Positions 1-64,000 of a DNA stretch of 64,000 nucleotides are shown in pieces. Every line of letters starts with the position of its first letter. Within the stretch, counting starts at the first letter, position 1. The stretch lies in the NCBI RefSeq assembly GCF_004521985.1, contig NZ_SBHZ01000011.1, positions 124,001-188,000 on the forward strand. Direction: 5' to 3'. The notes under the pieces are model-generated. The model did not search any database, was not told where the DNA came from, and saw only the letters and a program-made list of their open reading frames with translations. This stretch comes from Ectopseudomonas khazarica. GTDB taxonomy: Bacteria; Pseudomonadota; Gammaproteobacteria; Pseudomonadales; Pseudomonadaceae. A program made the position numbers and the translations under genes.

Positions 1-368
1 GGAATCAGGAAGAAGGTCGCCCCGGTCAGTACGGCCAGTCCCATGTTGCCCGTCTCGTGGTTGTGCAGGGTGACGGTCAGGTACAGGTCGGACTCCTCCT
101 GGGCGGTGGTCACGCGCGAAAAGCGACCGCTTTCGGAGAGCGTCTGCGAGATCACTTGTTCCAGTTTGGCGACGTCGGCCGTGCTGACGCGCGGGTTGTC
201 ATTGACCTGGTATTCGCCGAAGACCTTGAGGTAGACGCTCGGTTTCTCCTGTTCGGGCGAGGCGAGCGGCCATTGGTCGACCGTCTGCAGCGAGTGATGG
301 GAGTAGGTCATGCAACCCTGCAGGCTGGCCGAGGCGATCAGCAGGATCAGTGCAAAGAGTTTCTTCAT
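1..368 (-). CDS. Predicted lipoprotein, partial (runs off the window)
   Basis: The reading frame starts at the ATG whose complement is at 366-368 and stays open to base 1, so the C-terminus lies outside the window. The N-terminus is a lipoprotein signal: a Lys-Lys start, a hydrophobic stretch, then the lipobox LQGC with Cys at residue 19, so the protein is probably anchored to a membrane as a lipoprotein. The rest of the visible part is a mixed soluble domain I do not recognise. It lies 13 bp downstream of another lipoprotein gene on the same strand, so the two are probably co-transcribed and may be functionally related. No specific function is assigned. Confidence 0.75.
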   Translation of the reverse strand, partial: MKKLFALILLIASASLQGCMTYSHHSLQTVDQWPLASPEQEKPSVYLKVFGEYQVNDNPRVSTADVAKLEQVISQTLSESGRFSRVTTAQEESDLYLTVTLHNHETGNMGLAVLTGATFFLI

Positions 369-381
369 GGGGAAATCCTTT

Positions 382-984
382 TCAGTGGGTCAGTTGTCGG
401 GTGCCGTCCTGCAGCAACTGCTCGACCAGCTCGGTCAGCTGCTGTCCGCCAGACGGGAACATGTAGTCGTAGTCCCAGAGGCCGGTGTTCTTGTCCACCA
501 CCAGGTTCTTCTGCGACAGCGCCAGTTGCCGGCCCTGGTCGTCGAGGATCTGCAGCTCGGCTGCCAGGTCGTACTTGTCGACGTAGATCGGTCCGTTCAC
601 CCAGATCCAGATCGTCAGCGTCAGCAGTGCGCCAGGGAAGTAACCCGGGTGTGGCGTGCGTTTGCCTTTCAGCGAGGAAAAGTCGAACTGCAGCTGGACG
701 TCCTGTTCATTCAGCTTGGCGGGGAAGCTGATGACGCGCTTGAAGTACTCGCCCTTCTCGATGTGCTGGCTGATCTGGGCGGTCAGCTGGTTGCCGATGT
801 TGCGACGGGTGTTTTCATCGATACGCGTGTCCGTGACCTTGACGTCCTTGATCATCGCGCTGCCCGGCAGGGAGTGTTCGATGATCTGGCTGGGAGGGTA
901 GATCGGACCTGCCGGGGTGAACGACATGCAGCCGGTCAGGGTCATGCCGGCAAGGCCGGCCGCGAGAAAGCGTGCTTTGAACAT
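382..984 (-). CDS. Predicted lipoprotein
   Basis: A 200-residue protein starting at the ATG at 982-984; the frame is open further upstream, but only this start places a signal peptide at the N-terminus (MFKARFLAAGLAGMTLTGCM), with lipobox LTGC and Cys at residue 19. The mature part contains a motif-poor soluble domain with a hydrophobic patch around residues 130-140 (LLTLTIWIWV). First gene of a probable two-gene lipoprotein operon with the truncated gene at 1-368. I do not recognise the family. Confidence 0.75.
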   Translation of the reverse strand: MFKARFLAAGLAGMTLTGCMSFTPAGPIYPPSQIIEHSLPGSAMIKDVKVTDTRIDENTRRNIGNQLTAQISQHIEKGEYFKRVISFPAKLNEQDVQLQFDFSSLKGKRTPHPGYFPGALLTLTIWIWVNGPIYVDKYDLAAELQILDDQGRQLALSQKNLVVDKNTGLWDYDYMFPSGGQQLTELVEQLLQDGTRQLTH

Positions 985-1273
985 CGATGAAGCATCCTTG
1001 GCGTATTGCTGAAAGGGCAGGTATCCGTCGGTGGTATCTGGATTTCCGCCTGAGCGCTGTCCCTCTGCCATCCTTCGGCGCGGCGGGATATTAGCGTCAA
1101 AATGCCATCATTGGAATGGCGAGCTGCAGTGTCTTTCCGCTTCGCCTGGCAACGGATTGCCTCGCGTCGGCAACGTGCTGCCGACGCGGGCCTGGAAGCC
1201 CCGTGGATACTGGCTTTCAGAGCTGGCCCGTAATCTGCTTTATCAGAGGCTGAACGCTTTTCGCGGAGGCCCC

Positions 1274-1723
1274 ATGACCAGTATCAACAACAGCACGCCT
1301 GCCATGCTCAGCTACTACGGCAGCCAGCTCAACAACCGTTCCAGCGCTGCCAGCGGCGACAGCGACACCTCGAGCAGCCAGGACCCGCTGGCCGATCTAC
1401 GCCGTTTCGCCAAGCAGGTGGTGGCGCGCAGCGAGGGTGGCTTGCTGCGCGCGATGCAGGGTGGCACGGCGCAGGCGGCCACCGGCCTGCAGGGCCTTGG
1501 CGAGAGCAAGGCGGCATCGTCTTCGGCGATCCAGTTGCCGGATGTCGAGGACCTCGACCGCGACGATGCGGCCAAGCTGCTGGAACAGGTGCAGAAGATG
1601 GTGGATGGCGGCATGGACGGCAGTGTGCTGATCGCCGGCCGCAACGGCGAGCAGCAGACCGACTCGCTGGAAACCTACCGCCAGTGGCTGCAGGAGAAGG
1701 GCGGGCTGAGCGTCTACGCCTGA
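1274..1723 (+). CDS. Conserved hypothetical protein
   Basis: A 149-residue soluble protein with no signal peptide or membrane segment. The start at 1274 is chosen because a good Shine-Dalgarno GGAGG precedes it by 5-6 bp; the frame is open upstream to 1031 but without a ribosome binding site. The first 40 residues are rich in Ser, Asn and Thr, followed by two helical stretches (about 40-60 and 85-110) and a Gln/Glu-rich C-terminus ending in SVYA. It stands alone, convergent with the diguanylate cyclase gene ten bases away. Function unknown. Confidence 0.7.
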   Translation: MTSINNSTPAMLSYYGSQLNNRSSAASGDSDTSSSQDPLADLRRFAKQVVARSEGGLLRAMQGGTAQAATGLQGLGESKAASSSAIQLPDVEDLDRDDAAKLLEQVQKMVDGGMDGSVLIAGRNGEQQTDSLETYRQWLQEKGGLSVYA

Positions 1724-1733
1724 TGCCGCTGGC

Positions 1734-2786
1734 TCAGCCGGGGACCGCGTCGATCGCGCTGGCCTCGTCTTCGTCCGCGACCACCTGATTGCGCCCGGCG
1801 CGCTTGGCGGCGTAGGTGCGCCTGTCGGCGGCCCGCATCAGTTCGTCCAGCGACTGGCCGTCGCTGCCCAGGCTGGCCACGCCCGCGCTGAGCGTCATGG
1901 GCACGGCGCTGCCGGCCACCTCGAGCGGTTTGTCCGCCAGGCGCTGGCGCAGGCTTTCCGCGATCTCCCGTGCGCGCCCCGGCGGGGTGCTGGGCAGCAG
2001 CACGGCGAATTCCTCGCCACCCATCCGGCAGAACAGGTCATTGATGCGCAACCGCTGCGTCAGCACCGTGGCGAAGTGGGCCAGGGCGCGGTCGCCGACC
2101 TCGTGACCGAAACGGTCGTTGATCTGCTTGAAGTGATCGATATCGACGAACACCAGTGACAGCGCGGTGTCGTTGCGCAGGGCGTGCGCGCGTTCGCGCT
2201 CGAACACTTCGCTCAGCTTCATGCGGTTCGCCAGGCCGGTCAGTGCGTCCGTGGTGGCCTGCTCGATCAGGCGCTTCTCGTTGAGCACCCGGCTGCGTTC
2301 GTAGATATGGGCGAAAATCATCACCGCGAGGCTGGCCAGGCCGAGGTTGGCGAGTATCACGGCGTTGACCAGCTGCTGCTCCGCCGGCAGGCGCTGGTTG
2401 AAGGTGAACAGGCCGATGCCGACGAACAGGATCGAGCCGTACAGGCCCAGGCGCAGCCCGAGTAGCATGTAGCAGATGATCGGAATGGTCTGAATCCAGG
2501 CGAACACGGCGAAGGTGGTATGTGGGCGCGACAGCGCCACGATCATGATGCTGAAGAACGGCAACAGGTAAATCGTGGTCAATAGCTGCAGATTGCGCGT
2601 TCGATCGATGATCATCAGCATGTACAGCGACACGCCGGCGTAGCCGATCTCGAGCGTGGCCAGCAGCCAGTTGTCGCGCAGCAGGTTGACCACGAAGAAG
2701 AACAGGCCGCCGACCAGGGTGATCCAGAGCAGGGCTTTGAGGACCAGGCGTCGATGTTGTTCGTTCTTGGCGAAGTGATCGGGCAT
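1734..2786 (-). CDS. Membrane-bound diguanylate cyclase (GGDEF)
   Basis: A 350-residue protein. Residues about 15-160 form six hydrophobic segments, a MASE-like membrane sensor, and residues 175-340 a GGDEF domain that makes cyclic-di-GMP from two GTP. The active-site loop is GGEEF (256-260), a functional variant, and the product-inhibition site RIND (247-250) sits exactly five residues upstream, so feedback control is expected. The metal-binding D of VDIDHFK and the usual DALTGLANR entry motif are intact. The start at 2784-2786 was preferred to the longer frame to 2888 because it begins directly before the membrane part. The sensed signal is unknown. Confidence 0.92.
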   Translation of the reverse strand: MPDHFAKNEQHRRLVLKALLWITLVGGLFFFVVNLLRDNWLLATLEIGYAGVSLYMLMIIDRTRNLQLLTTIYLLPFFSIMIVALSRPHTTFAVFAWIQTIPIICYMLLGLRLGLYGSILFVGIGLFTFNQRLPAEQQLVNAVILANLGLASLAVMIFAHIYERSRVLNEKRLIEQATTDALTGLANRMKLSEVFERERAHALRNDTALSLVFVDIDHFKQINDRFGHEVGDRALAHFATVLTQRLRINDLFCRMGGEEFAVLLPSTPPGRAREIAESLRQRLADKPLEVAGSAVPMTLSAGVASLGSDGQSLDELMRAADRRTYAAKRAGRNQVVADEDEASAIDAVPG

Positions 2787-2973
2787 TGGCTGTTCTCTGG
2801 CAGGATCGGGCAATCGTCTGGGTGGTTCGAGATGACACCTGGGGCTTATGCAGGAACCCTGCCGTCTGCGCGGCAAACCCACAATCACTGAGGGTTTCGC
2901 GCAGGTCGGCGCTGATCATGATGCTGTGCTGGAGATGGCGACAGAATCACGACGTTAGTGGAGAGAGGGCGGT

Positions 2974-3834
2974 ATGACAACGGCAGGCAAGAGGTGGGGA
3001 CGCGGATCAGGGCTGCTGGCACTGCTGATGGTGGCCGCCGTCACCTCGGTACAGGCGAGCGAAGATGTGGCATTGATCGACGCGATCAACGCCTATCGGG
3101 GCGAAATACAGCGCTGCGGCGTGCAGGCCTCGGAGCCATTGCCACCGCTGGCGGACGACCCGCGCCTGGTGCTGCCGGCCAATGGCACGGCGGACCTGCA
3201 GGACGCGCTCGGCGCCGCCGGCTATCCGCTGGTCAACGTCAAGGCCATCACGCTTTCCGGGCCGCGTGATGCGCGTTCGGCCATGCAGGCGCTGAGCGAG
3301 AGTTTCTGCCGGGTGCTGCTCGACCCGCAGTTCATCGACGTCGGGGTCAGCCAGCAGGGGCGTGACTGGCGCATCGTGCTGGCGCGGCCACTGCTCAGCG
3401 GTCGCCTGCAACCCTGGCAGGCCGAGGGCGAGAAGCTGCTGATGGCGATCAACCGGGCGCGGGCCCAGGCGCGCCATTGTGGTGCCCAGGCCTTCGGCGC
3501 AGCCGATCCGCTGGCCTGGAATGCGCCGCTGGGCAGCGCGGCCGAAAGCCACAGCCGGGCCATGGCCAACGACAACTTCTTCGCCCACCAGGGGCGCGAC
3601 GGACGCACTCCGGGCGATCGCGCCGAGCTGGCCGGCTATGGCGGCGGACGCGTTGGCGAGAACATCGCTGCGGCGCTGGATACGCCGGCCAAGGTCGTTG
3701 AGGGCTGGCTGGCCAGCCCCGGACATTGCGCCAACATCATGAACCCCGAGTACAGCGAACTGGGCGCCGCCTACGCCAGCGACCCGCAGAGCGATGCCGG
3801 CATCTACTGGACGGCGCTGTTCGGCGGGCAGTGA
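2974..3834 (+). CDS. Secreted CAP-domain (SCP/PR-1-like) protein
   Basis: A 286-residue protein with a Sec signal peptide (basic N-terminus, hydrophobic core at 13-25, cleavage near VQAS). Residues about 148-284 form a CAP domain: LLMAINRARAQ helix, the His-containing SHSRAMANDNFFAHQGRDG segment, RVGENIA, and the CAP signature GHCANIMNPEYSELGAAY. The N-terminal 110 residues are a separate region I cannot assign. CAP proteins are extracytoplasmic and have lipid, peptidoglycan or protease-related roles in different lineages; the role here is unknown. Monocistronic, divergent from the diguanylate cyclase gene. Confidence 0.88.
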   Translation: MTTAGKRWGRGSGLLALLMVAAVTSVQASEDVALIDAINAYRGEIQRCGVQASEPLPPLADDPRLVLPANGTADLQDALGAAGYPLVNVKAITLSGPRDARSAMQALSESFCRVLLDPQFIDVGVSQQGRDWRIVLARPLLSGRLQPWQAEGEKLLMAINRARAQARHCGAQAFGAADPLAWNAPLGSAAESHSRAMANDNFFAHQGRDGRTPGDRAELAGYGGGRVGENIAAALDTPAKVVEGWLASPGHCANIMNPEYSELGAAYASDPQSDAGIYWTALFGGQ

Positions 3835-3843
3835 GCCGCCGCC

Positions 3844-4431
3844 TCAGGCGCGGGCGAACAGCGTGGCCAGGTGCTGTTCATAGCGCGCCACGTCGCGCTC
3901 GATGTCCGGCACCTTCATCACGTCGTTGCAGATGAAGGTGGGCAGGGCGCTCATGCCAAGAAACTCGTTGGCCTTGTGGAACGGGAAGTACACCGCGTCC
4001 ACGCCCTTGCCCTCGAAGAAGTCGCTGGGGTCTTCGAACGCCTGCACCGGCGCGTTCCAGGTCAGCGACAGCATGTACTGCTTGCCCTGAATCAGGCCGC
4101 CGCTGCCGTACTTCTGCGAGGCATCGGAGCGGGTGCGGCCGTCGTTGGCGTAGAGGCTGCCGTGGCCGGCGGTGAACACCTCGTCGAGGTAGCGCTTCAC
4201 CGTCCAGGGCGCGCCCATCCACCAGCCGGGCATCTGGTAGATGACGACATCGGCCCAGAGGATCTTCGCGACTTCCTCGTCGACGTCGTAGCCGCCGTCG
4301 ATGAAGGTGGTCTTCACGTCGCAGCCGGCGCGATCGAGGAAGGCCAGCGCCGCGTCGTGCAGGGTGCTGTTGTACTGGCCGTGGGAATGGGCGAAGGCCT
4401 TGCCGCCGTTGAGCAGGAGGATCTTTTTCAT
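3844..4431 (-). CDS. mdaB: NADPH:quinone reductase MdaB
   Basis: A 195-residue flavodoxin-fold protein matching MdaB (E. coli protein 193 residues): LLLNGGKAFAHSHGQYN phosphate-binding start, IYQMPGWWMGAPWTVKRYLDEVF, and LSLTWNAPVQAFEDP are family hallmarks. The enzyme uses FAD and NADPH to reduce quinones to quinols by two electrons, protecting against redox-cycling compounds. It is convergent with the CAP gene upstream and has its own promoter region (4432-4582) shared divergently with the monooxygenase-like gene. Cytoplasmic. Confidence 0.92.
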   Translation of the reverse strand: MKKILLLNGGKAFAHSHGQYNSTLHDAALAFLDRAGCDVKTTFIDGGYDVDEEVAKILWADVVIYQMPGWWMGAPWTVKRYLDEVFTAGHGSLYANDGRTRSDASQKYGSGGLIQGKQYMLSLTWNAPVQAFEDPSDFFEGKGVDAVYFPFHKANEFLGMSALPTFICNDVMKVPDIERDVARYEQHLATLFARA

Positions 4432-4582
4432 CGGGTGTCTCCAGAAAATGTGGCGGCAGGTTAACCAGCCCCGCGCGTGCGAAACACCCAGGCACGCTCA
4501 AATGATTGTTGACTGAAAGTCATGAAATTGAGCGTTTGGCATGCGCTAGCCTAGGGTTTTCCTCACCTGCCCAGGAGCCCTC

Positions 4583-4891
4583 ATGCACGCATTCATCCTT
4601 CACGCCCACACCCGGCCCGAGCAGGCCTCAGCCTTCGAACACCTGTTCCGTGCCTACGTCGAGCCCAGCCGTGCCGAGCCGGGCTGCATCGAGTACCACA
4701 TGCTGCGCGACGCGCAGGACCCGACGCTGTTCATCTTCTACGAGGTATGGGCGTCGCAGGCCGCCCTGGACGCGCACATGGCGCTGCCGCACATGCAGGC
4801 GTTCCATGCACGGCGCATGGACTACCTGCGCCGCGATCTCGAGGTTCGCCGGGTCGAGGTGCTCCTGCCCGCCGCGCTCATCGCGCAGTAG
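4583..4891 (+). CDS. Antibiotic biosynthesis monooxygenase (ABM) domain protein
   Basis: A 102-residue single ABM (dimeric alpha-beta barrel) domain. Features: EHLFRAYVEPSRAEPGCIEYHML and FIFYEVWASQAALDAHMALPHM, the typical strand-helix pattern with the conserved E-x-W. Such small proteins act as cofactor-free oxygenases or as quinol/aldehyde handling proteins (YgiN type). E. coli ygiN sits next to mdaB, and here the gene is divergent from mdaB, which suggests a shared quinone-related role. Its last 14 bases overlap the 3' end of the convergent MerR gene. Confidence 0.85.
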   Translation: MHAFILHAHTRPEQASAFEHLFRAYVEPSRAEPGCIEYHMLRDAQDPTLFIFYEVWASQAALDAHMALPHMQAFHARRMDYLRRDLEVRRVEVLLPAALIAQ

Positions 4892-5297
4892 CCCGGCTTC
4901 TGCTGGCCTGCCGGCTGGCCAGGGTCATCAGGCGCTGGAAGGTGGGGCAGGCCAGGTGGTTCTCGGCCGGGCATGCCGCCGCATGGCGCAGGCCGTCGCG
5001 AATGGCGCTGAGGCGGCGGATGGTCTGGTCCAGCTGTTCGGCCTTGCGCTCCAGGCGCTCGCGGTCGATGGCCGGGCCCCCTTCGCTGGCGAGCATCCCG
5101 GCGATGTCTTCCAGCGAGAAGCCGGCGGTACGCCCCAGCGCGATCAGCGACAGGCGTTGCAGCACCGACTCGGCGAACACCCGCCTCAGGCCGTTGCGGC
5201 CGATCGAGCGGATCAGCCCCTTTTCTTCGTAGTAGCGCAGGGTCGAGGCCGGCAGCCCCGACCAGCGGGCGACGGTGCCGATATCCAGCTCTTTCAT
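4878..5297 (-). CDS. MerR-family transcriptional regulator
   Basis: A 139-residue regulator. Residues 4-70 form the MerR winged helix (TVARWSGLPASTLRYYEEKGLI), followed by a dimerisation helix (80-105). The C-terminus has C109, H114 and C117 (CPAENHLAC), plausible effector or metal ligands. The start at 5295-5297 gives the canonical MerR N-terminus. It is divergent from the DUF2938 gene, and a dyad typical of MerR targets lies in the gap, so that gene is the likely target. The inducer is unknown; SoxR-type four-Cys clusters are absent. Confidence 0.85.
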   Translation of the reverse strand: MKELDIGTVARWSGLPASTLRYYEEKGLIRSIGRNGLRRVFAESVLQRLSLIALGRTAGFSLEDIAGMLASEGGPAIDRERLERKAEQLDQTIRRLSAIRDGLRHAAACPAENHLACPTFQRLMTLASRQASRSRATAR

Positions 5298-5302
5298 GCT
5301 TG

Positions 5303-5322
5303 ACCTCAAGTCGACTTCAACT
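5303..5322. promoter_or_regulatory. Candidate MerR operator
   Basis: An imperfect dyad beginning ACCTCAAGT, with the perfect ten-base core AAGTCGACTT (5308-5317), preceded by TTGACC at 5300-5305. It resembles the ACCTCAAGT/ACTTGAGGT half-sites used by several MerR regulators. No good -10 element is visible at the expected 19-20 bp spacing, so the exact promoter is uncertain. It lies between the MerR gene start and the DUF2938 gene. Confidence 0.45.
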
Positions 5323-5370
5323 GGCAGCCTTCTATCACAGGCATTTCAGCAAGGTTGAATGGAGGTGGTC

Positions 5371-5850
5371 ATGGTAGTCGAAATCATGGTGCTGGGCGTC
5401 GGCGCGACGCTGTCGATGGACCTGTGGGCGTTGCTGCGGCGGCGCTGGTTCGGCGTGGCGTCGCTGGACTATGGCTGGGTCGGGCGCTGGCTGGGGCACA
5501 TGCGCCACGGCCAGTTCCGCCACGCGGCGATCGCCAAGGCGGCGCCGCTGCGGGGCGAGCGTCTGCTCGGCTGGGGCTTCCATTACCTGACCGGGCTGTT
5601 GTTCGCCGCCGCTTTCCTGGCCTGGGGCGGTCAGGCCTGGCTGCAGCGTCCGGCGCTGCTGCCCGCGCTGCTCTTCGGCGTGCTCACGGTGGCCGCGCCG
5701 CTGCTGGTGATGCAGCCGGCCTTCGGCATGGGGATGGCCGCGAGGCGCACGCCCAAACCCTGGCTGGTGCGGCAGCGCGCGTTGCTGACGCACCTGGTGT
5801 TCGGTCTGGGCCTGTACCTGAGCGGGGCGGCGCTGGCCTGGCTGGGCTGA
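5371..5850 (+). CDS. DUF2938 family membrane protein
   Basis: A 159-residue inner-membrane protein. The ATG at 5371 is preferred over 5359 because GGAGGT (5361-5366) sits at ideal distance before it. Segments: a first helix (MVVEIMVLGVGATLSMDLWALL), a helix around 65-85, one at 95-115, and a C-terminal helix. The family is of unknown function and often stands beside MerR-type regulators, as here. The divergent regulator and intervening dyad suggest inducible expression. Confidence 0.75.
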   Translation: MVVEIMVLGVGATLSMDLWALLRRRWFGVASLDYGWVGRWLGHMRHGQFRHAAIAKAAPLRGERLLGWGFHYLTGLLFAAAFLAWGGQAWLQRPALLPALLFGVLTVAAPLLVMQPAFGMGMAARRTPKPWLVRQRALLTHLVFGLGLYLSGAALAWLG

Positions 5851-5858
5851 CGCCTGGC

Positions 5859-7067
5859 TCAGCCCTCGACCGGGATGCTGAACAGCACCGCCGCCAGGCC
5901 GACCAGGCCGAGCAGGGTGAAGCCGGCGATCTGCAGGTGACGCCGCAGGCTGGCCGGCTGCTGCGCGGCGCGTACGGCGGCCAGCAGCGACTGCACGCCG
6001 TAGTACAGGGCGAAGGCCCGCGAGGCGTGGCTGATGATCTCGAAGACATCGAACAGCCAGGTCAGCAGCAGGCCGGTGAGGGTCAGCAGTACGTAGCCGT
6101 GGCGCGCGCGCAGGCGCTGGCCGCTGAGTTCGTTGATCAGCCCGCCCGAGGCGCTGGTGTCGGCCACCGCGGCGCTGAACTGGGCGCTGAGGGCGGCGGC
6201 GATCAGCAAGGGCGGCAGCACCAGGGCGACCACGCCCATCAGGTCGATGATCGCGGTCTCGTCCAGGGTCATCGTCTGCTGGTGGAAACTCAGCGTCAGC
6301 AGGGCCGCATAGACCAGGTAGATGGCGCTGGCGAGCCACTGCGCATGGCGCATCGAGCGTACGCGCGTGGCGGCGTCGTAGTGCTGGCCGAGGTAACGCG
6401 AGGTCTCGAAGCCCTGCACGGTGACGATCAGCCCCAGCAGCAGCTGCAACGCCAGCGTGCCCTGCGTGCTGGCCGGGCTGTAGGCCAGCACGCTCGCCAT
6501 GTCCTGCTGCGCGGTATGCACGGCGAGGCCGGCGAGCAGGCTGGCGATGATCGCCAGCTTCAGGCTCACGGAGAACTTCTCCAGGCGTTCCATCACGCTG
6601 AAGCCGCGCAGGTAGCCGGCGGCGAGGATGAGCAGGTAGATCAGCGTGGTGATGACCTTGGGCAGCGTGCCGCCCCGCACGTCGACGATGCGCCCGGCGA
6701 ACGCACCGAAGAGGTTGAGGTAGTAGGCCACGGAGATGAAGTAGGCGAAGGCCAGCACCCAGGACGACAGCCGTTCGCCAAGGTCCTGCAGCGGCGTGCC
6801 CCGGCCCTGGGGCGAGTCGCCCAGGTAGCGGATGTTGAAGCGCATGGCGCTGCCGAAGGCATAGCCCAGGGCGCACAGGACGAGCATGGCCAGCGGCGCC
6901 CAGCTGCCGAAGTTGACCAGCATCACCGGGCCGAGGATGAGGAAGCCGCTGCCGATGATCGAGGCCAGCGGGGTCACGGTGGCGCGCCACATCGGTGCCT
7001 TGGCGACGCGCGGCCAGAACAGCAGGGCGGCCACCAGCAGCAGCGTCAGCACGATCATCGCGGTCAC
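5859..7067 (-). CDS. Polytopic membrane protein, APC/LeuT-fold-like transporter
   Basis: A 402-residue protein with about eleven hydrophobic segments and short loops. The segment ATVTPLASIIGSGFLILGPVM resembles the broken TM1 of APC-superfamily amino acid transporters, and the repeat of long helices fits a secondary transporter. Substrate cannot be inferred. It is convergent with the DUF2938 gene (8 bp apart) and upstream of rlhA's 3' end on the same strand with an 88 bp gap. Alternative: a permease-like membrane protein without transport activity. Confidence 0.65.
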   Translation of the reverse strand: MTAMIVLTLLLVAALLFWPRVAKAPMWRATVTPLASIIGSGFLILGPVMLVNFGSWAPLAMLVLCALGYAFGSAMRFNIRYLGDSPQGRGTPLQDLGERLSSWVLAFAYFISVAYYLNLFGAFAGRIVDVRGGTLPKVITTLIYLLILAAGYLRGFSVMERLEKFSVSLKLAIIASLLAGLAVHTAQQDMASVLAYSPASTQGTLALQLLLGLIVTVQGFETSRYLGQHYDAATRVRSMRHAQWLASAIYLVYAALLTLSFHQQTMTLDETAIIDLMGVVALVLPPLLIAAALSAQFSAAVADTSASGGLINELSGQRLRARHGYVLLTLTGLLLTWLFDVFEIISHASRAFALYYGVQSLLAAVRAAQQPASLRRHLQIAGFTLLGLVGLAAVLFSIPVEG

Positions 7068-7155
7068 TCGCGGACCTCCGGCAGTCAGGGATTCGAGGGC
7101 GCCTATTCAAGCGCCATGCGCCCGGCGCTTCAAGCGCGCGGGCGCAGGCTGTGAC

Positions 7156-9165
7156 TCAGTGCGAATAGCCCTCGGGCTTGCGGATGGTCTTGAGCAGGTC
7201 ATCCGGGGTGATGTGGCCGACCACCTGGGTGGCGGCACTGCCGGGTTGTGGCAGGTCGAGGATGTGCCCCTTCATCTTGCCGATCACGTGCATCTCGCAC
7301 GGCTTGCAGTCGAACTTCAGGGTCAGCACTTCGTCGCCGTGCACCAGCTGCATCGGCGCGACCTTGGTGCGCACGCCGGTCACGCCCTTGGCTTGCTTCG
7401 GGCACAGGTTGAAGGAGAAGCGCAGGCAGTGCTTGGTGATCATCACCGGCACTTCGCCTTCTTCTTCGTGGGCCTCGTAGGCCGCGTCGATCAGTTGCAC
7501 GCCATGGCGGTGGTAGAAGTCGCGGGCCTTCTGGTTGTAGACGTTGTAGAGGAACGACAGGTGCGACTCGGGGTAGACCGGCGCCGGATCGCTCTCGGCC
7601 TTGCGCTGGCCGCGCGGGTGGGCGGCGACGCGGGCCTCGGTCAGCGCCTCGATGGCCTCGCGCCGCAGCGCCTTGAGCTGCGAGTTGGGCACGAAGAACG
7701 CCTGCGGCGCGTCGAGGCTGACGCCCTGGGCGTGGTAGATGGTGGTGCCGAGCTGGGTGAGCAGGTCGCGCAGGCCATCCAGCGCCTGCTCGGGCTTGTT
7801 GGCGGCGCCGAACGGGCCGGGCAGGGCGACCTCGACGCTGATGCCTTCTTCGCTGGTCGCGGTGAGCTTCAGCGCGTCTTCACGCAGCTCGACCTTCCAG
7901 TTCACGCCGATGCGGCGCTCGGCGCTGGTGCGCTGCAGCGCTTGCTGCCAGTTGTGGTCGAGGTTGCGCGAGAGCGGATGGTTGGGACGCAGGCGCAGCA
8001 GGCCATCGGGCATCTCGTTGGGTTCGACGCGGTAGCGGTAGCGCTTCTCGCCGTCCTCCTCGAACTCGCCCTTGAGCTCGGCGATGTTGGCGCGAAAGCC
8101 CACCACCTCGCGCTTGACCAGCACATTGAGACCGTCGCCGTTGGACAGCGGCGCGTGGGTGACGGCGATCAGGTCGCGCTTGTTCACCTTCTCGACATGG
8201 CCGACGGCGAGCCCGGTGAAGGTCGGCGAGTCGAAGGCGCCGATGTCCACCTTGCGTTCGGTGACGAAGTAATCGGTGCTGCCACGGTGGAAGGTCTTGT
8301 CCGGATCGGGCACGAAGAAGTGCGCGGTACGCCCGCTGGAGGCGCGGGCCAGGTCCGGGCGATCCTCGAGAATCGCGTCCAGCTCGCGGCGGTAGTGGGC
8401 GGTGATGTTCTTCACATAGGCCACGTCCTTGTAGCGGCCCTCGATCTTGAACGAGCGCACGCCAGCTTCCACCAGGGCGCGCAGGTTGGCGCTCTGGTTG
8501 TTGTCCTTCATCGACAGCAGGTGTTTCTCGTAGGCGATCACGCCGCCTTTCTCATCCTTGAGGGTGTAGGGCAGGCGGCAGGCCTGCGAGCAGTCGCCAC
8601 GGTTGGCGCTGCGCCCGGTCTGCGCGTGGGAGATGTTGCACTGGCCGGAGAAGGCCACGCACAGCGCGCCATGGATGAAGAACTCGATGGCGGCATCGGT
8701 GGCATCGCTGATCGCGCGGATCTCCTGCAGGTTCAGCTCGCGCGCCAGCACCAGCTGGGAGAAACCGGCCTGGTCGAGGAACCTGGCCCGTTCCAGGGTG
8801 CGGATATCTGTCTGGGTGCTGGCGTGCAGTTCGATGGGGGGGATGTCCAGGTCCATGACGCCCATGTCCTGCACGATCAGCGCATCCACGCCCGCGTCGT
8901 AGAGCTGGTGGATCAGCGCACGGGCCGGCTCCAGTTCATCGTCATGCAGGATGGTGTTGAGGGTGGTGAACACCCGGGCGTGATAGCGGCGCGCGAACTC
9001 CACCAGCTTGGCGATCTCGCTCACCTCGTTGCAGGCGTTGTGCCGCGCGCCGAAGCTCGGGCCGCCGATGTAGATGGCATCGGCGCCATGCAGGATGGCC
9101 TCGCGGGCGATCTCGACATCACGCGCAGGGCTGAGCAGTTCCAGGTGGTTCTTGGGCAGGGACAT
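7156..9165 (-). CDS. rlhA: 23S rRNA C2501 hydroxylase RlhA (U32 peptidase family)
   Basis: A 669-residue protein closely resembling E. coli RlhA (YdcP), which hydroxylates cytidine 2501 in the peptidyl-transferase centre of 23S rRNA using prephenate and an iron-sulfur cofactor. The U32 core spans about 1-340, with the signature FIHGALCVAFSGQC and further Cys in RGDCSQAC, followed by a DUF3656-type domain and a C-terminal region with FDCKPCEMHV. Start at 9163-9165 (MSLPKNHLELLSPARD) matches the family N-terminus; upstream GTG starts are less likely. Monocistronic. Confidence 0.92.
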   Translation of the reverse strand: MSLPKNHLELLSPARDVEIAREAILHGADAIYIGGPSFGARHNACNEVSEIAKLVEFARRYHARVFTTLNTILHDDELEPARALIHQLYDAGVDALIVQDMGVMDLDIPPIELHASTQTDIRTLERARFLDQAGFSQLVLARELNLQEIRAISDATDAAIEFFIHGALCVAFSGQCNISHAQTGRSANRGDCSQACRLPYTLKDEKGGVIAYEKHLLSMKDNNQSANLRALVEAGVRSFKIEGRYKDVAYVKNITAHYRRELDAILEDRPDLARASSGRTAHFFVPDPDKTFHRGSTDYFVTERKVDIGAFDSPTFTGLAVGHVEKVNKRDLIAVTHAPLSNGDGLNVLVKREVVGFRANIAELKGEFEEDGEKRYRYRVEPNEMPDGLLRLRPNHPLSRNLDHNWQQALQRTSAERRIGVNWKVELREDALKLTATSEEGISVEVALPGPFGAANKPEQALDGLRDLLTQLGTTIYHAQGVSLDAPQAFFVPNSQLKALRREAIEALTEARVAAHPRGQRKAESDPAPVYPESHLSFLYNVYNQKARDFYHRHGVQLIDAAYEAHEEEGEVPVMITKHCLRFSFNLCPKQAKGVTGVRTKVAPMQLVHGDEVLTLKFDCKPCEMHVIGKMKGHILDLPQPGSAATQVVGHITPDDLLKTIRKPEGYSH

Positions 9166-9246
9166 GGTGATTTCTTTTATCAGGCTGGGCACACGGGCAA
9201 GGTGCGCATTGTAGCGGCCTGATGACCCTGCGGCACCTGGGCGTGA

Positions 9247-9705
9247 TCAACGGCGCTCCGTGCTGCCGTCCAGGCCCAGCAACTCCGGGCGTGTGCCGAA
9301 GACCTGCATGACGTCGCCCAGCGACATCCACCAGTCGTCATGCCATTTCAGCACGCGCAGGCGTTTGTCGGCGGTGTTCAGCTGCCGGTAGCTGGGCAGC
9401 CCCACGCTGCTGAACAGGTGCGGCAGCAGGGTCTGGTACAGCCAGGTGCGCAGGCGGCGTGCGCGCGGGCTGGCGTCGTTCAGGCTGAGGCGCAGCAGGT
9501 TCTCCAGGTCGATCATGGCCTGGGGCGTTTCCTCGTTGCCGAACAGGATGCCTTCCGGGCGGCACAGGCGCAGCAGCGAGGCGTTCCAGTCATCCATCTC
9601 CAGTGCCTGGCAAACGGGGCCGGCGGCGAACCAGAAGTGTCCGTCGGGCGTGCGCTGGACCGTGAAGCGGATGTCTTCGAAGCTGGGGTGGAGTGGGCTG
9701 ATCAT
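9247..9705 (-). CDS. BRO-N domain protein
   Basis: A 152-residue protein built of a BRO-N-like domain: FTVQRTPDGHFWFAAGPVCQ, followed by the predicted DNA-binding helices and the LRTWLYQTLLPHL motif that ends the domain in phage antirepressors. Start at 9703-9705 has a good GGAGAG site. BRO-N proteins are usually phage or mobile-element regulators. It is divergently paired with an HTH regulator across an AT-rich gap with a palindrome, which suggests a remnant prophage-like switch that has become a small chromosomal regulatory module. No phage structural genes are nearby. Confidence 0.75.
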   Translation of the reverse strand: MISPLHPSFEDIRFTVQRTPDGHFWFAAGPVCQALEMDDWNASLLRLCRPEGILFGNEETPQAMIDLENLLRLSLNDASPRARRLRTWLYQTLLPHLFSSVGLPSYRQLNTADKRLRVLKWHDDWWMSLGDVMQVFGTRPELLGLDGSTERR

Positions 9706-9746
9706 GGCGCTCTCCTTGTGCACGAAACAGCGATCGGTGAAATGCG

Positions 9747-9772
9747 ATGAAATCATGAATTTCATATAAAAT
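9747..9772. promoter_or_regulatory. Palindromic operator and -10 between BRO-N and HTH genes
   Basis: ATGAAAT (9747-9753) and ATTTCAT (9759-9765) form a perfect 7-bp inverted repeat with five bases between. A further half-site GTGAAAT lies at 9738-9744. The right arm runs into TATAAAAT (9765-9772), a good -10 element for the rightward HTH gene, so a protein bound to the palindrome would block that promoter. Autoregulation by the HTH protein is the obvious inference. Confidence 0.55.
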
Positions 9773-9822
9773 ACAACAGACTGTTCAATCTAGCGTGGGG
9801 GCGGAATTTAACGTCCGCGTCC

Positions 9823-10233
9823 ATGACCGAGAAATCCGAATTCGCCCAGCGGCTGCGCAGCGCCATGCTCGCAGCTGGATATCCAGACCGCCCAGCCGTG
9901 CTCGAACGCGAGTTCAACTCGCGCTATTGGGGACGTTCGGTGACGTTTCAGGCTGTTTCGCGCTGGCTGCGTGGCGAGTCGATCCCCTCCCAGGACAAGC
10001 TGCAGGTCCTGGCCGAGTGGCTGCGCATCGAGCCGCAGGTGCTGCGCTTCGGTGAGCGGGCCGGGGTGACGGTGCGCGAGCAGCGCGGGCGCTGGGAGGA
10101 CCCCAAGTTCTACCAGGAGCGCGAAGTCATCGAGACCTTTCTCGGCCTGCCTGCGCAGCAGCGCAAGGTGGTGCGTGAGGTGGTGATGGCCCTGGCCCTG
10201 GCGGCCAAGGCCAACGGCGAAGGCGAGCGCTGA
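9823..10233 (+). CDS. Phage-repressor-like HTH transcriptional regulator
   Basis: A 136-residue cytoplasmic protein. Residues 5-75 form an XRE-type helix-turn-helix: FAQRLRSAMLAAGYPDRP, then VTFQAVSRWLRGESIPSQDKLQVLAEWL. The HTH is of the kind that has an extended first loop, seen in short Pseudomonas regulators next to phage-type genes. The C-terminal helix may serve for dimerisation. Divergent from the BRO-N gene, with a palindrome overlapping its -10 region. Confidence 0.8.
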   Translation: MTEKSEFAQRLRSAMLAAGYPDRPAVLEREFNSRYWGRSVTFQAVSRWLRGESIPSQDKLQVLAEWLRIEPQVLRFGERAGVTVREQRGRWEDPKFYQEREVIETFLGLPAQQRKVVREVVMALALAAKANGEGER

Positions 10234-10246
10234 CGGGGCGGCGGCG

Positions 10247-11011
10247 TCACCGATAGAAGGCCGAGGGCGTCACGCCGAACTGACGGCGGAACGCGGCGGC
10301 GAAGGCGCTCTGGCTGTCGTAGCCGTGCTGCAGCGCCACCTGCAGCACGGGCAGGCCCTGCGCCAGGGCTTCCAGCGAGAGCAGCAGGCGCGCCTGCTGG
10401 CGCCAGCGGCCGAAGGTGACGCCGGTGCTGCGCTGGAAATGGCGGTGGAAGGTCTTGCTGCTCATCGCCAGTTGCGCCGCCCAGTGTTCGGCCGAGTCGT
10501 TCTGCGCCGGGTCATCCGCCAGGCTCTGGCACACCCGGGCGATGCGCGGGTCACTCGGCCAGGGCAGGTGCAGCGGCAGCACCGGCAGGCTGCTCAGTTC
10601 ATCCAGCAGAAAGCGCATCAGGCGGCCATCACGGCTGTCGGCGGTGTATTGCGCCGGCACCAGGGTGGCGGCCTGGATCAGCTCGCGCAGCAGCGGGTTG
10701 ACGTCGATCACGCGGTTGCCAGCCGGCAGCCCCGGGGCGGCATCGGGATTGACGAACAGGCTGCGCACGCGGGTGACGCCGCGCATGTGCAGGGCATGTT
10801 CGCAGCCGGCCTGCAGCCACACGCCCCGGTTCGGTGGCGTCACCCAGCGCCCGGCCGGGGTATCGACCACCAGCACGCCTTCGATGGCGTAGATCAGCTG
10901 TGCGCGCGGGTGGTTGTGCGACGGCACCCGGTGGCCGCTGGGGTAGTCGACGGCCACGCCGGTGACCGGCATGGCCAGCGATTCATAGGGCAGTTCGGTG
11001 TGATCGACCAT
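10247..11011 (-). CDS. AraC-family transcriptional regulator (cupin sensor)
   Basis: A 254-residue regulator of the NimR/YeaM-like class. Residues 15-90 form a cupin sensor (HNHPRAQLIYAIEGVLVV, PPNRGVWLQAG) and residues 155-254 two AraC helix-turn-helices (LAMSSKTFHRHFQRSTGVTF and VALQHGYDSQSAFAAAFRRQFG). Regulators of this class usually control a divergent transporter gene; here the divergent neighbour is the leuA leader and leuA, so either the target was lost or it acts elsewhere. The effector is unknown. Confidence 0.85.
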   Translation of the reverse strand: MVDHTELPYESLAMPVTGVAVDYPSGHRVPSHNHPRAQLIYAIEGVLVVDTPAGRWVTPPNRGVWLQAGCEHALHMRGVTRVRSLFVNPDAAPGLPAGNRVIDVNPLLRELIQAATLVPAQYTADSRDGRLMRFLLDELSSLPVLPLHLPWPSDPRIARVCQSLADDPAQNDSAEHWAAQLAMSSKTFHRHFQRSTGVTFGRWRQQARLLLSLEALAQGLPVLQVALQHGYDSQSAFAAAFRRQFGVTPSAFYR

Positions 11012-11152
11012 GGCGGGCTTTGCGGTGGGAGGGCGAGCCAGCCTAGCGCTGTGCCGTCAGGTTGTCCATTTCGCGACAGTGATAGGCCATTTGGCGTGAG
11101 ATGGTCGAGGCCGTGCGCTCTACGCTGGGCACTCATCCATGCAGGCGCCGCC

Positions 11153-11233
11153 ATGACCTTCCTCATCCCGCTGCTACCCGCCCTGAGCCTCGGCCGGGGT
11201 CCGACTCGGTGCGTGACCGCCACGCGCCGCTGA
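11153..11233 (+). CDS. Putative leu leader peptide upstream of leuA
   Basis: A 26-codon ORF with five Leu codons within ten positions (residues 4-13: LIPLLPALSL), one of them CTA, which is rare in Pseudomonas. It ends at a TGA that overlaps the left arm of a long-range stem in front of leuA. This is the arrangement expected for ribosome-mediated attenuation, in which stalling at Leu codons under starvation favours leuA expression. The ribosome binding site is weak, so translation is inferred rather than evident. Confidence 0.5.
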   Translation: MTFLIPLLPALSLGRGPTRCVTATRR

Positions 11234-11284
11234 TCTCCCCCTGATCCCGGCCTCAGGCAGCCTGCAGCGCAGGCAGGGGAGATC
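11232..11284 (+). promoter_or_regulatory. Candidate attenuator stem-loops before leuA
   Basis: GATCTCCCC (11232-11240) pairs perfectly with GGGGAGATC (11276-11284), enclosing the hairpin GCCTGC-AGC-GCAGGC (11260-11274). The leader stop codon overlaps the left arm, so a terminating ribosome would change the fold. No U-run follows the right arm, so this is not a classical intrinsic terminator; control could be by Rho or by translation. The rest of 11012-11317 shows nothing else I can name. Confidence 0.45.
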
Positions 11285-11317
11285 ACGCTGTTCTCCGTTC
11301 TCCATCGAGGCTTTGTC

Positions 11318-13003
11318 ATGTTGCGTAATCCGCATAGCAAGTACCGCGCGTTCCCCCCTGTCGATCTGCCTGACCGGCGCTGGCCGCAGCAGCGCCTGCA
11401 CCAGGCGCCGATCTGGCTGTCCACCGACCTGCGCGACGGTAACCAGGCGCTGTTCGAACCGATGAACCGCGAGCGCAAGCTGCGCCTGTTCGGCGAGCTG
11501 GTGCGCCTGGGATTCAAGGAAATCGAAGTGGGCTTTCCCGCTGCCTCGCGCACCGACTTCGACATCATCCGCCAGCTGATCGACGAGGGTGGCATCCCGG
11601 ACGATGTCACGCCGATGGTGATGAGCCAGCTGCGCGACGACCTCATCGAGCGGACCGTGCAGGCCGTGGCCGGCGCGCGGCGGGTGATCGTGCACCTGTA
11701 CAACGCCATCGCCCCGGTATGGCGCGAGGTGGTGTTCAAGCTCTCGGTGGATGAGGTGGAGGCGCTGGTGGTGCGCCATGTCCAGTCGTTCAAGGCGCTG
11801 ACGCAGGCCCATCCCGAGACCGAGTGGGTGTTGCAGTATTCGCCGGAAACCTTCTGCATGGCCGAGCTGGAGGTGTCGCTGCGCATCTGCAACGCCGCCA
11901 TTGCGGCCTGGGACGCCGGGCCTGGGCGCCCGATCATCATCAACCTGCCGACCACCGTCGAGGTCAGCACCGCCAATGTCTTCGCCGACCAGATCGAGTG
12001 GATGCACCGGCGCCTGGCGCGGCGCGAGCATGTGCTGCTCTCGGTCCACCCGCACAACGACCGCGGCACCGGCGTGGCCTGTGCCGAGCAGGCACTGCTG
12101 GCGGGCGCGCAGCGGGTCGAGGGCTGCCTGTTCGGCAATGGCGAGCGCAGCGGCAACCTCGATCTGGTGACCCTGGCGCTGAACCTCTACACCCAGGGCA
12201 TCGACCCGGGCCTGGATTTTTCCGACATCGCCGGGGTGGCGCGGGTGGCCGAGGCCTGCACCGGGCTGCCGATCCACCCGCGCCATCCCTACGTCGGTGA
12301 CCTGGTGTTCACCGCGTTCTCCGGCTCGCACCAGGACGCCATCGCCAAGGGCTTCGCCGCTCGGACGCCGGATGGGCCGTGGCAGGTGCCGTACCTGCCG
12401 ATCGACCCGCAGGACCTGGGGCGAACCTATGACAGCATCGTGCGGGTCAACAGCCAGTCCGGCAAAGGTGGCATCGCCTACCTGCTGCAGCGCGACCAGG
12501 GCGTGCAGATGCCGCGCCGCCAGCAGGTGGAGTTCAGCGCCATCGTGCAGAAGCAGGCCGACAGCAGCGAGACCGAACTGTCCAGCGCCGAGCTGTGGCA
12601 GCTGTACCAGCGAACCTATCTGGCCCCCGCATGGCCGGGCGGTGCACTGGTCTATGTCGGCCATCGCCTGCAGGACGACGGCGAGCGCCAGCGGATCGAA
12701 CTGGATGTCGAGGTGGCCGGTCGGCCCCTGCAGCTGCGTGGTGCAGGCAATGGCCCGCTGGCGGCGGCGGTGGCCGCCCTCGACCTGCCGCTGCGTGTCG
12801 ACGATTACCAGGAGCACAGCCTGGGTGGCGGTAGCGAGGCCTGTGCGCTGGCGCTGGTGGAGGTCAGCTGGCCAGGGCAGCCCGGCTCGCGTTTCGGCGC
12901 CGGCCGCGATGGCAACCTGTTGCGTGCCTCGCTGCAGGCGTTGCTGGCCGCGGTGTCGCGCTTCGCCCCGAGCACGCAGCGGCTCGCCGAGCGCTGCCGC
13001 TGA
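11318..13003 (+). CDS. leuA: 2-isopropylmalate synthase
   Basis: A 561-residue enzyme of the long LeuA type. It condenses acetyl-CoA with 2-oxoisovalerate, the first committed step of leucine synthesis. The TIM-barrel catalytic domain (about 30-310) has STDLRDGNQA (D40 metal ligand) and SVHPHNDRGTG with the metal-binding His pair, plus GNGERSGN. A linker follows, then the C-terminal LeuA regulatory domain (about 435-555) that binds leucine for feedback inhibition, with the GGGSEACALALVEV motif. Start at 11318 gives the family N-terminus. Preceded by a leucine-rich leader. Confidence 0.96.
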   Translation: MLRNPHSKYRAFPPVDLPDRRWPQQRLHQAPIWLSTDLRDGNQALFEPMNRERKLRLFGELVRLGFKEIEVGFPAASRTDFDIIRQLIDEGGIPDDVTPMVMSQLRDDLIERTVQAVAGARRVIVHLYNAIAPVWREVVFKLSVDEVEALVVRHVQSFKALTQAHPETEWVLQYSPETFCMAELEVSLRICNAAIAAWDAGPGRPIIINLPTTVEVSTANVFADQIEWMHRRLARREHVLLSVHPHNDRGTGVACAEQALLAGAQRVEGCLFGNGERSGNLDLVTLALNLYTQGIDPGLDFSDIAGVARVAEACTGLPIHPRHPYVGDLVFTAFSGSHQDAIAKGFAARTPDGPWQVPYLPIDPQDLGRTYDSIVRVNSQSGKGGIAYLLQRDQGVQMPRRQQVEFSAIVQKQADSSETELSSAELWQLYQRTYLAPAWPGGALVYVGHRLQDDGERQRIELDVEVAGRPLQLRGAGNGPLAAAVAALDLPLRVDDYQEHSLGGGSEACALALVEVSWPGQPGSRFGAGRDGNLLRASLQALLAAVSRFAPSTQRLAERCR

Positions 13004-13055
13004 GGAGGCCGGCAGGGCGGGCAAAGGCGGCGCAGGCGCGCCGCCGGGTCAGGCC

Positions 13056-13877
13056 TCAGCCCAGCAGTTCGGCAAAGGCCTTGTCCGCTTCGAGCACCTC
13101 CGGCAGCGCAGCGAACAGCGTGTCCAGCGCCACTTCCTCGAACAGCGGACCTTCCAGGCTCTGCTGCGCCTGCTCGCTGACGCCATCGAGCTCGATGGTT
13201 TCGGCGACGAGCACCGACTGCGCGACCAACCGTGCGTACTGGCTGTCGCCGGGGGCCTGGGTCGGGCGGGCCTGGTAGGCGATGGCGTGCTGGATCAGCT
13301 CCGGCAGTTGCCAGCGGCGCGCCAGCTCGGCGCCGACCTCCGGGTAGCCGAAGCCCAGTTGCAGGTTTTCCTCGGCGGCATGGGCGGCGGCTTCGCGCTT
13401 CGGGTGGCGGTTCATGCGCCGGGCGAAGTCCGGTGCGCCGGTCTGGATCAGCAGTTCGCCGATGTTGTGCATCATGCCGCAGGTGAAGGCGGCATCGGTG
13501 TCCAGCTTGCGCTGCTTGGCCAGGCAGCGGGCGATGCTGGCCACGCGGAAGCTGCGAATCCAGAAGCCCTTGAGGTCGAAGCCGGTATCGGCCTGGAACG
13601 CACCCGTCATGGCCGAAGCCAGCACCAGCGTGCGCAGGGTGTTGAAGCCCAGGCGCATGGCGGCGTCCTCGACGCTGACCGCCTCGCGCGCACCACGAAA
13701 GCGCGGGGAGTTGGCCAGGCGCAGTACCTTGGCTGCGATCACCGGGTCCCGCTCGATGTTGCGGGCCACGCTCTCCAGGCTGGAGGAGGGGTTGTCGAAC
13801 TGTTGGATGAGTTCCTGCGCGACTTTCGGAATGCTGGGCAGGGTGTGCAGCTGGTCGAAGAGGCTTTCTATATCCAT
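13056..13877 (-). CDS. HDOD-domain signalling protein
   Basis: A 273-residue cytoplasmic protein consisting of one HDOD domain (about 15-210): LPSIPKVAQELIQ, the SVEDAAMRLGF helix, FWIRSFRVASIARCLA and the MMHNIGELLI segment. HDOD domains resemble HD phosphohydrolases but usually lack catalysis and serve as adaptors in motility, biofilm or cyclic-di-GMP signalling. The start at 13875-13877 gives the usual short N-terminus; the longer frame adds 50 low-complexity residues without a ribosome site. Monocistronic, convergent with leuA. Confidence 0.88.
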   Translation of the reverse strand: MDIESLFDQLHTLPSIPKVAQELIQQFDNPSSSLESVARNIERDPVIAAKVLRLANSPRFRGAREAVSVEDAAMRLGFNTLRTLVLASAMTGAFQADTGFDLKGFWIRSFRVASIARCLAKQRKLDTDAAFTCGMMHNIGELLIQTGAPDFARRMNRHPKREAAAHAAEENLQLGFGYPEVGAELARRWQLPELIQHAIAYQARPTQAPGDSQYARLVAQSVLVAETIELDGVSEQAQQSLEGPLFEEVALDTLFAALPEVLEADKAFAELLG

Positions 13878-14063
13878 GGTGGCTCCGATAGATACGGGCG
13901 TGGCGCTGGCGCTCGGTGAGAAAGTGCTCTTTGAGCATAGCCGCGCCTGCGCTCGCGGCCAGTCGCGCAGCCGCTGGTTAGAGCCTTTTCGTCGTGCCGC
14001 TGGCGTCGAACAGGCACGCGGAAGCACCAGCCGGGAAGGGGGCTGGTGCTTCCGCCTACAGCC

Positions 14064-14540
14064 TTACTGGCGCGGCGCCGTGCTGGTCTGCGCAGCGGCG
14101 GACCACACCCGGTAACGCACCTCGACATCGGCTGGCGCGTAGATCACCAGCGGCAGCTTGCTGTTGTAGCGCACCAGTTGCGGCTCGCCGCCGACACGCA
14201 CGAACGCCTGCTTGCGACTGCCGTCCGGGCAGGCCATCAGGGTGCTCATGGCCGGGCCGACCTTGCTCAGTTCGTAATAGCTGTAACCCCAGCCTTCGAC
14301 GTTCTTCTCCTGCCACTGGCCGCCCAGGCGCTGCTGGTTGCAGTCCACTTCCAGGGTCTTGCCGGCGATGATCTCGACCTTGTGCTCGGCTTCGTTGGCC
14401 TGGGCCGGCAGTTCGATCACGTGGCGGTTGTAGCCGTCAGCGGCGGCAGGGTAGGGCTTGAGGGCTTCTGGCGTGGCGGCGCAGGCGCTCAGGGGCAGGG
14501 CGCAGGCGAGGGCCAGCAGGGGCAGTTTGCTTCGGGTCAT
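14064..14540 (-). CDS. eco: Ecotin, serine protease inhibitor (possibly lipidated)
   Basis: A 158-residue ecotin: KVEIIAGKTLEVDCN, GWGYSYYEL, the inhibitory loop STLMACPDG with the P1 Met, and RYNSKLPLVIYAPADVEVRYRVW. Two Cys for the conserved disulfide are present. It is a dimeric periplasmic inhibitor of trypsin-fold proteases such as neutrophil elastase. The export signal is unusual: ALPLSAC places a lipobox (L-S-A-C, Cys20) where E. coli ecotin has an ordinary signal-peptidase-I site, so this version may be membrane anchored. Monocistronic. Confidence 0.93.
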   Translation of the reverse strand: MTRSKLPLLALACALPLSACAATPEALKPYPAAADGYNRHVIELPAQANEAEHKVEIIAGKTLEVDCNQQRLGGQWQEKNVEGWGYSYYELSKVGPAMSTLMACPDGSRKQAFVRVGGEPQLVRYNSKLPLVIYAPADVEVRYRVWSAAAQTSTAPRQ

Positions 14541-14704
14541 GATGATTCCTTGCTGAAAGGCCTTGTGGGCCGTCCGTTATGAGGGGCCGCCAGGTCGGCG
14601 GAGCAACACTGACCATCTGAAATAGGCCAGGTTCCCCTGTTTTTCAAGCAAGGTGGGGCGAGTGGGCGGGTGCCACGCCGGGGCGCCCGCCGACAGAGGC
14701 GTGA

Positions 14705-15052
14705 TCAGGCGAAGACGAAATATTTACGTACGGTTTCGACCACTTCCCAGGTGCCCTTCATGCCGGGCTCGACCACGAAGATGTCGCCGGCCTTGAGGTG
14801 GATCGGCTGCATGCCGTCCGGGGTGATGATGCAGTAGCCTTCCTGGAAGTGGCAGTACTCCCACTTCACGTACTCCACGCGCCACTTGCCGGGCGTGCAG
14901 ATCCAGGTGCCCATGATCTTGCTGCCGTCTTCGGAGGTGTAGGCGTTGAGGTTGACGGTATGCGGGTCGCCTTCGATGCGCTCCCATTTGCAGGCGTCGA
15001 CGACGGGCATCGGCTGGGTATCGCGCAGAACGGTGATCGGTTGGTTGGCCAT
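14705..15052 (-). CDS. Cupin-domain protein (DUF861 / cupin_3)
   Basis: A 115-residue single-domain cupin. The double-stranded beta-helix pattern is visible in GTWICTPGKWRVEY, the EYCHFQEGYCIITPDGM metal/substrate segment and the LKAGDIFVVEPGMKGTWEV closing motif. DUF861 cupins include ureidoglycolate lyase-like and small-molecule binding proteins; no substrate can be inferred here. The start at 15050-15052 begins at MANQP, downstream of a GGAG site; the longer open frame has no support. Confidence 0.82.
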   Translation of the reverse strand: MANQPITVLRDTQPMPVVDACKWERIEGDPHTVNLNAYTSEDGSKIMGTWICTPGKWRVEYVKWEYCHFQEGYCIITPDGMQPIHLKAGDIFVVEPGMKGTWEVVETVRKYFVFA

Positions 15053-15262
15053 GGAGCGCTCCGGTGAAGGATCAAAGGGGCGTTCACCATAGAGGGCGCG
15101 GGCGGCGGTCAGTTGCCTGGGGTCGACATGGGGCTGTTCATTCGCGCAGTGCAGATGCCGTTGCGGCCCGGAAAAAGCGAAGGCCGGCGTTTCGGGCCGG
15201 CCTTGCGGTGTGGCGCATAGCATCGAGTCATACGAGGTTCTCGATCCGTTCGTGGAAGGGGT

Positions 15263-15703
15263 TCAGACGACGCGGTTCTCGATCAGACGGTCGGAGCCAC
15301 CTTCGGCGACGCGGTTCTCGATCAGACGGTCGGAGCCACCTTCGGCGACGCGGTTCTCGATCAGACGGTCGGAGCCACCTTCGGCGACGCGATTCTCGAT
15401 CAGACGGTCGGAGCCACCTTCGGCGACGCGATTCTCGATCAGACGGTCGGAGCCACCTTCGGCGACGCGGTTCTCGATCAGACGGTCGGAGCCACCTTCG
15501 GCGACGCGGTTCTCGATCAGGCGGTCGGAGCCACCTTCGGCGACGCGGTTCTCGATCAGGCGGTCGGAGCCACCTTCAGCGATGCGGCTTTCGATCAGGC
15601 GGTCGGAACCCCCTTCAGCGACGGTGGGTTGCACGGAAGAGGCGGCGAATACGTTGGCGGCCAGTACGGAGAGAGCGAAGCTGAGGATGAGTTGGCGTTT
15701 CAT
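15263..15703 (-). CDS. Secreted protein of nine 13-residue tandem repeats
   Basis: A 146-residue protein with a Sec signal peptide (MKRQLILSFALSVLAANVFA) followed almost entirely by nine copies of a 13-residue unit with consensus VAEGGSDRLIENR, then Val-Val. Copies 3-9 are identical at protein level; the first ends ESR and the second starts with Ile. Acidic, Gly-rich and polar, it suggests an elongated or disordered extracytoplasmic polymer. I recall similar AEGGSDR-type repeats in Pseudomonas proteins, some labelled phage infection protein, but no function is established here. Monocistronic, with start at 15701-15703. Confidence 0.8.
   Translation of the reverse strand: MKRQLILSFALSVLAANVFAASSVQPTVAEGGSDRLIESRIAEGGSDRLIENRVAEGGSDRLIENRVAEGGSDRLIENRVAEGGSDRLIENRVAEGGSDRLIENRVAEGGSDRLIENRVAEGGSDRLIENRVAEGGSDRLIENRVV
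15272..15622 (-). repeat. Nine tandem 39-bp coding repeats
   Basis: The 39-bp DNA unit repeats nine times without interruption and in frame. Copies differ by only a few synonymous changes (for example CGG/CGA and AGA/AGG-type third positions), so the array probably expands and contracts by slippage or unequal recombination. It codes for the repeats of the secreted protein. Confidence 0.95.
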
Positions 15704-15914
15704 GATGTGGTGCTCCAGGGGTGTTGTGGTTGGGTATGGAGCAGATGGTACGCATTGAAATTTTTCAGAGAACTTCATTGGCATGATGGTGAACATCGAT
15801 GCCACTGATGCTTGCCGCAATGCCCGTCCCAGAGCGGTTGGAGGTGTTGCTGGCGCCGTCTGGCGAGCTCGGCTGGCGGGCCAGGCCACGGCTCTGGCGG
15901 CCGTGGCCCATGCC

Positions 15915-17006
15915 TCATTTGCTGAAGGTGGCACCGCGAGTGTTCACGTACAGCGAGTAGATGGAATGGCTGCTGGCCATGAACAGGCGGTTGCCCTGGG
16001 CGCCGCCGAAGCACAGGTTGGCGCAGCGTTCCGGCAGGTAGACGTGGCCGATGGCCTTGCCCTCGGTATTGAACACGCGCACGCCGTCCAGCTCTTCCGG
16101 CTTGCCCTTCGGTGAGCCGTTGCTGCCCCAGCCACACCAGAGGTTGCCGGCTTCGTCGCATTTGATGCCGTCCAGTGCGCCCGTGGCCCCGCCGTCGATG
16201 TGCTTGCGGCGCGCGCCCAGGCTGCCGTCGGCGTTCACCGCATAGGCCCAGACCAGGCGATTGGGCTTGGCGCGGCCCTCGACCACGTAGAGGGTCTTCT
16301 CGTCCGGGGAGAAGCACAGGCCGTTGGGGCCGGCGAGCTCGTCGATCACCCGGGTGACCTTCAGCGTCTGCCCGTCGATGCGGTACACGCCGTGCGGCAG
16401 CTCGATCTGCACCTTGTGCCCTTCGTATTCGTTGCCGGCCTGGAAGGGCGGGTCGCTGAACCAGACGGAGCCGTCGCGCTTGACCACGATGTCGTTGGGC
16501 GAGTTGAAGCGCTTGCCCTCGAAGTTGTCGGCCAGCACGGTGATGCTGCCGTCGTGCTCGGTCCGGGTGATGCGCCGGCCCAGGCCCTCGTTGGTCGAGC
16601 CTTCGCAGGCGATCAGGCGGCCCTGGTTGTCGCGGGTCAGGCCGTTGGAGTAGTTCGAGGATGCGCGATAGATGCCCAGGGACTGGCTGATCTCGTCCCA
16701 GCGCATGATGCGGTTGTTGGGAATGTCACTGACCAGCAGGTAGCGGCCATCGCCCACCCATACCGGGCCTTCGGCCCAGCGCAGGCCGGTGGCGATCTTT
16801 TCCACGCTGGCATTGAACAGGCGCAGGTCGAGGAAGCTGTCGTCGAGGATCTCGACTGCAGGATCTGGGTAGCGCGGGTTCAGCGGTTCCCCCGCATGGG
16901 CCAGTTGCGGCAGGAGCGTGCCCACGCCGGCGGCGGCGACCGAGTAGGCGAGGGACTGCTTGAGAAAGTGGCGGCGCGAGCCGTCCGGGCGTTGTTCGTC
17001 ATTCAT
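15915..17006 (-). CDS. Tat-exported SMP-30/gluconolactonase family protein
   Basis: A 363-residue protein with a twin-arginine signal (SRRHFLKQS, then a hydrophobic stretch and AHA cleavage site), so it is folded before export to the periplasm. The mature part is a six-bladed beta-propeller of the SMP-30 type: LRWAEGPVWVGDGRYLLVSDI, FNSPNDIVVKRDGSVWFSDPPF, PNGLCFSPDEKTLYVVEG. The Glu, Asn and Asp metal ligands are present. The family hydrolyses sugar lactones such as gluconolactone, fitting the periplasmic glucose oxidation of pseudomonads, but the substrate is not proven. Confidence 0.88.
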   Translation of the reverse strand: MNDEQRPDGSRRHFLKQSLAYSVAAAGVGTLLPQLAHAGEPLNPRYPDPAVEILDDSFLDLRLFNASVEKIATGLRWAEGPVWVGDGRYLLVSDIPNNRIMRWDEISQSLGIYRASSNYSNGLTRDNQGRLIACEGSTNEGLGRRITRTEHDGSITVLADNFEGKRFNSPNDIVVKRDGSVWFSDPPFQAGNEYEGHKVQIELPHGVYRIDGQTLKVTRVIDELAGPNGLCFSPDEKTLYVVEGRAKPNRLVWAYAVNADGSLGARRKHIDGGATGALDGIKCDEAGNLWCGWGSNGSPKGKPEELDGVRVFNTEGKAIGHVYLPERCANLCFGGAQGNRLFMASSHSIYSLYVNTRGATFSK

Positions 17007-17093
17007 CGTCAGGGTCCTTGTTGTTCTTGTTGATCGCGGATGCGACTCGGCAAACTTATACGATGTATGACGACGTTGAAAATGCTGTCACTC

Positions 17094-17120
17094 GATTTGC
17101 GCGGTCATTCCGCGCAAATC
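17094..17120. promoter_or_regulatory. 27-bp perfect palindrome upstream of the lactonase gene
   Basis: GATTTGCGCGG (17094-17104) and CCGCGCAAATC (17110-17120) form an 11-bp perfect inverted repeat with the five-base centre TCATT. It lies 88 bp before the lactonase start and after the chemoreceptor stop. No T-run follows on either strand, which argues against a simple terminator, so an operator for a dimeric regulator is possible. Confidence 0.5.
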
Positions 17121-17230
17121 AAGCGCTGAAAGGGGATTGTCCAGTCAGGGGAATGGGGCGGTCGAATGAGGTTATGTGATGACTGGGGCGAAATGCCGGT
17201 GCCGAGCCCGTTCACCGGCGTGCCCTTGCC

Positions 17231-18571
17231 TCACAACTGGGTGGCGAAGCTCTCCACCGCCTTGACCACACGTTGTGCGGCATCCTGGATTTCCTCGATC
17301 ACCTGTCCGGCCTGGCTGGACAGTTCGAGGCCGCGTTCGGCCTGGGCCTTGCCGCGGTCGATGATCTCCACGGCGCGTTCGGCCAGTTGCTGGTTCTGCC
17401 CGACCACCGAGGTGATCTCCACGGTGGCGGCGCTGGTGCGCGAGGCCAGTTGCCGAACTTCGTCGGCCACCACGGCGAAACCACGCCCCTGGTCGCCCGC
17501 CCGCGCCGCCTCGATGGCCGCGTTCAGGGCCAGCAGGTTGGTCTGGTCGGCAATGCTGCTGATGTTCTTGACGATGGAGCCGATCAGCTGGGATTGCTTG
17601 TCCAGCGCCTCGATGCCCTGAACGGCCTCCTGCATGCGCTCGGCCAGGTCGTTCATCGCGTCGAGCATCTGCTGCACCACTTCGGCGCCATTGCGTGCGC
17701 TGCTGTCGGTGCCCTTGGAGGTCTCGAAGGCGATGCCGGCCGCCTGGGCCACGGCTTCCTCGCGCTGTACCTGGTCGGTGATCACCGTGGCGAACTTGAC
17801 CACCTTGTACAGCCGGTCGTGGGCGTCGGTAATGGGGTTGTAGGAGGCCTCCAGCCACACGTCACGCCCGTGACTGTCCAGGCGCTTGAAACGATCGACG
17901 ACGAAGTCGCCACGGCGCAGCTTGTCCCAGAACTGCGCGTACGCAGGCGAATTGACCTCGCTCGGATCACAGAAGATGCGGTGATGCTTGCCCTGGATCT
18001 GCTGCAGGCTGTAGCCCATGGCGTCGAGGAAGCGCTGGTTGGCCGTCAGGACTTCGCCGTCGAGGTTGAATTCGATCACCGCCGTGGAGCGCTGCAGGGC
18101 CTTGATCAGGTTCTCGTGCTCGCGCGAACTCTCGATGGTGCGGGTCAGGTCGCTGGCGTGGATGGAAAAGAAACGGATGCGCCCGGCACTGTCGCGCACC
18201 GGCTGCAGGATGGAGCGCAGCCAGGCTTCCTCGCCACTGCCGCGCAGCAGGCGGATGACCCCGGCGAGGTGCTCGCCACGTTCCAGCACCTGGCGCACAC
18301 GGTGGTGAAAGTCGAGATTGCGCACGTGTTCGGGAATCAGCTTCAGCAACTGCTCGCCGCGCAACCGATCCGCCGTGTAGCCCATTTCCTTGAGGAAGTT
18401 CTCGTTGGCACGTTCGATACGCCCCTGGGGGTCGAGGATCAGTACCAGCATCTCCTCTTCCAGGCTGGCGCGTACCTGTTCCACGGAAGAAAGGTCTTCA
18501 CGCAGTGCCTGCAACTCTTGCTTCAGTCGACCGTTGAACATGAGAGCCATCCCGCTGAACGTTGACGCCAT
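17231..18571 (-). CDS. Soluble PAS-PAS chemoreceptor, BdlA-like
   Basis: A 446-residue protein with no membrane segment or HAMP. An N-terminal coiled coil (about 13-38) is followed by two PAS domains (about 40-150 and 160-275; the second contains [14 protein letters not shown]-like and KHHRIFCDP segments) and a methyl-accepting signalling domain with the conserved hairpin [20 protein letters not shown]. The architecture equals that of P. aeruginosa BdlA, a PAS-PAS-MCP protein needed for biofilm dispersion. Signals through CheA/CheW are likely; the PAS ligand (haem, flavin) is unknown. Start at 18569-18571. Confidence 0.85.
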
Positions 18572-18793
18572 TGTTTCGGCTGCGAATCACGGGAGTTTAG
18601 CCAGAGTTGCGCGGGTGTGAAGGCGAGTACGGGAATTGCCCTGTCCGTGGGCTGCAGGCCGCCGTTGGCGGGCGCCCGGCACGTTGCTCGGCCCTGGCGC
18701 GAACGGGGCGATATTTTCGTCGCTGCGACGGCTGCGGCGGCGACGCTTGGGATATGATGCGCGCCCCCGACATCCCGCTCCCTTCAGGTCATC

Positions 18794-19537
18794 ATGTCCG
18801 GCAATGCCCTCTACACCGACCTGTCGGGTTATTACGACCTGATGTGCGCGGATATCGATTACGCGGCGCAGAGTCATTGCGTGCAGCGCCTGCAGCAACT
18901 GTTCGGCAACGGTGGCCGGCGCCATCTCGACCTGGCCTGTGGCACCGGTCCGCACGTGCGCCATTTTCTCGATGCCGGCTACGCCAGCAGCGGCCTGGAC
19001 ATCAACCAGCCGATGCTCGACCGTGCGGCCCTGCGCTGCCCCGAGGCGCGCTTCGTCCAGCAGGACATGTGCACGTTCCAGGTCGACGAGCCGCAGGACC
19101 TGATCACCTGCTTTCTCTATTCCATCCACTACAGCGCCAGCCTCGCGCGTCTCGAAGCCTGCATCGCCAGCGTGCATGCGGCCCTGGCCGAGGGTGGGGT
19201 GTTCTGTTTCAACGCCGTGGACAAGCAGCGCATCGACAACGCATCGTTCGTTTCCCACAGCGTCTGCCAGGCCGATGGCCGGTTCCGCTTCAGCTCCGGC
19301 TGGCATTACCGCGGCGAAGGCGAACAGCAGCTGCTGCGCTTGCGCATCGAACGCCAGCTGGGCGAGCAGAGCGAGGTCTGGGACGACGAGCACCCCATGG
19401 TCGCGGTGAGCTTCGCCGAGCTGCAGGCCCTGCTGGCGCCGTACTTCGAGGTGCAGGTGCTGGAGCATGACTACCAGCGGCTGCTGCCCTGGGATGGCCA
19501 CGCCGGCAACGCGCTGTTCGCCTGCAGCAAGCGCTGA
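18794..19537 (+). CDS. Class I SAM-dependent methyltransferase
   Basis: A 247-residue Rossmann-fold methyltransferase. Motif I is LDLACGTGPHVRHFL (about 44-58), motif II GLDINQPML, and motif IV is found near DLITCFLYSIHY. The substrate is unknown; the fold is close to small-molecule rather than rRNA methyltransferases. The start at 18794 follows a weak site. It is divergent from the chemoreceptor gene and convergent with azoR. Confidence 0.82.
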   Translation: MSGNALYTDLSGYYDLMCADIDYAAQSHCVQRLQQLFGNGGRRHLDLACGTGPHVRHFLDAGYASSGLDINQPMLDRAALRCPEARFVQQDMCTFQVDEPQDLITCFLYSIHYSASLARLEACIASVHAALAEGGVFCFNAVDKQRIDNASFVSHSVCQADGRFRFSSGWHYRGEGEQQLLRLRIERQLGEQSEVWDDEHPMVAVSFAELQALLAPYFEVQVLEHDYQRLLPWDGHAGNALFACSKR

Positions 19538-19560
19538 AGGTCACTCGGCGGGCAGGGTGT

Positions 19561-20262
19561 TCAGGCCGGCTCTGCGGCGCGTTCGGCCTGCAGTGAATGC
19601 TGCAGCTCGCCCACCAGCGCGTCGACCTTGTCCAGCGCCTGCGCGACCGATGCGGCCAGCAGTTCACCGCCGAATTCCTGGCCCTCGATGGCGATCTGGT
19701 GCACGCGGGTGATGCCGATGAAACCCAGTGCGGTGACCAGGTTGGGCTCCAGGTGGTTCATGTGCGCCATCTCGCCGCCCGTATCGAAACCGATGCCGCC
19801 CCTGGCGGTGAGGATCACCAGATGGCGCGGCCGGTCGGCCAGCCTGGGGATGTAGGGGTCGAGCAGGTTGCTCTCGTCGATGTCCACGGTGCGGCCGGGG
19901 CGCACCACCTGGTCGATCCAGGCCTTGAGCGCTGCCGGCATGCCGAAGTTGTACAGCGGCGTGCCGATCACCAGCACGTCCGCGGCGATCAGCTCGTCGA
20001 CCAGGCGATCGCTTTCGGCCAGGGTGTCGCGCATCCAGGGCTCGCGCCTGGCCTCCGGGGTGAAGGAGGAGGCGATCCAGTCGTGGCTGATGATCGACGG
20101 CGGCGTCTGGCCGATGTCACGGTAGGTGATCGGGTCCTGCGGGCGGCGTGCACGCCACTGGCTGACGAAGCGCTGGCTGAGGTTACGGCTGTGCGAACCG
20201 TGCTCGTCCTTGCCGGCAAGGCCGGGGCGGGCACTGGCGTCGAGGTGCAGGATGGATGTCAT
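19561..20262 (-). CDS. azoR: FMN-dependent NADH-azoreductase
   Basis: A 233-residue flavodoxin-like protein of the AzoR family: LHLDASARPG, SHSRNLSQRFV, the ADVLVIGTPLYNFGMPAALKAWIDQVVRPGRT-type FMN/dimer segment (pieces at about 95-125), and ILTARGGIGF. It reduces azo dyes and quinones using NADH through a two-electron FMN cycle. The start at 20260-20262 has a GGAG site. It is divergent from a LysR gene, which is likely its regulator. The family is about 200 residues, so this member is slightly long. Confidence 0.88.
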   Translation of the reverse strand: MTSILHLDASARPGLAGKDEHGSHSRNLSQRFVSQWRARRPQDPITYRDIGQTPPSIISHDWIASSFTPEARREPWMRDTLAESDRLVDELIAADVLVIGTPLYNFGMPAALKAWIDQVVRPGRTVDIDESNLLDPYIPRLADRPRHLVILTARGGIGFDTGGEMAHMNHLEPNLVTALGFIGITRVHQIAIEGQEFGGELLAASVAQALDKVDALVGELQHSLQAERAAEPA

Positions 20263-20381
20263 GTCGAGTCTCCTGATCGAATTTGAATTCATCTGTGATT
20301 AACCGCAGACTCAGGCTAATTTCAGCCCTGGTTGGCGACAAACGATCATTGTTTTGCGCTACGGATGAGGAAAATTCAGCC

Positions 20382-21281
20382 ATGAGTCGACGCCGACTGC
20401 CTTCGCTCTCTGCCCTGCGAGCGTTCGAGGCCGCTGCCCGTCACGAGAGCGCCAAGCAGGCGGCCGAAGAGCTGTCCGTCACCGCGACGGCGATCAGCCA
20501 CCAGATTCGGGCGCTGGAGGAGACCCTTGGCGTCGCCCTGTTCCTGCGCAAGCCGCGCCAGCTGGAGCTGACGGCCGCCGGACGGGAGCTGCAGCAGGTG
20601 CTGGAAAGCGCCTTCGACAGCATCGGCGCCGCAGTCGAGCGGCTCAGCGCCGTGCCGAGCCGCCAGGCCATCACCCTCAGCACCACGCCCGCTGTGGCGG
20701 TGCGCTGGCTGCTGTCCTGGGTGTGCATGCTGCGCGACGCCCACCCGGACATCGACCTGCGCATCCATGCATCGCATGAGCCGGTGGCGCTGGACGGCGT
20801 CACGGCGGATATCGCCATTCGCTATGGCGACGGGCGCTGGCCGGGGCTGGTGGCCGAGAAGCTGTTCGACAACACCTTCGTCCCGGCCTGCAGCCCCTTG
20901 CTCAACCTGCACGATGCCGCCGAGCTGCCGCGGCATTCGCTGATCCACTTTCGTAACCAGCTGGCGGTGTCATCGCCCGTCGACTGGGTGGTGTGGCAGA
21001 AGCAGGCGCAGGTTCCCGGCCTGGATGTCAGCGCCGGGCTGGTCTTCTCCGACGAGACTCACGCCGTCTCCGCTGCCGTCGGCGCCCAGGGCGTGGCGCT
21101 GATGAGCCGGCAACTGATCGAGGACGAGCTGCGCGAAGGGCGCCTGGTGCAGCCCTTCGGCCCGGTGCTGGAGGGCAAGCCGTTCTTTCTGGTCTACCCG
21201 GAAAGCCGCCGCCACGACCCGGCCATCCTCGCGGTGCGGGACTGGATCATGGCGGTGCCGGGCGGGTTGTGTTCGCTGTAG
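20382..21281 (+). CDS. LysR-family transcriptional regulator (GcvA-like)
   Basis: A 299-residue regulator: winged HTH at 1-65 (LSALRAFEAAARHESAKQAA, TATAISHQIRALEE), then a type-2 periplasmic-binding-like sensor (about 90-295) with DGVTADIAIRYGDG. The start at 20382 (MSRRRLPSL) was chosen because the DNA-binding helix begins normally; the frame to 20283 has no ribosome site. Divergent from azoR across 119 bp, so azoR is its probable target, but no clear T-N11-A site can be singled out. Confidence 0.88.
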   Translation: MSRRRLPSLSALRAFEAAARHESAKQAAEELSVTATAISHQIRALEETLGVALFLRKPRQLELTAAGRELQQVLESAFDSIGAAVERLSAVPSRQAITLSTTPAVAVRWLLSWVCMLRDAHPDIDLRIHASHEPVALDGVTADIAIRYGDGRWPGLVAEKLFDNTFVPACSPLLNLHDAAELPRHSLIHFRNQLAVSSPVDWVVWQKQAQVPGLDVSAGLVFSDETHAVSAAVGAQGVALMSRQLIEDELREGRLVQPFGPVLEGKPFFLVYPESRRHDPAILAVRDWIMAVPGGLCSL

Positions 21282-21291
21282 CGACGGCGCT

Positions 21292-22149
21292 TCAGGCCGG
21301 CAGTGGCGGGCGGGTGCGCAAGGTCAAGCCGGCATGCAGCAGCAGCGTGACGAGCACCAGCGCGCCGCCGTAGAGCGTCGCGCTGGCTGGCGTTTCCTGC
21401 AGGAAGTACCAGACCCACAGCGTGCCCAGCACGCTTTCCAGCAGATAGAACAGCGCCACCTCGGCGGAAGGCAGATAGCGTGTCGCGTTGTTGATCAGCA
21501 GCGTGGCCAGCGGCATCTGCAGCAGTCCCATCAGCGCCAGTGCCCAGTAGCTCGGGGCTTCCAGGTCGAAGGGCCTGGCGTTGGGCCAGGCGATCAGCGC
21601 GGCCAGCAGCCCGCCGAGGGCGATCAGCGGCATGCGCTCCAGCGCCGGGTAGCGGCGCAGCAGCGTCAGGTTGGCGCCCACGGCCGCCGATGACAGCAGG
21701 GCATAGCCATTGCCGGCCAGGTCGCTGGTGCTGAAGGCGCCGGCAAATACCAGGACGATCCCCAGTGCCGCCACGCCGATCGCCAGCCAGGTGCGCAGCG
21801 CCACCCGTTCTCCCAGAAAGCAACGGCTGAGCAGCGCCGCGAACAGGGGCGCGGTGCAGAGGATGACCACCACGTTGGCGACCTGGGTGTGGACGATCGC
21901 CAGGACGAAGAAGATCGAGGTCAACGCCAGCAGCAGGGCCGAGCCGGCGCTCGCCAGTGGTTGCGCCAGCACGCTGCTGCGCTTTCTGGCCGACAGCGAG
22001 AACACCCCCAGCGCCAGGCACATCAGCAGCCCGCGCCAGAACGCGATGCTCCAGCCATCGGCCTGGGCCAGGCGCACCAGCAGGCCATCGAAACTGAGCA
22101 GGGCGATGCCGCTGGTGACGAGCAGCAGGCCGCGTGCTGAATCCTTCAT
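21292..22149 (-). CDS. EamA-family drug/metabolite transporter
   Basis: A 285-residue inner-membrane protein with ten predicted helices in two EamA repeats (about 5-140 and 150-280). Motifs include GWSIAFWRGLLMC, and the second repeat ending in SVLGTLWVWYFLQETP. Members export amino acids, metabolites or drugs; the substrate here is unknown. Start at 22147-22149. It follows, on the same strand, the WYL regulator (194 bp apart) and is convergent with the LysR gene. Confidence 0.88.
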   Translation of the reverse strand: MKDSARGLLLVTSGIALLSFDGLLVRLAQADGWSIAFWRGLLMCLALGVFSLSARKRSSVLAQPLASAGSALLLALTSIFFVLAIVHTQVANVVVILCTAPLFAALLSRCFLGERVALRTWLAIGVAALGIVLVFAGAFSTSDLAGNGYALLSSAAVGANLTLLRRYPALERMPLIALGGLLAALIAWPNARPFDLEAPSYWALALMGLLQMPLATLLINNATRYLPSAEVALFYLLESVLGTLWVWYFLQETPASATLYGGALVLVTLLLHAGLTLRTRPPLPA

Positions 22150-22343
22150 CCGTGTGTCCTCGACGTGTCGCTGGCGGGCATTCCGTTCTTGCCTGGCGCG
22201 GCCTCGATGAGGTGCACGCCAGACGCTGCGCCGATGATGGCCTCGGTGCGCCGTCAGGACCTGTCCAGAAGCGTCTCGGGTGCTGCGTTTAGCGACCTGG
22301 CGGCAGCAACAGAGACGGACATTCGTCCATGCTGCCCGCTCGG

Positions 22344-23051
22344 CTACTGCGTGGGCTGGACGACGATGCCGCGCTGGCGGTTGTACGCCTGCCACTGCGC
22401 CAGCAACCAGCCGCCCTGACCGCTGAAGCGCTCGCTCGAACGTGTGCAGGCGCTGATCCGCTCCAGGCGGAAGTGCCGGAAGTCGTTGCGCAGCTCGCAC
22501 CAGGCGGCGAGCATCTGAAAACCGTCGAAATAGCCCAGGGCAATCGGCCGCAAGGTGCGTCGGCTCAGCGTGCCCGCTTCGTCCGTGTAGTCGATCAGCA
22601 CCTTGCATTCATCGCCAATGGCCTCACGCAGGGCGCGTGCCGTGGCGCCGTCATCGCTCGTGGAAGGGGCGGGCCCGGCAAACAGCGGGGTCTTCTCCAG
22701 CTGTGCCTGTGCCTCGGCTCCAAGCACCGCACGCAGCTTGCCCTGCACGTTCTGCGCCGCCTGGCGCAGCGCCGGGTCCGTCCGGCGCTCGACCCAGCGC
22801 AGGCCGAGCAGCAACGCCGCCAGCTCTTCCTGAGTGAACATCAGCGTTGGCAGCAGATAACCCGGCTTCAGCAGGTAGCCGATGCCCGGCTCGCCGTGAA
22901 TATCGGCGCCCTGGCCCTGCAGGGTGGCGATGTCCCGGTACAGCGTGCGCAGGCTAACGCCCAGCTCACCGGCGAGCGTCTGGCCGCTGACGGGCAGGCG
23001 GTGGCTGCGCAGGATCTGCAGGAGCTTCAACAATCGTTCGGTGCGTGTCAT
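22344..23051 (-). CDS. YafY-type HTH/WYL transcriptional regulator
   Basis: A 235-residue regulator. Residues 1-60 form a DeoR-like winged HTH (RLLKLLQILRSHRLPVSGQ, SLRTLYRDIATL), and residues 130-225 a WYL-type ligand-binding domain (LIDYTDEAGTLSRRTLRPIAL). The start at 23049-23051 fits the family N-terminus. A 17-bp palindrome lies directly before it and before the divergent VOC-domain gene, which is probably both its autoregulation site and its main target. The ligand is unknown. Confidence 0.88.
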   Translation of the reverse strand: MTRTERLLKLLQILRSHRLPVSGQTLAGELGVSLRTLYRDIATLQGQGADIHGEPGIGYLLKPGYLLPTLMFTQEELAALLLGLRWVERRTDPALRQAAQNVQGKLRAVLGAEAQAQLEKTPLFAGPAPSTSDDGATARALREAIGDECKVLIDYTDEAGTLSRRTLRPIALGYFDGFQMLAAWCELRNDFRHFRLERISACTRSSERFSGQGGWLLAQWQAYNRQRGIVVQPTQ

Positions 23052-23060
23052 CGCGCCATG

Positions 23061-23077
23061 CTGACAGGAACTGTCAG
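23061..23077. promoter_or_regulatory. Operator of the WYL regulator
   Basis: CTGACAG (23061-23067) and CTGTCAG (23071-23077) form a perfect inverted repeat around GAA in the 69-bp gap between the WYL regulator and the VOC gene. Its position and symmetry make it the natural binding site for repression of both genes. Confidence 0.65.
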
Positions 23078-23120
23078 TAGGGTCGACTAACGTGACCCTC
23101 CCATTGTCAGGAGGTCCACC

Positions 23121-23492
23121 ATGAACCGTCCCAATCTGCTTGTCCTCTACGTTGCCGACCCACTGCGCAGCAGCGCCTTCTACCGGCAACTGCTGCAACA
23201 GGCGCCCAGCAGCGAGTTTCCCAGTTACGTGTCCTTCGCGCTGAACGACCAGCTGCACCTGGGGCTGTGGTCGGAGCAGGCGGACAATTTCCAGTCATCC
23301 GGCAGCGGCCATCGCAGCGAGTTCGGCTACCTGGTCGAGCGGGAGGCGGATGTCGAAATGCTCTACGCGCGCTGGCGGGCGCTGGGCGTGGAGATCGAGC
23401 AGCCATTGGCCCGTGCGGTGTTCGGGCCGACCTTCGTCGCGCTCGACCCGGACGGCCACCGGCTGCGCGTGTGCATGCGCGATGCCAGCTGA
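23121..23492 (+). CDS. VOC (glyoxalase/bleomycin resistance) domain protein
   Basis: A 123-residue protein of the vicinal oxygen chelate fold: VLYVADPLRSSAFYRQLLQ opening beta-alpha-beta unit, DQLHLGLWSEQ, and closing PTFVALDPDGHRLRVC. The His/Glu metal ligands are partly present. Such single-domain members dimerise and act as isomerases, dioxygenases or antibiotic binders. An ideal GGAGG site precedes the ATG. It is divergent from the WYL regulator, which probably controls it. Confidence 0.85.
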   Translation: MNRPNLLVLYVADPLRSSAFYRQLLQQAPSSEFPSYVSFALNDQLHLGLWSEQADNFQSSGSGHRSEFGYLVEREADVEMLYARWRALGVEIEQPLARAVFGPTFVALDPDGHRLRVCMRDAS

Positions 23493-23553
23493 GCGCCGCT
23501 GTCGATGGCGCTCGGCGCCTGATGCAGCCCCACGCCCGGCGTGGGGCATCGCC

Positions 23554-24249
23554 TCAATGCAGCGCGCGTGAAGGCAGGCGCTCGTCGACCAGTCGTTGCG
23601 CTTGCAGGGCAAGGCTGTCGAGGTGCGCATCGCGTTGTTTTTCCGCCTGCTGCATGGCGCGCTGGCCGTGCTGCTTGAGCAGGTAGGCGTGAATCTGCCT
23701 GACCTCCGTGGAGGCGAACACCGGCCCCAGGTCCGCGACCGCGACCATGCCGCCGGAGCGGTAGTCGCGGCTGTTCATCAGCACCTGTGCGCCCTGGGCG
23801 GCCAGCACCTGGAGGCCCAGGGTTTCGAACAGCGGCACCTTGTCCGCCACGCAGGCCAGCTCCAGGTGCGGACGGTGCGCCAGCACACGCTGCAGCAGCG
23901 CCCGGCCGATACCCTGGCGACGGTACTCGGTCTGCACCGCCAGATAGGCGAGGGTGCAGGCGGCAGCATCATCGGGGCTGGGCAGGTACAGGGCAAAACC
24001 CAGCACGCGGGCCGGGTCTTCATCGTCCAGCGCCAGCAGCAACTGCACCGGGCCTTCGGCCTCGCCGTTCATGGTCTGCAGGTGCAGGTGCACCTCGTAG
24101 CCGATCACGTACTGGTACAGCTGATACAGCGGGTTGCTCGGCAGCAGCGGCACCGCGCTGACATCGCCGAAGCAGTCCACCACCATCTGCAGCACCTGGC
24201 TCTTCAGGGACTCGGGCGGCGGGCTGCTGAGGTGGGAGAGGGTGAACAT
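23554..24249 (-). CDS. GNAT-family N-acetyltransferase
   Basis: A 231-residue protein. Residues about 55-165 form a GNAT acetyl-CoA-binding domain: VLGFALYLP, LAYLAVQTEYRRQGIGRALLQ with the Q-x-x-G-x-G/A pyrophosphate loop (RRQGIGRAL), and ETLGLQVLA. A helical C-terminal extension (about 180-231) rich in Gln and basic residues is unusual and could be an interaction arm. The acceptor substrate is unknown. Start at 24247-24249. Confidence 0.82.
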   Translation of the reverse strand: MFTLSHLSSPPPESLKSQVLQMVVDCFGDVSAVPLLPSNPLYQLYQYVIGYEVHLHLQTMNGEAEGPVQLLLALDDEDPARVLGFALYLPSPDDAAACTLAYLAVQTEYRRQGIGRALLQRVLAHRPHLELACVADKVPLFETLGLQVLAAQGAQVLMNSRDYRSGGMVAVADLGPVFASTEVRQIHAYLLKQHGQRAMQQAEKQRDAHLDSLALQAQRLVDERLPSRALH

Positions 24250-24313
24250 CGGCGCGGGGCTCCACTGGGTAATGGCGTGGGTTGGGGATTGTAACCCGCA
24301 GGCAGCATCAGCT

Positions 24314-24667
24314 TTACGCTTGTTCAACTTCGCGCAGAAACCCCTGCAGAATCTGCCTGCTCTGCGCAAGCTCCAGCGCTTTCTGGTCGGCTATGCGCAG
24401 CTGCTCGCGCAGGACGTCGCGCAGTTCATCGCAGGGCTCGAAGGCGAGGCCTTCGCCTCGCACGCATGGCAGAAACTTCAGGATGGTCGCCAGGGTCATG
24501 CCGGCCGCACCCAGCAGCCTGATGCGCTCGACGGTGCGCAACTCCGCCATGGCGTAGTCGCGATAGCCGCTGGCCGTGCGATCCGGTTTCAGCAGCCCTT
24601 CGGCTTCGTAGTAACGGAGCATGCGGATGCTGACTCCGGAGCGCCTGGAAAGCTCACCTATTCTCAT
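24314..24667 (-). CDS. MerR-family transcriptional regulator
   Basis: A 117-residue regulator: MRIGELSRRSGVSIRMLRYY with EAEGLLKPDR completes the winged HTH, followed by an effector region with two Cys (PCVRG and PCDEL, about residues 68 and 79) and a dimer helix. The two Cys might bind metal or sense oxidants. It is divergent from the class IV aminotransferase gene across a MerR-type promoter with a perfect dyad, so that gene is the likely target. Confidence 0.85.
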   Translation of the reverse strand: MRIGELSRRSGVSIRMLRYYEAEGLLKPDRTASGYRDYAMAELRTVERIRLLGAAGMTLATILKFLPCVRGEGLAFEPCDELRDVLREQLRIADQKALELAQSRQILQGFLREVEQA

Positions 24668-24679
24668 CGTTCTTGCGCC

Positions 24680-24716
24680 TTGACCCTGACAGTGCTGTCA
24701 GGGCTGATGATAGAAG
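24680..24716 (+). promoter_or_regulatory. MerR-type promoter with perfect operator dyad
   Basis: CCCTGACAG (24684-24692) and CTGTCAGGG (24695-24703) form a 9-bp perfect inverted repeat with TG between. It overlaps a -35 TTGACC (24680-24685), and a -10-like GATGAT follows after a 20-bp spacer, the long spacing typical of promoters activated by MerR twisting. It reads into the aminotransferase gene. Confidence 0.65.
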
Positions 24717-24750
24717 CTCGATCAATCGAGCACCATCAGGAGCACGTTCC

Positions 24751-25566
24751 ATGGCGACCCTGTCCACTTCCTACCCATCGTTCATCGATGGTCAGCCTGT
24801 CTCTGTCTCGCGGCTCAGCCCTCTGGCTTTCGCAGGTTTCGCGCATTTCACGGCCATGCAGGTCAGAAACGGCAGCGTCAGGGGGCTCGATCTCCATCTC
24901 AAGCGCCTGCATGACGCCTCTCTGCAGCTCTTTGGCCGGGCACCTGCCGAGGCGTTGATACGCTCGTACATTCGCACCGCGATCGAGCTGGGCGGCAGTG
25001 ATCAGTCGCTGACCGTCACCGTTTTCTCGCCTAATGGAGAGTTCACCTCTGCGAGCATGGATGTCGAGCCGGCCGTCTTCGTGCGAACGGCGCCGCCATC
25101 CTCCGGGCCCGAGGGACCGTTGCGCCTGAGCGCCATCGAGCACCAGAGGCCCCTGGCTGCAGTCAAGCATGTCGGTGAGGTCGGCAAGACCTACTTTCTG
25201 CATCAGGCCATACGCGAGGGCTTTGACGATGCAGCCTTCATCGACGGGCATGGCCATCTGAGCGAGGCCACGATCTGGAATCTGGTGTTCTGGGACGGCG
25301 ACGCAGTGGTCTGGCCCAGGGCCGAGATGCTGCAGGGCAGTATGATGGGCGTCGTTCAGCGTCAGCTTGATGCGCTCGGAATAGCGCAGCGCCAGGAGTT
25401 CATCAGCCTTGAGCGGTTGCAGGATTTCCGCGCGGCGGCCGTGATGAACTCATGGACACCGGGAATTGCCGTTAGCGCCATCGGCGCACATGCATTCGCA
25501 GTGGCACGGCCCTTCATGGCGTTGTTGCACGAGGCGTATGAGGCCGAACCTGGCGTGCTTCCCTGA
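24751..25566 (+). CDS. Class IV aminotransferase-like protein
   Basis: A 271-residue PLP fold-type IV protein. The motif AAVKHVGEVGKTYFLHQA carries the likely PLP-binding Lys, and GHLSEATIWNLVFWDGD the conserved Glu and Asn of branched-chain aminotransferase and aminodeoxychorismate lyase relatives. The N-terminal half is also typical (LDLHLKRLHDASLQLFG). The substrate is unknown. The start at 24751 has an AGGAG site; the frame is open 78 bp further upstream into the promoter dyad. Probably induced by the divergent MerR protein. Confidence 0.82.
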   Translation: MATLSTSYPSFIDGQPVSVSRLSPLAFAGFAHFTAMQVRNGSVRGLDLHLKRLHDASLQLFGRAPAEALIRSYIRTAIELGGSDQSLTVTVFSPNGEFTSASMDVEPAVFVRTAPPSSGPEGPLRLSAIEHQRPLAAVKHVGEVGKTYFLHQAIREGFDDAAFIDGHGHLSEATIWNLVFWDGDAVVWPRAEMLQGSMMGVVQRQLDALGIAQRQEFISLERLQDFRAAAVMNSWTPGIAVSAIGAHAFAVARPFMALLHEAYEAEPGVLP

Positions 25567-25653
25567 GCAGGGAGGGAGCCATGCAGGCGGATTCGGTCGA
25601 TGGGCTGCGGCAATCGTCCCCGGCTACGGCCGCTCACGTGGCGGTGAGCGGCG

Positions 25654-26049
25654 TTACTCGGCGATCTGCAGCCTGTAGGTGCGCTCGGCGCGTCGGCCGG
25701 CGCACTGCGTGCCATAGGTGAGGGCGACGAGATGAACCTCGTAGCTGCCCGGGCGGGTCGGCGTGCCGCTGATCCAGCCATGGTCGTCACGCTCCTGGTG
25801 CTCGATTCGCAGGCCCGGCGGCAGGGGCTGCGAATCGTTCACGTAGATGCCAAGCACCGGCGCCGGAGCGTCGCTGACCGCGAGCCTGACGCTGTAGGCC
25901 TCGCCCATTCGACCTGCCGGCAGGCTTTCAGGGTGCAACACCGGCCTGGCATTCAGCGCACAGCCCATGCTCATGGCGCCTTGCAGCAGCGTTTCGCAGC
26001 CTGTGAGCAGCAGCGGGATGGATGCAATCAGCAATGACTTTCGCAGCAT
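25654..26049 (-). CDS. Lipoprotein, paralogue of the PAAR-linked lipoprotein
   Basis: A 131-residue lipoprotein: MLRKSLLIASIPLLLTGC gives a lipobox LTGC (Cys18). The mature domain resembles a small Ig-like (putative-Ig) fold: PAPVLGIYVNDSQPLPPGL, EHQERDDHGWISGTPT, GSYEVHL and a Cys in YGTQCAG. It has the same length as the lipoprotein at 28130-28525 and is about 60% identical by eye. Unlike that gene it has no toxin-like gene directly upstream, so it may be an orphan immunity paralogue or simply a duplicated lipoprotein. Monocistronic. Confidence 0.75.
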   Translation of the reverse strand: MLRKSLLIASIPLLLTGCETLLQGAMSMGCALNARPVLHPESLPAGRMGEAYSVRLAVSDAPAPVLGIYVNDSQPLPPGLRIEHQERDDHGWISGTPTRPGSYEVHLVALTYGTQCAGRRAERTYRLQIAE

Positions 26050-26329
26050 GGGAGTCCTTTCAGCCAGATTCGGCGAGTCGCTACTGCGGCTCGAGCAGAT
26101 GGACGGCAACACTGCCGAAGGGGGCTGCTCATTCCCTCCTGTATCGTCGGCGCGCTGGCCGGCGACCCCTGCAACTTGCCTGGGGTGTGGCTGCCTGCCG
26201 CTACGACATCGAGCCGTCGAGGCGCGAGCATAAGTCGAAAGCGCCTGGGTGAACATGAATCCGTTTCCTTTGCGGGCAGGCCGCTCGGGTAAAATCGCGG
26301 CGCACCGACCCCGTCTGCAGAAGAGCCTT

Positions 26330-26665
26330 ATGCCATCGCCGAAACGAAAATACTCAGCTGTGGAGCGCGAGCTGATCCGCACCCTGACCGACGCCTGCGA
26401 AACGGCGAAAAGCGAGATCCTCGGCTTCCAGTGGCTGACCCATACTGTGGACTACGCGCAGTTTCCGCAGAGCCTTGTGGTGACCTGGGTGTTCGATAGC
26501 GAGGCGAGCCGGGCACGGGCGCTGGCCAGTGCGGACAAGGCGAGAATGCAGGCGCTGACGCTGGCGGCTTTCGACGAGGTGGGCATCAGCGTATCCCGCA
26601 TCGACGATCACCTAGCGTTCTCGGTCGAGCGACTGGCAAGGGGCAAGCGTGGCCAAGGACATTGA
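26330..26665 (+). CDS. Conserved hypothetical protein
   Basis: A 111-residue soluble protein without signal peptide. The start at 26330 (MPSPKRKYS) follows GAGCC; a longer frame to 26249 lacks a site. The middle (about 35-75) has strand-like segments, and the C-terminus is basic. It overlaps the following DUF1289 gene by 17 bp, so the two are translationally coupled. Family not recognised. Confidence 0.7.
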   Translation: MPSPKRKYSAVERELIRTLTDACETAKSEILGFQWLTHTVDYAQFPQSLVVTWVFDSEASRARALASADKARMQALTLAAFDEVGISVSRIDDHLAFSVERLARGKRGQGH

Positions 26666-26840
26666 AAACCCCTGCGTGTCGCTGTGCCAGCTCAACAGCG
26701 AGTTGTGCGTCAGCTGCGGGCGCACGCGCGAAGAAATCCGCAAGTGGCGGGGCATGAAACGCCCCGAGAAGATGGCCACCGTGCAGAAGGCTGCGGCGCG
26801 GATGAAGGTGATTGCCAGGAAGAAGGGCAAAAGTCAGTAG
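26649..26840 (+). CDS. DUF1289 family small Cys-rich protein
   Basis: A 63-residue protein beginning with GTG inside the preceding gene. It has the DUF1289 pattern of two paired Cys: PCVSLCQL and LCVSCGRT, followed by the helix EIRKWRGM and a basic tail. The Cys could bind iron-sulfur or zinc. Its stop codon TAG is the first base triplet of the REP palindrome that opens the RAYT unit, so the transposable unit lies exactly against the coding end. Confidence 0.88.
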   Translation: MAKDIENPCVSLCQLNSELCVSCGRTREEIRKWRGMKRPEKMATVQKAAARMKVIARKKGKSQ

Positions 26841-26865
26841 GGTGGATGAGGTCTTCTAATCCACC
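26837..26865. repeat. REP palindrome at 3' side of RAYT copy A
   Basis: GTAGGGTGGA head followed by TCCACC closing arm at 26860-26865. GGTGGA/TCCACC pair as the stem; the loop is variable. It begins at the stop codon of the DUF1289 gene. Confidence 0.75.
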
Positions 26866-26875
26866 AGCGGATAGC

Positions 26876-27406
26876 TCATTCACCATAGTTCCCCTCGACC
26901 TGCTCCGGCACAGCGCACCAATCTGCAGGGTAAATACCTTCCGCCACTGCCCGATGGAAACTCGAATAGGGCCAGTCCACCAGCCGTTGCACATGGCCGT
27001 GTTTGAGCGGGTTGTAGTGGATGTAATCGAAGTGGTGCTGGTAGTCGCGCTCGTCCCGAATCAGATGCTCCCAGTAACGTCGTTGCCAGATGCCCCGTTC
27101 GCGACGATTTTGCTGGCTGGCGTTGAGTGTTTCAGTGCTGGGCAAGCGCCTGCTGAAGGCGAACTTGATCACCTTCCAGCGCCGGGCGAAGTCGGCATCG
27201 CCTGGCGGGAGTGTCCACAGGCAATGCATGTGCTCGGGTAGCACCACCCAGGCATCGATATGAAAGGGATGGCGCGCTTTGGTGGCGCGTACCGTTTCGC
27301 GCAGCAGGTCGATTTCGCGGATCAGCAGATCGCTGCCACGATCGTGCAGGTTGACGGTGAAAAAGTAAGTGGCACCGGGAACGCGGGCGCGTCGGTAATT
27401 GGGCAT
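26876..27406 (-). CDS. REP-associated tyrosine transposase (RAYT), copy A
   Basis: A 176-residue Y1-HUH family protein, the domesticated relative of IS200 transposases that binds and cleaves REP hairpins as single-stranded DNA. HUH motif PEHMHCLW with His59 and His61; catalytic Tyr lies in the HFDYIHYNPLKHG region (about 125-137). Residue 111 is Tyr here but Cys in copy B. The N-terminus PNYRRARVPGATYFFTVNL is typical. Flanked on both sides by REP palindromes of one family. Complete and intact. Confidence 0.92.
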   Translation of the reverse strand: MPNYRRARVPGATYFFTVNLHDRGSDLLIREIDLLRETVRATKARHPFHIDAWVVLPEHMHCLWTLPPGDADFARRWKVIKFAFSRRLPSTETLNASQQNRRERGIWQRRYWEHLIRDERDYQHHFDYIHYNPLKHGHVQRLVDWPYSSFHRAVAEGIYPADWCAVPEQVEGNYGE

Positions 27407-27444
27407 GGCGGCTCATCCTTGAGCGCGGGTGATGCAAGAACCAT

Positions 27445-27527
27445 GGTGGACAAGCTGCGCGTTGTCCACCCTACAGGTCGAACCCCGCGTTCAGACCGTA
27501 GGGTGGATGACGCTCTTTTCATCCACC
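27445..27527. repeat. Pair of inverted REPs (BIME-like) at 5' side of RAYT copy A
   Basis: REP 27445-27474 reads GGTGGACA ... TGTCCACCCTAC and REP 27498-27527 reads GTAGGGTGGATGA ... TCATCCACC, so the two face each other with the conserved GTAGGGTGGA heads inward. This inverted pair is the BIME arrangement used by RAYTs. Confidence 0.8.
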
Positions 27528-27649
27528 ATTTGCGGGGGGATCTGCTAGCTACTGGCTTGGCGACCAGCGGCAGCCGCAGAGGAAGCACTCAAGCGGCGGC
27601 TTGGGATAGGTTACGGGTACCCATCGCAAGAACCACAGGAGTGATCGAC

Positions 27650-28030
27650 ATGATTGGTAAGCTCGTTTCCACCGGGTTTCGTGTGGCCACCTTACCCGCG
27701 CGGCTGACCTTTCGCAGCGTTCGCGCTCTGGCCATGACACCGGCTGAAGCCAGCCACCTGGTGGAGAGCATGCGCGATGCCTCGGAGCAGGCGGTGCGGG
27801 AAATTCAGCAGATGCTGGCCAGTGTCGATGCCGAGATGGGCTTCAAGGCCGCGCATCTGAGCCGGGAGGAGAAGCGCGCGGCCGCCGAACTGGCTCTGTA
27901 TGCCGCCGAACAGCACCTGAGCATGGCGGCGATCAATATCCTGCGCGCTGTCTGGCTGACGCTGAGTGCTGCCGAACCGCTGCTACCTGCCGAGCCTGCT
28001 GAGCGGATCGAACACCAGCCCAGGGACTGA
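27650..28030 (+). CDS. Hypothetical helical protein
   Basis: A 126-residue protein with a good AGGAG site before the ATG at 27650. No signal peptide; mostly amphipathic helix, with the central part (about 28-100) rich in Ala, Glu and Arg, reminiscent of phasin-like or polyhydroxyalkanoate-granule proteins, but that is only an impression. It begins 121 bp after the REP pair. Function unknown. Confidence 0.65.
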   Translation: MIGKLVSTGFRVATLPARLTFRSVRALAMTPAEASHLVESMRDASEQAVREIQQMLASVDAEMGFKAAHLSREEKRAAAELALYAAEQHLSMAAINILRAVWLTLSAAEPLLPAEPAERIEHQPRD

Positions 28031-28129
28031 GCCGCTCCGCCAAACCCGAGGTGTAGGCCGGCCGAGAGCATTGCTTCTCGACGTCCGTGACGGGCGATTG
28101 GGAGGGATCAGGCGTCCCTGTCGCGGTTT

Positions 28130-28525
28130 CTACTCGATGACATGCAACGTGTAGATTCGACGAGCGCGCAGCCCGGCGCACTGGGTGCCATAGGTACCCG
28201 CGGACAGGTGAACCTCATAGACGCCGGCCCAGGTTGGTGTTCCGACGATGAGGCCGTGGTTGTCTCTATCTTGATGTTCGATTCGCAGGCCTTCCGGCAG
28301 TGGCTGCGCGTCGCTCACGTAGATGCCATGAACCGGTGCCGGCGCATCGATGACTTCAAGGGCGACGCGGTACGGCTTACCCACCTGGCCTGTCGGCAGC
28401 GTCTCCGGCAGCAATGTCGGCGCTGTTCTCAGCGCGCAGTTTGCGGCCACGCTGCCGAGCATGGCCGTCTCGCAGCCCGCAAGGGACAGAGTAAGAAATG
28501 CGACCAGCAATGATCTTCGCAGCAT
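28130..28525 (-). CDS. Lipoprotein, candidate immunity protein
   Basis: A 131-residue lipoprotein with lipobox LAGC (Cys18) and an Ig-like mature domain (PAPVHGIYVSDAQPLPEGL, DNHGLIVGTPT, GVYEVHLSAGTYGTQCAG). It starts only 20 bp after the stop of the PAAR protein on the same strand, the usual effector-then-immunity order of type VI pairs. A periplasmic lipoprotein is the right place to neutralise an effector acting on the cell wall. Its paralogue is at 25654-26049. The immunity role is inferred from position and export, not from homology to a known immunity family. Confidence 0.72.
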   Translation of the reverse strand: MLRRSLLVAFLTLSLAGCETAMLGSVAANCALRTAPTLLPETLPTGQVGKPYRVALEVIDAPAPVHGIYVSDAQPLPEGLRIEHQDRDNHGLIVGTPTWAGVYEVHLSAGTYGTQCAGLRARRIYTLHVIE

Positions 28526-28545
28526 ATGAGTCCTTTCAATTTGGC

Positions 28546-29859
28546 TCAGGGGATTCGGCTAAATACCAAACCCCCGAAGATATCGGTCAGCAATTGAGAA
28601 AGCGTATAGCCGCGGCGCACCTGGTGTCCGACGTAACCCCAGGAAAACAGACTCGAGTTGCTGATTAGCTCGCTTGGGTTCGTTCCGCTGGTGATAGTTC
28701 CGCTGTGTGTCTGGGGCGCCTGCTCCCATGCGATCCAATGATTTTTGCCCACGCCCATACCGCCTTCGACCATCGTGGCACACACGAGCGAGGTGACATG
28801 ACTATGCGGCCCCAAGTGATTCAGGAGCTCCATGAACTGTGCTTGGTTGATGTGCCAGCGAAATTGGATATTGTCGAAAAGGACCGTCGCACCGGCCTGG
28901 ACGAACCAAGATTTGAGTTTGCTCGGAAGAGTGATACCTGCGACCTGGTCGCTCGGAGAGTCGTAATCCATAAAGGCATTTTCACTATCCCGCAGGCTGG
29001 CTAGAGATATCCAGTCAATCGCGGATATTCGGTCGCCTTCGGTGCTATCGCTGAAATTGGAAGGATTACGACAGTCATAGCTGGGCTTGATATGCAGCTG
29101 CCCAATTGTGGTTTCCCCCGTTTCCCACAGCTCGGTAATCGTTTGGGCGTAGAGGTCGGGCCTGTCCATCAATAAGGCATAGAAAAAAGCAGCGGGGCCA
29201 CACAGGCTCGTGTCTTGCTGATTGGGATAGGCGGCAATTCTGCTTTGGGATGTCGGCTGCTGACCATGCGCCTTGGCTACCCGTGTTCGCAGTTGATCGG
29301 TGATTTTGCTTTTCTCGAACGGGTCGGCGGCAGTCCCTATTGGATTGGCTGGGTCGTTGAAGACGCGGGCCGTAGTTTGCTGATTTTGGAAGCTATCGAG
29401 GATGGCCGTCGCAGCGCTCAGTGGATCAGCGGGAGCTGTCGCAGGCGGTGGCGTCTGAGCGGGTGCGACAAAATGGCTGGCTAATGCGGCAGCCGGGGCA
29501 GGGGCGCTTCGACTGTTCGCCAGAAGTGCCTGCGTCGCAGCGAAGGCGAGATTGGCTGGTGTGGCAAATGCGGATTGAACCACTGCATCTCCGATGATTA
29601 CCGTCCCGGAGCCGCCGACGATAACGCCGCCATGATTGGTGGTGCTCCCTATTGTCGTGGCCGGCATACCATTGATGAATACCGTGTTGGAAACAGCGCC
29701 TACAATTGAGCCACCACATGCTGTGGTGTCAGCCATTCTGGCTGCTGGAAGGCCATCGAAGATTACGTTGGGAGAGCCAGTTGCGACAGGGTTGTTGCCG
29801 TGACCTGGCAGAGGGCAAGAGGTTGGGTCAGATTGGCGAGCCGCCGGTTTTCCGCTCAT
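28546..29859 (-). CDS. PAAR protein with papain-like C-terminal domain, candidate type VI effector
   Basis: A 437-residue protein. Residues 1-95 are a PAAR spike domain (SGKPAARQSDPTSC, GMPATTIGSTTNHGGVI), which caps VgrG and carries effectors into target cells. Residues 96-185 are an Ala/Pro-rich linker and residues about 190-437 an unrecognised domain. In it, QDTSLCGPAAFFYALL places Cys220 at a helix start, and KNHWIAWEQ places His374, the order and spacing of papain-like peptidases and amidases. No signal peptide, as expected for type VI cargo. No T6SS core or vgrG gene is in the window. Lower GC than the flanks suggests transfer. Confidence 0.78.
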   Translation of the reverse strand: MSGKPAARQSDPTSCPLPGHGNNPVATGSPNVIFDGLPAARMADTTACGGSIVGAVSNTVFINGMPATTIGSTTNHGGVIVGGSGTVIIGDAVVQSAFATPANLAFAATQALLANSRSAPAPAAALASHFVAPAQTPPPATAPADPLSAATAILDSFQNQQTTARVFNDPANPIGTAADPFEKSKITDQLRTRVAKAHGQQPTSQSRIAAYPNQQDTSLCGPAAFFYALLMDRPDLYAQTITELWETGETTIGQLHIKPSYDCRNPSNFSDSTEGDRISAIDWISLASLRDSENAFMDYDSPSDQVAGITLPSKLKSWFVQAGATVLFDNIQFRWHINQAQFMELLNHLGPHSHVTSLVCATMVEGGMGVGKNHWIAWEQAPQTHSGTITSGTNPSELISNSSLFSWGYVGHQVRRGYTLSQLLTDIFGGLVFSRIP

Positions 29860-30049
29860 GAATGTAGCTCCCTGTTGAACGGCATGATCCTAACCCGCCA
29901 CCTATGTGCAATGTCTTGCACACCTCTGTCCTCACCAGCAGCAATGCGTACTGATTCACGATTATTCCGACGAGGACGGCTGAGCGCACTGGCGAACACT
30001 GGGAGTGCGCTTAGTGTCGGTCATTTGCTGCTACACGGGACGATAGTCT

Positions 30050-30079
30050 GTAGGGTGGATGACGCTCTTTTCATCCACC
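30050..30079. repeat. REP palindrome
   Basis: GTAGGGTGGATGA ... TCATCCACC, identical in its stem to the REPs beside the RAYT genes. It lies in the 279-bp gap between the PAAR gene and the first cassette-like ORF; nothing else is recognised there. Confidence 0.8.
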
Positions 30080-30126
30080 AACAGCGAGTGTTCGGCTACT
30101 CGCCAAAGCCGTACCCTTAACCAAAC

Positions 30127-30133
30127 GTTAGGC
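30127..30133 (+). other. attC core-like GTTAGGC
   Basis: GTTAGGC, matching the integron R' core GTTRRRY, five bases before the ATG of the next ORF, the normal position for the 5' edge of a gene cassette. Confidence 0.5.
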
Positions 30134-30138
30134 CATTC

Positions 30139-30672
30139 ATGTATCGACTCGGACACTTGGTAAATGGAGAATGGGTTGCCCATTCTTACGCTCCCGTCTT
30201 TAGCGCTGGTGATCGCATCGTTGCGGGAGTCCCAGGTAGCGACCCAACTATTTTTGAGCGCATGGTCGAGTGTATGGAGCCCCCGTATTACTTGCTCTAT
30301 GTGCTTCATACACCGCGAGGGGAAGCGGAGGCTGGGCGCTATCAAAGCGAGGCGCTTTCTCTCGCGGAAGTTAAAGGGTTCTTGGCTCAATTCAGTGAGT
30401 TTCTCTCAGGGGATGCCCGTTTTGACATTTGGGCGCACTCCCCGAGTGACAAAGGCACTATCGTCTGGGATCGTCACGATCAACTGTTCGCCTATGGCCC
30501 GATTGAGCAGTTCTCAGCTGCGCTGCAATCACTTGGCTTCAGTAAGGGCACCACATCAGTTCCCGTTCCACATGAGCATCACTACCGAGCGGAGCTTGAT
30601 CACTTTGCCCTGGACATAATTTCGTCATTCAACTGGTCATACTCGCCACTTCGACCAGAGGATGAGCAGTGA
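30139..30672 (+). CDS. Hypothetical protein, cassette-like ORF
   Basis: A 177-residue soluble protein, not recognised. It contains PPYYLLYVLHTPRGEAEAGRY and a C-terminal HEHHYRAELDHFALD region, rich in aromatic and acidic residues. No signal or membrane segment. Its start lies immediately after an integron-type core site and its stop about 90 bp before another, so it is probably a promoterless gene cassette. Lower GC than flanking genes. Confidence 0.6.
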   Translation: MYRLGHLVNGEWVAHSYAPVFSAGDRIVAGVPGSDPTIFERMVECMEPPYYLLYVLHTPRGEAEAGRYQSEALSLAEVKGFLAQFSEFLSGDARFDIWAHSPSDKGTIVWDRHDQLFAYGPIEQFSAALQSLGFSKGTTSVPVPHEHHYRAELDHFALDIISSFNWSYSPLRPEDEQ

Positions 30673-30771
30673 GCCTGTGGTCCGACATGGCGGTCAAGTG
30701 GACCACTACAAAAGCTGCGTTTGGGTTCCCTCCGCACTACGCGCCCCGGCCCCTTTACCTCTACGTTAGGC
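30673..30771 (+). other. Candidate attC site between cassette-like ORFs
   Basis: Ends in GTTAGGC (30765-30771), a perfect integron R' core, four bases before the next ATG. The interior holds GTGGTCC (30676-30682) and GGACCAC (30699-30705) as an inverted repeat. The matching R'' core near the left end is poor (GCCTGTG instead of GCCTAAC), so the site may be decayed. Confidence 0.45.
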
Positions 30772-30775
30772 GTTT

Positions 30776-31048
30776 ATGAAGAGCGTACACGTTGTACAGC
30801 ACATGCACATTCTCCCCTCTGGTGAGGAAAGTGTTTTATTCATTGGTGTCTACAGTTCATACGACGCGGCAGAGACTGCGATCAAGCGCTTATCTATGCA
30901 GCCTGGTTTCTGCAAATACCCGGAAATAATCGATCCAGACATCACCGACCAAGAACAAGGCTTTTACATTGATCTATATGAACTCGACAAAGATCACTGG
31001 TCTAGCGGGTACGTAACCATGGTTGGCGACAGTGAATATAAAGCGTAG
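30776..31048 (+). CDS. DUF7336-like small protein, cassette-like ORF
   Basis: A 90-residue soluble protein: VYSSYDAAETAIKRLSMQPG, then LYELDKDHWSSGYVT, a pattern I recall from small proteins often carried in integron cassettes and mobile regions. Function unknown. It lies between two attC-like core sites, in the same orientation as the preceding ORF. Confidence 0.6.
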   Translation: MKSVHVVQHMHILPSGEESVLFIGVYSSYDAAETAIKRLSMQPGFCKYPEIIDPDITDQEQGFYIDLYELDKDHWSSGYVTMVGDSEYKA

Positions 31049-31064
31049 GCACGCCTAGAAATGC

Positions 31065-31128
31065 GCTCAACGGTCACCACTGCGTTCGCTGGACGTCCAA
31101 AATCTTCGCTTTTGGCCGCCCGTTAGTC
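31065..31128 (+). other. Candidate attC site, right core disrupted by RAYT unit
   Basis: GCTCAAC (31065-31071) fits the R'' core RYYYAAC exactly. The interior has hairpin CCAAAA (31097-31102) / TTTTGG (31110-31115). The right core would be GTTAG followed by TC (31122-31128) and departs from GTTRRRY exactly where the identity with RAYT copy A begins (31125). Confidence 0.45.
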
Positions 31129-31821
31129 AGTAGGGTGGATGAGGTCTTCTTATCCACCAGCGGGTAGCTCATTCACCATAGTTCTCCTCGACCTGCTCCG
31201 GCACAGCGCACCAATCTGCAGGGTAAATACCTTCCGCCACTGCCCGATGGAAACTCGAATAGGGCCAGTCCACCAGCCGTTGCACATGGCCGTGTTTGAG
31301 CGGGTTGTAGTGGATGTAATCGAAGTGGTGCTGGTAGTCGCGCTCGTCCCGAATCAGATGCTCCCAGCAACGTCGTTGCCAGATGCCCCGTTCGCGACGA
31401 TTTTGCTGGCTGGCGTTGAGTGTTTCAGTGCTGGGCAAGCGCCTGCTGAAGGCGAACTTGATCACCTTCCAGCGCCGGGCGAAGTCGGCATCGCCTGGCG
31501 GGAGTGTCCACAGGCAATGCATGTGCTCGGGTAGCACCACCCAGGCATCGATATGAAAGGGATGGCGCGCTTTGGTGGCGCGTACCGTTTCGCGCAGCAG
31601 GTCGATTTCGCGGATCAGCAGATCGCTGCCACGATCGTGCAGGTTGACGGTGAAAAAGTAAGTGGCACCGGGAACGCGGGCGCGTCGGTAATTGGGCATG
31701 GCGGCTCATCCTTGAGCGCGGGTGATGCCAGAACCATGGTGGACAAGCTGCGCGTTGTCCACCCTACAGGTCGAACCCCGCGTTCAGACCGTAGGGTGGA
31801 TGACGCTCTTTTCATCCACCA
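31125..31821 (-). mobile_element. RAYT-REP unit, copy B
   Basis: Second copy of the 697-bp RAYT-REP unit, shifted by 4293 bp from copy A and over 99% identical by eye. It carries REPs at 31130-31158, 31738-31767 and 31791-31820 in the same arrangement. Confidence 0.85.
31169..31699 (-). CDS. REP-associated tyrosine transposase (RAYT), copy B
   Basis: A 176-residue RAYT identical to copy A except Tyr111 to Cys and Gly173 to Glu (QVEENYGE against QVEGNYGE). HUH motif (His59, His61) and the DYIHYNP segment are intact, so both copies should be active. Residue 111 is in the variable WQRR-x-WEH position, where E. coli TnpA-REP as I recall it has Phe, so the Cys change is probably not at the catalytic Tyr. 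Confidence 0.92.
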   Translation of the reverse strand: MPNYRRARVPGATYFFTVNLHDRGSDLLIREIDLLRETVRATKARHPFHIDAWVVLPEHMHCLWTLPPGDADFARRWKVIKFAFSRRLPSTETLNASQQNRRERGIWQRRCWEHLIRDERDYQHHFDYIHYNPLKHGHVQRLVDWPYSSFHRAVAEGIYPADWCAVPEQVEENYGE

Positions 31822-31852
31822 GCAGCGGTTGTCCGGGCTACTCCCTGCCACG

Positions 31853-32419
31853 TCATTGGCTGAGTTGTGTGATCAACGTGTCTGATGACATGACCTCGGC
31901 ATATTCGGCGCCCAGTATGGCCAGCGTCAGCGCATGAACGGTCGAGGCATCCCAGCCGGTCCCATCTGGTCCAATGACAGGTACCGCGGTCGTGGCATCC
32001 GAAGGGAGGATGATGGTGTACCCGAGTGCTTTTCCGGCGCGGACCGTGGCATCCATGCTGTTATGGATCACAACGCCAGTTAGAACGATACGTTTTGCTT
32101 GCATTCCTTTTAAAACAGCATCCAGCCGGGTGCCTATGAATGCGCAGTTTTCATTCTTGATGATGACGGCTTCGCCCTCTGTCGGCGCGACTTCCTTTTT
32201 GATGCCATTCCAGGGGCCATGAAGGTAATAGCTGGAGGTGGGCGTCTTTTCATCGTGCTTTACGTGAAGAACTGGCCAGCCGTTCGAGCGCCAGAATTGC
32301 AGGAGGCGTTGGATGACGGACAGGTAATCGGGGTGACTTTTGTCATTCCAGACGGGCTGATCGATGGCGTCCTGAACGTCGAGGATGATCAAGGGGATTT
32401 GGCCGGGCGTGTCCTGCAC
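31853..32419 (-). CDS. Isochorismatase-fold hydrolase with Ser in place of catalytic Cys
   Basis: A 188-residue protein of the cysteine hydrolase superfamily. ILDVQDAID supplies Asp14, IIKNENCAF supplies Lys88, and the position of the nucleophile reads GVVIHNSMDATVRAG with Ser121 where the classic motif has Cys. The start is taken as the GTG at 32417-32419, which has a strong AAGGAG site nine bases upstream; longer frames start with TTG or ATG without a site. It may be a hydrolase using Ser, or a non-catalytic relative. Cytoplasmic, substrate unknown. Confidence 0.78.
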   Translation of the reverse strand: MQDTPGQIPLIILDVQDAIDQPVWNDKSHPDYLSVIQRLLQFWRSNGWPVLHVKHDEKTPTSSYYLHGPWNGIKKEVAPTEGEAVIIKNENCAFIGTRLDAVLKGMQAKRIVLTGVVIHNSMDATVRAGKALGYTIILPSDATTAVPVIGPDGTGWDASTVHALTLAILGAEYAEVMSSDTLITQLSQ

Positions 32420-32771
32420 TTTCGTCGTCTCCTTACGATGAGTGTTTAGTGTGCTGCAGTGTTTCTCCATCAACAACCATGGCCGCCCGATAGCTTTCAG
32501 GGCTGCGGTGTGGTGGCCCGGCTGTGACGCTCTGCGTAGTCTGCTGGCGTAGGGTGGATGACGCTCTTTTCATCCACCATCAGCGATGGTTCGGGCTACT
32601 CGCTTTGACGATGGCATGAACCTTGGTGGACAAGCTTCGCGTTGTCCACCCTACAAATTACGCGAGCAGGTATTCCTGCGTCGGGTGGATGAAGCTCTTT
32701 TCATCCGCAGTTAGGAATTGTCCGGCTACTCGCTGATATCCTATTCGAGTCCATCATTAGTTATATAGACG
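32420..32771. repeat. Intergenic region with three REP palindromes
   Basis: This 352-bp gap holds REPs at 32549-32578 (GTAGGGTGGATGA ... TCATCCACC), 32625-32654 (opposite orientation, GGTGGACA ... TGTCCACCCTAC) and 32680-32707 (degenerate, ending CATCCGC). The first two repeat the BIME arrangement of the RAYT flanks without a RAYT gene. Nothing else is recognised. Confidence 0.75.
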
Positions 32772-33293
32772 GTGGCTGTCTTGTCTAAATGTCTTTGGCT
32801 GGTTGTTGCGCTGCTCTTTCTAGGGTGTGCAAGAAATTACGATTCACCTCCTGCGGAGCTTGGTTATTTTAAGGGTAGTCGTGAGGGGAATACATCATTG
32901 TATGAAGTGAGCTTTTCATCGACTGTCAATTTTTTGAATGTCTTTGAACAAAACAAACGCCCTATAAGCAGCATGCTTCGCTGTTCGCTCGAGGGTGGTG
33001 AAGTTTCCATGGACCATGAAGCCGATCAATATTCAGCCAGCGGTTTGGTTCCGGTCACTCAAGCGGTGCGGCATGGCGATACCTGGGTATACAGGTCGGC
33101 ATTAAGTTTCTATGAAAGCCTCAATGGCGGGCGAAGTATGCGTGCGCTGAAGGGTGATGAGTTGCGGCGTGTTCTACAGGGCAAGCAGTTCGTTCCCTGC
33201 GTGTATACAGCTACGGCTTATGGCTTCAAATCGTACCGTTCAGGCGTCCTGCAGATTCCCACTGCAGACATTCTGTATGGGCTGAATGAGTAG
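32772..33293 (+). CDS. Predicted lipoprotein of lower GC
   Basis: A 173-residue protein starting with GTG at 32772; N-terminus LSKCLWLVVALLFLGC gives lipobox FLGC (Cys at about 19). The mature part is soluble with Cys near residues 71 and 144, which may form a disulfide. Clearly more AT-rich than neighbours and lacking recognisable motifs, so recent acquisition is likely. It is followed by a bidirectional terminator. Confidence 0.68.
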   Translation: MAVLSKCLWLVVALLFLGCARNYDSPPAELGYFKGSREGNTSLYEVSFSSTVNFLNVFEQNKRPISSMLRCSLEGGEVSMDHEADQYSASGLVPVTQAVRHGDTWVYRSALSFYESLNGGRSMRALKGDELRRVLQGKQFVPCVYTATAYGFKSYRSGVLQIPTADILYGLNE

Positions 33294-33440
33294 CTTGAAC
33301 AGGGCGTGTTTCAGCGGTCTTTCGTACCTGAGGCATGGCCCCTTTCAATCATCGGTTTGATCTGCCACCTGTTGTGCACTGCATGCCTTTTGATACTCGT
33401 CATATCGAAATATCGTTGATTGGCTGGATCGTGGAATAGA

Positions 33441-33472
33441 AAAGCCCCGCACGAGGCGGGGCTTTCATTTTC
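33441..33472. terminator. Bidirectional Rho-independent terminator
   Basis: AAAGCCCCGC (33441-33450) pairs with GCGGGGCTTT (33456-33465), followed by CATTTT and preceded by AGAA, so it can stop transcripts from both the lipoprotein (+) and nrdB (-), which converge here. Confidence 0.88.
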
Positions 33473-33542
33473 TCTCGCTAGGCTGAACATCCATATCCAG
33501 GCAAAGCGCTTTTGAGTGTTCCTAACGGTCCAGACCCAGGAA

Positions 33543-34793
33543 TCAATCCCAGCTCAACGCCCCACCAGTCTGATACTCGATCACTCGGGTCTCGAAGAAG
33601 TTCTTCTCCTTCTTCAGGTCCATGATCTCGCTCATCCACGGGAAGGGGTTGGTGGTGCCCGGGTACTCTTCCTTCAGGCCGATCTGGGTCAGGCGGCGGT
33701 TGGCGATGAATTTGAGGTAGTCCTCCATCATCGCCGCGTTCATGCCCAGCACGCCGCGCGGCATGGTGTCACGCGCGTATTCGATCTCCAGCTGGGTGCC
33801 CTGCAGGATCATCTGGGTCGCTTCGTCCTTCATCTGGGCATCCCACAGGTGCGGGTTCTCGATCTTGATCTGGTTGATCACGTCGATGCCGAAGTTCAGG
33901 TGCATGGATTCGTCGCGCAGGATGTACTGGAACTGCTCGGCGGTGCCGGTCATCTTGTTGCGGCGGCCCATGGACAGGATCTGGGTGAAGCCGCAGTAGA
34001 AGAAGATGCCTTCCAGTACGCAGTAGTAAGCGATCAGGTTGCGCAGGAATTGGCGGTCGGTTTCCGGGGTGCCGGTCTGGAACTTGGGATCGGAGATCGA
34101 GCGGGTGTACTTGAGGCCCCAGGAGGCTTTCTTCGCGACGCTCGGGATCTCGTGGTACATGTTGAAGATTTCGCCTTCATCCATGCCCAGCGACTCGATG
34201 CAGTACTGGTAGGCGTGGGTGTGGATCGCTTCCTCGAAGGCCTGGCGCAGGATGTACTGGCGGCACTCGGGGTTGGTGATCAGGCGGTACACGGCCAGGA
34301 CCAGGTTGTTGGCAACCAGGCTGTCGGCGGTGGAGAAGAAGCCGAGGTTGCGCATGACGATGCGGCGCTCGTCTTCGCTGAGACCGTCCGTGGATTTCCA
34401 CAGCGCGATGTCGGCGTTCATGTTCACTTCCTGCGGCATCCAGTGGTTGGCGCAACCATCCAGATACTTCTGCCAGGCCCAGTCGTACTTGAAGGGTACG
34501 AGCTGGTTGAGGTCGGCGCGGGCGTTGATCATCTGCTTGTCGCCGACCTGTACGCGCGCGGCGGCGCCTTCGAGGTCGTCCAGGCCTTCCTGGATGTCGA
34601 GGTCGTTCAGGGCTTTCTTGGCGCGGGCGACGGCGTCGGAGTCGTTGGCGTCAACGGCGCGTGCTTCTTCGACCGAGCCGGCAGCTTCGCTGTCGAGCTT
34701 GTCGAAGTTGGTGCTGGCGCTCTGTGCGGTGGCTTTGCTTGCGGCGACTGCTTCGGCGCCGTCTTCCTTGTCGAATTCATCCCAGCTCAGCAT
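33543..34793 (-). CDS. nrdB: Ribonucleotide reductase class Ia, beta subunit NrdB
   Basis: A 416-residue radical-generating subunit that, with NrdA, converts ribonucleoside diphosphates to deoxyribonucleotides. The diiron/tyrosyl core is visible: [25 protein letters not shown], and [20 protein letters not shown] with Glu and His ligands. An acidic, Ala-rich N-terminal extension of about 80 residues precedes the ferritin-like core, as in other pseudomonads. The gene is separated from nrdA by 456 bp and has a LexA box just upstream, so it probably also has its own promoter. Confidence 0.96.
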
Positions 34794-35249
34794 GGCTTGA
34801 CTCCTGCGTGAGGGCCGGTGAATGTACCGGCCTGTATGGATATACAGATAATTTGAATTATGTTCCGTTGCGTGGTGCGCGCAAGGGTGATCGGGTACCG
34901 CTGGTCAGCAGGCGGTGGATTGCTGGCTGACCGTTGCCGCTCGACCCGGAGGAGGAGGGCGGGAATTGGTGGGGAGGGTTGGTTCTGCAGGAGCGGCTCC
35001 AATCGCGAGCTTCGCGGCTGAAACCGCTCCTACGGAAGAGCCTTGCCCTCTCCCTGACCCTCTCCCGCAAGCGGGAGAGGGGACTTAATGATGCTTTGCT
35101 CTAGAACTGCATCAGACCTTCGAGCGTGCAGCTGAGCGAGTAGTCGCAAGGCACCTGCTGGAGTGGAGCCCCTGAGCGTACGCATGTACGTGATGGGGGC
35201 CGCTCTAGCAGGTAACGCCGCGAATGCCGCTCAGATCCACGCGTCAGCC
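34794..35249. other. nrdA-nrdB intergenic region with hairpin elements
   Basis: 456 bp. Besides the LexA box it holds a Pseudomonas REP-type element GCAGGAGCGGCTCC ... CCGCTCCTAC (34987-35033), a perfect hairpin CCCTCTCCCGC / GCGGGAGAGGG with two-base loop (35058-35081), and an imperfect 61-bp palindrome at 35153-35213 (arms ACCTGCT/AGCAGGT, core CGTAC-GCAT-GTACG) that may end nrdA transcripts. Such long elements make read-through from nrdA to nrdB uncertain. Confidence 0.7.
34832..34847 (-). promoter_or_regulatory. LexA (SOS) box upstream of nrdB
   Basis: CTGTATGGATATACAG, a symmetrical match to the LexA consensus CTG-N10-CAG with the extended CTGTA/TACAG arms. It lies 39-54 bp before the nrdB start codon, on either strand, ideally placed to cover an nrdB promoter. 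Confidence 0.75.
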
Positions 35250-38159
<2,910 letters not shown>

Positions 38160-38360
38160 GGAGATCTCCGTGTTCTGTAATTTTCTGGTTGGACGTCACG
38201 ACAGTAGATGCCGCGCCTTGTCCGCCGTTCATTCCATTAACAACTGTTCCGCACGCGGCAGGCGAGGCCGGGCACGGGGTGTCGCAAGAGCTGGCAGGGT
38301 GGGCACGACTTGAAGTGCCGTCCTGGCGCATAAGTCTGGCGAGGCATTACGGCACCTCAC

Positions 38361-38376
38361 CTACTACATATAGTGG
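38361..38376 (-). promoter_or_regulatory. NrdR box, nrdA-proximal
   Basis: On the minus strand CCACTATATGTAGTAG, matching the NrdR consensus ACACWATATATWGTGT closely. It lies about 200 bp before the nrdA start. NrdR is the Zn-ribbon/ATP-cone repressor of reductase genes. Confidence 0.75.
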
Positions 38377-38637
38377 TCGACAGCTGAATCTGTTCACTGT
38401 CTGACCTGCTCACGCGTATCGTCGAGCGATGCGGCGTGGCCATGACCCGGGTCAGGCCCGGGTCGTGCAAAACGTTTGAACGAAATACCTGGAAAACCCT
38501 GTGAAAAGGGCTTGCGCGATGCGTTCTTGTAGTGTCCAGTTTTTCGTTGTGACCCAACATCTGGTGGGTGTCGCGCGATGGGGATACAAGATAGTGCGCT
38601 GTTTGAGGCATTGCAAGGCGCCGGGAAAAGAACAACC

Positions 38638-38646
38638 TGTGGATAA
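38638..38646 (-). promoter_or_regulatory. DnaA box in the nrdA upstream region
   Basis: TGTGGATAA, the exact complement of the DnaA consensus TTATCCACA. DnaA control of nrdA has been reported in other bacteria, including Pseudomonas, tying dNTP supply to replication initiation. Confidence 0.65.
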
Positions 38647-38777
38647 GATGTGAGTGCCTTGTGGGTGTGCCGGGCCAAGCGCCCGTGTTCTCTGGCTCTG
38701 GCTGCCGATGACCGTTCGTCGCCCCTGACGGAAGGATCTGCACGCGTTGGCGAAGCTGCCCGGTGCCGCACAGACTA

Positions 38778-38793
38778 ACACTATATGTAGTGA
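38778..38793 (+). promoter_or_regulatory. NrdR box, nrdA-distal
   Basis: ACACTATATGTAGTGA, a very good NrdR box, the same core as the proximal site in opposite orientation. The two are about 417 bp apart, much farther than the usual adjacent pair, so either looping occurs or two promoters exist. Confidence 0.75.
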
Positions 38794-38926
38794 TCTTGGC
38801 ATGTGCTGTGCTAGCGCCTGGCGTGCGGCGCAGGAGCCTGGTTTGCCGCTCGCACCGAGGTGCTGACAACCCCTAGAATGGCCGCTGTGGTTGCGGCACT
38901 GGCCGGCATGCGAAAGGGGATAGGGT

Positions 38927-39682
38927 GTGGAACAAGAAGCGTGGCAGATTCTGATCGTCGAGGATGACCAACGCCTGGCGCAGTTGACCCGCGAGTATCT
39001 GGAAGGCAACGGCTTGCGCGTGGCCATCGAGGCCGACGGCGCCCGTGCCGCCGCGCGCATTCTCGCCGAGCAGCCGGACCTGGTGATCCTCGACCTGATG
39101 CTGCCGGGCGAAGACGGCCTGAGCATCTGCCGCAAGGTGCGTGCGGGCTACAAGGGGCCGATCCTGATGCTCACCGCCCGCACCGACGACATGGACCAGG
39201 TGCTGGGCCTGGAGATGGGCGCCGACGACTATGTGTGCAAGCCGGTGCGCCCGCGTGTGTTGCTGGCGCGCATCCGGGCGCTGCTGCGAAGGCGCGAAGG
39301 CGCGGAGGGCGAGCGCGACGAAGGCCAGCCACGACGCCTGCAGTTCGGCCCGCTGGCCATCGACAGCGCCATGCGCGAGGCCTGGCTCGGCGAGCAGGGC
39401 ATCGAGCTGACCAGCGCCGAGTTCGACCTGCTCTGGCTGCTGGCGGTCAACGCCGGGCGCATCCTCTCGCGCGAGGAGATCTTCAACGCCCTGCGCGGCA
39501 TCGAGTACGACGGCCAGGACCGTTCCATCGACGTGCGCATCTCGCGCATCCGCCCGAAGATCGGCGACGACCCCATGCACCCGCGTCTGATCAAGACGGT
39601 GCGCAGCAAGGGCTACCTGTTCGTCGCCGAAGCCGCCGAGGCGCTGCCGCACGGCGACGCGGCGCCCGTCGTGCGCAACTGA
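38927..39682 (+). CDS. Response regulator, RstA-like (OmpR family)
   Basis: A 251-residue regulator: receiver domain (1-125) with VEDD acidic pocket, phospho-acceptor Asp56 in LVILDLMLP and Lys in DYVCKPV, followed by a winged-helix output (about 140-235) with TSAEFDLLWLLA and RSIDVRISRIRPKIGDD. Resemblance to E. coli RstA is clear in the LRGIEYDGQDRS segment. Start is GTG at 38927 after AAAGGGGAT. It forms an operon with the kinase gene ten bases downstream. Confidence 0.9.
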   Translation: MEQEAWQILIVEDDQRLAQLTREYLEGNGLRVAIEADGARAAARILAEQPDLVILDLMLPGEDGLSICRKVRAGYKGPILMLTARTDDMDQVLGLEMGADDYVCKPVRPRVLLARIRALLRRREGAEGERDEGQPRRLQFGPLAIDSAMREAWLGEQGIELTSAEFDLLWLLAVNAGRILSREEIFNALRGIEYDGQDRSIDVRISRIRPKIGDDPMHPRLIKTVRSKGYLFVAEAAEALPHGDAAPVVRN

Positions 39683-39692
39683 CCGGGCGCCC

Positions 39693-41300
39693 ATGAATTC
39701 GATCTTCCTGCGTATCTACGGCGGCATGCTCGCCGCGCTGGTGCTGGTGGCGCTGCTTGGCGTCGGCGCGCTGCACCTGGTCAACGAGGTGCGCGCCGAC
39801 CAGTACCGTGAAAGCCTGGCGCGCGGCACCTTTCGCCTGATGGCGGACAACCTGCTGCCGATGAACGAGGTGGAGCGCCGGCGCGCCCTGGTCGTGTGGT
39901 CGCGGCTGCTCGGTATTCCCCTGGAGCTGCAGGCGATGAGCGACGTGGCGCTGGAGAGCCGCGAGCGCAATCGCCTGCAGCGCGGCCACGTGCTGGTGCA
40001 GCAGACCGGGCCGCACTCGGCCAGGGTCTATGGCCTGCTCGACGGCAAGCAGCCGTTGCTGCTGACCGGCGAGATCCAGCAGGTCAGCGAGCAGCTGGCG
40101 CGGGCCACCAACTACCTGCTGATCGACGAACTGGTGCGTTATCCGGTGGACGAACAGCCGCGCCGCCTGGCCGAGCTGAAGGAGGACAAGCAGTTCGGCT
40201 TCGACCTGCAACTGGTGCAGCTGGAGGATGCCAGCATCGATCTCGACCAGCGTCGGCGGATCGACGAGGGCGACACGGTGATGGCGCTGGGCAAGGGTGG
40301 TGACTCGATCTATGTCTTCTCCGGCATCGTCGACACGCCCTGGGTGCTGGAGATCGGTCCGCTGTACCAGATGAATCCCTATCCGCCGCAGCTGCTGGTG
40401 CTGATCGGCGCGCTGGGGCTGAGCCTGATCGGCCTGATCGTCTACCTGCTGGTGCGCTCCCTGGAGCAGCGCCTGCGCGGGCTCGAGGGCGCCGCCACGC
40501 GGATTGCCAGTGGCCGCCTGGATGCCCGCGTGCCGGCGCGTGGCGCCGACTCGGTGGGGCGCCTGGCGAGCAGCTTCAACGCCATGGCCGAGCACCTGCA
40601 GACTTCGCTGAGTACCCAGCGCGAGCTGGTGCGGGCGGTGTCCCACGAGCTGCGCACGCCGGTGGCGCGCCTGCGCTTCGGCCTGGAGATGATCGCCGAT
40701 GCGCCGAACGAGGCGGCGCGCAGCACGTACATGGAGGGCATGGACAGCGACATCCAGGACCTCGACAAGCTGGTCGACGAGATGCTCACCTACGCGCGCC
40801 TGGAGCAGGGCTCGCCGGCGCTGAACTTCCAGCAGGTGGAGCTCAAGGCGCTGATCGACCAGGTGATTGACGAGCTGGCGCCGCTGAGCAATCGGGTGCG
40901 CGTGGAGTGCGGCGCGGTGCTCAGCGTGCAGGCGGGCGGGGTGTGCTGGGTCGAAGCCGAACCGCGCTACCTGCACCGTGCCCTGCAGAACCTGGTGAGC
41001 AACGCCATGCGTCATGCCGAGGGGCGTGTGCTGATCAGTTGCCAGGTGGGCTACAAACGCTGCCGGATCGATGTCGAGGACGATGGTCCGGGCGTGCCGG
41101 AAGAGGCCTGGGAGCGCCTGTTCAGCCCCTTCCTGCGTCTCGACGACAGTCGCACGCGGGCCTCCGGCGGGCACGGCCTCGGCCTGTCCATCGTGCGGCG
41201 GATCATCTACTGGCATGGCGGTCGGGCGCAGATCGGTTGCAGCGACAGCCTCGGCGGTGCGCGCTTCAGCCTGGTGTGGCCACGGCGTCAGGGGGAGTAG
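39693..41300 (+). CDS. Sensor histidine kinase, RstB-like
   Basis: A 535-residue membrane kinase: TM1 at 10-30, a periplasmic sensor of about 200 residues, TM2 at 233-255, HAMP (255-305), HisKA with the phospho-His318 in AVSHELRTPVARLRF, and HATPase with NLVSNAMRHA, DDGPGVPEE and GGHGLGLSIV. Partner of the RstA-like regulator just upstream. The periplasmic part lacks a domain I recognise, so the signal is unknown; in enterics RstB responds to acid and Mg-related conditions through PhoP. Confidence 0.9.
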   Translation: MNSIFLRIYGGMLAALVLVALLGVGALHLVNEVRADQYRESLARGTFRLMADNLLPMNEVERRRALVVWSRLLGIPLELQAMSDVALESRERNRLQRGHVLVQQTGPHSARVYGLLDGKQPLLLTGEIQQVSEQLARATNYLLIDELVRYPVDEQPRRLAELKEDKQFGFDLQLVQLEDASIDLDQRRRIDEGDTVMALGKGGDSIYVFSGIVDTPWVLEIGPLYQMNPYPPQLLVLIGALGLSLIGLIVYLLVRSLEQRLRGLEGAATRIASGRLDARVPARGADSVGRLASSFNAMAEHLQTSLSTQRELVRAVSHELRTPVARLRFGLEMIADAPNEAARSTYMEGMDSDIQDLDKLVDEMLTYARLEQGSPALNFQQVELKALIDQVIDELAPLSNRVRVECGAVLSVQAGGVCWVEAEPRYLHRALQNLVSNAMRHAEGRVLISCQVGYKRCRIDVEDDGPGVPEEAWERLFSPFLRLDDSRTRASGGHGLGLSIVRRIIYWHGGRAQIGCSDSLGGARFSLVWPRRQGE

Positions 41301-41305
41301 GGCGC

Positions 41306-42010
41306 TCAGGCTGCCACGGCGACCAGGCTGAGCAGCCTGTCGTCGAACCGGGCGAACTGGCCCTCCAGCTCGGCGCCCGTGCGCCAGTCCGGGTGCAGGT
41401 CGATCAGCAGGCGCAGGCGGGCGCTGTCGTGATCGGCTTCGAGCAGCTCGGCGTCGTGGAAATAGAAGCGCGTCAGGGTCAGCGGGTAGAGCGCCTTGAA
41501 CAGGCTTTCCTTCAGCGAGAAGGTCAGGCTGATGCGCAGGGCGCGGGCCGCGTCGTCCAGAGGCTGCAGGCGCTGCAGCTCGGCCTCGGTGAGAATCTCT
41601 CCCTGCAGGCGCAGGGCGCGCTCCGTCGGCAGCAGGCGCTCCACGTCCAGGCCCAGGGCGCGCCAGCGATTGCGCGGGGCGACCAGCGCGGCGGCCCAGT
41701 TGTCACCGTGGGTGATCGAGCCGGCGACGCCTGAAGGCCACTGCGGCGCACGATCGTCACCGACGGCCGGCACCTGGGCGTTGCCGGTCACGCGGCGCAG
41801 GGCTTCGCGGGCGCAGAGGCGACCGGCCAGGTATTCGGCCTGGCGCTTGGCCACGCCGCGCACTGGCGCGATGGCGCAGCGGGGGAAGTCGTCGGCGGCC
41901 AGCTGCGTGGGGTCGAAGCGCGTGCTGATCAGCTGCGCACCGGCCAGCGGGCGGGGCAGTGGGTCGTGGTCGTCGAGCGGGCTGCAGCAGGCGGGGTGGT
42001 AGGCATTCAT
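41306..42010 (-). CDS. pcpS: 4'-phosphopantetheinyl transferase PcpS/EntD-like
   Basis: A 234-residue transferase that moves phosphopantetheine from CoA to acyl- and peptidyl-carrier proteins. Motifs: KRQAEYLAGRLCAREALR, GVAGSITHGDNWAAAL, the Mg-binding GLDVERL, and FSLKESLFKALYP. The length and order fit P. aeruginosa PcpS, which serves both fatty acid and siderophore synthesis. Convergent with the kinase gene (5 bp apart). Confidence 0.92.
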   Translation of the reverse strand: MNAYHPACCSPLDDHDPLPRPLAGAQLISTRFDPTQLAADDFPRCAIAPVRGVAKRQAEYLAGRLCAREALRRVTGNAQVPAVGDDRAPQWPSGVAGSITHGDNWAAALVAPRNRWRALGLDVERLLPTERALRLQGEILTEAELQRLQPLDDAARALRISLTFSLKESLFKALYPLTLTRFYFHDAELLEADHDSARLRLLIDLHPDWRTGAELEGQFARFDDRLLSLVAVAA

Positions 42011-42120
42011 GGCCGCGATTGTGCCGCGCGGCGGACTGTCCAGTCATCCATCGTTTACATTTCTTTGCAGGCAGTTAACAAAGCTAAACGGACGTTGCCC
42101 CGGGCTTTTGTCAGACTGCG

Positions 42121-42223
42121 CCTGCATTCCTCAGGGAATGCAGGTGAGGTTGTAGTCAGTGCGAGGCGCTGACGTTTTCTCCGAGTTCGAGAACGGTAGC
42201 CCGATTGGGCTGCCGTTTTTTTT
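42121..42223 (+). ncRNA. Candidate small RNA with terminator
   Basis: Three consecutive hairpins: CCTGCATTCC-TCAG-GGAATGCAGG (42121-42144, perfect 10-bp stem), GTCAGTGC-GAG-GCGCTGAC (42155-42173, one G-U pair), and a Rho-independent terminator AACGGTAGCCC-GATT-GGGCTGCCGTT followed by T8 (42192-42223). The upstream end and promoter are not certain; a start near 42060-42110 is plausible. Alternative: an attenuator in the leader of the acyltransferase fusion gene. Confidence 0.45.
42192..42223 (+). terminator. Rho-independent terminator
   Basis: Stem of 11 pairs with one G-U, GATT loop, followed by an eight-base T-run. It terminates a rightward transcript that begins upstream, although no protein gene is there. 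Confidence 0.85.
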
Positions 42224-42277
42224 GCTCGTTTTTCGGGCCGTGCACGGATGGGGCACGCTTCAGCGATCCACCGCTCT

Positions 42278-42343
42278 GGTGGATGTAAAGGGCGACATCC
42301 ACCCTACGGTGCTGGTGGATGTGAGAGGCGACATTCGCCCTGC
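42278..42343. repeat. Two REP palindromes of the RAYT family
   Basis: 42278-42307 reads GGTGGATG ... CATCCACCCTAC, and 42314-42343 is a degenerate copy ending CATTCGCCCTGC. Same family as the REPs at 26.8-32.7 kb. Confidence 0.7.
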
Positions 42344-42451
42344 GGCTCCGCGTGATCGCCAAGGCGTTCGCATTTGCGCTGTGGCTTTCTGGAGGGTATT
42401 TGCAGTCAAATGCCTGTGCGGGCAAACCAACCCCCGCGAGGACCATGGACG

Positions 42452-44326
42452 ATGACCCAACAATCGCAATTCGCCCTGCTCGGCAAGAAGCGCTTCCTGC
42501 CGTTCTTCATGACGCAATTGCTCGGCGCCTTCAACGACAACATCTTCAAGCAGTCGCTGATTCTCGCCATCCTCTTCAAGCTCAACACAGGCGTCGACCG
42601 CGATCTGCTGGTCAATCTCTGCGCGCTGCTGTTCATCCTGCCGTTCTTTCTGTTTTCCGCGCTGGGCGGCCAGTTCGGCGAGAAGTTCGCCAAGGACGCG
42701 CTGATCCGCAAGATCAAGCTCGCCGAGATCTTCATCATGCTCGCCGGGGCTGCCGGGGTGCTGCTCGACAGCCTGCCGCTGATGCTCGGCGTGCTGTTCG
42801 CCATGGGCACGCAGTCGGCGCTGTTCGGTCCGGTGAAGTATTCGATCCTGCCGCAGCACCTGCAGGAGCAGGAGCTGGTGGGGGGCAACGCGCTGGTGGA
42901 AATGGGCACCTTCCTGGCGATCCTCGCGGGCACCATCGGTGCCGGGGTGATGATGGCCAGCAGCAGCTACGCGCCCATCGTCGCCGCTTCGGTGGTGGGG
43001 GTGGCGGTGCTCGGCTACCTGGCCAGCCAGGGCATTCCGAAGGCCTCGGCGGCCATGCCGGAGTTGCAGCTGGACTGGAATATCTTCCGCCAGTCCTGGG
43101 TGATCATGAAACTCGGCCTGGGCCAGCGCCCGGCGGTGTCGCGCTCGCTGGTGGGCAACTCCTGGTTCTGGTTTCTCGGCGCGATCTACCTGACGCAGAT
43201 TCCGGCCTACTCCAAGGCGTGGCTGTACGGCGACGAGAGCGTGGTGACGCTGATCCTCACCGTGTTCTCGCTGGGCATCGGCCTGGGGTCGATGCTGTGC
43301 GAGCGCATGAGCGGGCACAAGGTGGAGATCGGCCTGGTGCCGTTCGGCTCCATCGGCCTGACCCTGTTCGGCATCCTGCTCTGGTGGTTCTCCGGCGGCT
43401 TTCCGCAGGGCGCCGCGCCGCACGACTGGCTGGCGCTGCTGGGGCATGGCCAGGCCTGGTGGATCCTCGGCTGCATCCTCGGCATCGGTCTGTTCGGCGG
43501 CTTCTACATCGTGCCGCTGTATGCGCTGATTCAGTCGCGCACGGCGGAGCACGAGCGGGCGCGGGTGATCGCCGCCAACAACATCCTCAATGCGCTGTTC
43601 ATGGTGGTCTCGGCCGTCGTCGCGATTCTCTTCCTCAGCGTCGCCGGGCTGTCGATTCCGCAGCTGTTCCTGGTGGTGTCGCTGATGAACATCGCGGTCA
43701 ACAGCTACATCTTCAAGATCGTCCCCGAGTTCAGCATGCGCTTTCTCATCTGGCTGCTCGGGCATTCGATGTACCGGGTCGAGCACAAGGGGCTCGAGGC
43801 GATTCCTGACGAAGGCGCTGCGGTGCTGGTGTGCAACCACGTGTCCTTCGTCGATGCGCTGCTGATCGGTGGCGCGGTGCGGCGGCCGATTCGGTTCGTC
43901 ATGTACTACCGGATCTACGACCTGCCGGTGCTCAACTTCGTCTTCCGCACGGCCGGTACGGTGCCGATCGCCGGGCGCAACGAGGACCTACTGATCTACG
44001 ACGCGGCGTTCAAGAAGATCGCCGAGTACCTGCGCAATGGCGAGCTGGTGTGCATCTTCCCCGAGGGCAAGCTGACCACCGATGGCGAGATCGACGAGTT
44101 CAAGGCCGGGGTCGAGCGCATTCTCGACGAGAACCCGGTGCCGGTGATCCCCATGGCCCTGCAGGGGCTGTGGGGCAGCTTCTTCAGCCGTGACCCGCAC
44201 AAGGGCTTGTTCAAGCGCCTGTGGTCGCGGGTGTGCCTGGTGGCGGGCCAGCCCGTCGCCGCGCAGGACGCCAGGCGTGAGGTGCTGCAGGCGCAGGTGG
44301 CGGAGCTGCGCGGGGACTGGCGTTGA
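42452..44326 (+). CDS. MFS transporter-acyltransferase fusion (LplT-PlsC type)
   Basis: A 624-residue protein. Residues about 10-420 are an LplT-like major facilitator with 12 helices (LLGAFNDNIFKQSLILAILF), and residues 435-624 a PlsC acyltransferase with VCNHVSFVDALL (the NHxxxxD motif), GRNED and FPEGKLTTDGE. In E. coli, LplT and Aas recycle lysophospholipids after flipping them into the cell; this protein joins flippase and acyltransferase but lacks the acyl-ACP synthetase part of Aas. The start at 42452 is preferred over an in-frame ATG at 42410. Confidence 0.88.
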   Translation: MTQQSQFALLGKKRFLPFFMTQLLGAFNDNIFKQSLILAILFKLNTGVDRDLLVNLCALLFILPFFLFSALGGQFGEKFAKDALIRKIKLAEIFIMLAGAAGVLLDSLPLMLGVLFAMGTQSALFGPVKYSILPQHLQEQELVGGNALVEMGTFLAILAGTIGAGVMMASSSYAPIVAASVVGVAVLGYLASQGIPKASAAMPELQLDWNIFRQSWVIMKLGLGQRPAVSRSLVGNSWFWFLGAIYLTQIPAYSKAWLYGDESVVTLILTVFSLGIGLGSMLCERMSGHKVEIGLVPFGSIGLTLFGILLWWFSGGFPQGAAPHDWLALLGHGQAWWILGCILGIGLFGGFYIVPLYALIQSRTAEHERARVIAANNILNALFMVVSAVVAILFLSVAGLSIPQLFLVVSLMNIAVNSYIFKIVPEFSMRFLIWLLGHSMYRVEHKGLEAIPDEGAAVLVCNHVSFVDALLIGGAVRRPIRFVMYYRIYDLPVLNFVFRTAGTVPIAGRNEDLLIYDAAFKKIAEYLRNGELVCIFPEGKLTTDGEIDEFKAGVERILDENPVPVIPMALQGLWGSFFSRDPHKGLFKRLWSRVCLVAGQPVAAQDARREVLQAQVAELRGDWR

Positions 44327-44411
44327 TCTGAATTCAGGGGGGGAGGGGCTGCAGTCATGCAGGCGGCGCCGCGCTGCTGAAGCACCTCCCGCCGGGCTGG
44401 CCTCGGCTTGT

Positions 44412-44726
44412 TCAATGGCTCAGCTTGAGCCCGATCAGGCCGCAGACGATCAGCGCCACGCTGGCCAGGCGCAGCAGGGCCATCGACTCACCGAACAGAA
44501 TGATGCCAGCGATCACCGTGCCCACGGCGCCGACACCGGTCCAGATGGCGTAGGCCGTGCCCAGCGGCAGTTCCTTCATGGCCAGGCCGAGCAGGCCGAG
44601 GCTGATCAGCATCGCGCAGACGGTCAGGGCGGTGGGCAGGGGGCGGGTGAAGCCGTCGGTGTATTTCAGGCCGATGGCCCAGCCGACTTCGAACAGGCCG
44701 GCGAGCAGCAGGATGATCCAGGACAT
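44412..44726 (-). CDS. gdx: Guanidinium exporter Gdx (SugE), SMR family
   Basis: A 104-residue four-helix small multidrug resistance protein: [20 protein letters not shown] with the essential Glu13, [17 protein letters not shown], and [18 protein letters not shown]. This subtype exports guanidinium in exchange for protons as a dual-topology dimer. A guanidine-II riboswitch precedes it with P2 14 bases before the GGAGG site, which confirms the guanidine role. Monocistronic. Confidence 0.93.
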
Positions 44727-44748
44727 GTAGCCTCCAGGGGTGACTGAA

Positions 44749-44800
44749 GGGGCCGTCCCCGGATGAGCCACCCTGGGCTCAGGGTGTGGAGGTCGTCCTC
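44749..44800 (-). promoter_or_regulatory. Guanidine-II (mini-ykkC) riboswitch
   Basis: On the minus strand two short hairpins with ACGR tetraloops: P1 GAGG-ACGA-CCTC (44800-44789) and P2 GGGG-ACGG-CCCC (44760-44749), 28 nt apart. The loops kiss on guanidine binding, freeing the downstream GGAGG (44735-44731) so gdx is translated. Confidence 0.9.
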
Positions 44801-44869
44801 GCGTGCGCCATTATTGTGCATATCGGCGCGTCCGGGGCAAGGTGCCCCGGATTGGTGCGAGTGCTCGGC

Positions 44870-45817
44870 TCAGTCGCTGTGCGTGCCTGTGCCCTGGCCC
44901 ATGCGCCGGTAGAGGGTTGCCAGCAGTGGCCCGGAGAGGTTGTGCCAGACGCTGAACAGGGCGCTGGGCACGGCGGCCAGCGGGCTGAAGTGAGCGCTGG
45001 CCAGGGCGGCGCCGAGGCCGGAGTTCTGCATGCCGACCTCGATGGACAGGGTCTTGCGTTGTGCCAGCGACATGCCGAACAGGCGCCCGGCCAGGTAGCC
45101 CAGGCCCAGGCCGATGCCGTTGTGCAGGATCACCACGGCCATGATCAGCAGGCCGGACTCGGCGATCTTGCCCTGGCTGGCGGCCACCACTGCCGCGACG
45201 ATGGCGACGATGCTCACCACCGATATCAGCGGCAGCACCTCGACGGCGGTCTTCACCCGCTCACCCAGCAGGCGCTGGGCGACCAGGCCGAGCACGATGG
45301 GCAGCAGCACCATCTTGAGGATGGAAATGAACATGGCGCTGAAGGACACCGGCAGCCATTCCGAGGCCAGCAGCCAGATCAGCGCGGGCGTCACCAGCGG
45401 GGCGAGCAGGGTGGTCACGGCGGTGATCGACACCGACAGCGCCAGGTCGCCACGGGCGAACCAGGTGATGACGTTGGAGGCCGTGCCGCCCGGGCAGCAG
45501 CCCACCAGTATCACGCCGACGGCGATTTCCGCCGGCAGCGCGAAGGCCTGGCACAGCGCCCAGGCCAGCAGCGGCATGATGCTGAATTGCGCCACCACGC
45601 CAAGCAGCACCGCCAGTGGCCGGCGCGCGACTTCCTGGAAGTCGGCAGCCTTGAGGGTCAGGCCCATGCCGAACATGATCAGCCCGAGCAGCGGGACGAT
45701 CCAGGCGGTCAGCGGCAGGAACCAGCTGGGCTGGAAGAAGGCCGCGATGGCGAACAGCAGCACCCAGACGGCGAAGGTGTTGCCGATGAAGCGGCTGAGG
45801 GTGATCAGGGCTTGCAT
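44870..45817 (-). CDS. Bile acid:sodium symporter (BASS) family transporter
   Basis: A 315-residue inner-membrane protein with nine to ten helices. GCCPGGTASNVITWFARGD is the BASS crossover region, and the second sodium-binding element is EVGMQNSGLGAALA. Bacterial members take up organic anions such as pantoate or keto acids with sodium. Substrate unknown. Start at 45815-45817. Downstream of hexR on the same strand but separated by 179 bp. Confidence 0.88.
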   Translation of the reverse strand: MQALITLSRFIGNTFAVWVLLFAIAAFFQPSWFLPLTAWIVPLLGLIMFGMGLTLKAADFQEVARRPLAVLLGVVAQFSIMPLLAWALCQAFALPAEIAVGVILVGCCPGGTASNVITWFARGDLALSVSITAVTTLLAPLVTPALIWLLASEWLPVSFSAMFISILKMVLLPIVLGLVAQRLLGERVKTAVEVLPLISVVSIVAIVAAVVAASQGKIAESGLLIMAVVILHNGIGLGLGYLAGRLFGMSLAQRKTLSIEVGMQNSGLGAALASAHFSPLAAVPSALFSVWHNLSGPLLATLYRRMGQGTGTHSD

Positions 45818-45917
45818 GGTGTGTTTCCTGGCAGGTTCGGAAAAGTCGGCCAGCCTAGCAGAAGCGCTGCTGGCCGGGTCAGGTGCGCAGCCGCTGCGCG
45901 TAGCGCCACATACCCGG

Positions 45918-45945
45918 GTCGTAGGGGCCGGCTTGCCGGCGATGC
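45918..45945. repeat. REP-like palindrome
   Basis: GTAGGGGCCGGCTTGCCGGCGATGC, the common Pseudomonas element with the CCGGC-TT-GCCGG stem, in the gap between the BASS gene and hexR. Confidence 0.55.
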
Positions 45946-45996
45946 TTTTTCCAGGGGGGGGCACGGATCGCGTGCCGGCACGCTCCTGCAAACGCC

Positions 45997-46866
45997 TTAC
46001 AGCGGTTCCTCGTCCGCCGGGTAGCGGCTGGCGCTGAGGCTCTCCTTGATCTTGCGCAGGTGTGGCTGGAAGTCCACGCCACGGCGCAGGGTGACGCCGG
46101 TGGCGAGCACGTCGAGCACGGTGAGCTGGATGATGCGCGAGGTCATCGGCATGTAGATGTCGGTGTCTTCCGGCAGCGGAATGTCCAGGCTCAGGGTGCT
46201 GGCCTTGGCCAGCGGCGAGCCGGCGGCGGTGAGGCCGAGCACCGAGGCGCCGTTCTCGCGCGCCAGGCGGGCGACCTCCACCAGCTCGCGGGTGCGCCCG
46301 GTGTAGGAAATGATCACGAACAGGTCGCCGGTGTGCGCCACCGAGGCGATCATGCGTTGCATCAGCACGTCGGAGTGGGCCGACACCGCCAGGTTGAAGC
46401 GGAAGAACTTGTGCTGTGCGTCCAGCGCCACCGAGGACGAGGCGCCGAGGCCGAAGAAGTGGATCTGCCGCGCCTGGATCAGCAGGTCGACGGCGCGGCT
46501 GACGTGCTGTGCGTCGAGGCTCTGGCAGGCGGCGTCGAGCGAGGCGATGGTGCTGCCGAAGATCTTCCGGGTGTAGGCCTCGGGGCCGTCGTCGGCGGAC
46601 ACCGCACGGCTGACGTAGGCGGCGCCACTGGCCAGGCTCTGCGCCAGCTGCATCTTCAGTTCCGGGTAGCCGTTGGCGCCGAAGGAGCGGCAGAAGCGGT
46701 TGACCGTCGGCTCGCTGACCCCGGCAGCCTGGGCGAGAGCGGCAATGCTGAAGCGGGTGGCCTGCTGGGGGTCGTAGAGGATCACCTCGGCGACCTTGCG
46801 TTCAGCCTTGTTCAGGTCGTCCAGGCGGCTCTGGATCTTTTCCAGCAGGTTGCGCACGCGGTCCAT
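45997..46866 (-). CDS. hexR: Transcriptional repressor HexR
   Basis: A 289-residue RpiR-family regulator: N-terminal HTH_6 (1-75, [24 protein letters not shown]) and a SIS sugar-phosphate isomerase-like domain (125-250; [33 protein letters not shown]). It represses zwf-pgl-eda and other glucose genes and is released by 2-keto-3-deoxy-6-phosphogluconate. The start at 46864-46866 gives [11 protein letters not shown]. Divergent from zwf. Confidence 0.95.
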
Positions 46867-46988
46867 AGGGGCTCCTAACAGGCGGTTGAACGGGGGTGGC
46901 GGCATCGCGACGGGCGGTAAGACAGCCGGCCTATCCTACTGATGACGCTCGATGGTCTCCACCGACTTCTCTGTTCTAGAAAATAATG

Positions 46989-47003
46989 TTGTTGCTATAA
47001 CAA
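46989..47003. promoter_or_regulatory. HexR operator upstream of zwf
   Basis: TTGT-TGCTATA-ACAA, an exact TTGT-N7-ACAA palindrome of the HexR type, in the 203-bp hexR-zwf gap. Confidence 0.75.
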
Positions 47004-47012
47004 TATTTCCCC

Positions 47013-47031
47013 TTGATAAAACCCTTATCAA
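47013..47031. promoter_or_regulatory. Second palindrome in the zwf promoter region
   Basis: TTGATAA (47013-47019) and TTATCAA (47025-47031) form a perfect 7-bp inverted repeat with AACCC between. Its first six bases (TTGATA) could serve as -35, followed after 17 bp by TATTTC. The binding protein is unknown. Confidence 0.5.
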
Positions 47032-47069
47032 CCGGTATTTCTAACGCATCTTGATAAAAGAACAATCTC

Positions 47070-48539
47070 ATGGCCGCAATCAAGCTTGAATCCTGTACCT
47101 TCGCCCTGTTCGGTGCCCTGGGTGATCTCGCCTTGCGCAAGCTGTTTCCCGCGCTTTATCAACTCGATCGTGCCGGTTTGCTGCACGATGGCACGCGCAT
47201 CCTGGCGCTGGCCCGCGAGGCCGGGACCCCGGACAGCCACCTGGGCGCCATCGAGCAGGCGCTGCGCCTGCACGTGCCGGCCAAGGAACTGACGGACGTC
47301 GATCTCTCGCGTTTCCTGGCGCGGCTGAACTACCTGAGCATGGATTTTCTCAAGGCCGAGGACTACGCGGCGCTGCTCGAGCACGTCAGCCCGCAGGATC
47401 AGCTGATCGCCTACTTCGCCACGCCGGCCTCCGTCTATGGCGGCATCTGCAGCAACCTGGCGGCCGTCGGCCTGGCCGAGGGCACGCGGGTGGTGCTGGA
47501 GAAGCCCATCGGTCACGACCTGGCGTCCTCGCGCGCGGTCAACGATGCTGTGGCCCGGGTGTTCCCCGAGAACCGCGTCTATCGCATCGACCATTACCTG
47601 GGCAAGGAGACGGTGCAGAACCTGATCGCCCTGCGCTTCGCCAACAGCCTGTTCGAGACCCAGTGGAACCAGAACCATATCTCCCACGTGGAAATCACCG
47701 TGGCCGAGAAGGTGGGGATCGAAGGGCGCTGGGGCTACTTTGACCAGGCCGGGCAGTTGCGCGACATGATCCAGAATCACCTGCTGCAGCTGCTCTGCCT
47801 GATCGCCATGGACCCGCCCAGCGACCTCTCCGCCGACAGCATCCGTGACGAGAAGGTCAAGGTGCTCAAGGCGCTGGAGCCGATCAGCGTCGAGCAGCTC
47901 GGCCAGCGTGTGGTGCGCGGCCAGTACGTCGCCGGCAGCAGCGACGGGCGGCCGGTGCCCGGCTACCTGGAGGAAGAGAACTCCAACACGCAGAGCGACA
48001 CCGAGACCTTCGTCGCCCTGCGTGCGGACATCCGCAACTGGCGCTGGGCCGGCGTGCCGTTCTACCTGCGCACCGGCAAGCGCATGCCGCAGAAGCTGTC
48101 GCAGATCGTCATCCACTTCAAGGCGCCGCCGCACTACATCTTCGCCCCGGAACAGCGCCAGCTGATCGGCAACAAGCTGATCATCCGCCTGCAGCCGGAC
48201 GAGGGCATCGCCTTGCAGGTGCTGACCAAGGACCAGGGCCTGGACAAGGGCATGCAGCTGCGCAGCGGGCCGCTGCAGCTGAGCTTCTCCGATACCTATC
48301 GCAGCGCCCGCATCCCCGACGCCTACGAGCGGTTGCTGCTGGAGGTGATGCGCGGCAACCAGAACCTGTTCGTGCGCAAGGACGAGATCGAGTATGCCTG
48401 GCAGTGGTGCGATCAGCTGATCGACGGCTGGCAGCGTCTGGGCGAAGCGCCGAAACCCTACACGGCAGGCAGCTGGGGGCCGATGGCCGCGGTGGCGCTG
48501 ATCACTCGCGACGGGAGGAGCTGGTATGGCGATCTCTGA
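47070..48539 (+). CDS. zwf: Glucose-6-phosphate 1-dehydrogenase
   Basis: A 489-residue enzyme oxidising glucose-6-phosphate to 6-phosphogluconolactone with NAD(P)+. The dinucleotide fingerprint [10 protein letters not shown] is at 15-24 and the active-site signature RIDHYLGKE at 172-180. First gene of the zwf-pgl-eda operon feeding the Entner-Doudoroff pathway. It overlaps pgl by 14 bp. Controlled by HexR through the site at 46989. Confidence 0.97.
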
Positions 48540-49239
48540 GCTGCCGTTGCCGCCGGGGGTCAACGGCTGCGCGCACGGCGATGCCGGGCAACTGGCCGAG
48601 GCACTGGCGCAGCGCGTTGCCGCTGCACTGCGCCAGGCGCTTGCCGAGCGTGGCCAGGCGACCCTGGTGGTGTCCGGCGGGCGCAGCCCGGTGGCGTTCT
48701 TCGAGGCGCTGGCGCAGCAGGTGCTGCCCTGGGCGCAGGTGCTGGTGAGCCTGGCCGACGAGCGCTGGGTGCCGGTCAATCATGCGGCCAGCAACGAAGC
48801 CCTGGTGCGCCGTCATCTGTTGCGCGGGGCGGCTGCCGAGGCGCGCTTTCTCAGCCTCTATCAGGTCGCTGGCAGCCATGAGCAGGCCGCCGAGCTGGCC
48901 GATGCCGCCGTCGCCGAGATGGCAGACATCGATGTGCTGGTGCTGGGCATGGGCGACGATGGCCATACCGCCTCGCTGTTCCCCGGCAGCGCCCACCTGC
49001 GGCAGGCGCTGCAGGCGGATTGCCCGCGTCGCGTCCTGGCGATGCTCGCGCCGAGCGAGCCGACGCAACGCCTGACCCTGACCCTGCCGGTACTGGCCCG
49101 TGCGCGCCTGCCGCTGCTGGCGATCCAGGGCCAGGCGAAACTGAACACACTGAGCGCGGCGCTGCTGCCGGGTGAGATCGCCGAGCTGCCGATCCGCGCT
49201 TTCCTGCATTCCCCTCTCGAAATTCATTGGTGCCCCTGA
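48526..49239 (+). CDS. pgl: 6-phosphogluconolactonase
   Basis: A 237-residue enzyme hydrolysing 6-phosphogluconolactone: [46 protein letters not shown]. It starts inside zwf and ends two bases before eda, so the three are translationally coupled. Confidence 0.95.
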
Positions 49240-49240
49240 C

Positions 49241-49912
49241 ATGACCAGCCTCGACCAAGACCAGCGCGCGCGCATGGCCGAAAAGATCGCCGAGATCGAC
49301 CGCATCTGTGCCCAGGCGCGGATCATGCCGGTGATCACCATCGCCCGCGAGGCGGACATCCTGCCGCTGGCCGATGCCCTGGCGGCAGGTGGTCTGCGCG
49401 TGCTGGAAGTGACCCTGCGCTCGGAGCACGGCCTGGAGGCGATCCGTCGTCTGCGCGCCGAACGGCCCGAGCTCTGCGTCGGTGCCGGCACCGTGCTGGA
49501 TGAGCAGATGCTGGAGGCGGCTACCGCCGCTGGCGCGCAGTTCATCGTCACGCCGGGGAGCACGCGCGAGCTGCTGCTGGCGGCGCTGGACAATCCCTTG
49601 CCCTTGCTGCCGGGGGTGAGCAGCGCCTCGGAGCTGATGGTCGGCTACGCCCTCGGCTACCGCCGCTTCAAGCTGTTCCCGGCGGAGCTGTGCGGCGGCG
49701 TCGCGGCGCTCAAGGCGCTGTCCGGGCCTTTCGGTGGCGTGCGCTTCTGTCCTACCGGCGGCGTCAATCCGGACAACCTGCAGCGCTACATGGAGCAGCC
49801 CAACGTCATGTGCGTGGGCGGTACCTGGATGTTCCAGCGCGAGTGGGTGGAGAACGGCGACTGGGCGCGGATCCAGCAGTGCAGCGCCGAGGCCCTGCAG
49901 CTGTTGGGCTGA
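49241..49912 (+). CDS. eda: KDPG/KHG aldolase Eda
   Basis: A 223-residue class I aldolase that splits 2-keto-3-deoxy-6-phosphogluconate to pyruvate and glyceraldehyde-3-phosphate. Glu56 (RVLEVTLR) and the Schiff-base Lys144 (RRFKLFPAE) are present, as is the PTGGVNPDN phosphate loop. Last gene of the operon. Start at 49241 immediately after pgl. It also lowers KDPG, the HexR inducer. Confidence 0.96.
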   Translation: MTSLDQDQRARMAEKIAEIDRICAQARIMPVITIAREADILPLADALAAGGLRVLEVTLRSEHGLEAIRRLRAERPELCVGAGTVLDEQMLEAATAAGAQFIVTPGSTRELLLAALDNPLPLLPGVSSASELMVGYALGYRRFKLFPAELCGGVAALKALSGPFGGVRFCPTGGVNPDNLQRYMEQPNVMCVGGTWMFQREWVENGDWARIQQCSAEALQLLG

Positions 49913-50098
49913 AGCAGGGCGCTCGATCAATTTCCGTCCAAGGCTACTTATATGGTCATCTAGTTGAATGATGACTTAATAGTGGCGCCATGATATCGTC
50001 GACCGATCAGTCACTTCCGAGTGCCGTGGTTAGCGTGCTGGCAACAAGAACAATTCTCCAGCGGATATCCAATCCCCATTCCTTGGACGGAGAATTTC

Positions 50099-52021
50099 AT
50101 GAGCAAATGGCTCGGCAATGTCAGTGTCACCCTCAAGCTCGCTATCAGTTTCGGCCTCGTGCTTCTGCTTACCCTGCTTCTGGCGATCACCGGCTGGGAC
50201 GGTATCGGCCGCCTCATCGAGCGCGGCCAGCGGGTCATCGAGATCAATGAGGTCAACAACCTGCTCGATGACCTGAGAGTCAACCGCGTGCGTTACGTGA
50301 TGAGCAACGGCGACAAGGCGCTGGGAGACGAGATGCAGCGTGCGCTCGACCTCTACCGCGCATCGCACGAGCGCATCATGGGCAACTTCAGGTCGGCCGA
50401 TAACATCCGCCTGCTCAAGCAGCAGAACGGCCAGATCGCCCATTATCAGGAGGCCCTGACGACCATGCGCAGCGCCTTCGCCGACGCCGCCGCGACGCGT
50501 CAGGAGATGGGCCGCCTGGCCCGTGAAGTCTTCGCCGAGATCGAGGCCCTCGACGCGGTGATCGCGCGCATGCCGGAGTACGACCCGCAGCGGCAGGTGC
50601 GCTACCGGGCCATGCGTGATGCCAAGGAAGGCATCCAGCTGATGCGCTACGAGGTGCGTGGCTACACCGCCAAGGTCAATGCCGACAGCGAAGCCGCGGT
50701 GGTTCGCCAGGTGCAGCGAACCGCCGACAGCCTGGCTCAGCTCGAGGTGTCGATGGGCAGCGAGAGTGCGGCGCAGGTCGAGGCCATTCAGCGTGGCTTC
50801 GACAGCTACCGGGCGGTGGTGACGGCCTTCCAGCAGGCCAACACGGCGGCGATCGCGGCGCGTGACGAACTGGACCGGACCGGCAACGAAATCGTCAAAC
50901 TGAGCGATCAGCTCATCCACAACCAGGTGCTGCAGCGTGACAGCGACACGGCCGCCGCCAAGTCCATGCAGCTGATCACCACGCTGGTGGCACTGGCCAT
51001 CGGCATCGGTTCGGCGATCCTGATCACCCGGCAGATCACCCGACCGCTGGGCGACACGCTGGCGGTGGTGGAGCGCATCGCCTCCGGCGACCTCACCGAT
51101 CTGCCGCCGAGCACCCGCCGCGACGAGATCGGCGTGCTGCAGCAAGGCGTCCAGCGCATGGGCCAGTCCCTGCGCGAGCTCATTGGTGGCATTCGTGACA
51201 GCGTGAGCCAGATCGCCAGTGCCGCCGAAGAACTGTCGGCGGTGACCGAGCAGACCAGCGCCGGGGTCAACAGCCAGAAGCAGGAGACCGATCAGGTCGC
51301 GACCGCCATGCAGGAGATGTCCGCGACGGTGAACGAGGTGGCGCGCAATGCCGAGCAGGCGTCGCTCGCGGCCGCCGATGCCGACGCCGAGGCGCACCAG
51401 GGCGACCAGGTGGTGAACGAGGCGATCGAACAGATCGAGGTGCTGGCCGGCGAGATGGTGCGCTCTACCGATGCGATGAACCTGCTGCAGAAGGAAAGCG
51501 AGAAGATCGGCAGCGTGATGGACGTGATCAAGGCCGTTGCCGACCAGACCAACCTGCTGGCGCTCAACGCCGCCATCGAAGCCGCCCGCGCCGGCGAGGC
51601 CGGGCGCGGTTTCGCCGTGGTGGCCGACGAGGTGCGCGGCCTGGCGCGGCGCACGCAGCAGTCCACCGAGGAGATCGAGGCGCTGATCGGGGCCTTGCAG
51701 CGTGGTACCCAGCAGGTGGCGGGCGTGCTGGCGGAAAGCCGTGGCCTGACCGAAGGTAGCGTCGAGCTGGCGCGCAAGGCCGGCTCGGCGCTGGGGGTGA
51801 TCAACCAGAAGGTCTCCAACATCCAGTCGATGAACCAGCAGATCGCTGCGGCTGCCGAGCAGCAGGGCGCGGTTGCCGAGGAGATCGGCCGCAGCGTGCT
51901 CAACGTGCGCGACGTCGCCGAACAGACCGCCGCTGCCAGCGAGGAAACGGCGGCCAGCTCGGTGGAACTGGCGCGACTGGGCAACCATCTGCAGGTGCTG
52001 GTCAGCCGCTTCCGCGTCTGA
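50099..52021 (+). CDS. Methyl-accepting chemotaxis protein with HBM-type sensor
   Basis: A 640-residue transmembrane receptor: TM1 at about 12-32, a periplasmic helical domain of about 255 residues, TM2 at 290-310, HAMP and a C-terminal signalling region with [20 protein letters not shown]. The sensor length and all-helical prediction fit HBM (helical bimodular) domains, known in Pseudomonas receptors for organic acids such as McpS. The start at 50099 has GGAGA upstream; a longer frame begins in the leader. Ligand unknown. Confidence 0.85.
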
Positions 52022-52344
52022 GCCGAGCCGGTGTCGGTGCGCCGGGCGCACCCTCGTTCATCGATCCCTCCCGTACGGCGCCCGGCAATTGGGCGCCCAA
52101 TCGCTCGACCCTGTACTAGAGTGGCCTGGGTCCGGTGTGCAGCGCGTGCTGTCGCCGGGCGTTCATTCAGTGGGGTGGGCGGCGACGCCGGTTCGCAGCG
52201 TCGAACGTGCGCTGAAATTTTTTTCCGGCGCCTGTCGATTCTTCCGTTGCCCGTTCGACTACTGCATAGAACCCCGCCCAGGGTTCACTGTCAGCCGTAG
52301 GGAGACGCCCTGCGCGCGATTCGACTCGAACAAGGAGAAAGGCG
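52022..52344. other. Gap between chemoreceptor and YCII gene
   Basis: 323 bp. It contains a hairpin GGCGCCC (52077-52083) / GGGCGCC (52091-52097) 56 bp after the chemoreceptor stop, without a T-run, which might terminate that transcript. The YCII gene has an AAGGAGAAAGG site. Nothing else is recognised. Confidence 0.5.
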
Positions 52345-52770
52345 ATGCGTTTCATGGTGATTGTCAAAGCAACCGCAGATTCCGAGGCCGGCATGATGCC
52401 CAGCGAGGAGCTGCTGACGGCCATGGGTCAGTACAACGAGGAACTGGCGGCGGCCGGTGTGATCCAGGCCGCCGAAGGCCTGCACCCCAGCTCGAAGGGC
52501 GCGCGGGTGCGGTTTTCCGGCGCGCAGCGCACGGTGATCGATGGCCCGTTCATGGAAACCAAGGAGCTGGTGGCCGGTTTCTGGATCTTCCAGGTCGAGT
52601 CGCTGCAGGCCTGCATCGACTGGGTCAAGCGTTGCCCCAATCCCATGCCTGGCGAGTCCGACATCGAGATTCGGCAGATCTTCGATGCCGAGGATTTCGG
52701 CGCCGAGTTCACCCCCGAATTGCGTGAGCAGGAAGAACGCATTCGCGCACGCATGTGCGCTGAAGACTGA
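52345..52770 (+). CDS. YCII-related (DGPF) family protein
   Basis: A 141-residue cytoplasmic protein of the YCII/DGPF type: MRFMVIVKATADSEAG, YNEELAAAGVIQAAEGLHPS, and VIDGPFMETKELVAGFWIFQVES with the name-giving DGPF. The ferredoxin-like fold is often found beside ECF sigma factors and VOC proteins. The catalytic role is not established. It forms an operon with the VOC gene 11 bp downstream. Confidence 0.88.
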   Translation: MRFMVIVKATADSEAGMMPSEELLTAMGQYNEELAAAGVIQAAEGLHPSSKGARVRFSGAQRTVIDGPFMETKELVAGFWIFQVESLQACIDWVKRCPNPMPGESDIEIRQIFDAEDFGAEFTPELREQEERIRARMCAED

Positions 52771-52781
52771 GGAGAGAATCG

Positions 52782-53201
52782 ATGAAAATCCATGCCTATC
52801 TGATCTTCGACGGCCAGTGCGAAGCGGCCTTCAACTTCTACGCCGAGCTGCTGGGCGGCAAGCTGGAGCTGATGCGCTTCGCTGACAGCCCGGAGGCCGG
52901 CGAGGTGCCGGCACAGTTCCATGACCGGGTGATGCACGTGTGCCTGACGGCGGGCGACCAGGTGCTGATGGCATCCGACACCATTCCGCAGTACCCGCAC
53001 GAGGGCATCAAGGGCTGCTCGATTTCCCTGCAGGTGGACAACGTGCCCGAGGCCGAGCGCCTGTACGCGGCACTCTCGGAGGGTGGCGAGGTGCAGATGG
53101 CGCTGCAGGCCACCTTCTGGGCGACCCGCTTCGCCATGCTCACCGACCGTTTCGGTGTGCCGTGGATGATCAACTGCGTGGTCGATAGCCAGCAGGGCTG
53201 A
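52782..53201 (+). CDS. VOC family protein (PhnB/glyoxalase-like)
   Basis: A 139-residue protein of the PhnB-like VOC group: YLIFDGQCEAAFNFYAELLG, HVCLTAGDQVLMASDTIP, and FWATRFAMLTDRFGVPWMINC, the typical closing motif. It follows the YCII gene in an operon. Function unknown; metal binding by His and Glu is possible. Confidence 0.88.
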   Translation: MKIHAYLIFDGQCEAAFNFYAELLGGKLELMRFADSPEAGEVPAQFHDRVMHVCLTAGDQVLMASDTIPQYPHEGIKGCSISLQVDNVPEAERLYAALSEGGEVQMALQATFWATRFAMLTDRFGVPWMINCVVDSQQG

Positions 53202-53246
53202 CGGCGACAGGGTGCAATCCGGGAACGCGGGATTGCATCCTGCGCG

Positions 53247-53392
53247 GCATTGCGCTTCAGCCGCGAAAGACTGAAGCGGTTCCTGCACGAGCAGCTATCC
53301 GACGGTGCTCGGTGGGAGGGGCTTCAGCCGCGATCAGTCGAGAGGCTCGCCGCTGAAGCGCCTGCCACAAGGCGCGGCCTCCACCCGTTGGT
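53247..53392. repeat. Pseudomonas REP-type palindromes
   Basis: Copies of the GCTTCAGCCGCGA element: 53257-53290 (TTCAGCCGCGAAAG ... CGGTTCCTGC) and 53310-53373 (GTGGGAGGGGCTTCAGC ... GCTGAAGCGCCTGCCAC, arms of an imperfect inverted repeat). They fill the gap after the VOC gene. Confidence 0.6.
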
Positions 53393-53396
53393 GCTG

Positions 53397-55655
53397 CTAG
53401 CTCACCAGCGTCAGCGGCTCGGGCTCCTGCTGGAGCTGCACGCCGGCGAGGAATTCCTCGCCCCAGCGGCGGATGTCGTTGTAGCAGACGATATCGAACA
53501 GCTCGCGCAGGCGCGCCTGCGCCTCGCTCTTCGGCAGGTTGAGGGCCAGGTAGCAGGTCTGCGCCAGGTCGGCCGGGTCATGCGGGTTGGTCAGCAGCGC
53601 CCCCTTGAGTTCGGCTGCCGCACCGGCGAACTCCGACAGCACCAGCACGCCACGTCCGTCGAGCAGGCCCTGGGCGGCGACGAACTCCTTGGCCACCAGG
53701 TTGAGGCCGTCTCGCAGCGGGGTGATCCACATCACGTCGGCCATGGCGTACCAGGCGCTGACTTCCTCGAACGGCAGGCTGCGGAAGAAGAACTGCAGCG
53801 GCGTCCAGCCGATCCGTGCGAAGCGGCCGTTGATGCGCCCCACGGCCTGTTCGATCTGCGTCTGCAGCTCGTCGTAGATGGTCATTTCCTTGGCTGCCGG
53901 TACGCACACGGTGACCAGGGTGACCTTGCCGATCAGTTCGGGATTGTCCGCAAGCAGACGCTCGTAGGCATTGAGCTTTTCCAGGATGCCCTTGGTGTAG
54001 TCGAGGCGTTCCACCGAGAGGATCAGCTTGACGCCTTTCATCTCCTCACGCAGCTGGCCCATCAGCTCCTTGATCTTCGGCGCCTCCAGGGCGCTGCGCA
54101 CGCGGTCGATGTCCAGCCCGACCGGATGGGCGCCGAGCTTGACCTGGCGGGTGCCGGTGTCGAGGGCGGTGGTCATGCGCTCCAGGCCCACGGCGCAACC
54201 GTAGGTGATGAAGCGCGGCGCGCAGTTCTGCCGTTCCAGGGTCTTGAGCGGGAACACGCCACGGGCGACGTCGACGAAGTTCTCCACCTGGCGCGGAATG
54301 TGGAAGCCGATGTAGTCGCACTGCAGCAGGCTGCCGACGATCTGCCGGCGCCAGGGCAGCACGTTGAACACGTCCGCCGAGGGGAAGTAGGTATGGTGGA
54401 AGAAGGCGATGCGCAGGTCCGGGCGCAGCTCGCGCAGGTAGGCCGGGACCATCCACAGGTTGTAGTCGTGCAGCCAGACGATGGCGCCTTCGGCGGCTTC
54501 CAGCGCGGTGCGCTCGGCGAAGGCGCGGTTGACCTTGAGGAAGATCTGCCAGTCGTCCTCGTTGAAGGTGGCGCGCTCCCAGAAGGTGTGCAGGGTCGGC
54601 CAGAAGGCCTCCTTGGAGAAGCGCTTGTAGAAGATGTCGACCTCTTCCTTGCTCAGCTTGACCCGCGCTGCGGTGAGCTTGGGATAGCGCTCGGCATCCA
54701 CCGTGGTGTGGCTGTCGAACGGCTCGTCGTCGTCCTCGTGCACGGCCCAGGCGACCCAGGAGCCGGGGCGGCCGTCGCCGAAGAAGCTCAGCAGGGTCGG
54801 GATGATGCCGTTGGGCGAGGTGGGACGGCGACGCTGCAGCTTGCCGGCGGCGTTGCGGTATTCCTCGTAGGGCAGGCGGTGATAGACCATCACCAGCTCG
54901 GACTTGCCAGGTTGTGCTGCCTGGCGACGTTCGGCGGCGATGCCGTGCTCGCCGAGGAAGCCGAAGTGGGCGAAGGCCTCGAGGATGCCGCCACAGCCGG
55001 GGCGGTTGGCGTGCAGGGTCCGCGAATGATGACGGGTGGCTTCCAGCAGCGCGCCCTCGGACTGGCCGACGCACACGCCATGGAAGCTGGCGCTGAGCAT
55101 GGACAGGTCGTTGAGCGTGTCGCCCGCCGCCAGCACCTGGTCATGGTTCAGCTCCAGCCAGTCGGCCAGGGCCTTGAGGCTGCTGCCCTTGTTCACGCCC
55201 CGGGGCAGGAAGTCCAGGTACAGCTCGGCGGAGTACAGCAGGTCGCAGCCCAGCTGCTCCGCTGCTTCGCGCAGCGCCGGGTTGGCCGCCTGCTCGGGCG
55301 TGCAGAAGTAGGAACAGCGGCGCGCCTGCGGCACGTCCTGGCGTTCCAGGCCGAAGGATTCGATGGCGCTGGCGACCTGGCTCTCACCGGGCCAGTGGGC
55401 ATCGACCAGGCTCTGCAACGGCTGGATCGGCTGCAGGCTGTCGCCGTGCACCAGGGTCGCCCCGACGTCGGCGATGATGTAGTCCGGCTGCGGCAGCGTC
55501 GGGTCGGCCAGCAGCGGCAGCACCGCCTCCAGGCTGCGCCCGGTGACGTAGGCGAGCTTGATCTCGGGGTGAGCGGCGATGGTCTGATAGAGGCTCAGAC
55601 GATCCTCGGGATCGCCGGCGAGAAAGGTTCCATCTAGGTCGGTGGCTAATAGCAT
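53397..55655 (-). CDS. ggpPS: Bifunctional glucosylglycerol-phosphate phosphatase/synthase (HAD-GT20 fusion)
   Basis: A 752-residue protein. Residues 1-250 are a HAD sugar-phosphate phosphatase (TDLDGTF with the Asp6/Asp8 pair, DYIIADVGATLV, AAGDTLNDLSML). Residues 250-752 are a GT20 glycosyltransferase of the OtsA/GgpS group (IVWLHDYNLWMVPAYL, AFFHHTYFPSADVFNVLPWR, LSVERLDYTKGI, WYAMADVMWITPLRDGLNLVAKE). The phosphatase-first order matches the GgpPS proteins reported from Azotobacter and osmotolerant Pseudomonas, which make the osmolyte glucosylglycerol; OtsA-OtsB fusions have the reverse order. Trehalose synthesis is not excluded. Confidence 0.8.
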   Translation of the reverse strand: MLLATDLDGTFLAGDPEDRLSLYQTIAAHPEIKLAYVTGRSLEAVLPLLADPTLPQPDYIIADVGATLVHGDSLQPIQPLQSLVDAHWPGESQVASAIESFGLERQDVPQARRCSYFCTPEQAANPALREAAEQLGCDLLYSAELYLDFLPRGVNKGSSLKALADWLELNHDQVLAAGDTLNDLSMLSASFHGVCVGQSEGALLEATRHHSRTLHANRPGCGGILEAFAHFGFLGEHGIAAERRQAAQPGKSELVMVYHRLPYEEYRNAAGKLQRRRPTSPNGIIPTLLSFFGDGRPGSWVAWAVHEDDDEPFDSHTTVDAERYPKLTAARVKLSKEEVDIFYKRFSKEAFWPTLHTFWERATFNEDDWQIFLKVNRAFAERTALEAAEGAIVWLHDYNLWMVPAYLRELRPDLRIAFFHHTYFPSADVFNVLPWRRQIVGSLLQCDYIGFHIPRQVENFVDVARGVFPLKTLERQNCAPRFITYGCAVGLERMTTALDTGTRQVKLGAHPVGLDIDRVRSALEAPKIKELMGQLREEMKGVKLILSVERLDYTKGILEKLNAYERLLADNPELIGKVTLVTVCVPAAKEMTIYDELQTQIEQAVGRINGRFARIGWTPLQFFFRSLPFEEVSAWYAMADVMWITPLRDGLNLVAKEFVAAQGLLDGRGVLVLSEFAGAAAELKGALLTNPHDPADLAQTCYLALNLPKSEAQARLRELFDIVCYNDIRRWGEEFLAGVQLQQEPEPLTLVS

Positions 55656-55769
55656 CGTTGTTTCTCCAGAAGTGGCCAGTGCGGCGCGGCTCGTGCGAGC
55701 GGCCGGCAGGCCGGGTTCTGGCTGCTTGGGATAGGCTCGGGGCCTTGCCGAAACAGCCGGTTGACGTCT

Positions 55770-57032
55770 TCAGGACACGGGGTTCGGGGTGTCCTCCATG
55801 GGTTCGTGTTCATGTGGCGGCGCATCGGGCATCAGCTCCAGCACCGTGGGGCTGGTGCGCAGCATGGGCACGAAGTGGGCGGCGTCGCCGCTGACCAGAT
55901 CGCTGACATGGCGCAGCCGGTAGAGGGTGTAGGCGGCCAGCAGGCCGAGGGTGCTGGCGAAGTACAGCGGCAGTGCCGTGGCGCCCAGCTGCTCCATCAA
56001 CACGCCGGCCAAAAGCGGCCCGCAGACCGAGCCGATGCCATTGACCATCAGCAGGCTGGCGGAGCCGGAAAGGATCTCGTCGCTGTGCAACTGGTCGATC
56101 AGCTGCGCCACGGCGATGGGGTAGATGGCGAAGGCCAGGCCACCCCAGATGAAGATGGCGCCGAGCAGCAGCGGTCCGGCGGGCAGCAGGCTCATGACCA
56201 GCGCCAGGCCGACGGCCAGCAGCACGACCCAGAGCAGCACCTGGCGGCGGTCGTGACGGTCCGAGTAGATGCCGATCGGCCATTGCAGCAGGGCGCCGCC
56301 GAGAATGGTCGCGGTCATCAGCAGGCCGACGCCGGGGGTATCGAAGCCGGCCAGGCTGGCGTATACCGGCGCCATGCCCCAGAAGGCACCGAGGGCCAGG
56401 CCGGACAGGCCGGCGGCGACGATGGCCAGCGGCGCGATGCTCCACAGCTGGCGCAGGTTGCTCGGTGGCGTTTCCGGCAGGCTCGGTTGCGCCTGGCGGG
56501 TCAGGGTGATGGGCATCAGCGCGGCGCTGATCAGAATCGCGGCGATGGCGAACAGGGTGAACTGCACCGGGTCGGCCAGGTGCAGCAGTTGCTGGGCCAG
56601 GGCCAGGGCACCGAGGTTGACCGCCATATACACGGCGAACACCTGGCCGCGTTTCTCGTTCGCCGCCTGGGCGTTGAGCCAGCTTTCGATGACCATGTAC
56701 AGCGTCACCAGGGCCAGGCCGTAGAGCACGCGCAGGCCCAGCCAGATCCACGGGTCGATCAGCAGCAGGTGGAGCAGGGCGGCGATGGCGGCCAGCGCCG
56801 CGCAACAGGCGAATGCACGGATATGCCCGATGCGCCGGACCAGCGGAGTCGCCAGCCAGGTGCCGAGGAGGAACCCGACGAAGTACCCGGACATGATCAG
56901 TCCGAGCATCGTCGTGGAGTAGCCTTCGGCGACGCCACGCAGGGTCAGTAGGGTGTTGAGCAGGCCATTGCCGAGCAGGAGTAACGCGACCCCGCTCAGC
57001 AACGAACTGATGGGGGCAATCAGGGACCACAT
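55770..57032 (-). CDS. MFS transporter (YcaD/UMF-like)
   Basis: A 420-residue major facilitator with 12 helices. SGYFVGFLLGTWLATPLVRRIGH carries the A-type loop, and YMVIESWLNAQAANEKRGQVFAVYMAVN is typical of the YcaD/MFS subgroup. The start at 57030-57032 gives MWSLIAPISS. Substrate unknown. The C-terminus is acidic and His/Pro-rich (PPHEHEPMED). Monocistronic, in the same direction as the GgpPS gene. Confidence 0.85.
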   Translation of the reverse strand: MWSLIAPISSLLSGVALLLLGNGLLNTLLTLRGVAEGYSTTMLGLIMSGYFVGFLLGTWLATPLVRRIGHIRAFACCAALAAIAALLHLLLIDPWIWLGLRVLYGLALVTLYMVIESWLNAQAANEKRGQVFAVYMAVNLGALALAQQLLHLADPVQFTLFAIAAILISAALMPITLTRQAQPSLPETPPSNLRQLWSIAPLAIVAAGLSGLALGAFWGMAPVYASLAGFDTPGVGLLMTATILGGALLQWPIGIYSDRHDRRQVLLWVVLLAVGLALVMSLLPAGPLLLGAIFIWGGLAFAIYPIAVAQLIDQLHSDEILSGSASLLMVNGIGSVCGPLLAGVLMEQLGATALPLYFASTLGLLAAYTLYRLRHVSDLVSGDAAHFVPMLRTSPTVLELMPDAPPHEHEPMEDTPNPVS

Positions 57033-57177
57033 GCGAACTACCCTAGGGAACTGTGCCCTCGATGGCAAGCATGAAGCACGCCATGGTTTTCCTGATGTGT
57101 TTCCAACCTATTGATATATATGAAGTATTTTTACTGATAAACGGTCGATCAATTTTTCGATGGTGCCTGGTGCCCCG

Positions 57178-58521
57178 TCATGGGGCGTCGCTGGCATCCG
57201 GCAGGGGCAGCAGCGGGCGCTGTTCCGCAGGCAGCGTGCGGTTCAGGCGCGCGATGAACGCGTTGATTTCCTCGCGCTCGCGACGCTCGAGCAGGTGGCG
57301 CTCGGCGGTGTCCCGCACGCTGCGCGCATGGCACAGCAGCACCTCACGCTGCGCCGGGCTGCAGGGGCGGTGCAGCAGGTTCTTGAACGCCTGCAGCAGG
57401 CTGCTCAGCACGCTGACGTCCGCCGCGCCGTAGGCCCGAATCGGCCCCAGCAGTTGCAGCAGCAACTGGTCCAGCGAGAGTTCGTGGTAGGACAGTCGTG
57501 GCGGTTCGTCGGGCAGCGGCACGAAGTCGCGGTCGCCGAGTGCCAGGCGTCTGCTCAGCAGCACGCTGAGCAGGTCGACGGTCTTGATCGCGGTACCCGG
57601 ATCGTTGATGCCGGGGCTGAGCGCCTTCACGGCGATCTCCGCCATCTGCCGGCAGCCGAAGAAGTAGTGGGTGCTGGCGTACTCCTCGATGAAGAAGTCG
57701 AAGCAGTCGAGCAGTTGCTGGCAGACGTCTTCGTCCAGCGGGCGCTCCAGGCGCAGCAGTGGATGGCCTTCGGTGACGAAGAAACCGCGGTGGGCGAGGA
57801 CCGTCATGCGCACCTGGTGGCGGCGCAGCAGGGCGTTGGCTTCGCTGACGTTGAGGGCCTTGAAGTAGCCGTTGCGCTGCGCATTGATCGTCACCCAGGC
57901 GCTGTCGTCCGGCCACTCGGGTTGCTGCTCCCGGTCGGCCAGGTTCGCCTGGCAGGCGTCGAGCTTTTCCAGGCTGGCGCCGTAGAGATTGCTGAGAATG
58001 TGCTCGACCTGGATGGACTGCGAGATGGAGCGGATGAAGTGCACGAACAGGCCCAGGCAGGTGATGCCCAGGGCCAGGGTGATCAGCACGCCGAGGCTCG
58101 GCACCCGCTCGCTGTCGCCCTGTTCGATGGTGGTGATCAGCAGCAGCGCATAGAGGATGCTGCCCAGGTAGATGCCGAGGGTCTTCTGGTGCCCCTTGCT
58201 GCTGATCAGGCCCGGAATCACCCGTGGCGAGAGCGAGGCCGCAGCGTTGTTGAGCACCACCATGACCATCGAGAAGCTGAACACCATCAGCGAGAGGATG
58301 CCGGCCACCAGGGTGCCGAGGATCAGCCTGGCGTTGTCCGCGTTGCGCACCAGGCCGATGTCGAAATTCTCCTTGAGCGCCATCATCCAGGGGCGATATT
58401 CGATGGCCATGGTCAGCACGCACAGCAGGAAGAAGCCGATGGCGATCAGCGTCGGGTAGAAGGCCAGGCTGTGGATGATGCGCTGGTAGGCGCGAAAGAG
58501 GATGTTGCTGGGTACGGCCAT
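57178..58521 (-). CDS. DUF2254 family membrane protein
   Basis: A 447-residue protein with four membrane helices (about 18-40, 65-90, 110-130, 140-165) and a large cytoplasmic C-terminus. The pattern FSMVMVVLNNAAASLSPRVIPGL, RSISQSIQVEHIL and ALSPGINDPGTAIKTVD is diagnostic for DUF2254. The function is not established. Start at 58519-58521. Located between the MFS gene and the phh operon; preceded by an AT-rich gap on its 3' side. Confidence 0.88.
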   Translation of the reverse strand: MAVPSNILFRAYQRIIHSLAFYPTLIAIGFFLLCVLTMAIEYRPWMMALKENFDIGLVRNADNARLILGTLVAGILSLMVFSFSMVMVVLNNAAASLSPRVIPGLISSKGHQKTLGIYLGSILYALLLITTIEQGDSERVPSLGVLITLALGITCLGLFVHFIRSISQSIQVEHILSNLYGASLEKLDACQANLADREQQPEWPDDSAWVTINAQRNGYFKALNVSEANALLRRHQVRMTVLAHRGFFVTEGHPLLRLERPLDEDVCQQLLDCFDFFIEEYASTHYFFGCRQMAEIAVKALSPGINDPGTAIKTVDLLSVLLSRRLALGDRDFVPLPDEPPRLSYHELSLDQLLLQLLGPIRAYGAADVSVLSSLLQAFKNLLHRPCSPAQREVLLCHARSVRDTAERHLLERREREEINAFIARLNRTLPAEQRPLLPLPDASDAP

Positions 58522-58606
58522 TGGCGAATCCGTCGTGGATGGCGTTGACCGCACTATAGCCGTGAAGCGGGCAGGCGGCAGGCCATAGTGACCGCCGCCC
58601 GCCGAC

Positions 58607-59806
58607 TCAGTTCACGCAGACCCGGGCGATGGCGCTGGCCAGCTGCTCCAGGCGCGTGGCATCCAGTCCGGCGACGTTGGCACGGCCGCTGCCGACCATG
58701 TACACGCTGAACTCCTCGCGCAGGCGTTGCACCTGCACCGCTGTCAGGCCGGTGTAGGAGAACATGCCGCGCTGCTTGGCGATGTGCGCGAAGCGCTCGC
58801 TCAGACCGTGCGGTGCCAGGGCTTCGACCAGGCCGCGGCGCAGGCTGGCGACGCGCTGACGCATACCTTCCAGTTCGTCCAGCCACAGGCGCTTGAGCGC
58901 CTCGTCGCCCAGCACCTGCGCGACCACGGCGGCGCCATGGGCGGGTGGTGTCGACCACAGGTTGCGTGCGATGGACGCCAGCTGGCTGCGGATGTCGAGC
59001 AGCTTCTCGGCATCGGCGGCGCAGACGATCAGGGCACCGGTGCGCTCGCGATAGAGGCCGAAGTTCTTCGAGCAGGAGCTGGTGATCAGCAGTTCGGGCA
59101 GCTCGGCGGCGAACAGGCGCACTGCCCAGGCATCGTCCTCCAGGCCATCGCCGAAGCCCTGGTAGGCGAAGTCGATCAGCGGCAGCAGTTCGCGAGCCTT
59201 GACCACTTCCAGCACGCGCTTCCAGTCACGCGGAGCGAGGTCGAAGCCGGTGGGGTTGTGGCAGCAGGCATGCAGCAGGACCACATCGCCCTTGGGCAGG
59301 TGGGTGAGTGCCGCGATCATGGCCTCCACGTCGAGGCGATTGTCGGCGCCGACGTAAGGGTAGTGGCCGACCTTGAGACCGGCCTCGGCGAACAGCGTCT
59401 CGTGGATCGGCCAGGTCGGGTCGCTCAGCCAGATGCCGCGTCCCGGCAGGCAGTGGCGGATGAAGTCGCCGGCCAGGCGCAGGGCGCCGGTGCCGCCGGG
59501 GGTCTGCGTCGCCCCGGCACGCTGCTCGGCGAGCAGGGCGGAACCCGCGCCCAGGACCAGCTCGCTGAGCAGGGCGCCGAACGCCGCATCACCGTGGCCA
59601 CCGACGTAGGTCTTGGTGCGCTCGCTGTCGATCAGCTGCTGCTCGGCCAGCTTCACCGCACGCGGGATCGGCGTCAGGCCCTGGGCATCCTTGTACACGC
59701 CGACCCCCAGGTCCAGGCGCGCCGGGTTGCTGTCCAGGCGATACGCCTCCATCAGGCTGAGGATCGGGTCGCCGGGCACGCGGGCGACAGCGGCGAAATG
59801 GCTCAC
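58607..59806 (-). CDS. phhC: Aromatic amino acid aminotransferase PhhC
   Basis: A 399-residue fold-type I aminotransferase: [35 protein letters not shown], and the PLP Lys in [14 protein letters not shown]. It transaminates tyrosine and phenylalanine with 2-oxoglutarate. The start is a GTG at 59804-59806 that overlaps the phhB stop by four bases, so translation is coupled. Third gene of phhABC. Confidence 0.93.
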
Positions 59807-60156
59807 TTGCGGCCCTCGGCACTGGCGGCGAGTACATCGGTGCGGGCCGCCATGATGAAGTCGTTGCGGTGCAGGCCGCGCATCTCGTGGCTCCACCAGG
59901 TGACGGTGACCTTGCCCCATTCGGTGAGCAGGGCAGGGTGGTGACCGACTTCCTCGGCGATGGCACCGACGGCGTTGGTGAAGGCCAGGGCGTGGCGGAA
60001 GTTCCTGAACAGGTAGACGCGCTCCAGCTCCATGTGGTCGCCGCGCACCTCGATGTTCCAGTCGGGAATCTCGCGGATCAGCTCGGCCAGCTCCTCATCG
60101 GACACTTTCGGCGCATCGGCGCGGCAGGCTTCGCACTGGGCTTGGGCAAGACTCAT
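59803..60156 (-). CDS. phhB: Pterin-4a-carbinolamine dehydratase PhhB
   Basis: A 117-residue protein that regenerates the tetrahydrobiopterin-type cofactor used by PhhA. The active-site signature [20 protein letters not shown] includes the two adjacent His, and LHRNDFIMA ends the fold. Middle gene of the operon; REP palindromes separate it from phhA. Confidence 0.94.
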
Positions 60157-60176
60157 TGGGGTTCTCCTGATTGTTC

Positions 60177-60236
60177 GTAGCCCGGATGAAATCCGGGGCG
60201 ATGTCTGAGGGCCATCCCGGATTTCATCCGGGCTAC
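60177..60236. repeat. Long inverted repeat between phhA and phhB
   Basis: GTAGCCCGGATGAAATCCGGG (60177-60197) reads as the perfect reverse complement of 60216-60236, with an 18-base loop. This is a BIME-like element of a second REP family (CCCGGAT type), inserted inside the operon. Confidence 0.85.
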
Positions 60237-60248
60237 TGCTATAGCGAT

Positions 60249-60280
60249 GGTGGACAAGCCTGGCGGCATGTCCACCCTAC
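60249..60280. repeat. REP palindrome of the RAYT family
   Basis: GGTGGACA ... TGTCCACCCTAC, the same family as the REPs of the RAYT units, overlapping the phhA stop codon by a few bases. Confidence 0.75.
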
Positions 60281-61062
60281 GCGGCTTTCGGCGGAAACTT
60301 CGGGGCATGCAGGCCCAGGCTCATGGCCTGTTGCACCAGCGCCATGATGTCCTGCTGGGCCAGCTCGAACAGGCGCTTGAGCTCCGGCAGGACGAAGTAC
60401 ACCGGTTGCAGGATATCGATGCGATACGGCGTGCGCATCGCTTCCAGCGGATCGAAGGCCTGGTGCTCGGGTACGTCGGACAGGGCGTAGAGGGTTTCCT
60501 TCGGCGAGGACAGGATGCCGCCGCCGTAGATGCGTCGGCCTGCCGGGGTGTCGAGCAGGCCGAACTCGATGGTCAGCCAGTACAGGCGCGCCAGGTAGAC
60601 GCGTTGCTCTTTCGTGGCCTGCAGGCCGAGCTTGCCGTAGGTGTGGGTGAATTCGGCGAACCAGGGGTTGGTCAGCAGCGGGCAGTGGCCGAAGATCTCG
60701 TGGAAGATGTCCGGCTCCTGCAGGTAGTCCAGTTCTTCGGGCGTGCGGATGAAGGTGGCGACGGGAAACTGCTTGCTGGCCAGCAGCTCGAAGAAGGTCT
60801 GGAACGGAATCAGCGCCGGCACCCGTGCCACGCGCCAGCCGGTGCTGGCTTCGAGCACCCGGTTGATCTCGCCCAGCTGCGGGATGCGCTCCAGCGGCAG
60901 GCCGAGCTGTTCGATGCCGTCCAGGTATTCCTGGCAGGCACGGTTCTCGATCACCTTCAGTTGGCGGGTGATCAGGGTGTTCCACACCTGATGCTCGGCC
61001 TCGGGGTAGTGGATAAAGCCACTGTCGTCCGGTTCTCGGGCCAGGTACTGCGTGCTCTTCAT
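60277..61062 (-). CDS. phhA: Phenylalanine-4-hydroxylase PhhA
   Basis: A 261-residue iron- and pterin-dependent hydroxylase turning phenylalanine into tyrosine. Iron ligands His121 and His126 (FHEIFGHCPLL) and Glu166 (WLTIEFGL) are present. First gene of phhABC, divergent from phhR. PhhR activates the operon with phenylalanine or tyrosine as signals. Confidence 0.96.
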   Translation of the reverse strand: MKSTQYLAREPDDSGFIHYPEAEHQVWNTLITRQLKVIENRACQEYLDGIEQLGLPLERIPQLGEINRVLEASTGWRVARVPALIPFQTFFELLASKQFPVATFIRTPEELDYLQEPDIFHEIFGHCPLLTNPWFAEFTHTYGKLGLQATKEQRVYLARLYWLTIEFGLLDTPAGRRIYGGGILSSPKETLYALSDVPEHQAFDPLEAMRTPYRIDILQPVYFVLPELKRLFELAQQDIMALVQQAMSLGLHAPKFPPKAA

Positions 61063-61173
61063 CGCTGCCTCCTTCAGGGGGCTGTTGTTCTTGTCTTGAC
61101 CAGAGCATGCCTGCGATCGCTCCGCCGAACAGGGGGCAGGCCAGACGGGATACGCGCGGATGGGGGGTTAAAT

Positions 61174-61191
61174 CGTAAAGTTTTGATTACG
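61174..61191. promoter_or_regulatory. Candidate PhhR (TyrR-type) box
   Basis: CGTAAA-GTTTTG-ATTACG fits the TyrR-type consensus TGTAAA-N6-TTTACA with the two half-sites symmetrical. It lies about 112 bp before phhA and 131 bp before phhR. No convincing sigma-54 -24/-12 pair was found near phhA. Confidence 0.6.
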
Positions 61192-61321
61192 ACTTTGGTG
61201 GGGTGGCCGGCTTTCAGCTTGCTGTCACGCGAAACTGTCACATATTCTTGACGGAAAATATGCCGTCGCGGCGAATTTCCAGGCGTGACGGCCCATAACA
61301 AGACCCACAAGAGCCTGCGCC

Positions 61322-62875
<1,554 letters not shown>

Positions 62876-62882
62876 GCAGTGC

Positions 62883-63437
62883 TCATGGCTGGCCGCGCCA
62901 GGCCCGGGCCACCCGTTGGCGCAGCGCCTGGCGGTTCTGCAGGCGATGAATCGCCAGTTCGGACAGCTCGGTCCAGTAGGGCGCGACCTCGGCCTGGGCC
63001 ACTGACAGGCGTGAGGCCAGGCTTTCCCAGACAGGCGGCAGCTGGCCGTGGCCCACGGCGAAGCCACCGTCCTGGTCACGCGCCAGGTAGCGCACGCGCG
63101 GTATGCCGGCGAGCAGGATGCGGCCGTAGCACATCAGGCAGGGTTCCAGGCTGACGTAGAGCGTCAGGCCGTCGCGGTCGACCTCGGGGTGCAGGCGTTC
63201 GAGCTGGTCGATGACCTTCATCTCGGCATGGGCGGCGCTGTCGAAGCCGTTGGCGAACACCTGGTTGCGGCCGCTGCACAGCAGCTCCTGGCGCTCGTTG
63301 ACCAGCACCGCGCCGACGGCGTAGCAACCCTCCTCCAGCGCCAGCAGGGCCTGCTCGCAACACATCCGGCCCCAGATGTCCTCGGTGTTGTTGCTGGCCG
63401 GTGCCTGTTGCAGGAGGGCGAGATGCTCGGGGCTCAT
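62883..63437 (-). CDS. Nucleoside/cytidine deaminase family protein
   Basis: A 184-residue zinc deaminase of the CDA fold: HAEMKVIDQLER supplies the His and catalytic Glu, and LEPCLMCYGRILLAGI the two Cys zinc ligands. The YAVGAVLVN start is typical. It resembles tRNA-adenosine or guanine deaminase relatives, but length and the C-terminal extension do not identify the substrate. Start at 63435-63437. Convergent with phhR. Confidence 0.88.
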   Translation of the reverse strand: MSPEHLALLQQAPASNNTEDIWGRMCCEQALLALEEGCYAVGAVLVNERQELLCSGRNQVFANGFDSAAHAEMKVIDQLERLHPEVDRDGLTLYVSLEPCLMCYGRILLAGIPRVRYLARDQDGGFAVGHGQLPPVWESLASRLSVAQAEVAPYWTELSELAIHRLQNRQALRQRVARAWRGQP

Positions 63438-63593
63438 GAAGGTGTCCTCATCCACCACTACGGATTGCCAACAGTATGGCTCGCGCCTACGAGTTCGCCT
63501 GCATACGACCATGGTGCAATAGGCAGGCGGGTGGGTGAGGGCGACACTGGGCCCGTACCGATCATCCTGCGTGATTTGGGTGCAAGCGTTTCC

Positions 63594-63651
63594 GCATTCC
63601 TTTTCAGGAATGCCTTGAATGGGCGGGCGACCTGATGGTCGCCCTTTTTTT
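63594..63651 (+). ncRNA. 3' end of a candidate small RNA with terminator
   Basis: Hairpin GCATTCC-TTTTCA-GGAATGC (63594-63613) followed by terminator GGGCGACC-TGAT-GGTCGCCC plus T7 (63625-63651). No rightward protein gene lies between the deaminase (minus strand) and this terminator, so a short transcript starting after about 63500 is inferred. It echoes the GCATTCC/GGAATGC hairpin of the 42.1-kb candidate. Confidence 0.4.
63625..63651 (+). terminator. Rho-independent terminator
   Basis: Perfect 8-bp GC-rich stem with TGAT loop followed by seven T. Rightward. The opposite strand shows no T-run, so it does not serve the LysR gene. Confidence 0.88.
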
Positions 63652-63681
63652 GCCTGCCGTTCCTGCCGGCGCCGCCCGGCG

Positions 63682-64000
63682 TCAGACGCCCTGGGTCAGC
63701 CTGTCGATCAATGCACGGACGCTGCCCGGCAGCGCATCCAGCTCGCGTACCAGCATGCTGCGCTCGCGTACCGCCCAGTCCTCGTCCAGCTGCAGGACGG
63801 CCAGTTGCATGGTGCGGCTGTGCCGGCGTGCGGCGGACTCGGGAATGATGCCGATGCCCACGCCGCCCTCGATCATCCGGCAGATGGCCTCGAAGCTCGA
63901 CACCTGGATGCGCAGGGCGAGCGTGCCGCCGAGCTTCTCCACCTGTTCGCGCAGAAAGCTCAGCAGGGTGCTGCCCTCGTGCAGGCCGATGTGCTGATAG
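63682..64000 (-). CDS. LysR-family regulator, C-terminal part (runs off the window)
   Basis: The frame is open from the right edge to the stop at 63682-63684. The visible 105 residues are the end of a LysR sensor domain: LGGTLALRIQVSSFEAICRM-like strand, EGGVGIGIIPESAARRH (the typical G-V-G-I-x-x-x-P motif) and a C-terminal helix. The DNA-binding half lies outside the window, so the target is unknown. Confidence 0.85.
   Translation of the reverse strand, partial: YQHIGLHEGSTLLSFLREQVEKLGGTLALRIQVSSFEAICRMIEGGVGIGIIPESAARRHSRTMQLAVLQLDEDWAVRERSMLVRELDALPGSVRALIDRLTQGV

Follow-up and report, generated by a model that had tools for sequence, protein, structure and literature searches.

A probable displaced and decaying fragment of a chromosomal integron array between REP and RAYT elements in Ectopseudomonas khazarica

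Within a 64,000-base stretch of the Ectopseudomonas khazarica genome (hereafter, the window), two small open reading frames alternate with three sites related to the attC recombination sites of integrons, in the order attC1, ORF1, attC2, ORF2, attC3 and all on the forward strand (Table 1). On the left, what remains of attC1 abuts a REP unit, and on the right attC3 runs into a RAYT unit, i.e., a gene for a REP-associated tyrosine transposase flanked by REP elements, a second copy of which lies a few kilobases upstream. The original prediction, made from the letters alone, had described GTTAGGC motifs at 30127–30133 and 30765–30771, five and four bases before the start codons of ORF1 and ORF2, and an exact RYYYAAC (GCTCAAC) at 31065–31071 with a hairpin centre after it, all of which we could confirm.

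Table 1. Features of the locus, in window positions
Feature	Positions	Strand	Remarks
RAYT unit, copy 1	26832–27528	-	REP-associated tyrosine transposase gene plus terminal REP elements; duplicate of copy 2
REP unit	30050–30104	+	GTAGGGTGGATGACGC...CATCCACC unit, similar to further units of the window and of relatives; directly adjoins what is left of attC1
attC1	30105–30133	+	3' part retained (some of the centre, L', and R' GTTAGGC), R'' and L'' lost
ORF1	30139–30672	+	cassette open reading frame, 177 aa, uncharacterised
attC2	30680–30771	+	whole, decayed by model prediction (R'' GTCCGAC, R' GTTAGGC); 24.4 bits with R1
ORF2	30776–31048	+	cassette open reading frame, 90 aa, DUF7336 (PF24024, 28.1 bits, cut-off 25)
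attC3	31053–31126	+	5' part retained (R'' GCCTAGA, L'' GCTCAAC, the centre, and L' as far as GTTAG), R' lost
RAYT unit, copy 2	31125–31821	-	REP core starts at 31130; transposase gene 31169–31699

Taken by itself, the motif layout does not exceed chance expectation. The window contains 51 copies of GTTRRRY (59.3 expected), and the motif stands 2–12 bases before the ATG of a frame of ≥60 aa in 7 cases within its 64,000 bases, compared with 9 cases in the 104,006 bases of six comparison loci. The three sites stand above chance because of homology and a covariance model, and not because of this layout. The model, R1, was built without any window sequence. Its 27 attC, all from relatives, were selected manually, with a view to diversity, out of 84 candidate sequences (some plainly false) and further attC contexts; the bit thresholds of other attC models are not transferable to its scores. 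At E ≤ 10, R1 matched the window in three places, exactly those of the original prediction, with 24.4, 15.0, and 12.2 bits, and the first of these, attC2 (E 8e-4), is the sole site significant by the model alone. The absence of any attC score above background, named beforehand as the outcome that would speak against attC sites here, was thus not what we observed. A scan at Rfam gathering thresholds found no attC.

For the two outer sites, the evidence came from BLAST comparison with relatives, including a set of 20 integron loci (L069–L088, some of them short contig ends) from 17 same-genus genomes. From 30105 on, the base right after the REP unit, 27 of the 29 bases of attC1 match an attC in L074. 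Its last 20 bases (30114–30133) are an exact CCCTTAACCAAACGTTAGGC, a frequent attC ending in same-genus integron loci, with 28 exact copies spread over 10 of the 20 loci. The R1 alignment at this site (30115–30133, 12.2 bits, E 1.3 in the window) is forced on a part site and not significant by the model alone, and attC1 is accepted as attC-derived because of its BLAST match to attC of relatives. Similarly, attC3 aligns with an attC in L075 at 91.2% identity over 68 columns (E 2e-17) and with two further attC, in L080 and L074, and all three alignments stop at 31126. Its R1 match (31053–31135, 15.0 bits, E 0.23 in the window) is again not significant by the model alone, and it is likewise these BLAST matches that led us to accept the site. 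The relatives' attC aligned beside it read R''..CGCTCAAC..CGTTAGCTTAATCGTTA.., and because of this box order GCTCAAC at 31065, previously read as the R'' box of the third site, is L'', and the GTTAG after it is L'; the actual R'' is GCCTAGA at 31053. Motif reading alone can thus misplace attC boxes. The site is broken inside L' and continues, with a two-base overlap, into the RAYT unit. Overall, all three sites are of attC origin. The alternative of motifs that by chance precede two ordinary ORFs, with which the motif counts and the lack of R1 attC around relatives of ORF1 (see below) would agree, is refuted by the attC matches to relatives: the exact 20-base match, the match of 91% over 68 columns, and the confinement of R1 window matches to these three places leave it with next to no probability.

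These site ends also bear on the suggestion that an integrase acting in trans had inserted cassettes at a secondary, attG-like chromosomal site. Such an event would account for a GTTAGGC at the start of each ORF, integrases are present in the genus, and insertion at sites that are neither attC nor attI is described in two earlier papers (PMC2426708, PMC12444791). It should, however, leave the first G/TT preceded by host sequence and the right end formed by a complete attC. Instead, the left end consists of 29 bases of another attC (27 of 29 matching), with a REP unit and this attC part, and no attI, upstream of the first cassette, and the right end stops inside L' rather than at the R' crossover point. 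Since neither end is a host/cassette junction, secondary-site insertion, which the original prediction had offered as one of two possibilities, is contradicted and in our view highly improbable.

attC2 retains all four boxes, yet in the R1 alignment it has mispaired positions, and its predicted folding is poor. With the R box forced on the bottom strand, its folding probability, computed with a simplified home-made version of a published idea, was 1.5e-5, whereas the 27 attC in R1 ranged from 2e-4 to 0.93, every one of them above attC2. When folded freely, attC2 was weaker than 191 of 200 shuffles. In a genome-wide R1 search (150 of 3564 candidates scored), it reached E 0.068 and ranked seventh of eight matches at E ≤ 1, the others being two on contig C11, four on contig C14, and one on contig C3. 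These models indicate that attC2 is a decayed attC.

We then consider the integrase. None above the curated TIGR02249 cut-off was found in the assembly, whose 67 contigs leave gaps where one could hide. The genome yielded sub-cut-off matches only, the strongest of which is by eye a XerD-like ORF; none reached E 1e-40, and a genus IntI protein used as query gave nothing stronger than E 2e-17. At E ≤ 0.001, TIGR02249 also matched in 14 of 14 control genomes, with none over the cut-off. Integrases of this family do occur around this genome: in searches that drew on samples of the genus or family, 120 of 348 sampled family genomes had a match at E ≤ 1e-40 and 111 of 348 one over the curated cut-off.

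Further attC clusters exist in the same genome, with four sites on C11 and five on C14 at E ≤ 1 when each was scanned alone. An attC at 109953 on C11 reached 86.6 bits with R1 and a folding probability of 0.24. Each cluster (L093:8586-11105 on C11, L102:8860-12524 on C14) lies a few kb from a short frame resembling a phage-type tyrosine recombinase. These two frames (L006 on C11, L005 on C14) were tried as IntI remnants, with 33.7 and 39.4 bits, and rejected, as by eye they look like phage-type tyrosine recombinases, of which we take them to be pieces. Because attC scans scored 150 candidates per genome, all attC counts are lower bounds: among eight chosen genomes, sites at E ≤ 0.1 numbered at least 66 in G177, 21 in G063, 12 in G133, 9 in G202, and 1 in G061, and with 150 candidates scored per genome none was found in G071, G237, or G534. 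Those of G177 are spread over many contigs (C2, C5, C7, C9, C13, C19, C20, and others), and this genome has three integrase matches.

Could the array then still be in service, its cassettes mobilised in trans by an integrase encoded on a plasmid or in sequence missing from the assembly? An assembly in 67 contigs leaves room for such a gene, and the C11 site at 109953 suggests that sites elsewhere in the genome look usable. On the other side stand the folding probability of attC2, lower than the whole range of relatives' attC, the truncation of attC1 and attC3, and the lack of an integrase over the cut-off in the assembly, and on this balance we regard continued service as very unlikely.

The cassette ORFs themselves offer little functional information. 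For ORF1, no family was found in Pfam, NCBIfam, or PADLOC, and its structure model (pLDDT 81) had no match in the PDB at E ≤ 0.001; the model of ORF2 (pLDDT 64) was too poor for a structure search. For both ORFs, sequence searches found no solved relative, nothing in PADLOC, no relative on viral contigs, and at best E 0.03 to 0.09 in PHROGs, and a plasmid search returned one record for ORF1 (L014) and two for ORF2. Clear relatives of ORF1 occur in Lysobacter (69%), Eleftheria, Acidovorax, Comamonas, and two other same-genus genomes, and a further weak one (E 7.5e-4) in the genus. Finding the ORFs always outside any cassette association had been named in advance as evidence against the cassette reading, and this outcome was half observed: R1 detected no attC at E ≤ 10 around any of the six clear ORF1 relatives, whereas a class-1-integron-type attC remnant (L011:4655-4710) lies behind the Lysobacter one. 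In a plasmid comparison covering the Lysobacter flank, 4623 plasmid records matched, with 54 to 56 of 86 bases among the matches listed, and in the one record examined the match sits just after the qacF gene of a class 1 integron. To judge from these sequences, one of the six ORF1 relatives likely has a cassette past. ORF2 has three relatives in the 348 family genomes, at 43 to 46% identity and with no attC by R1. Relatives of ORF2 at L104:52-1734 and L105:659-1731 sit in rows of small ORFs that by eye resemble polymorphic-toxin and immunity gene islands.

Compared with known systems, the fragment resembles a CALIN in that same-strand ORFs, one per attC unit, lie between successive attC and the assembly has no integrase over the cut-off. 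It differs in standing below or at the edge of the usual CALIN minimum of two attC (PMC9892861, PMC12444791) and in having REP/RAYT elements at both edges. With one whole attC and two truncated ones against that minimum, its standing as a CALIN is doubtful. The idea of an attC cluster lacking integrase, the other possibility of the original prediction, therefore holds as to attC ancestry and the missing integrase, and needs amending in that the locus is a remnant with a single whole site. The fragment shares with the same-genus chromosomal integrons (L069–L088) the attC types of the attC1 3' arm and the nearly whole attC3; unlike these, it has no intI, attI, or continuous array, and thus lacks the intI and attI beside an array that define a complete integron. 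In about half of Xanthomonas genomes, CALINs have been reported at a distance from the integrase locus (PMC12444791), and reports of intI loss and pseudogenisation exist as well (PMC2426708).

The adjacent unit at 31125–31821 qualifies as a RAYT/REPtron, i.e., a RAYT (TnpA-REP) gene with its REPs. Its gene scores 202 bits with REP_Tyr_transpos (cut-off 80), it carries GTAG-type REP elements with cores at 31130, 31758, and 31791, and its two copies are 99.28% identical over 697 bp (5 mismatches, no gap). It departs from a simple REPtron setting in bordering the attC fragment, where a role as mover is unsupported. Both copies and 9 of the 11 REP cores of the window fall within 6 kb (26837–32645). 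Gene order around this interval differs among G063, G177, and the window. In G063, similarity to the left flank (95.8%) extends to window position 30046, just short of the REP unit, the cassettes are absent, and the same left segment is found on the other side of an isochorismatase gene. In G177 (14 kb looked at), one RAYT stands directly before the isochorismatase gene, so that, compared with this genome, the window has an additional segment flanked by two RAYT copies. Neither G063 nor G177, both of which differ by larger rearrangements, offered a true empty site, and these differing layouts imply that the region has been rearranged in several ways.

Taken together, we consider it very probable that 30105–31126 is a piece, roughly 1 kb long, of what was once a chromosomal integron array, and that it was displaced by rearrangement into a REP/RAYT-rich region and is decaying there. 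The piece would comprise part of an attC, a first cassette, a whole attC, a second cassette, and part of a further attC. From established integron biology, an active IntI would first have assembled the cassettes by attC recombination; the piece would next have been separated from its array and placed in the rearranged region, most likely through illegitimate or homologous recombination at REP/RAYT copies, a route suggested by the position of both breakpoints at REP/RAYT borders and by the 99.3% duplication. After displacement the sites would have decayed, and the two genes would consequently now behave as fixed genes. The attC matches to relatives, the two further attC clusters in the same genome, and the integrases of 111 of 348 family genomes support this reading; counting against it are the lack of significance of attC1 and attC3 by R1 alone, the weakness of attC2 genome-wide, and the lack of an empty site.

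RAYT itself might have catalysed the move, although we found no support for this. In other bacteria, RAYT is guided by GTAG and cuts single-stranded REP at CT or CA dinucleotides (PMC8266576). Since both breakpoints fall within attC and coincide with REP/RAYT borders, next to a freshly duplicated RAYT unit, REP/RAYT elements might more generally form an integrase-independent exit route carrying array pieces out of integrons, an idea we consider very improbable. It is disfavoured by the 36 other integron or cluster loci, none of which had a REP core and a genus-type attC 3' arm 150 bases or less apart. A pattern search for a REP hairpin end joined to an attC 3' arm returned 2 of 348 genomes, E. 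khazarica included. The other one, in G101, was rejected: its locus has no REP core and the text after CCAAACG differs, so it is not an attC. REP cores near attC were seen in 5 of 14 cluster stretches, 0 of 2 clusters in the same genome, 1 of 20 integron loci, and 1 of 4 control stretches, numbers too small to conclude from. The 36-locus result speaks against REP borders in attC as a repeated pattern, and no title or abstract beginning among the literature retrieved on REP or RAYT with attC describes REP borders inside attC.

Integron leftovers of this kind are already known. The present locus shows that an integrase-less, cassette-like pair can be traced to a broken array and not to off-target insertion. 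It is also one more example of an array decaying and dispersing in a clade where attC are scattered. The sole feature that might lead beyond this is the presence of REP/RAYT borders inside attC, a prospect not favoured by the 36-locus control.

Left of the fragment, the window encodes a PAAR-domain protein (28546–29859, reverse strand), possibly a type VI secretion effector to judge from its sequence, whose C-terminal part includes an LCGPAA stretch that, on visual inspection, resembles cysteine peptidases. A match to the Pseudomonas sRNA family P10 of Rfam (61.6 bits, 29765–29836, reverse strand) lies inside this frame on the same strand, and the P10 family may in part describe PAAR coding sequence.
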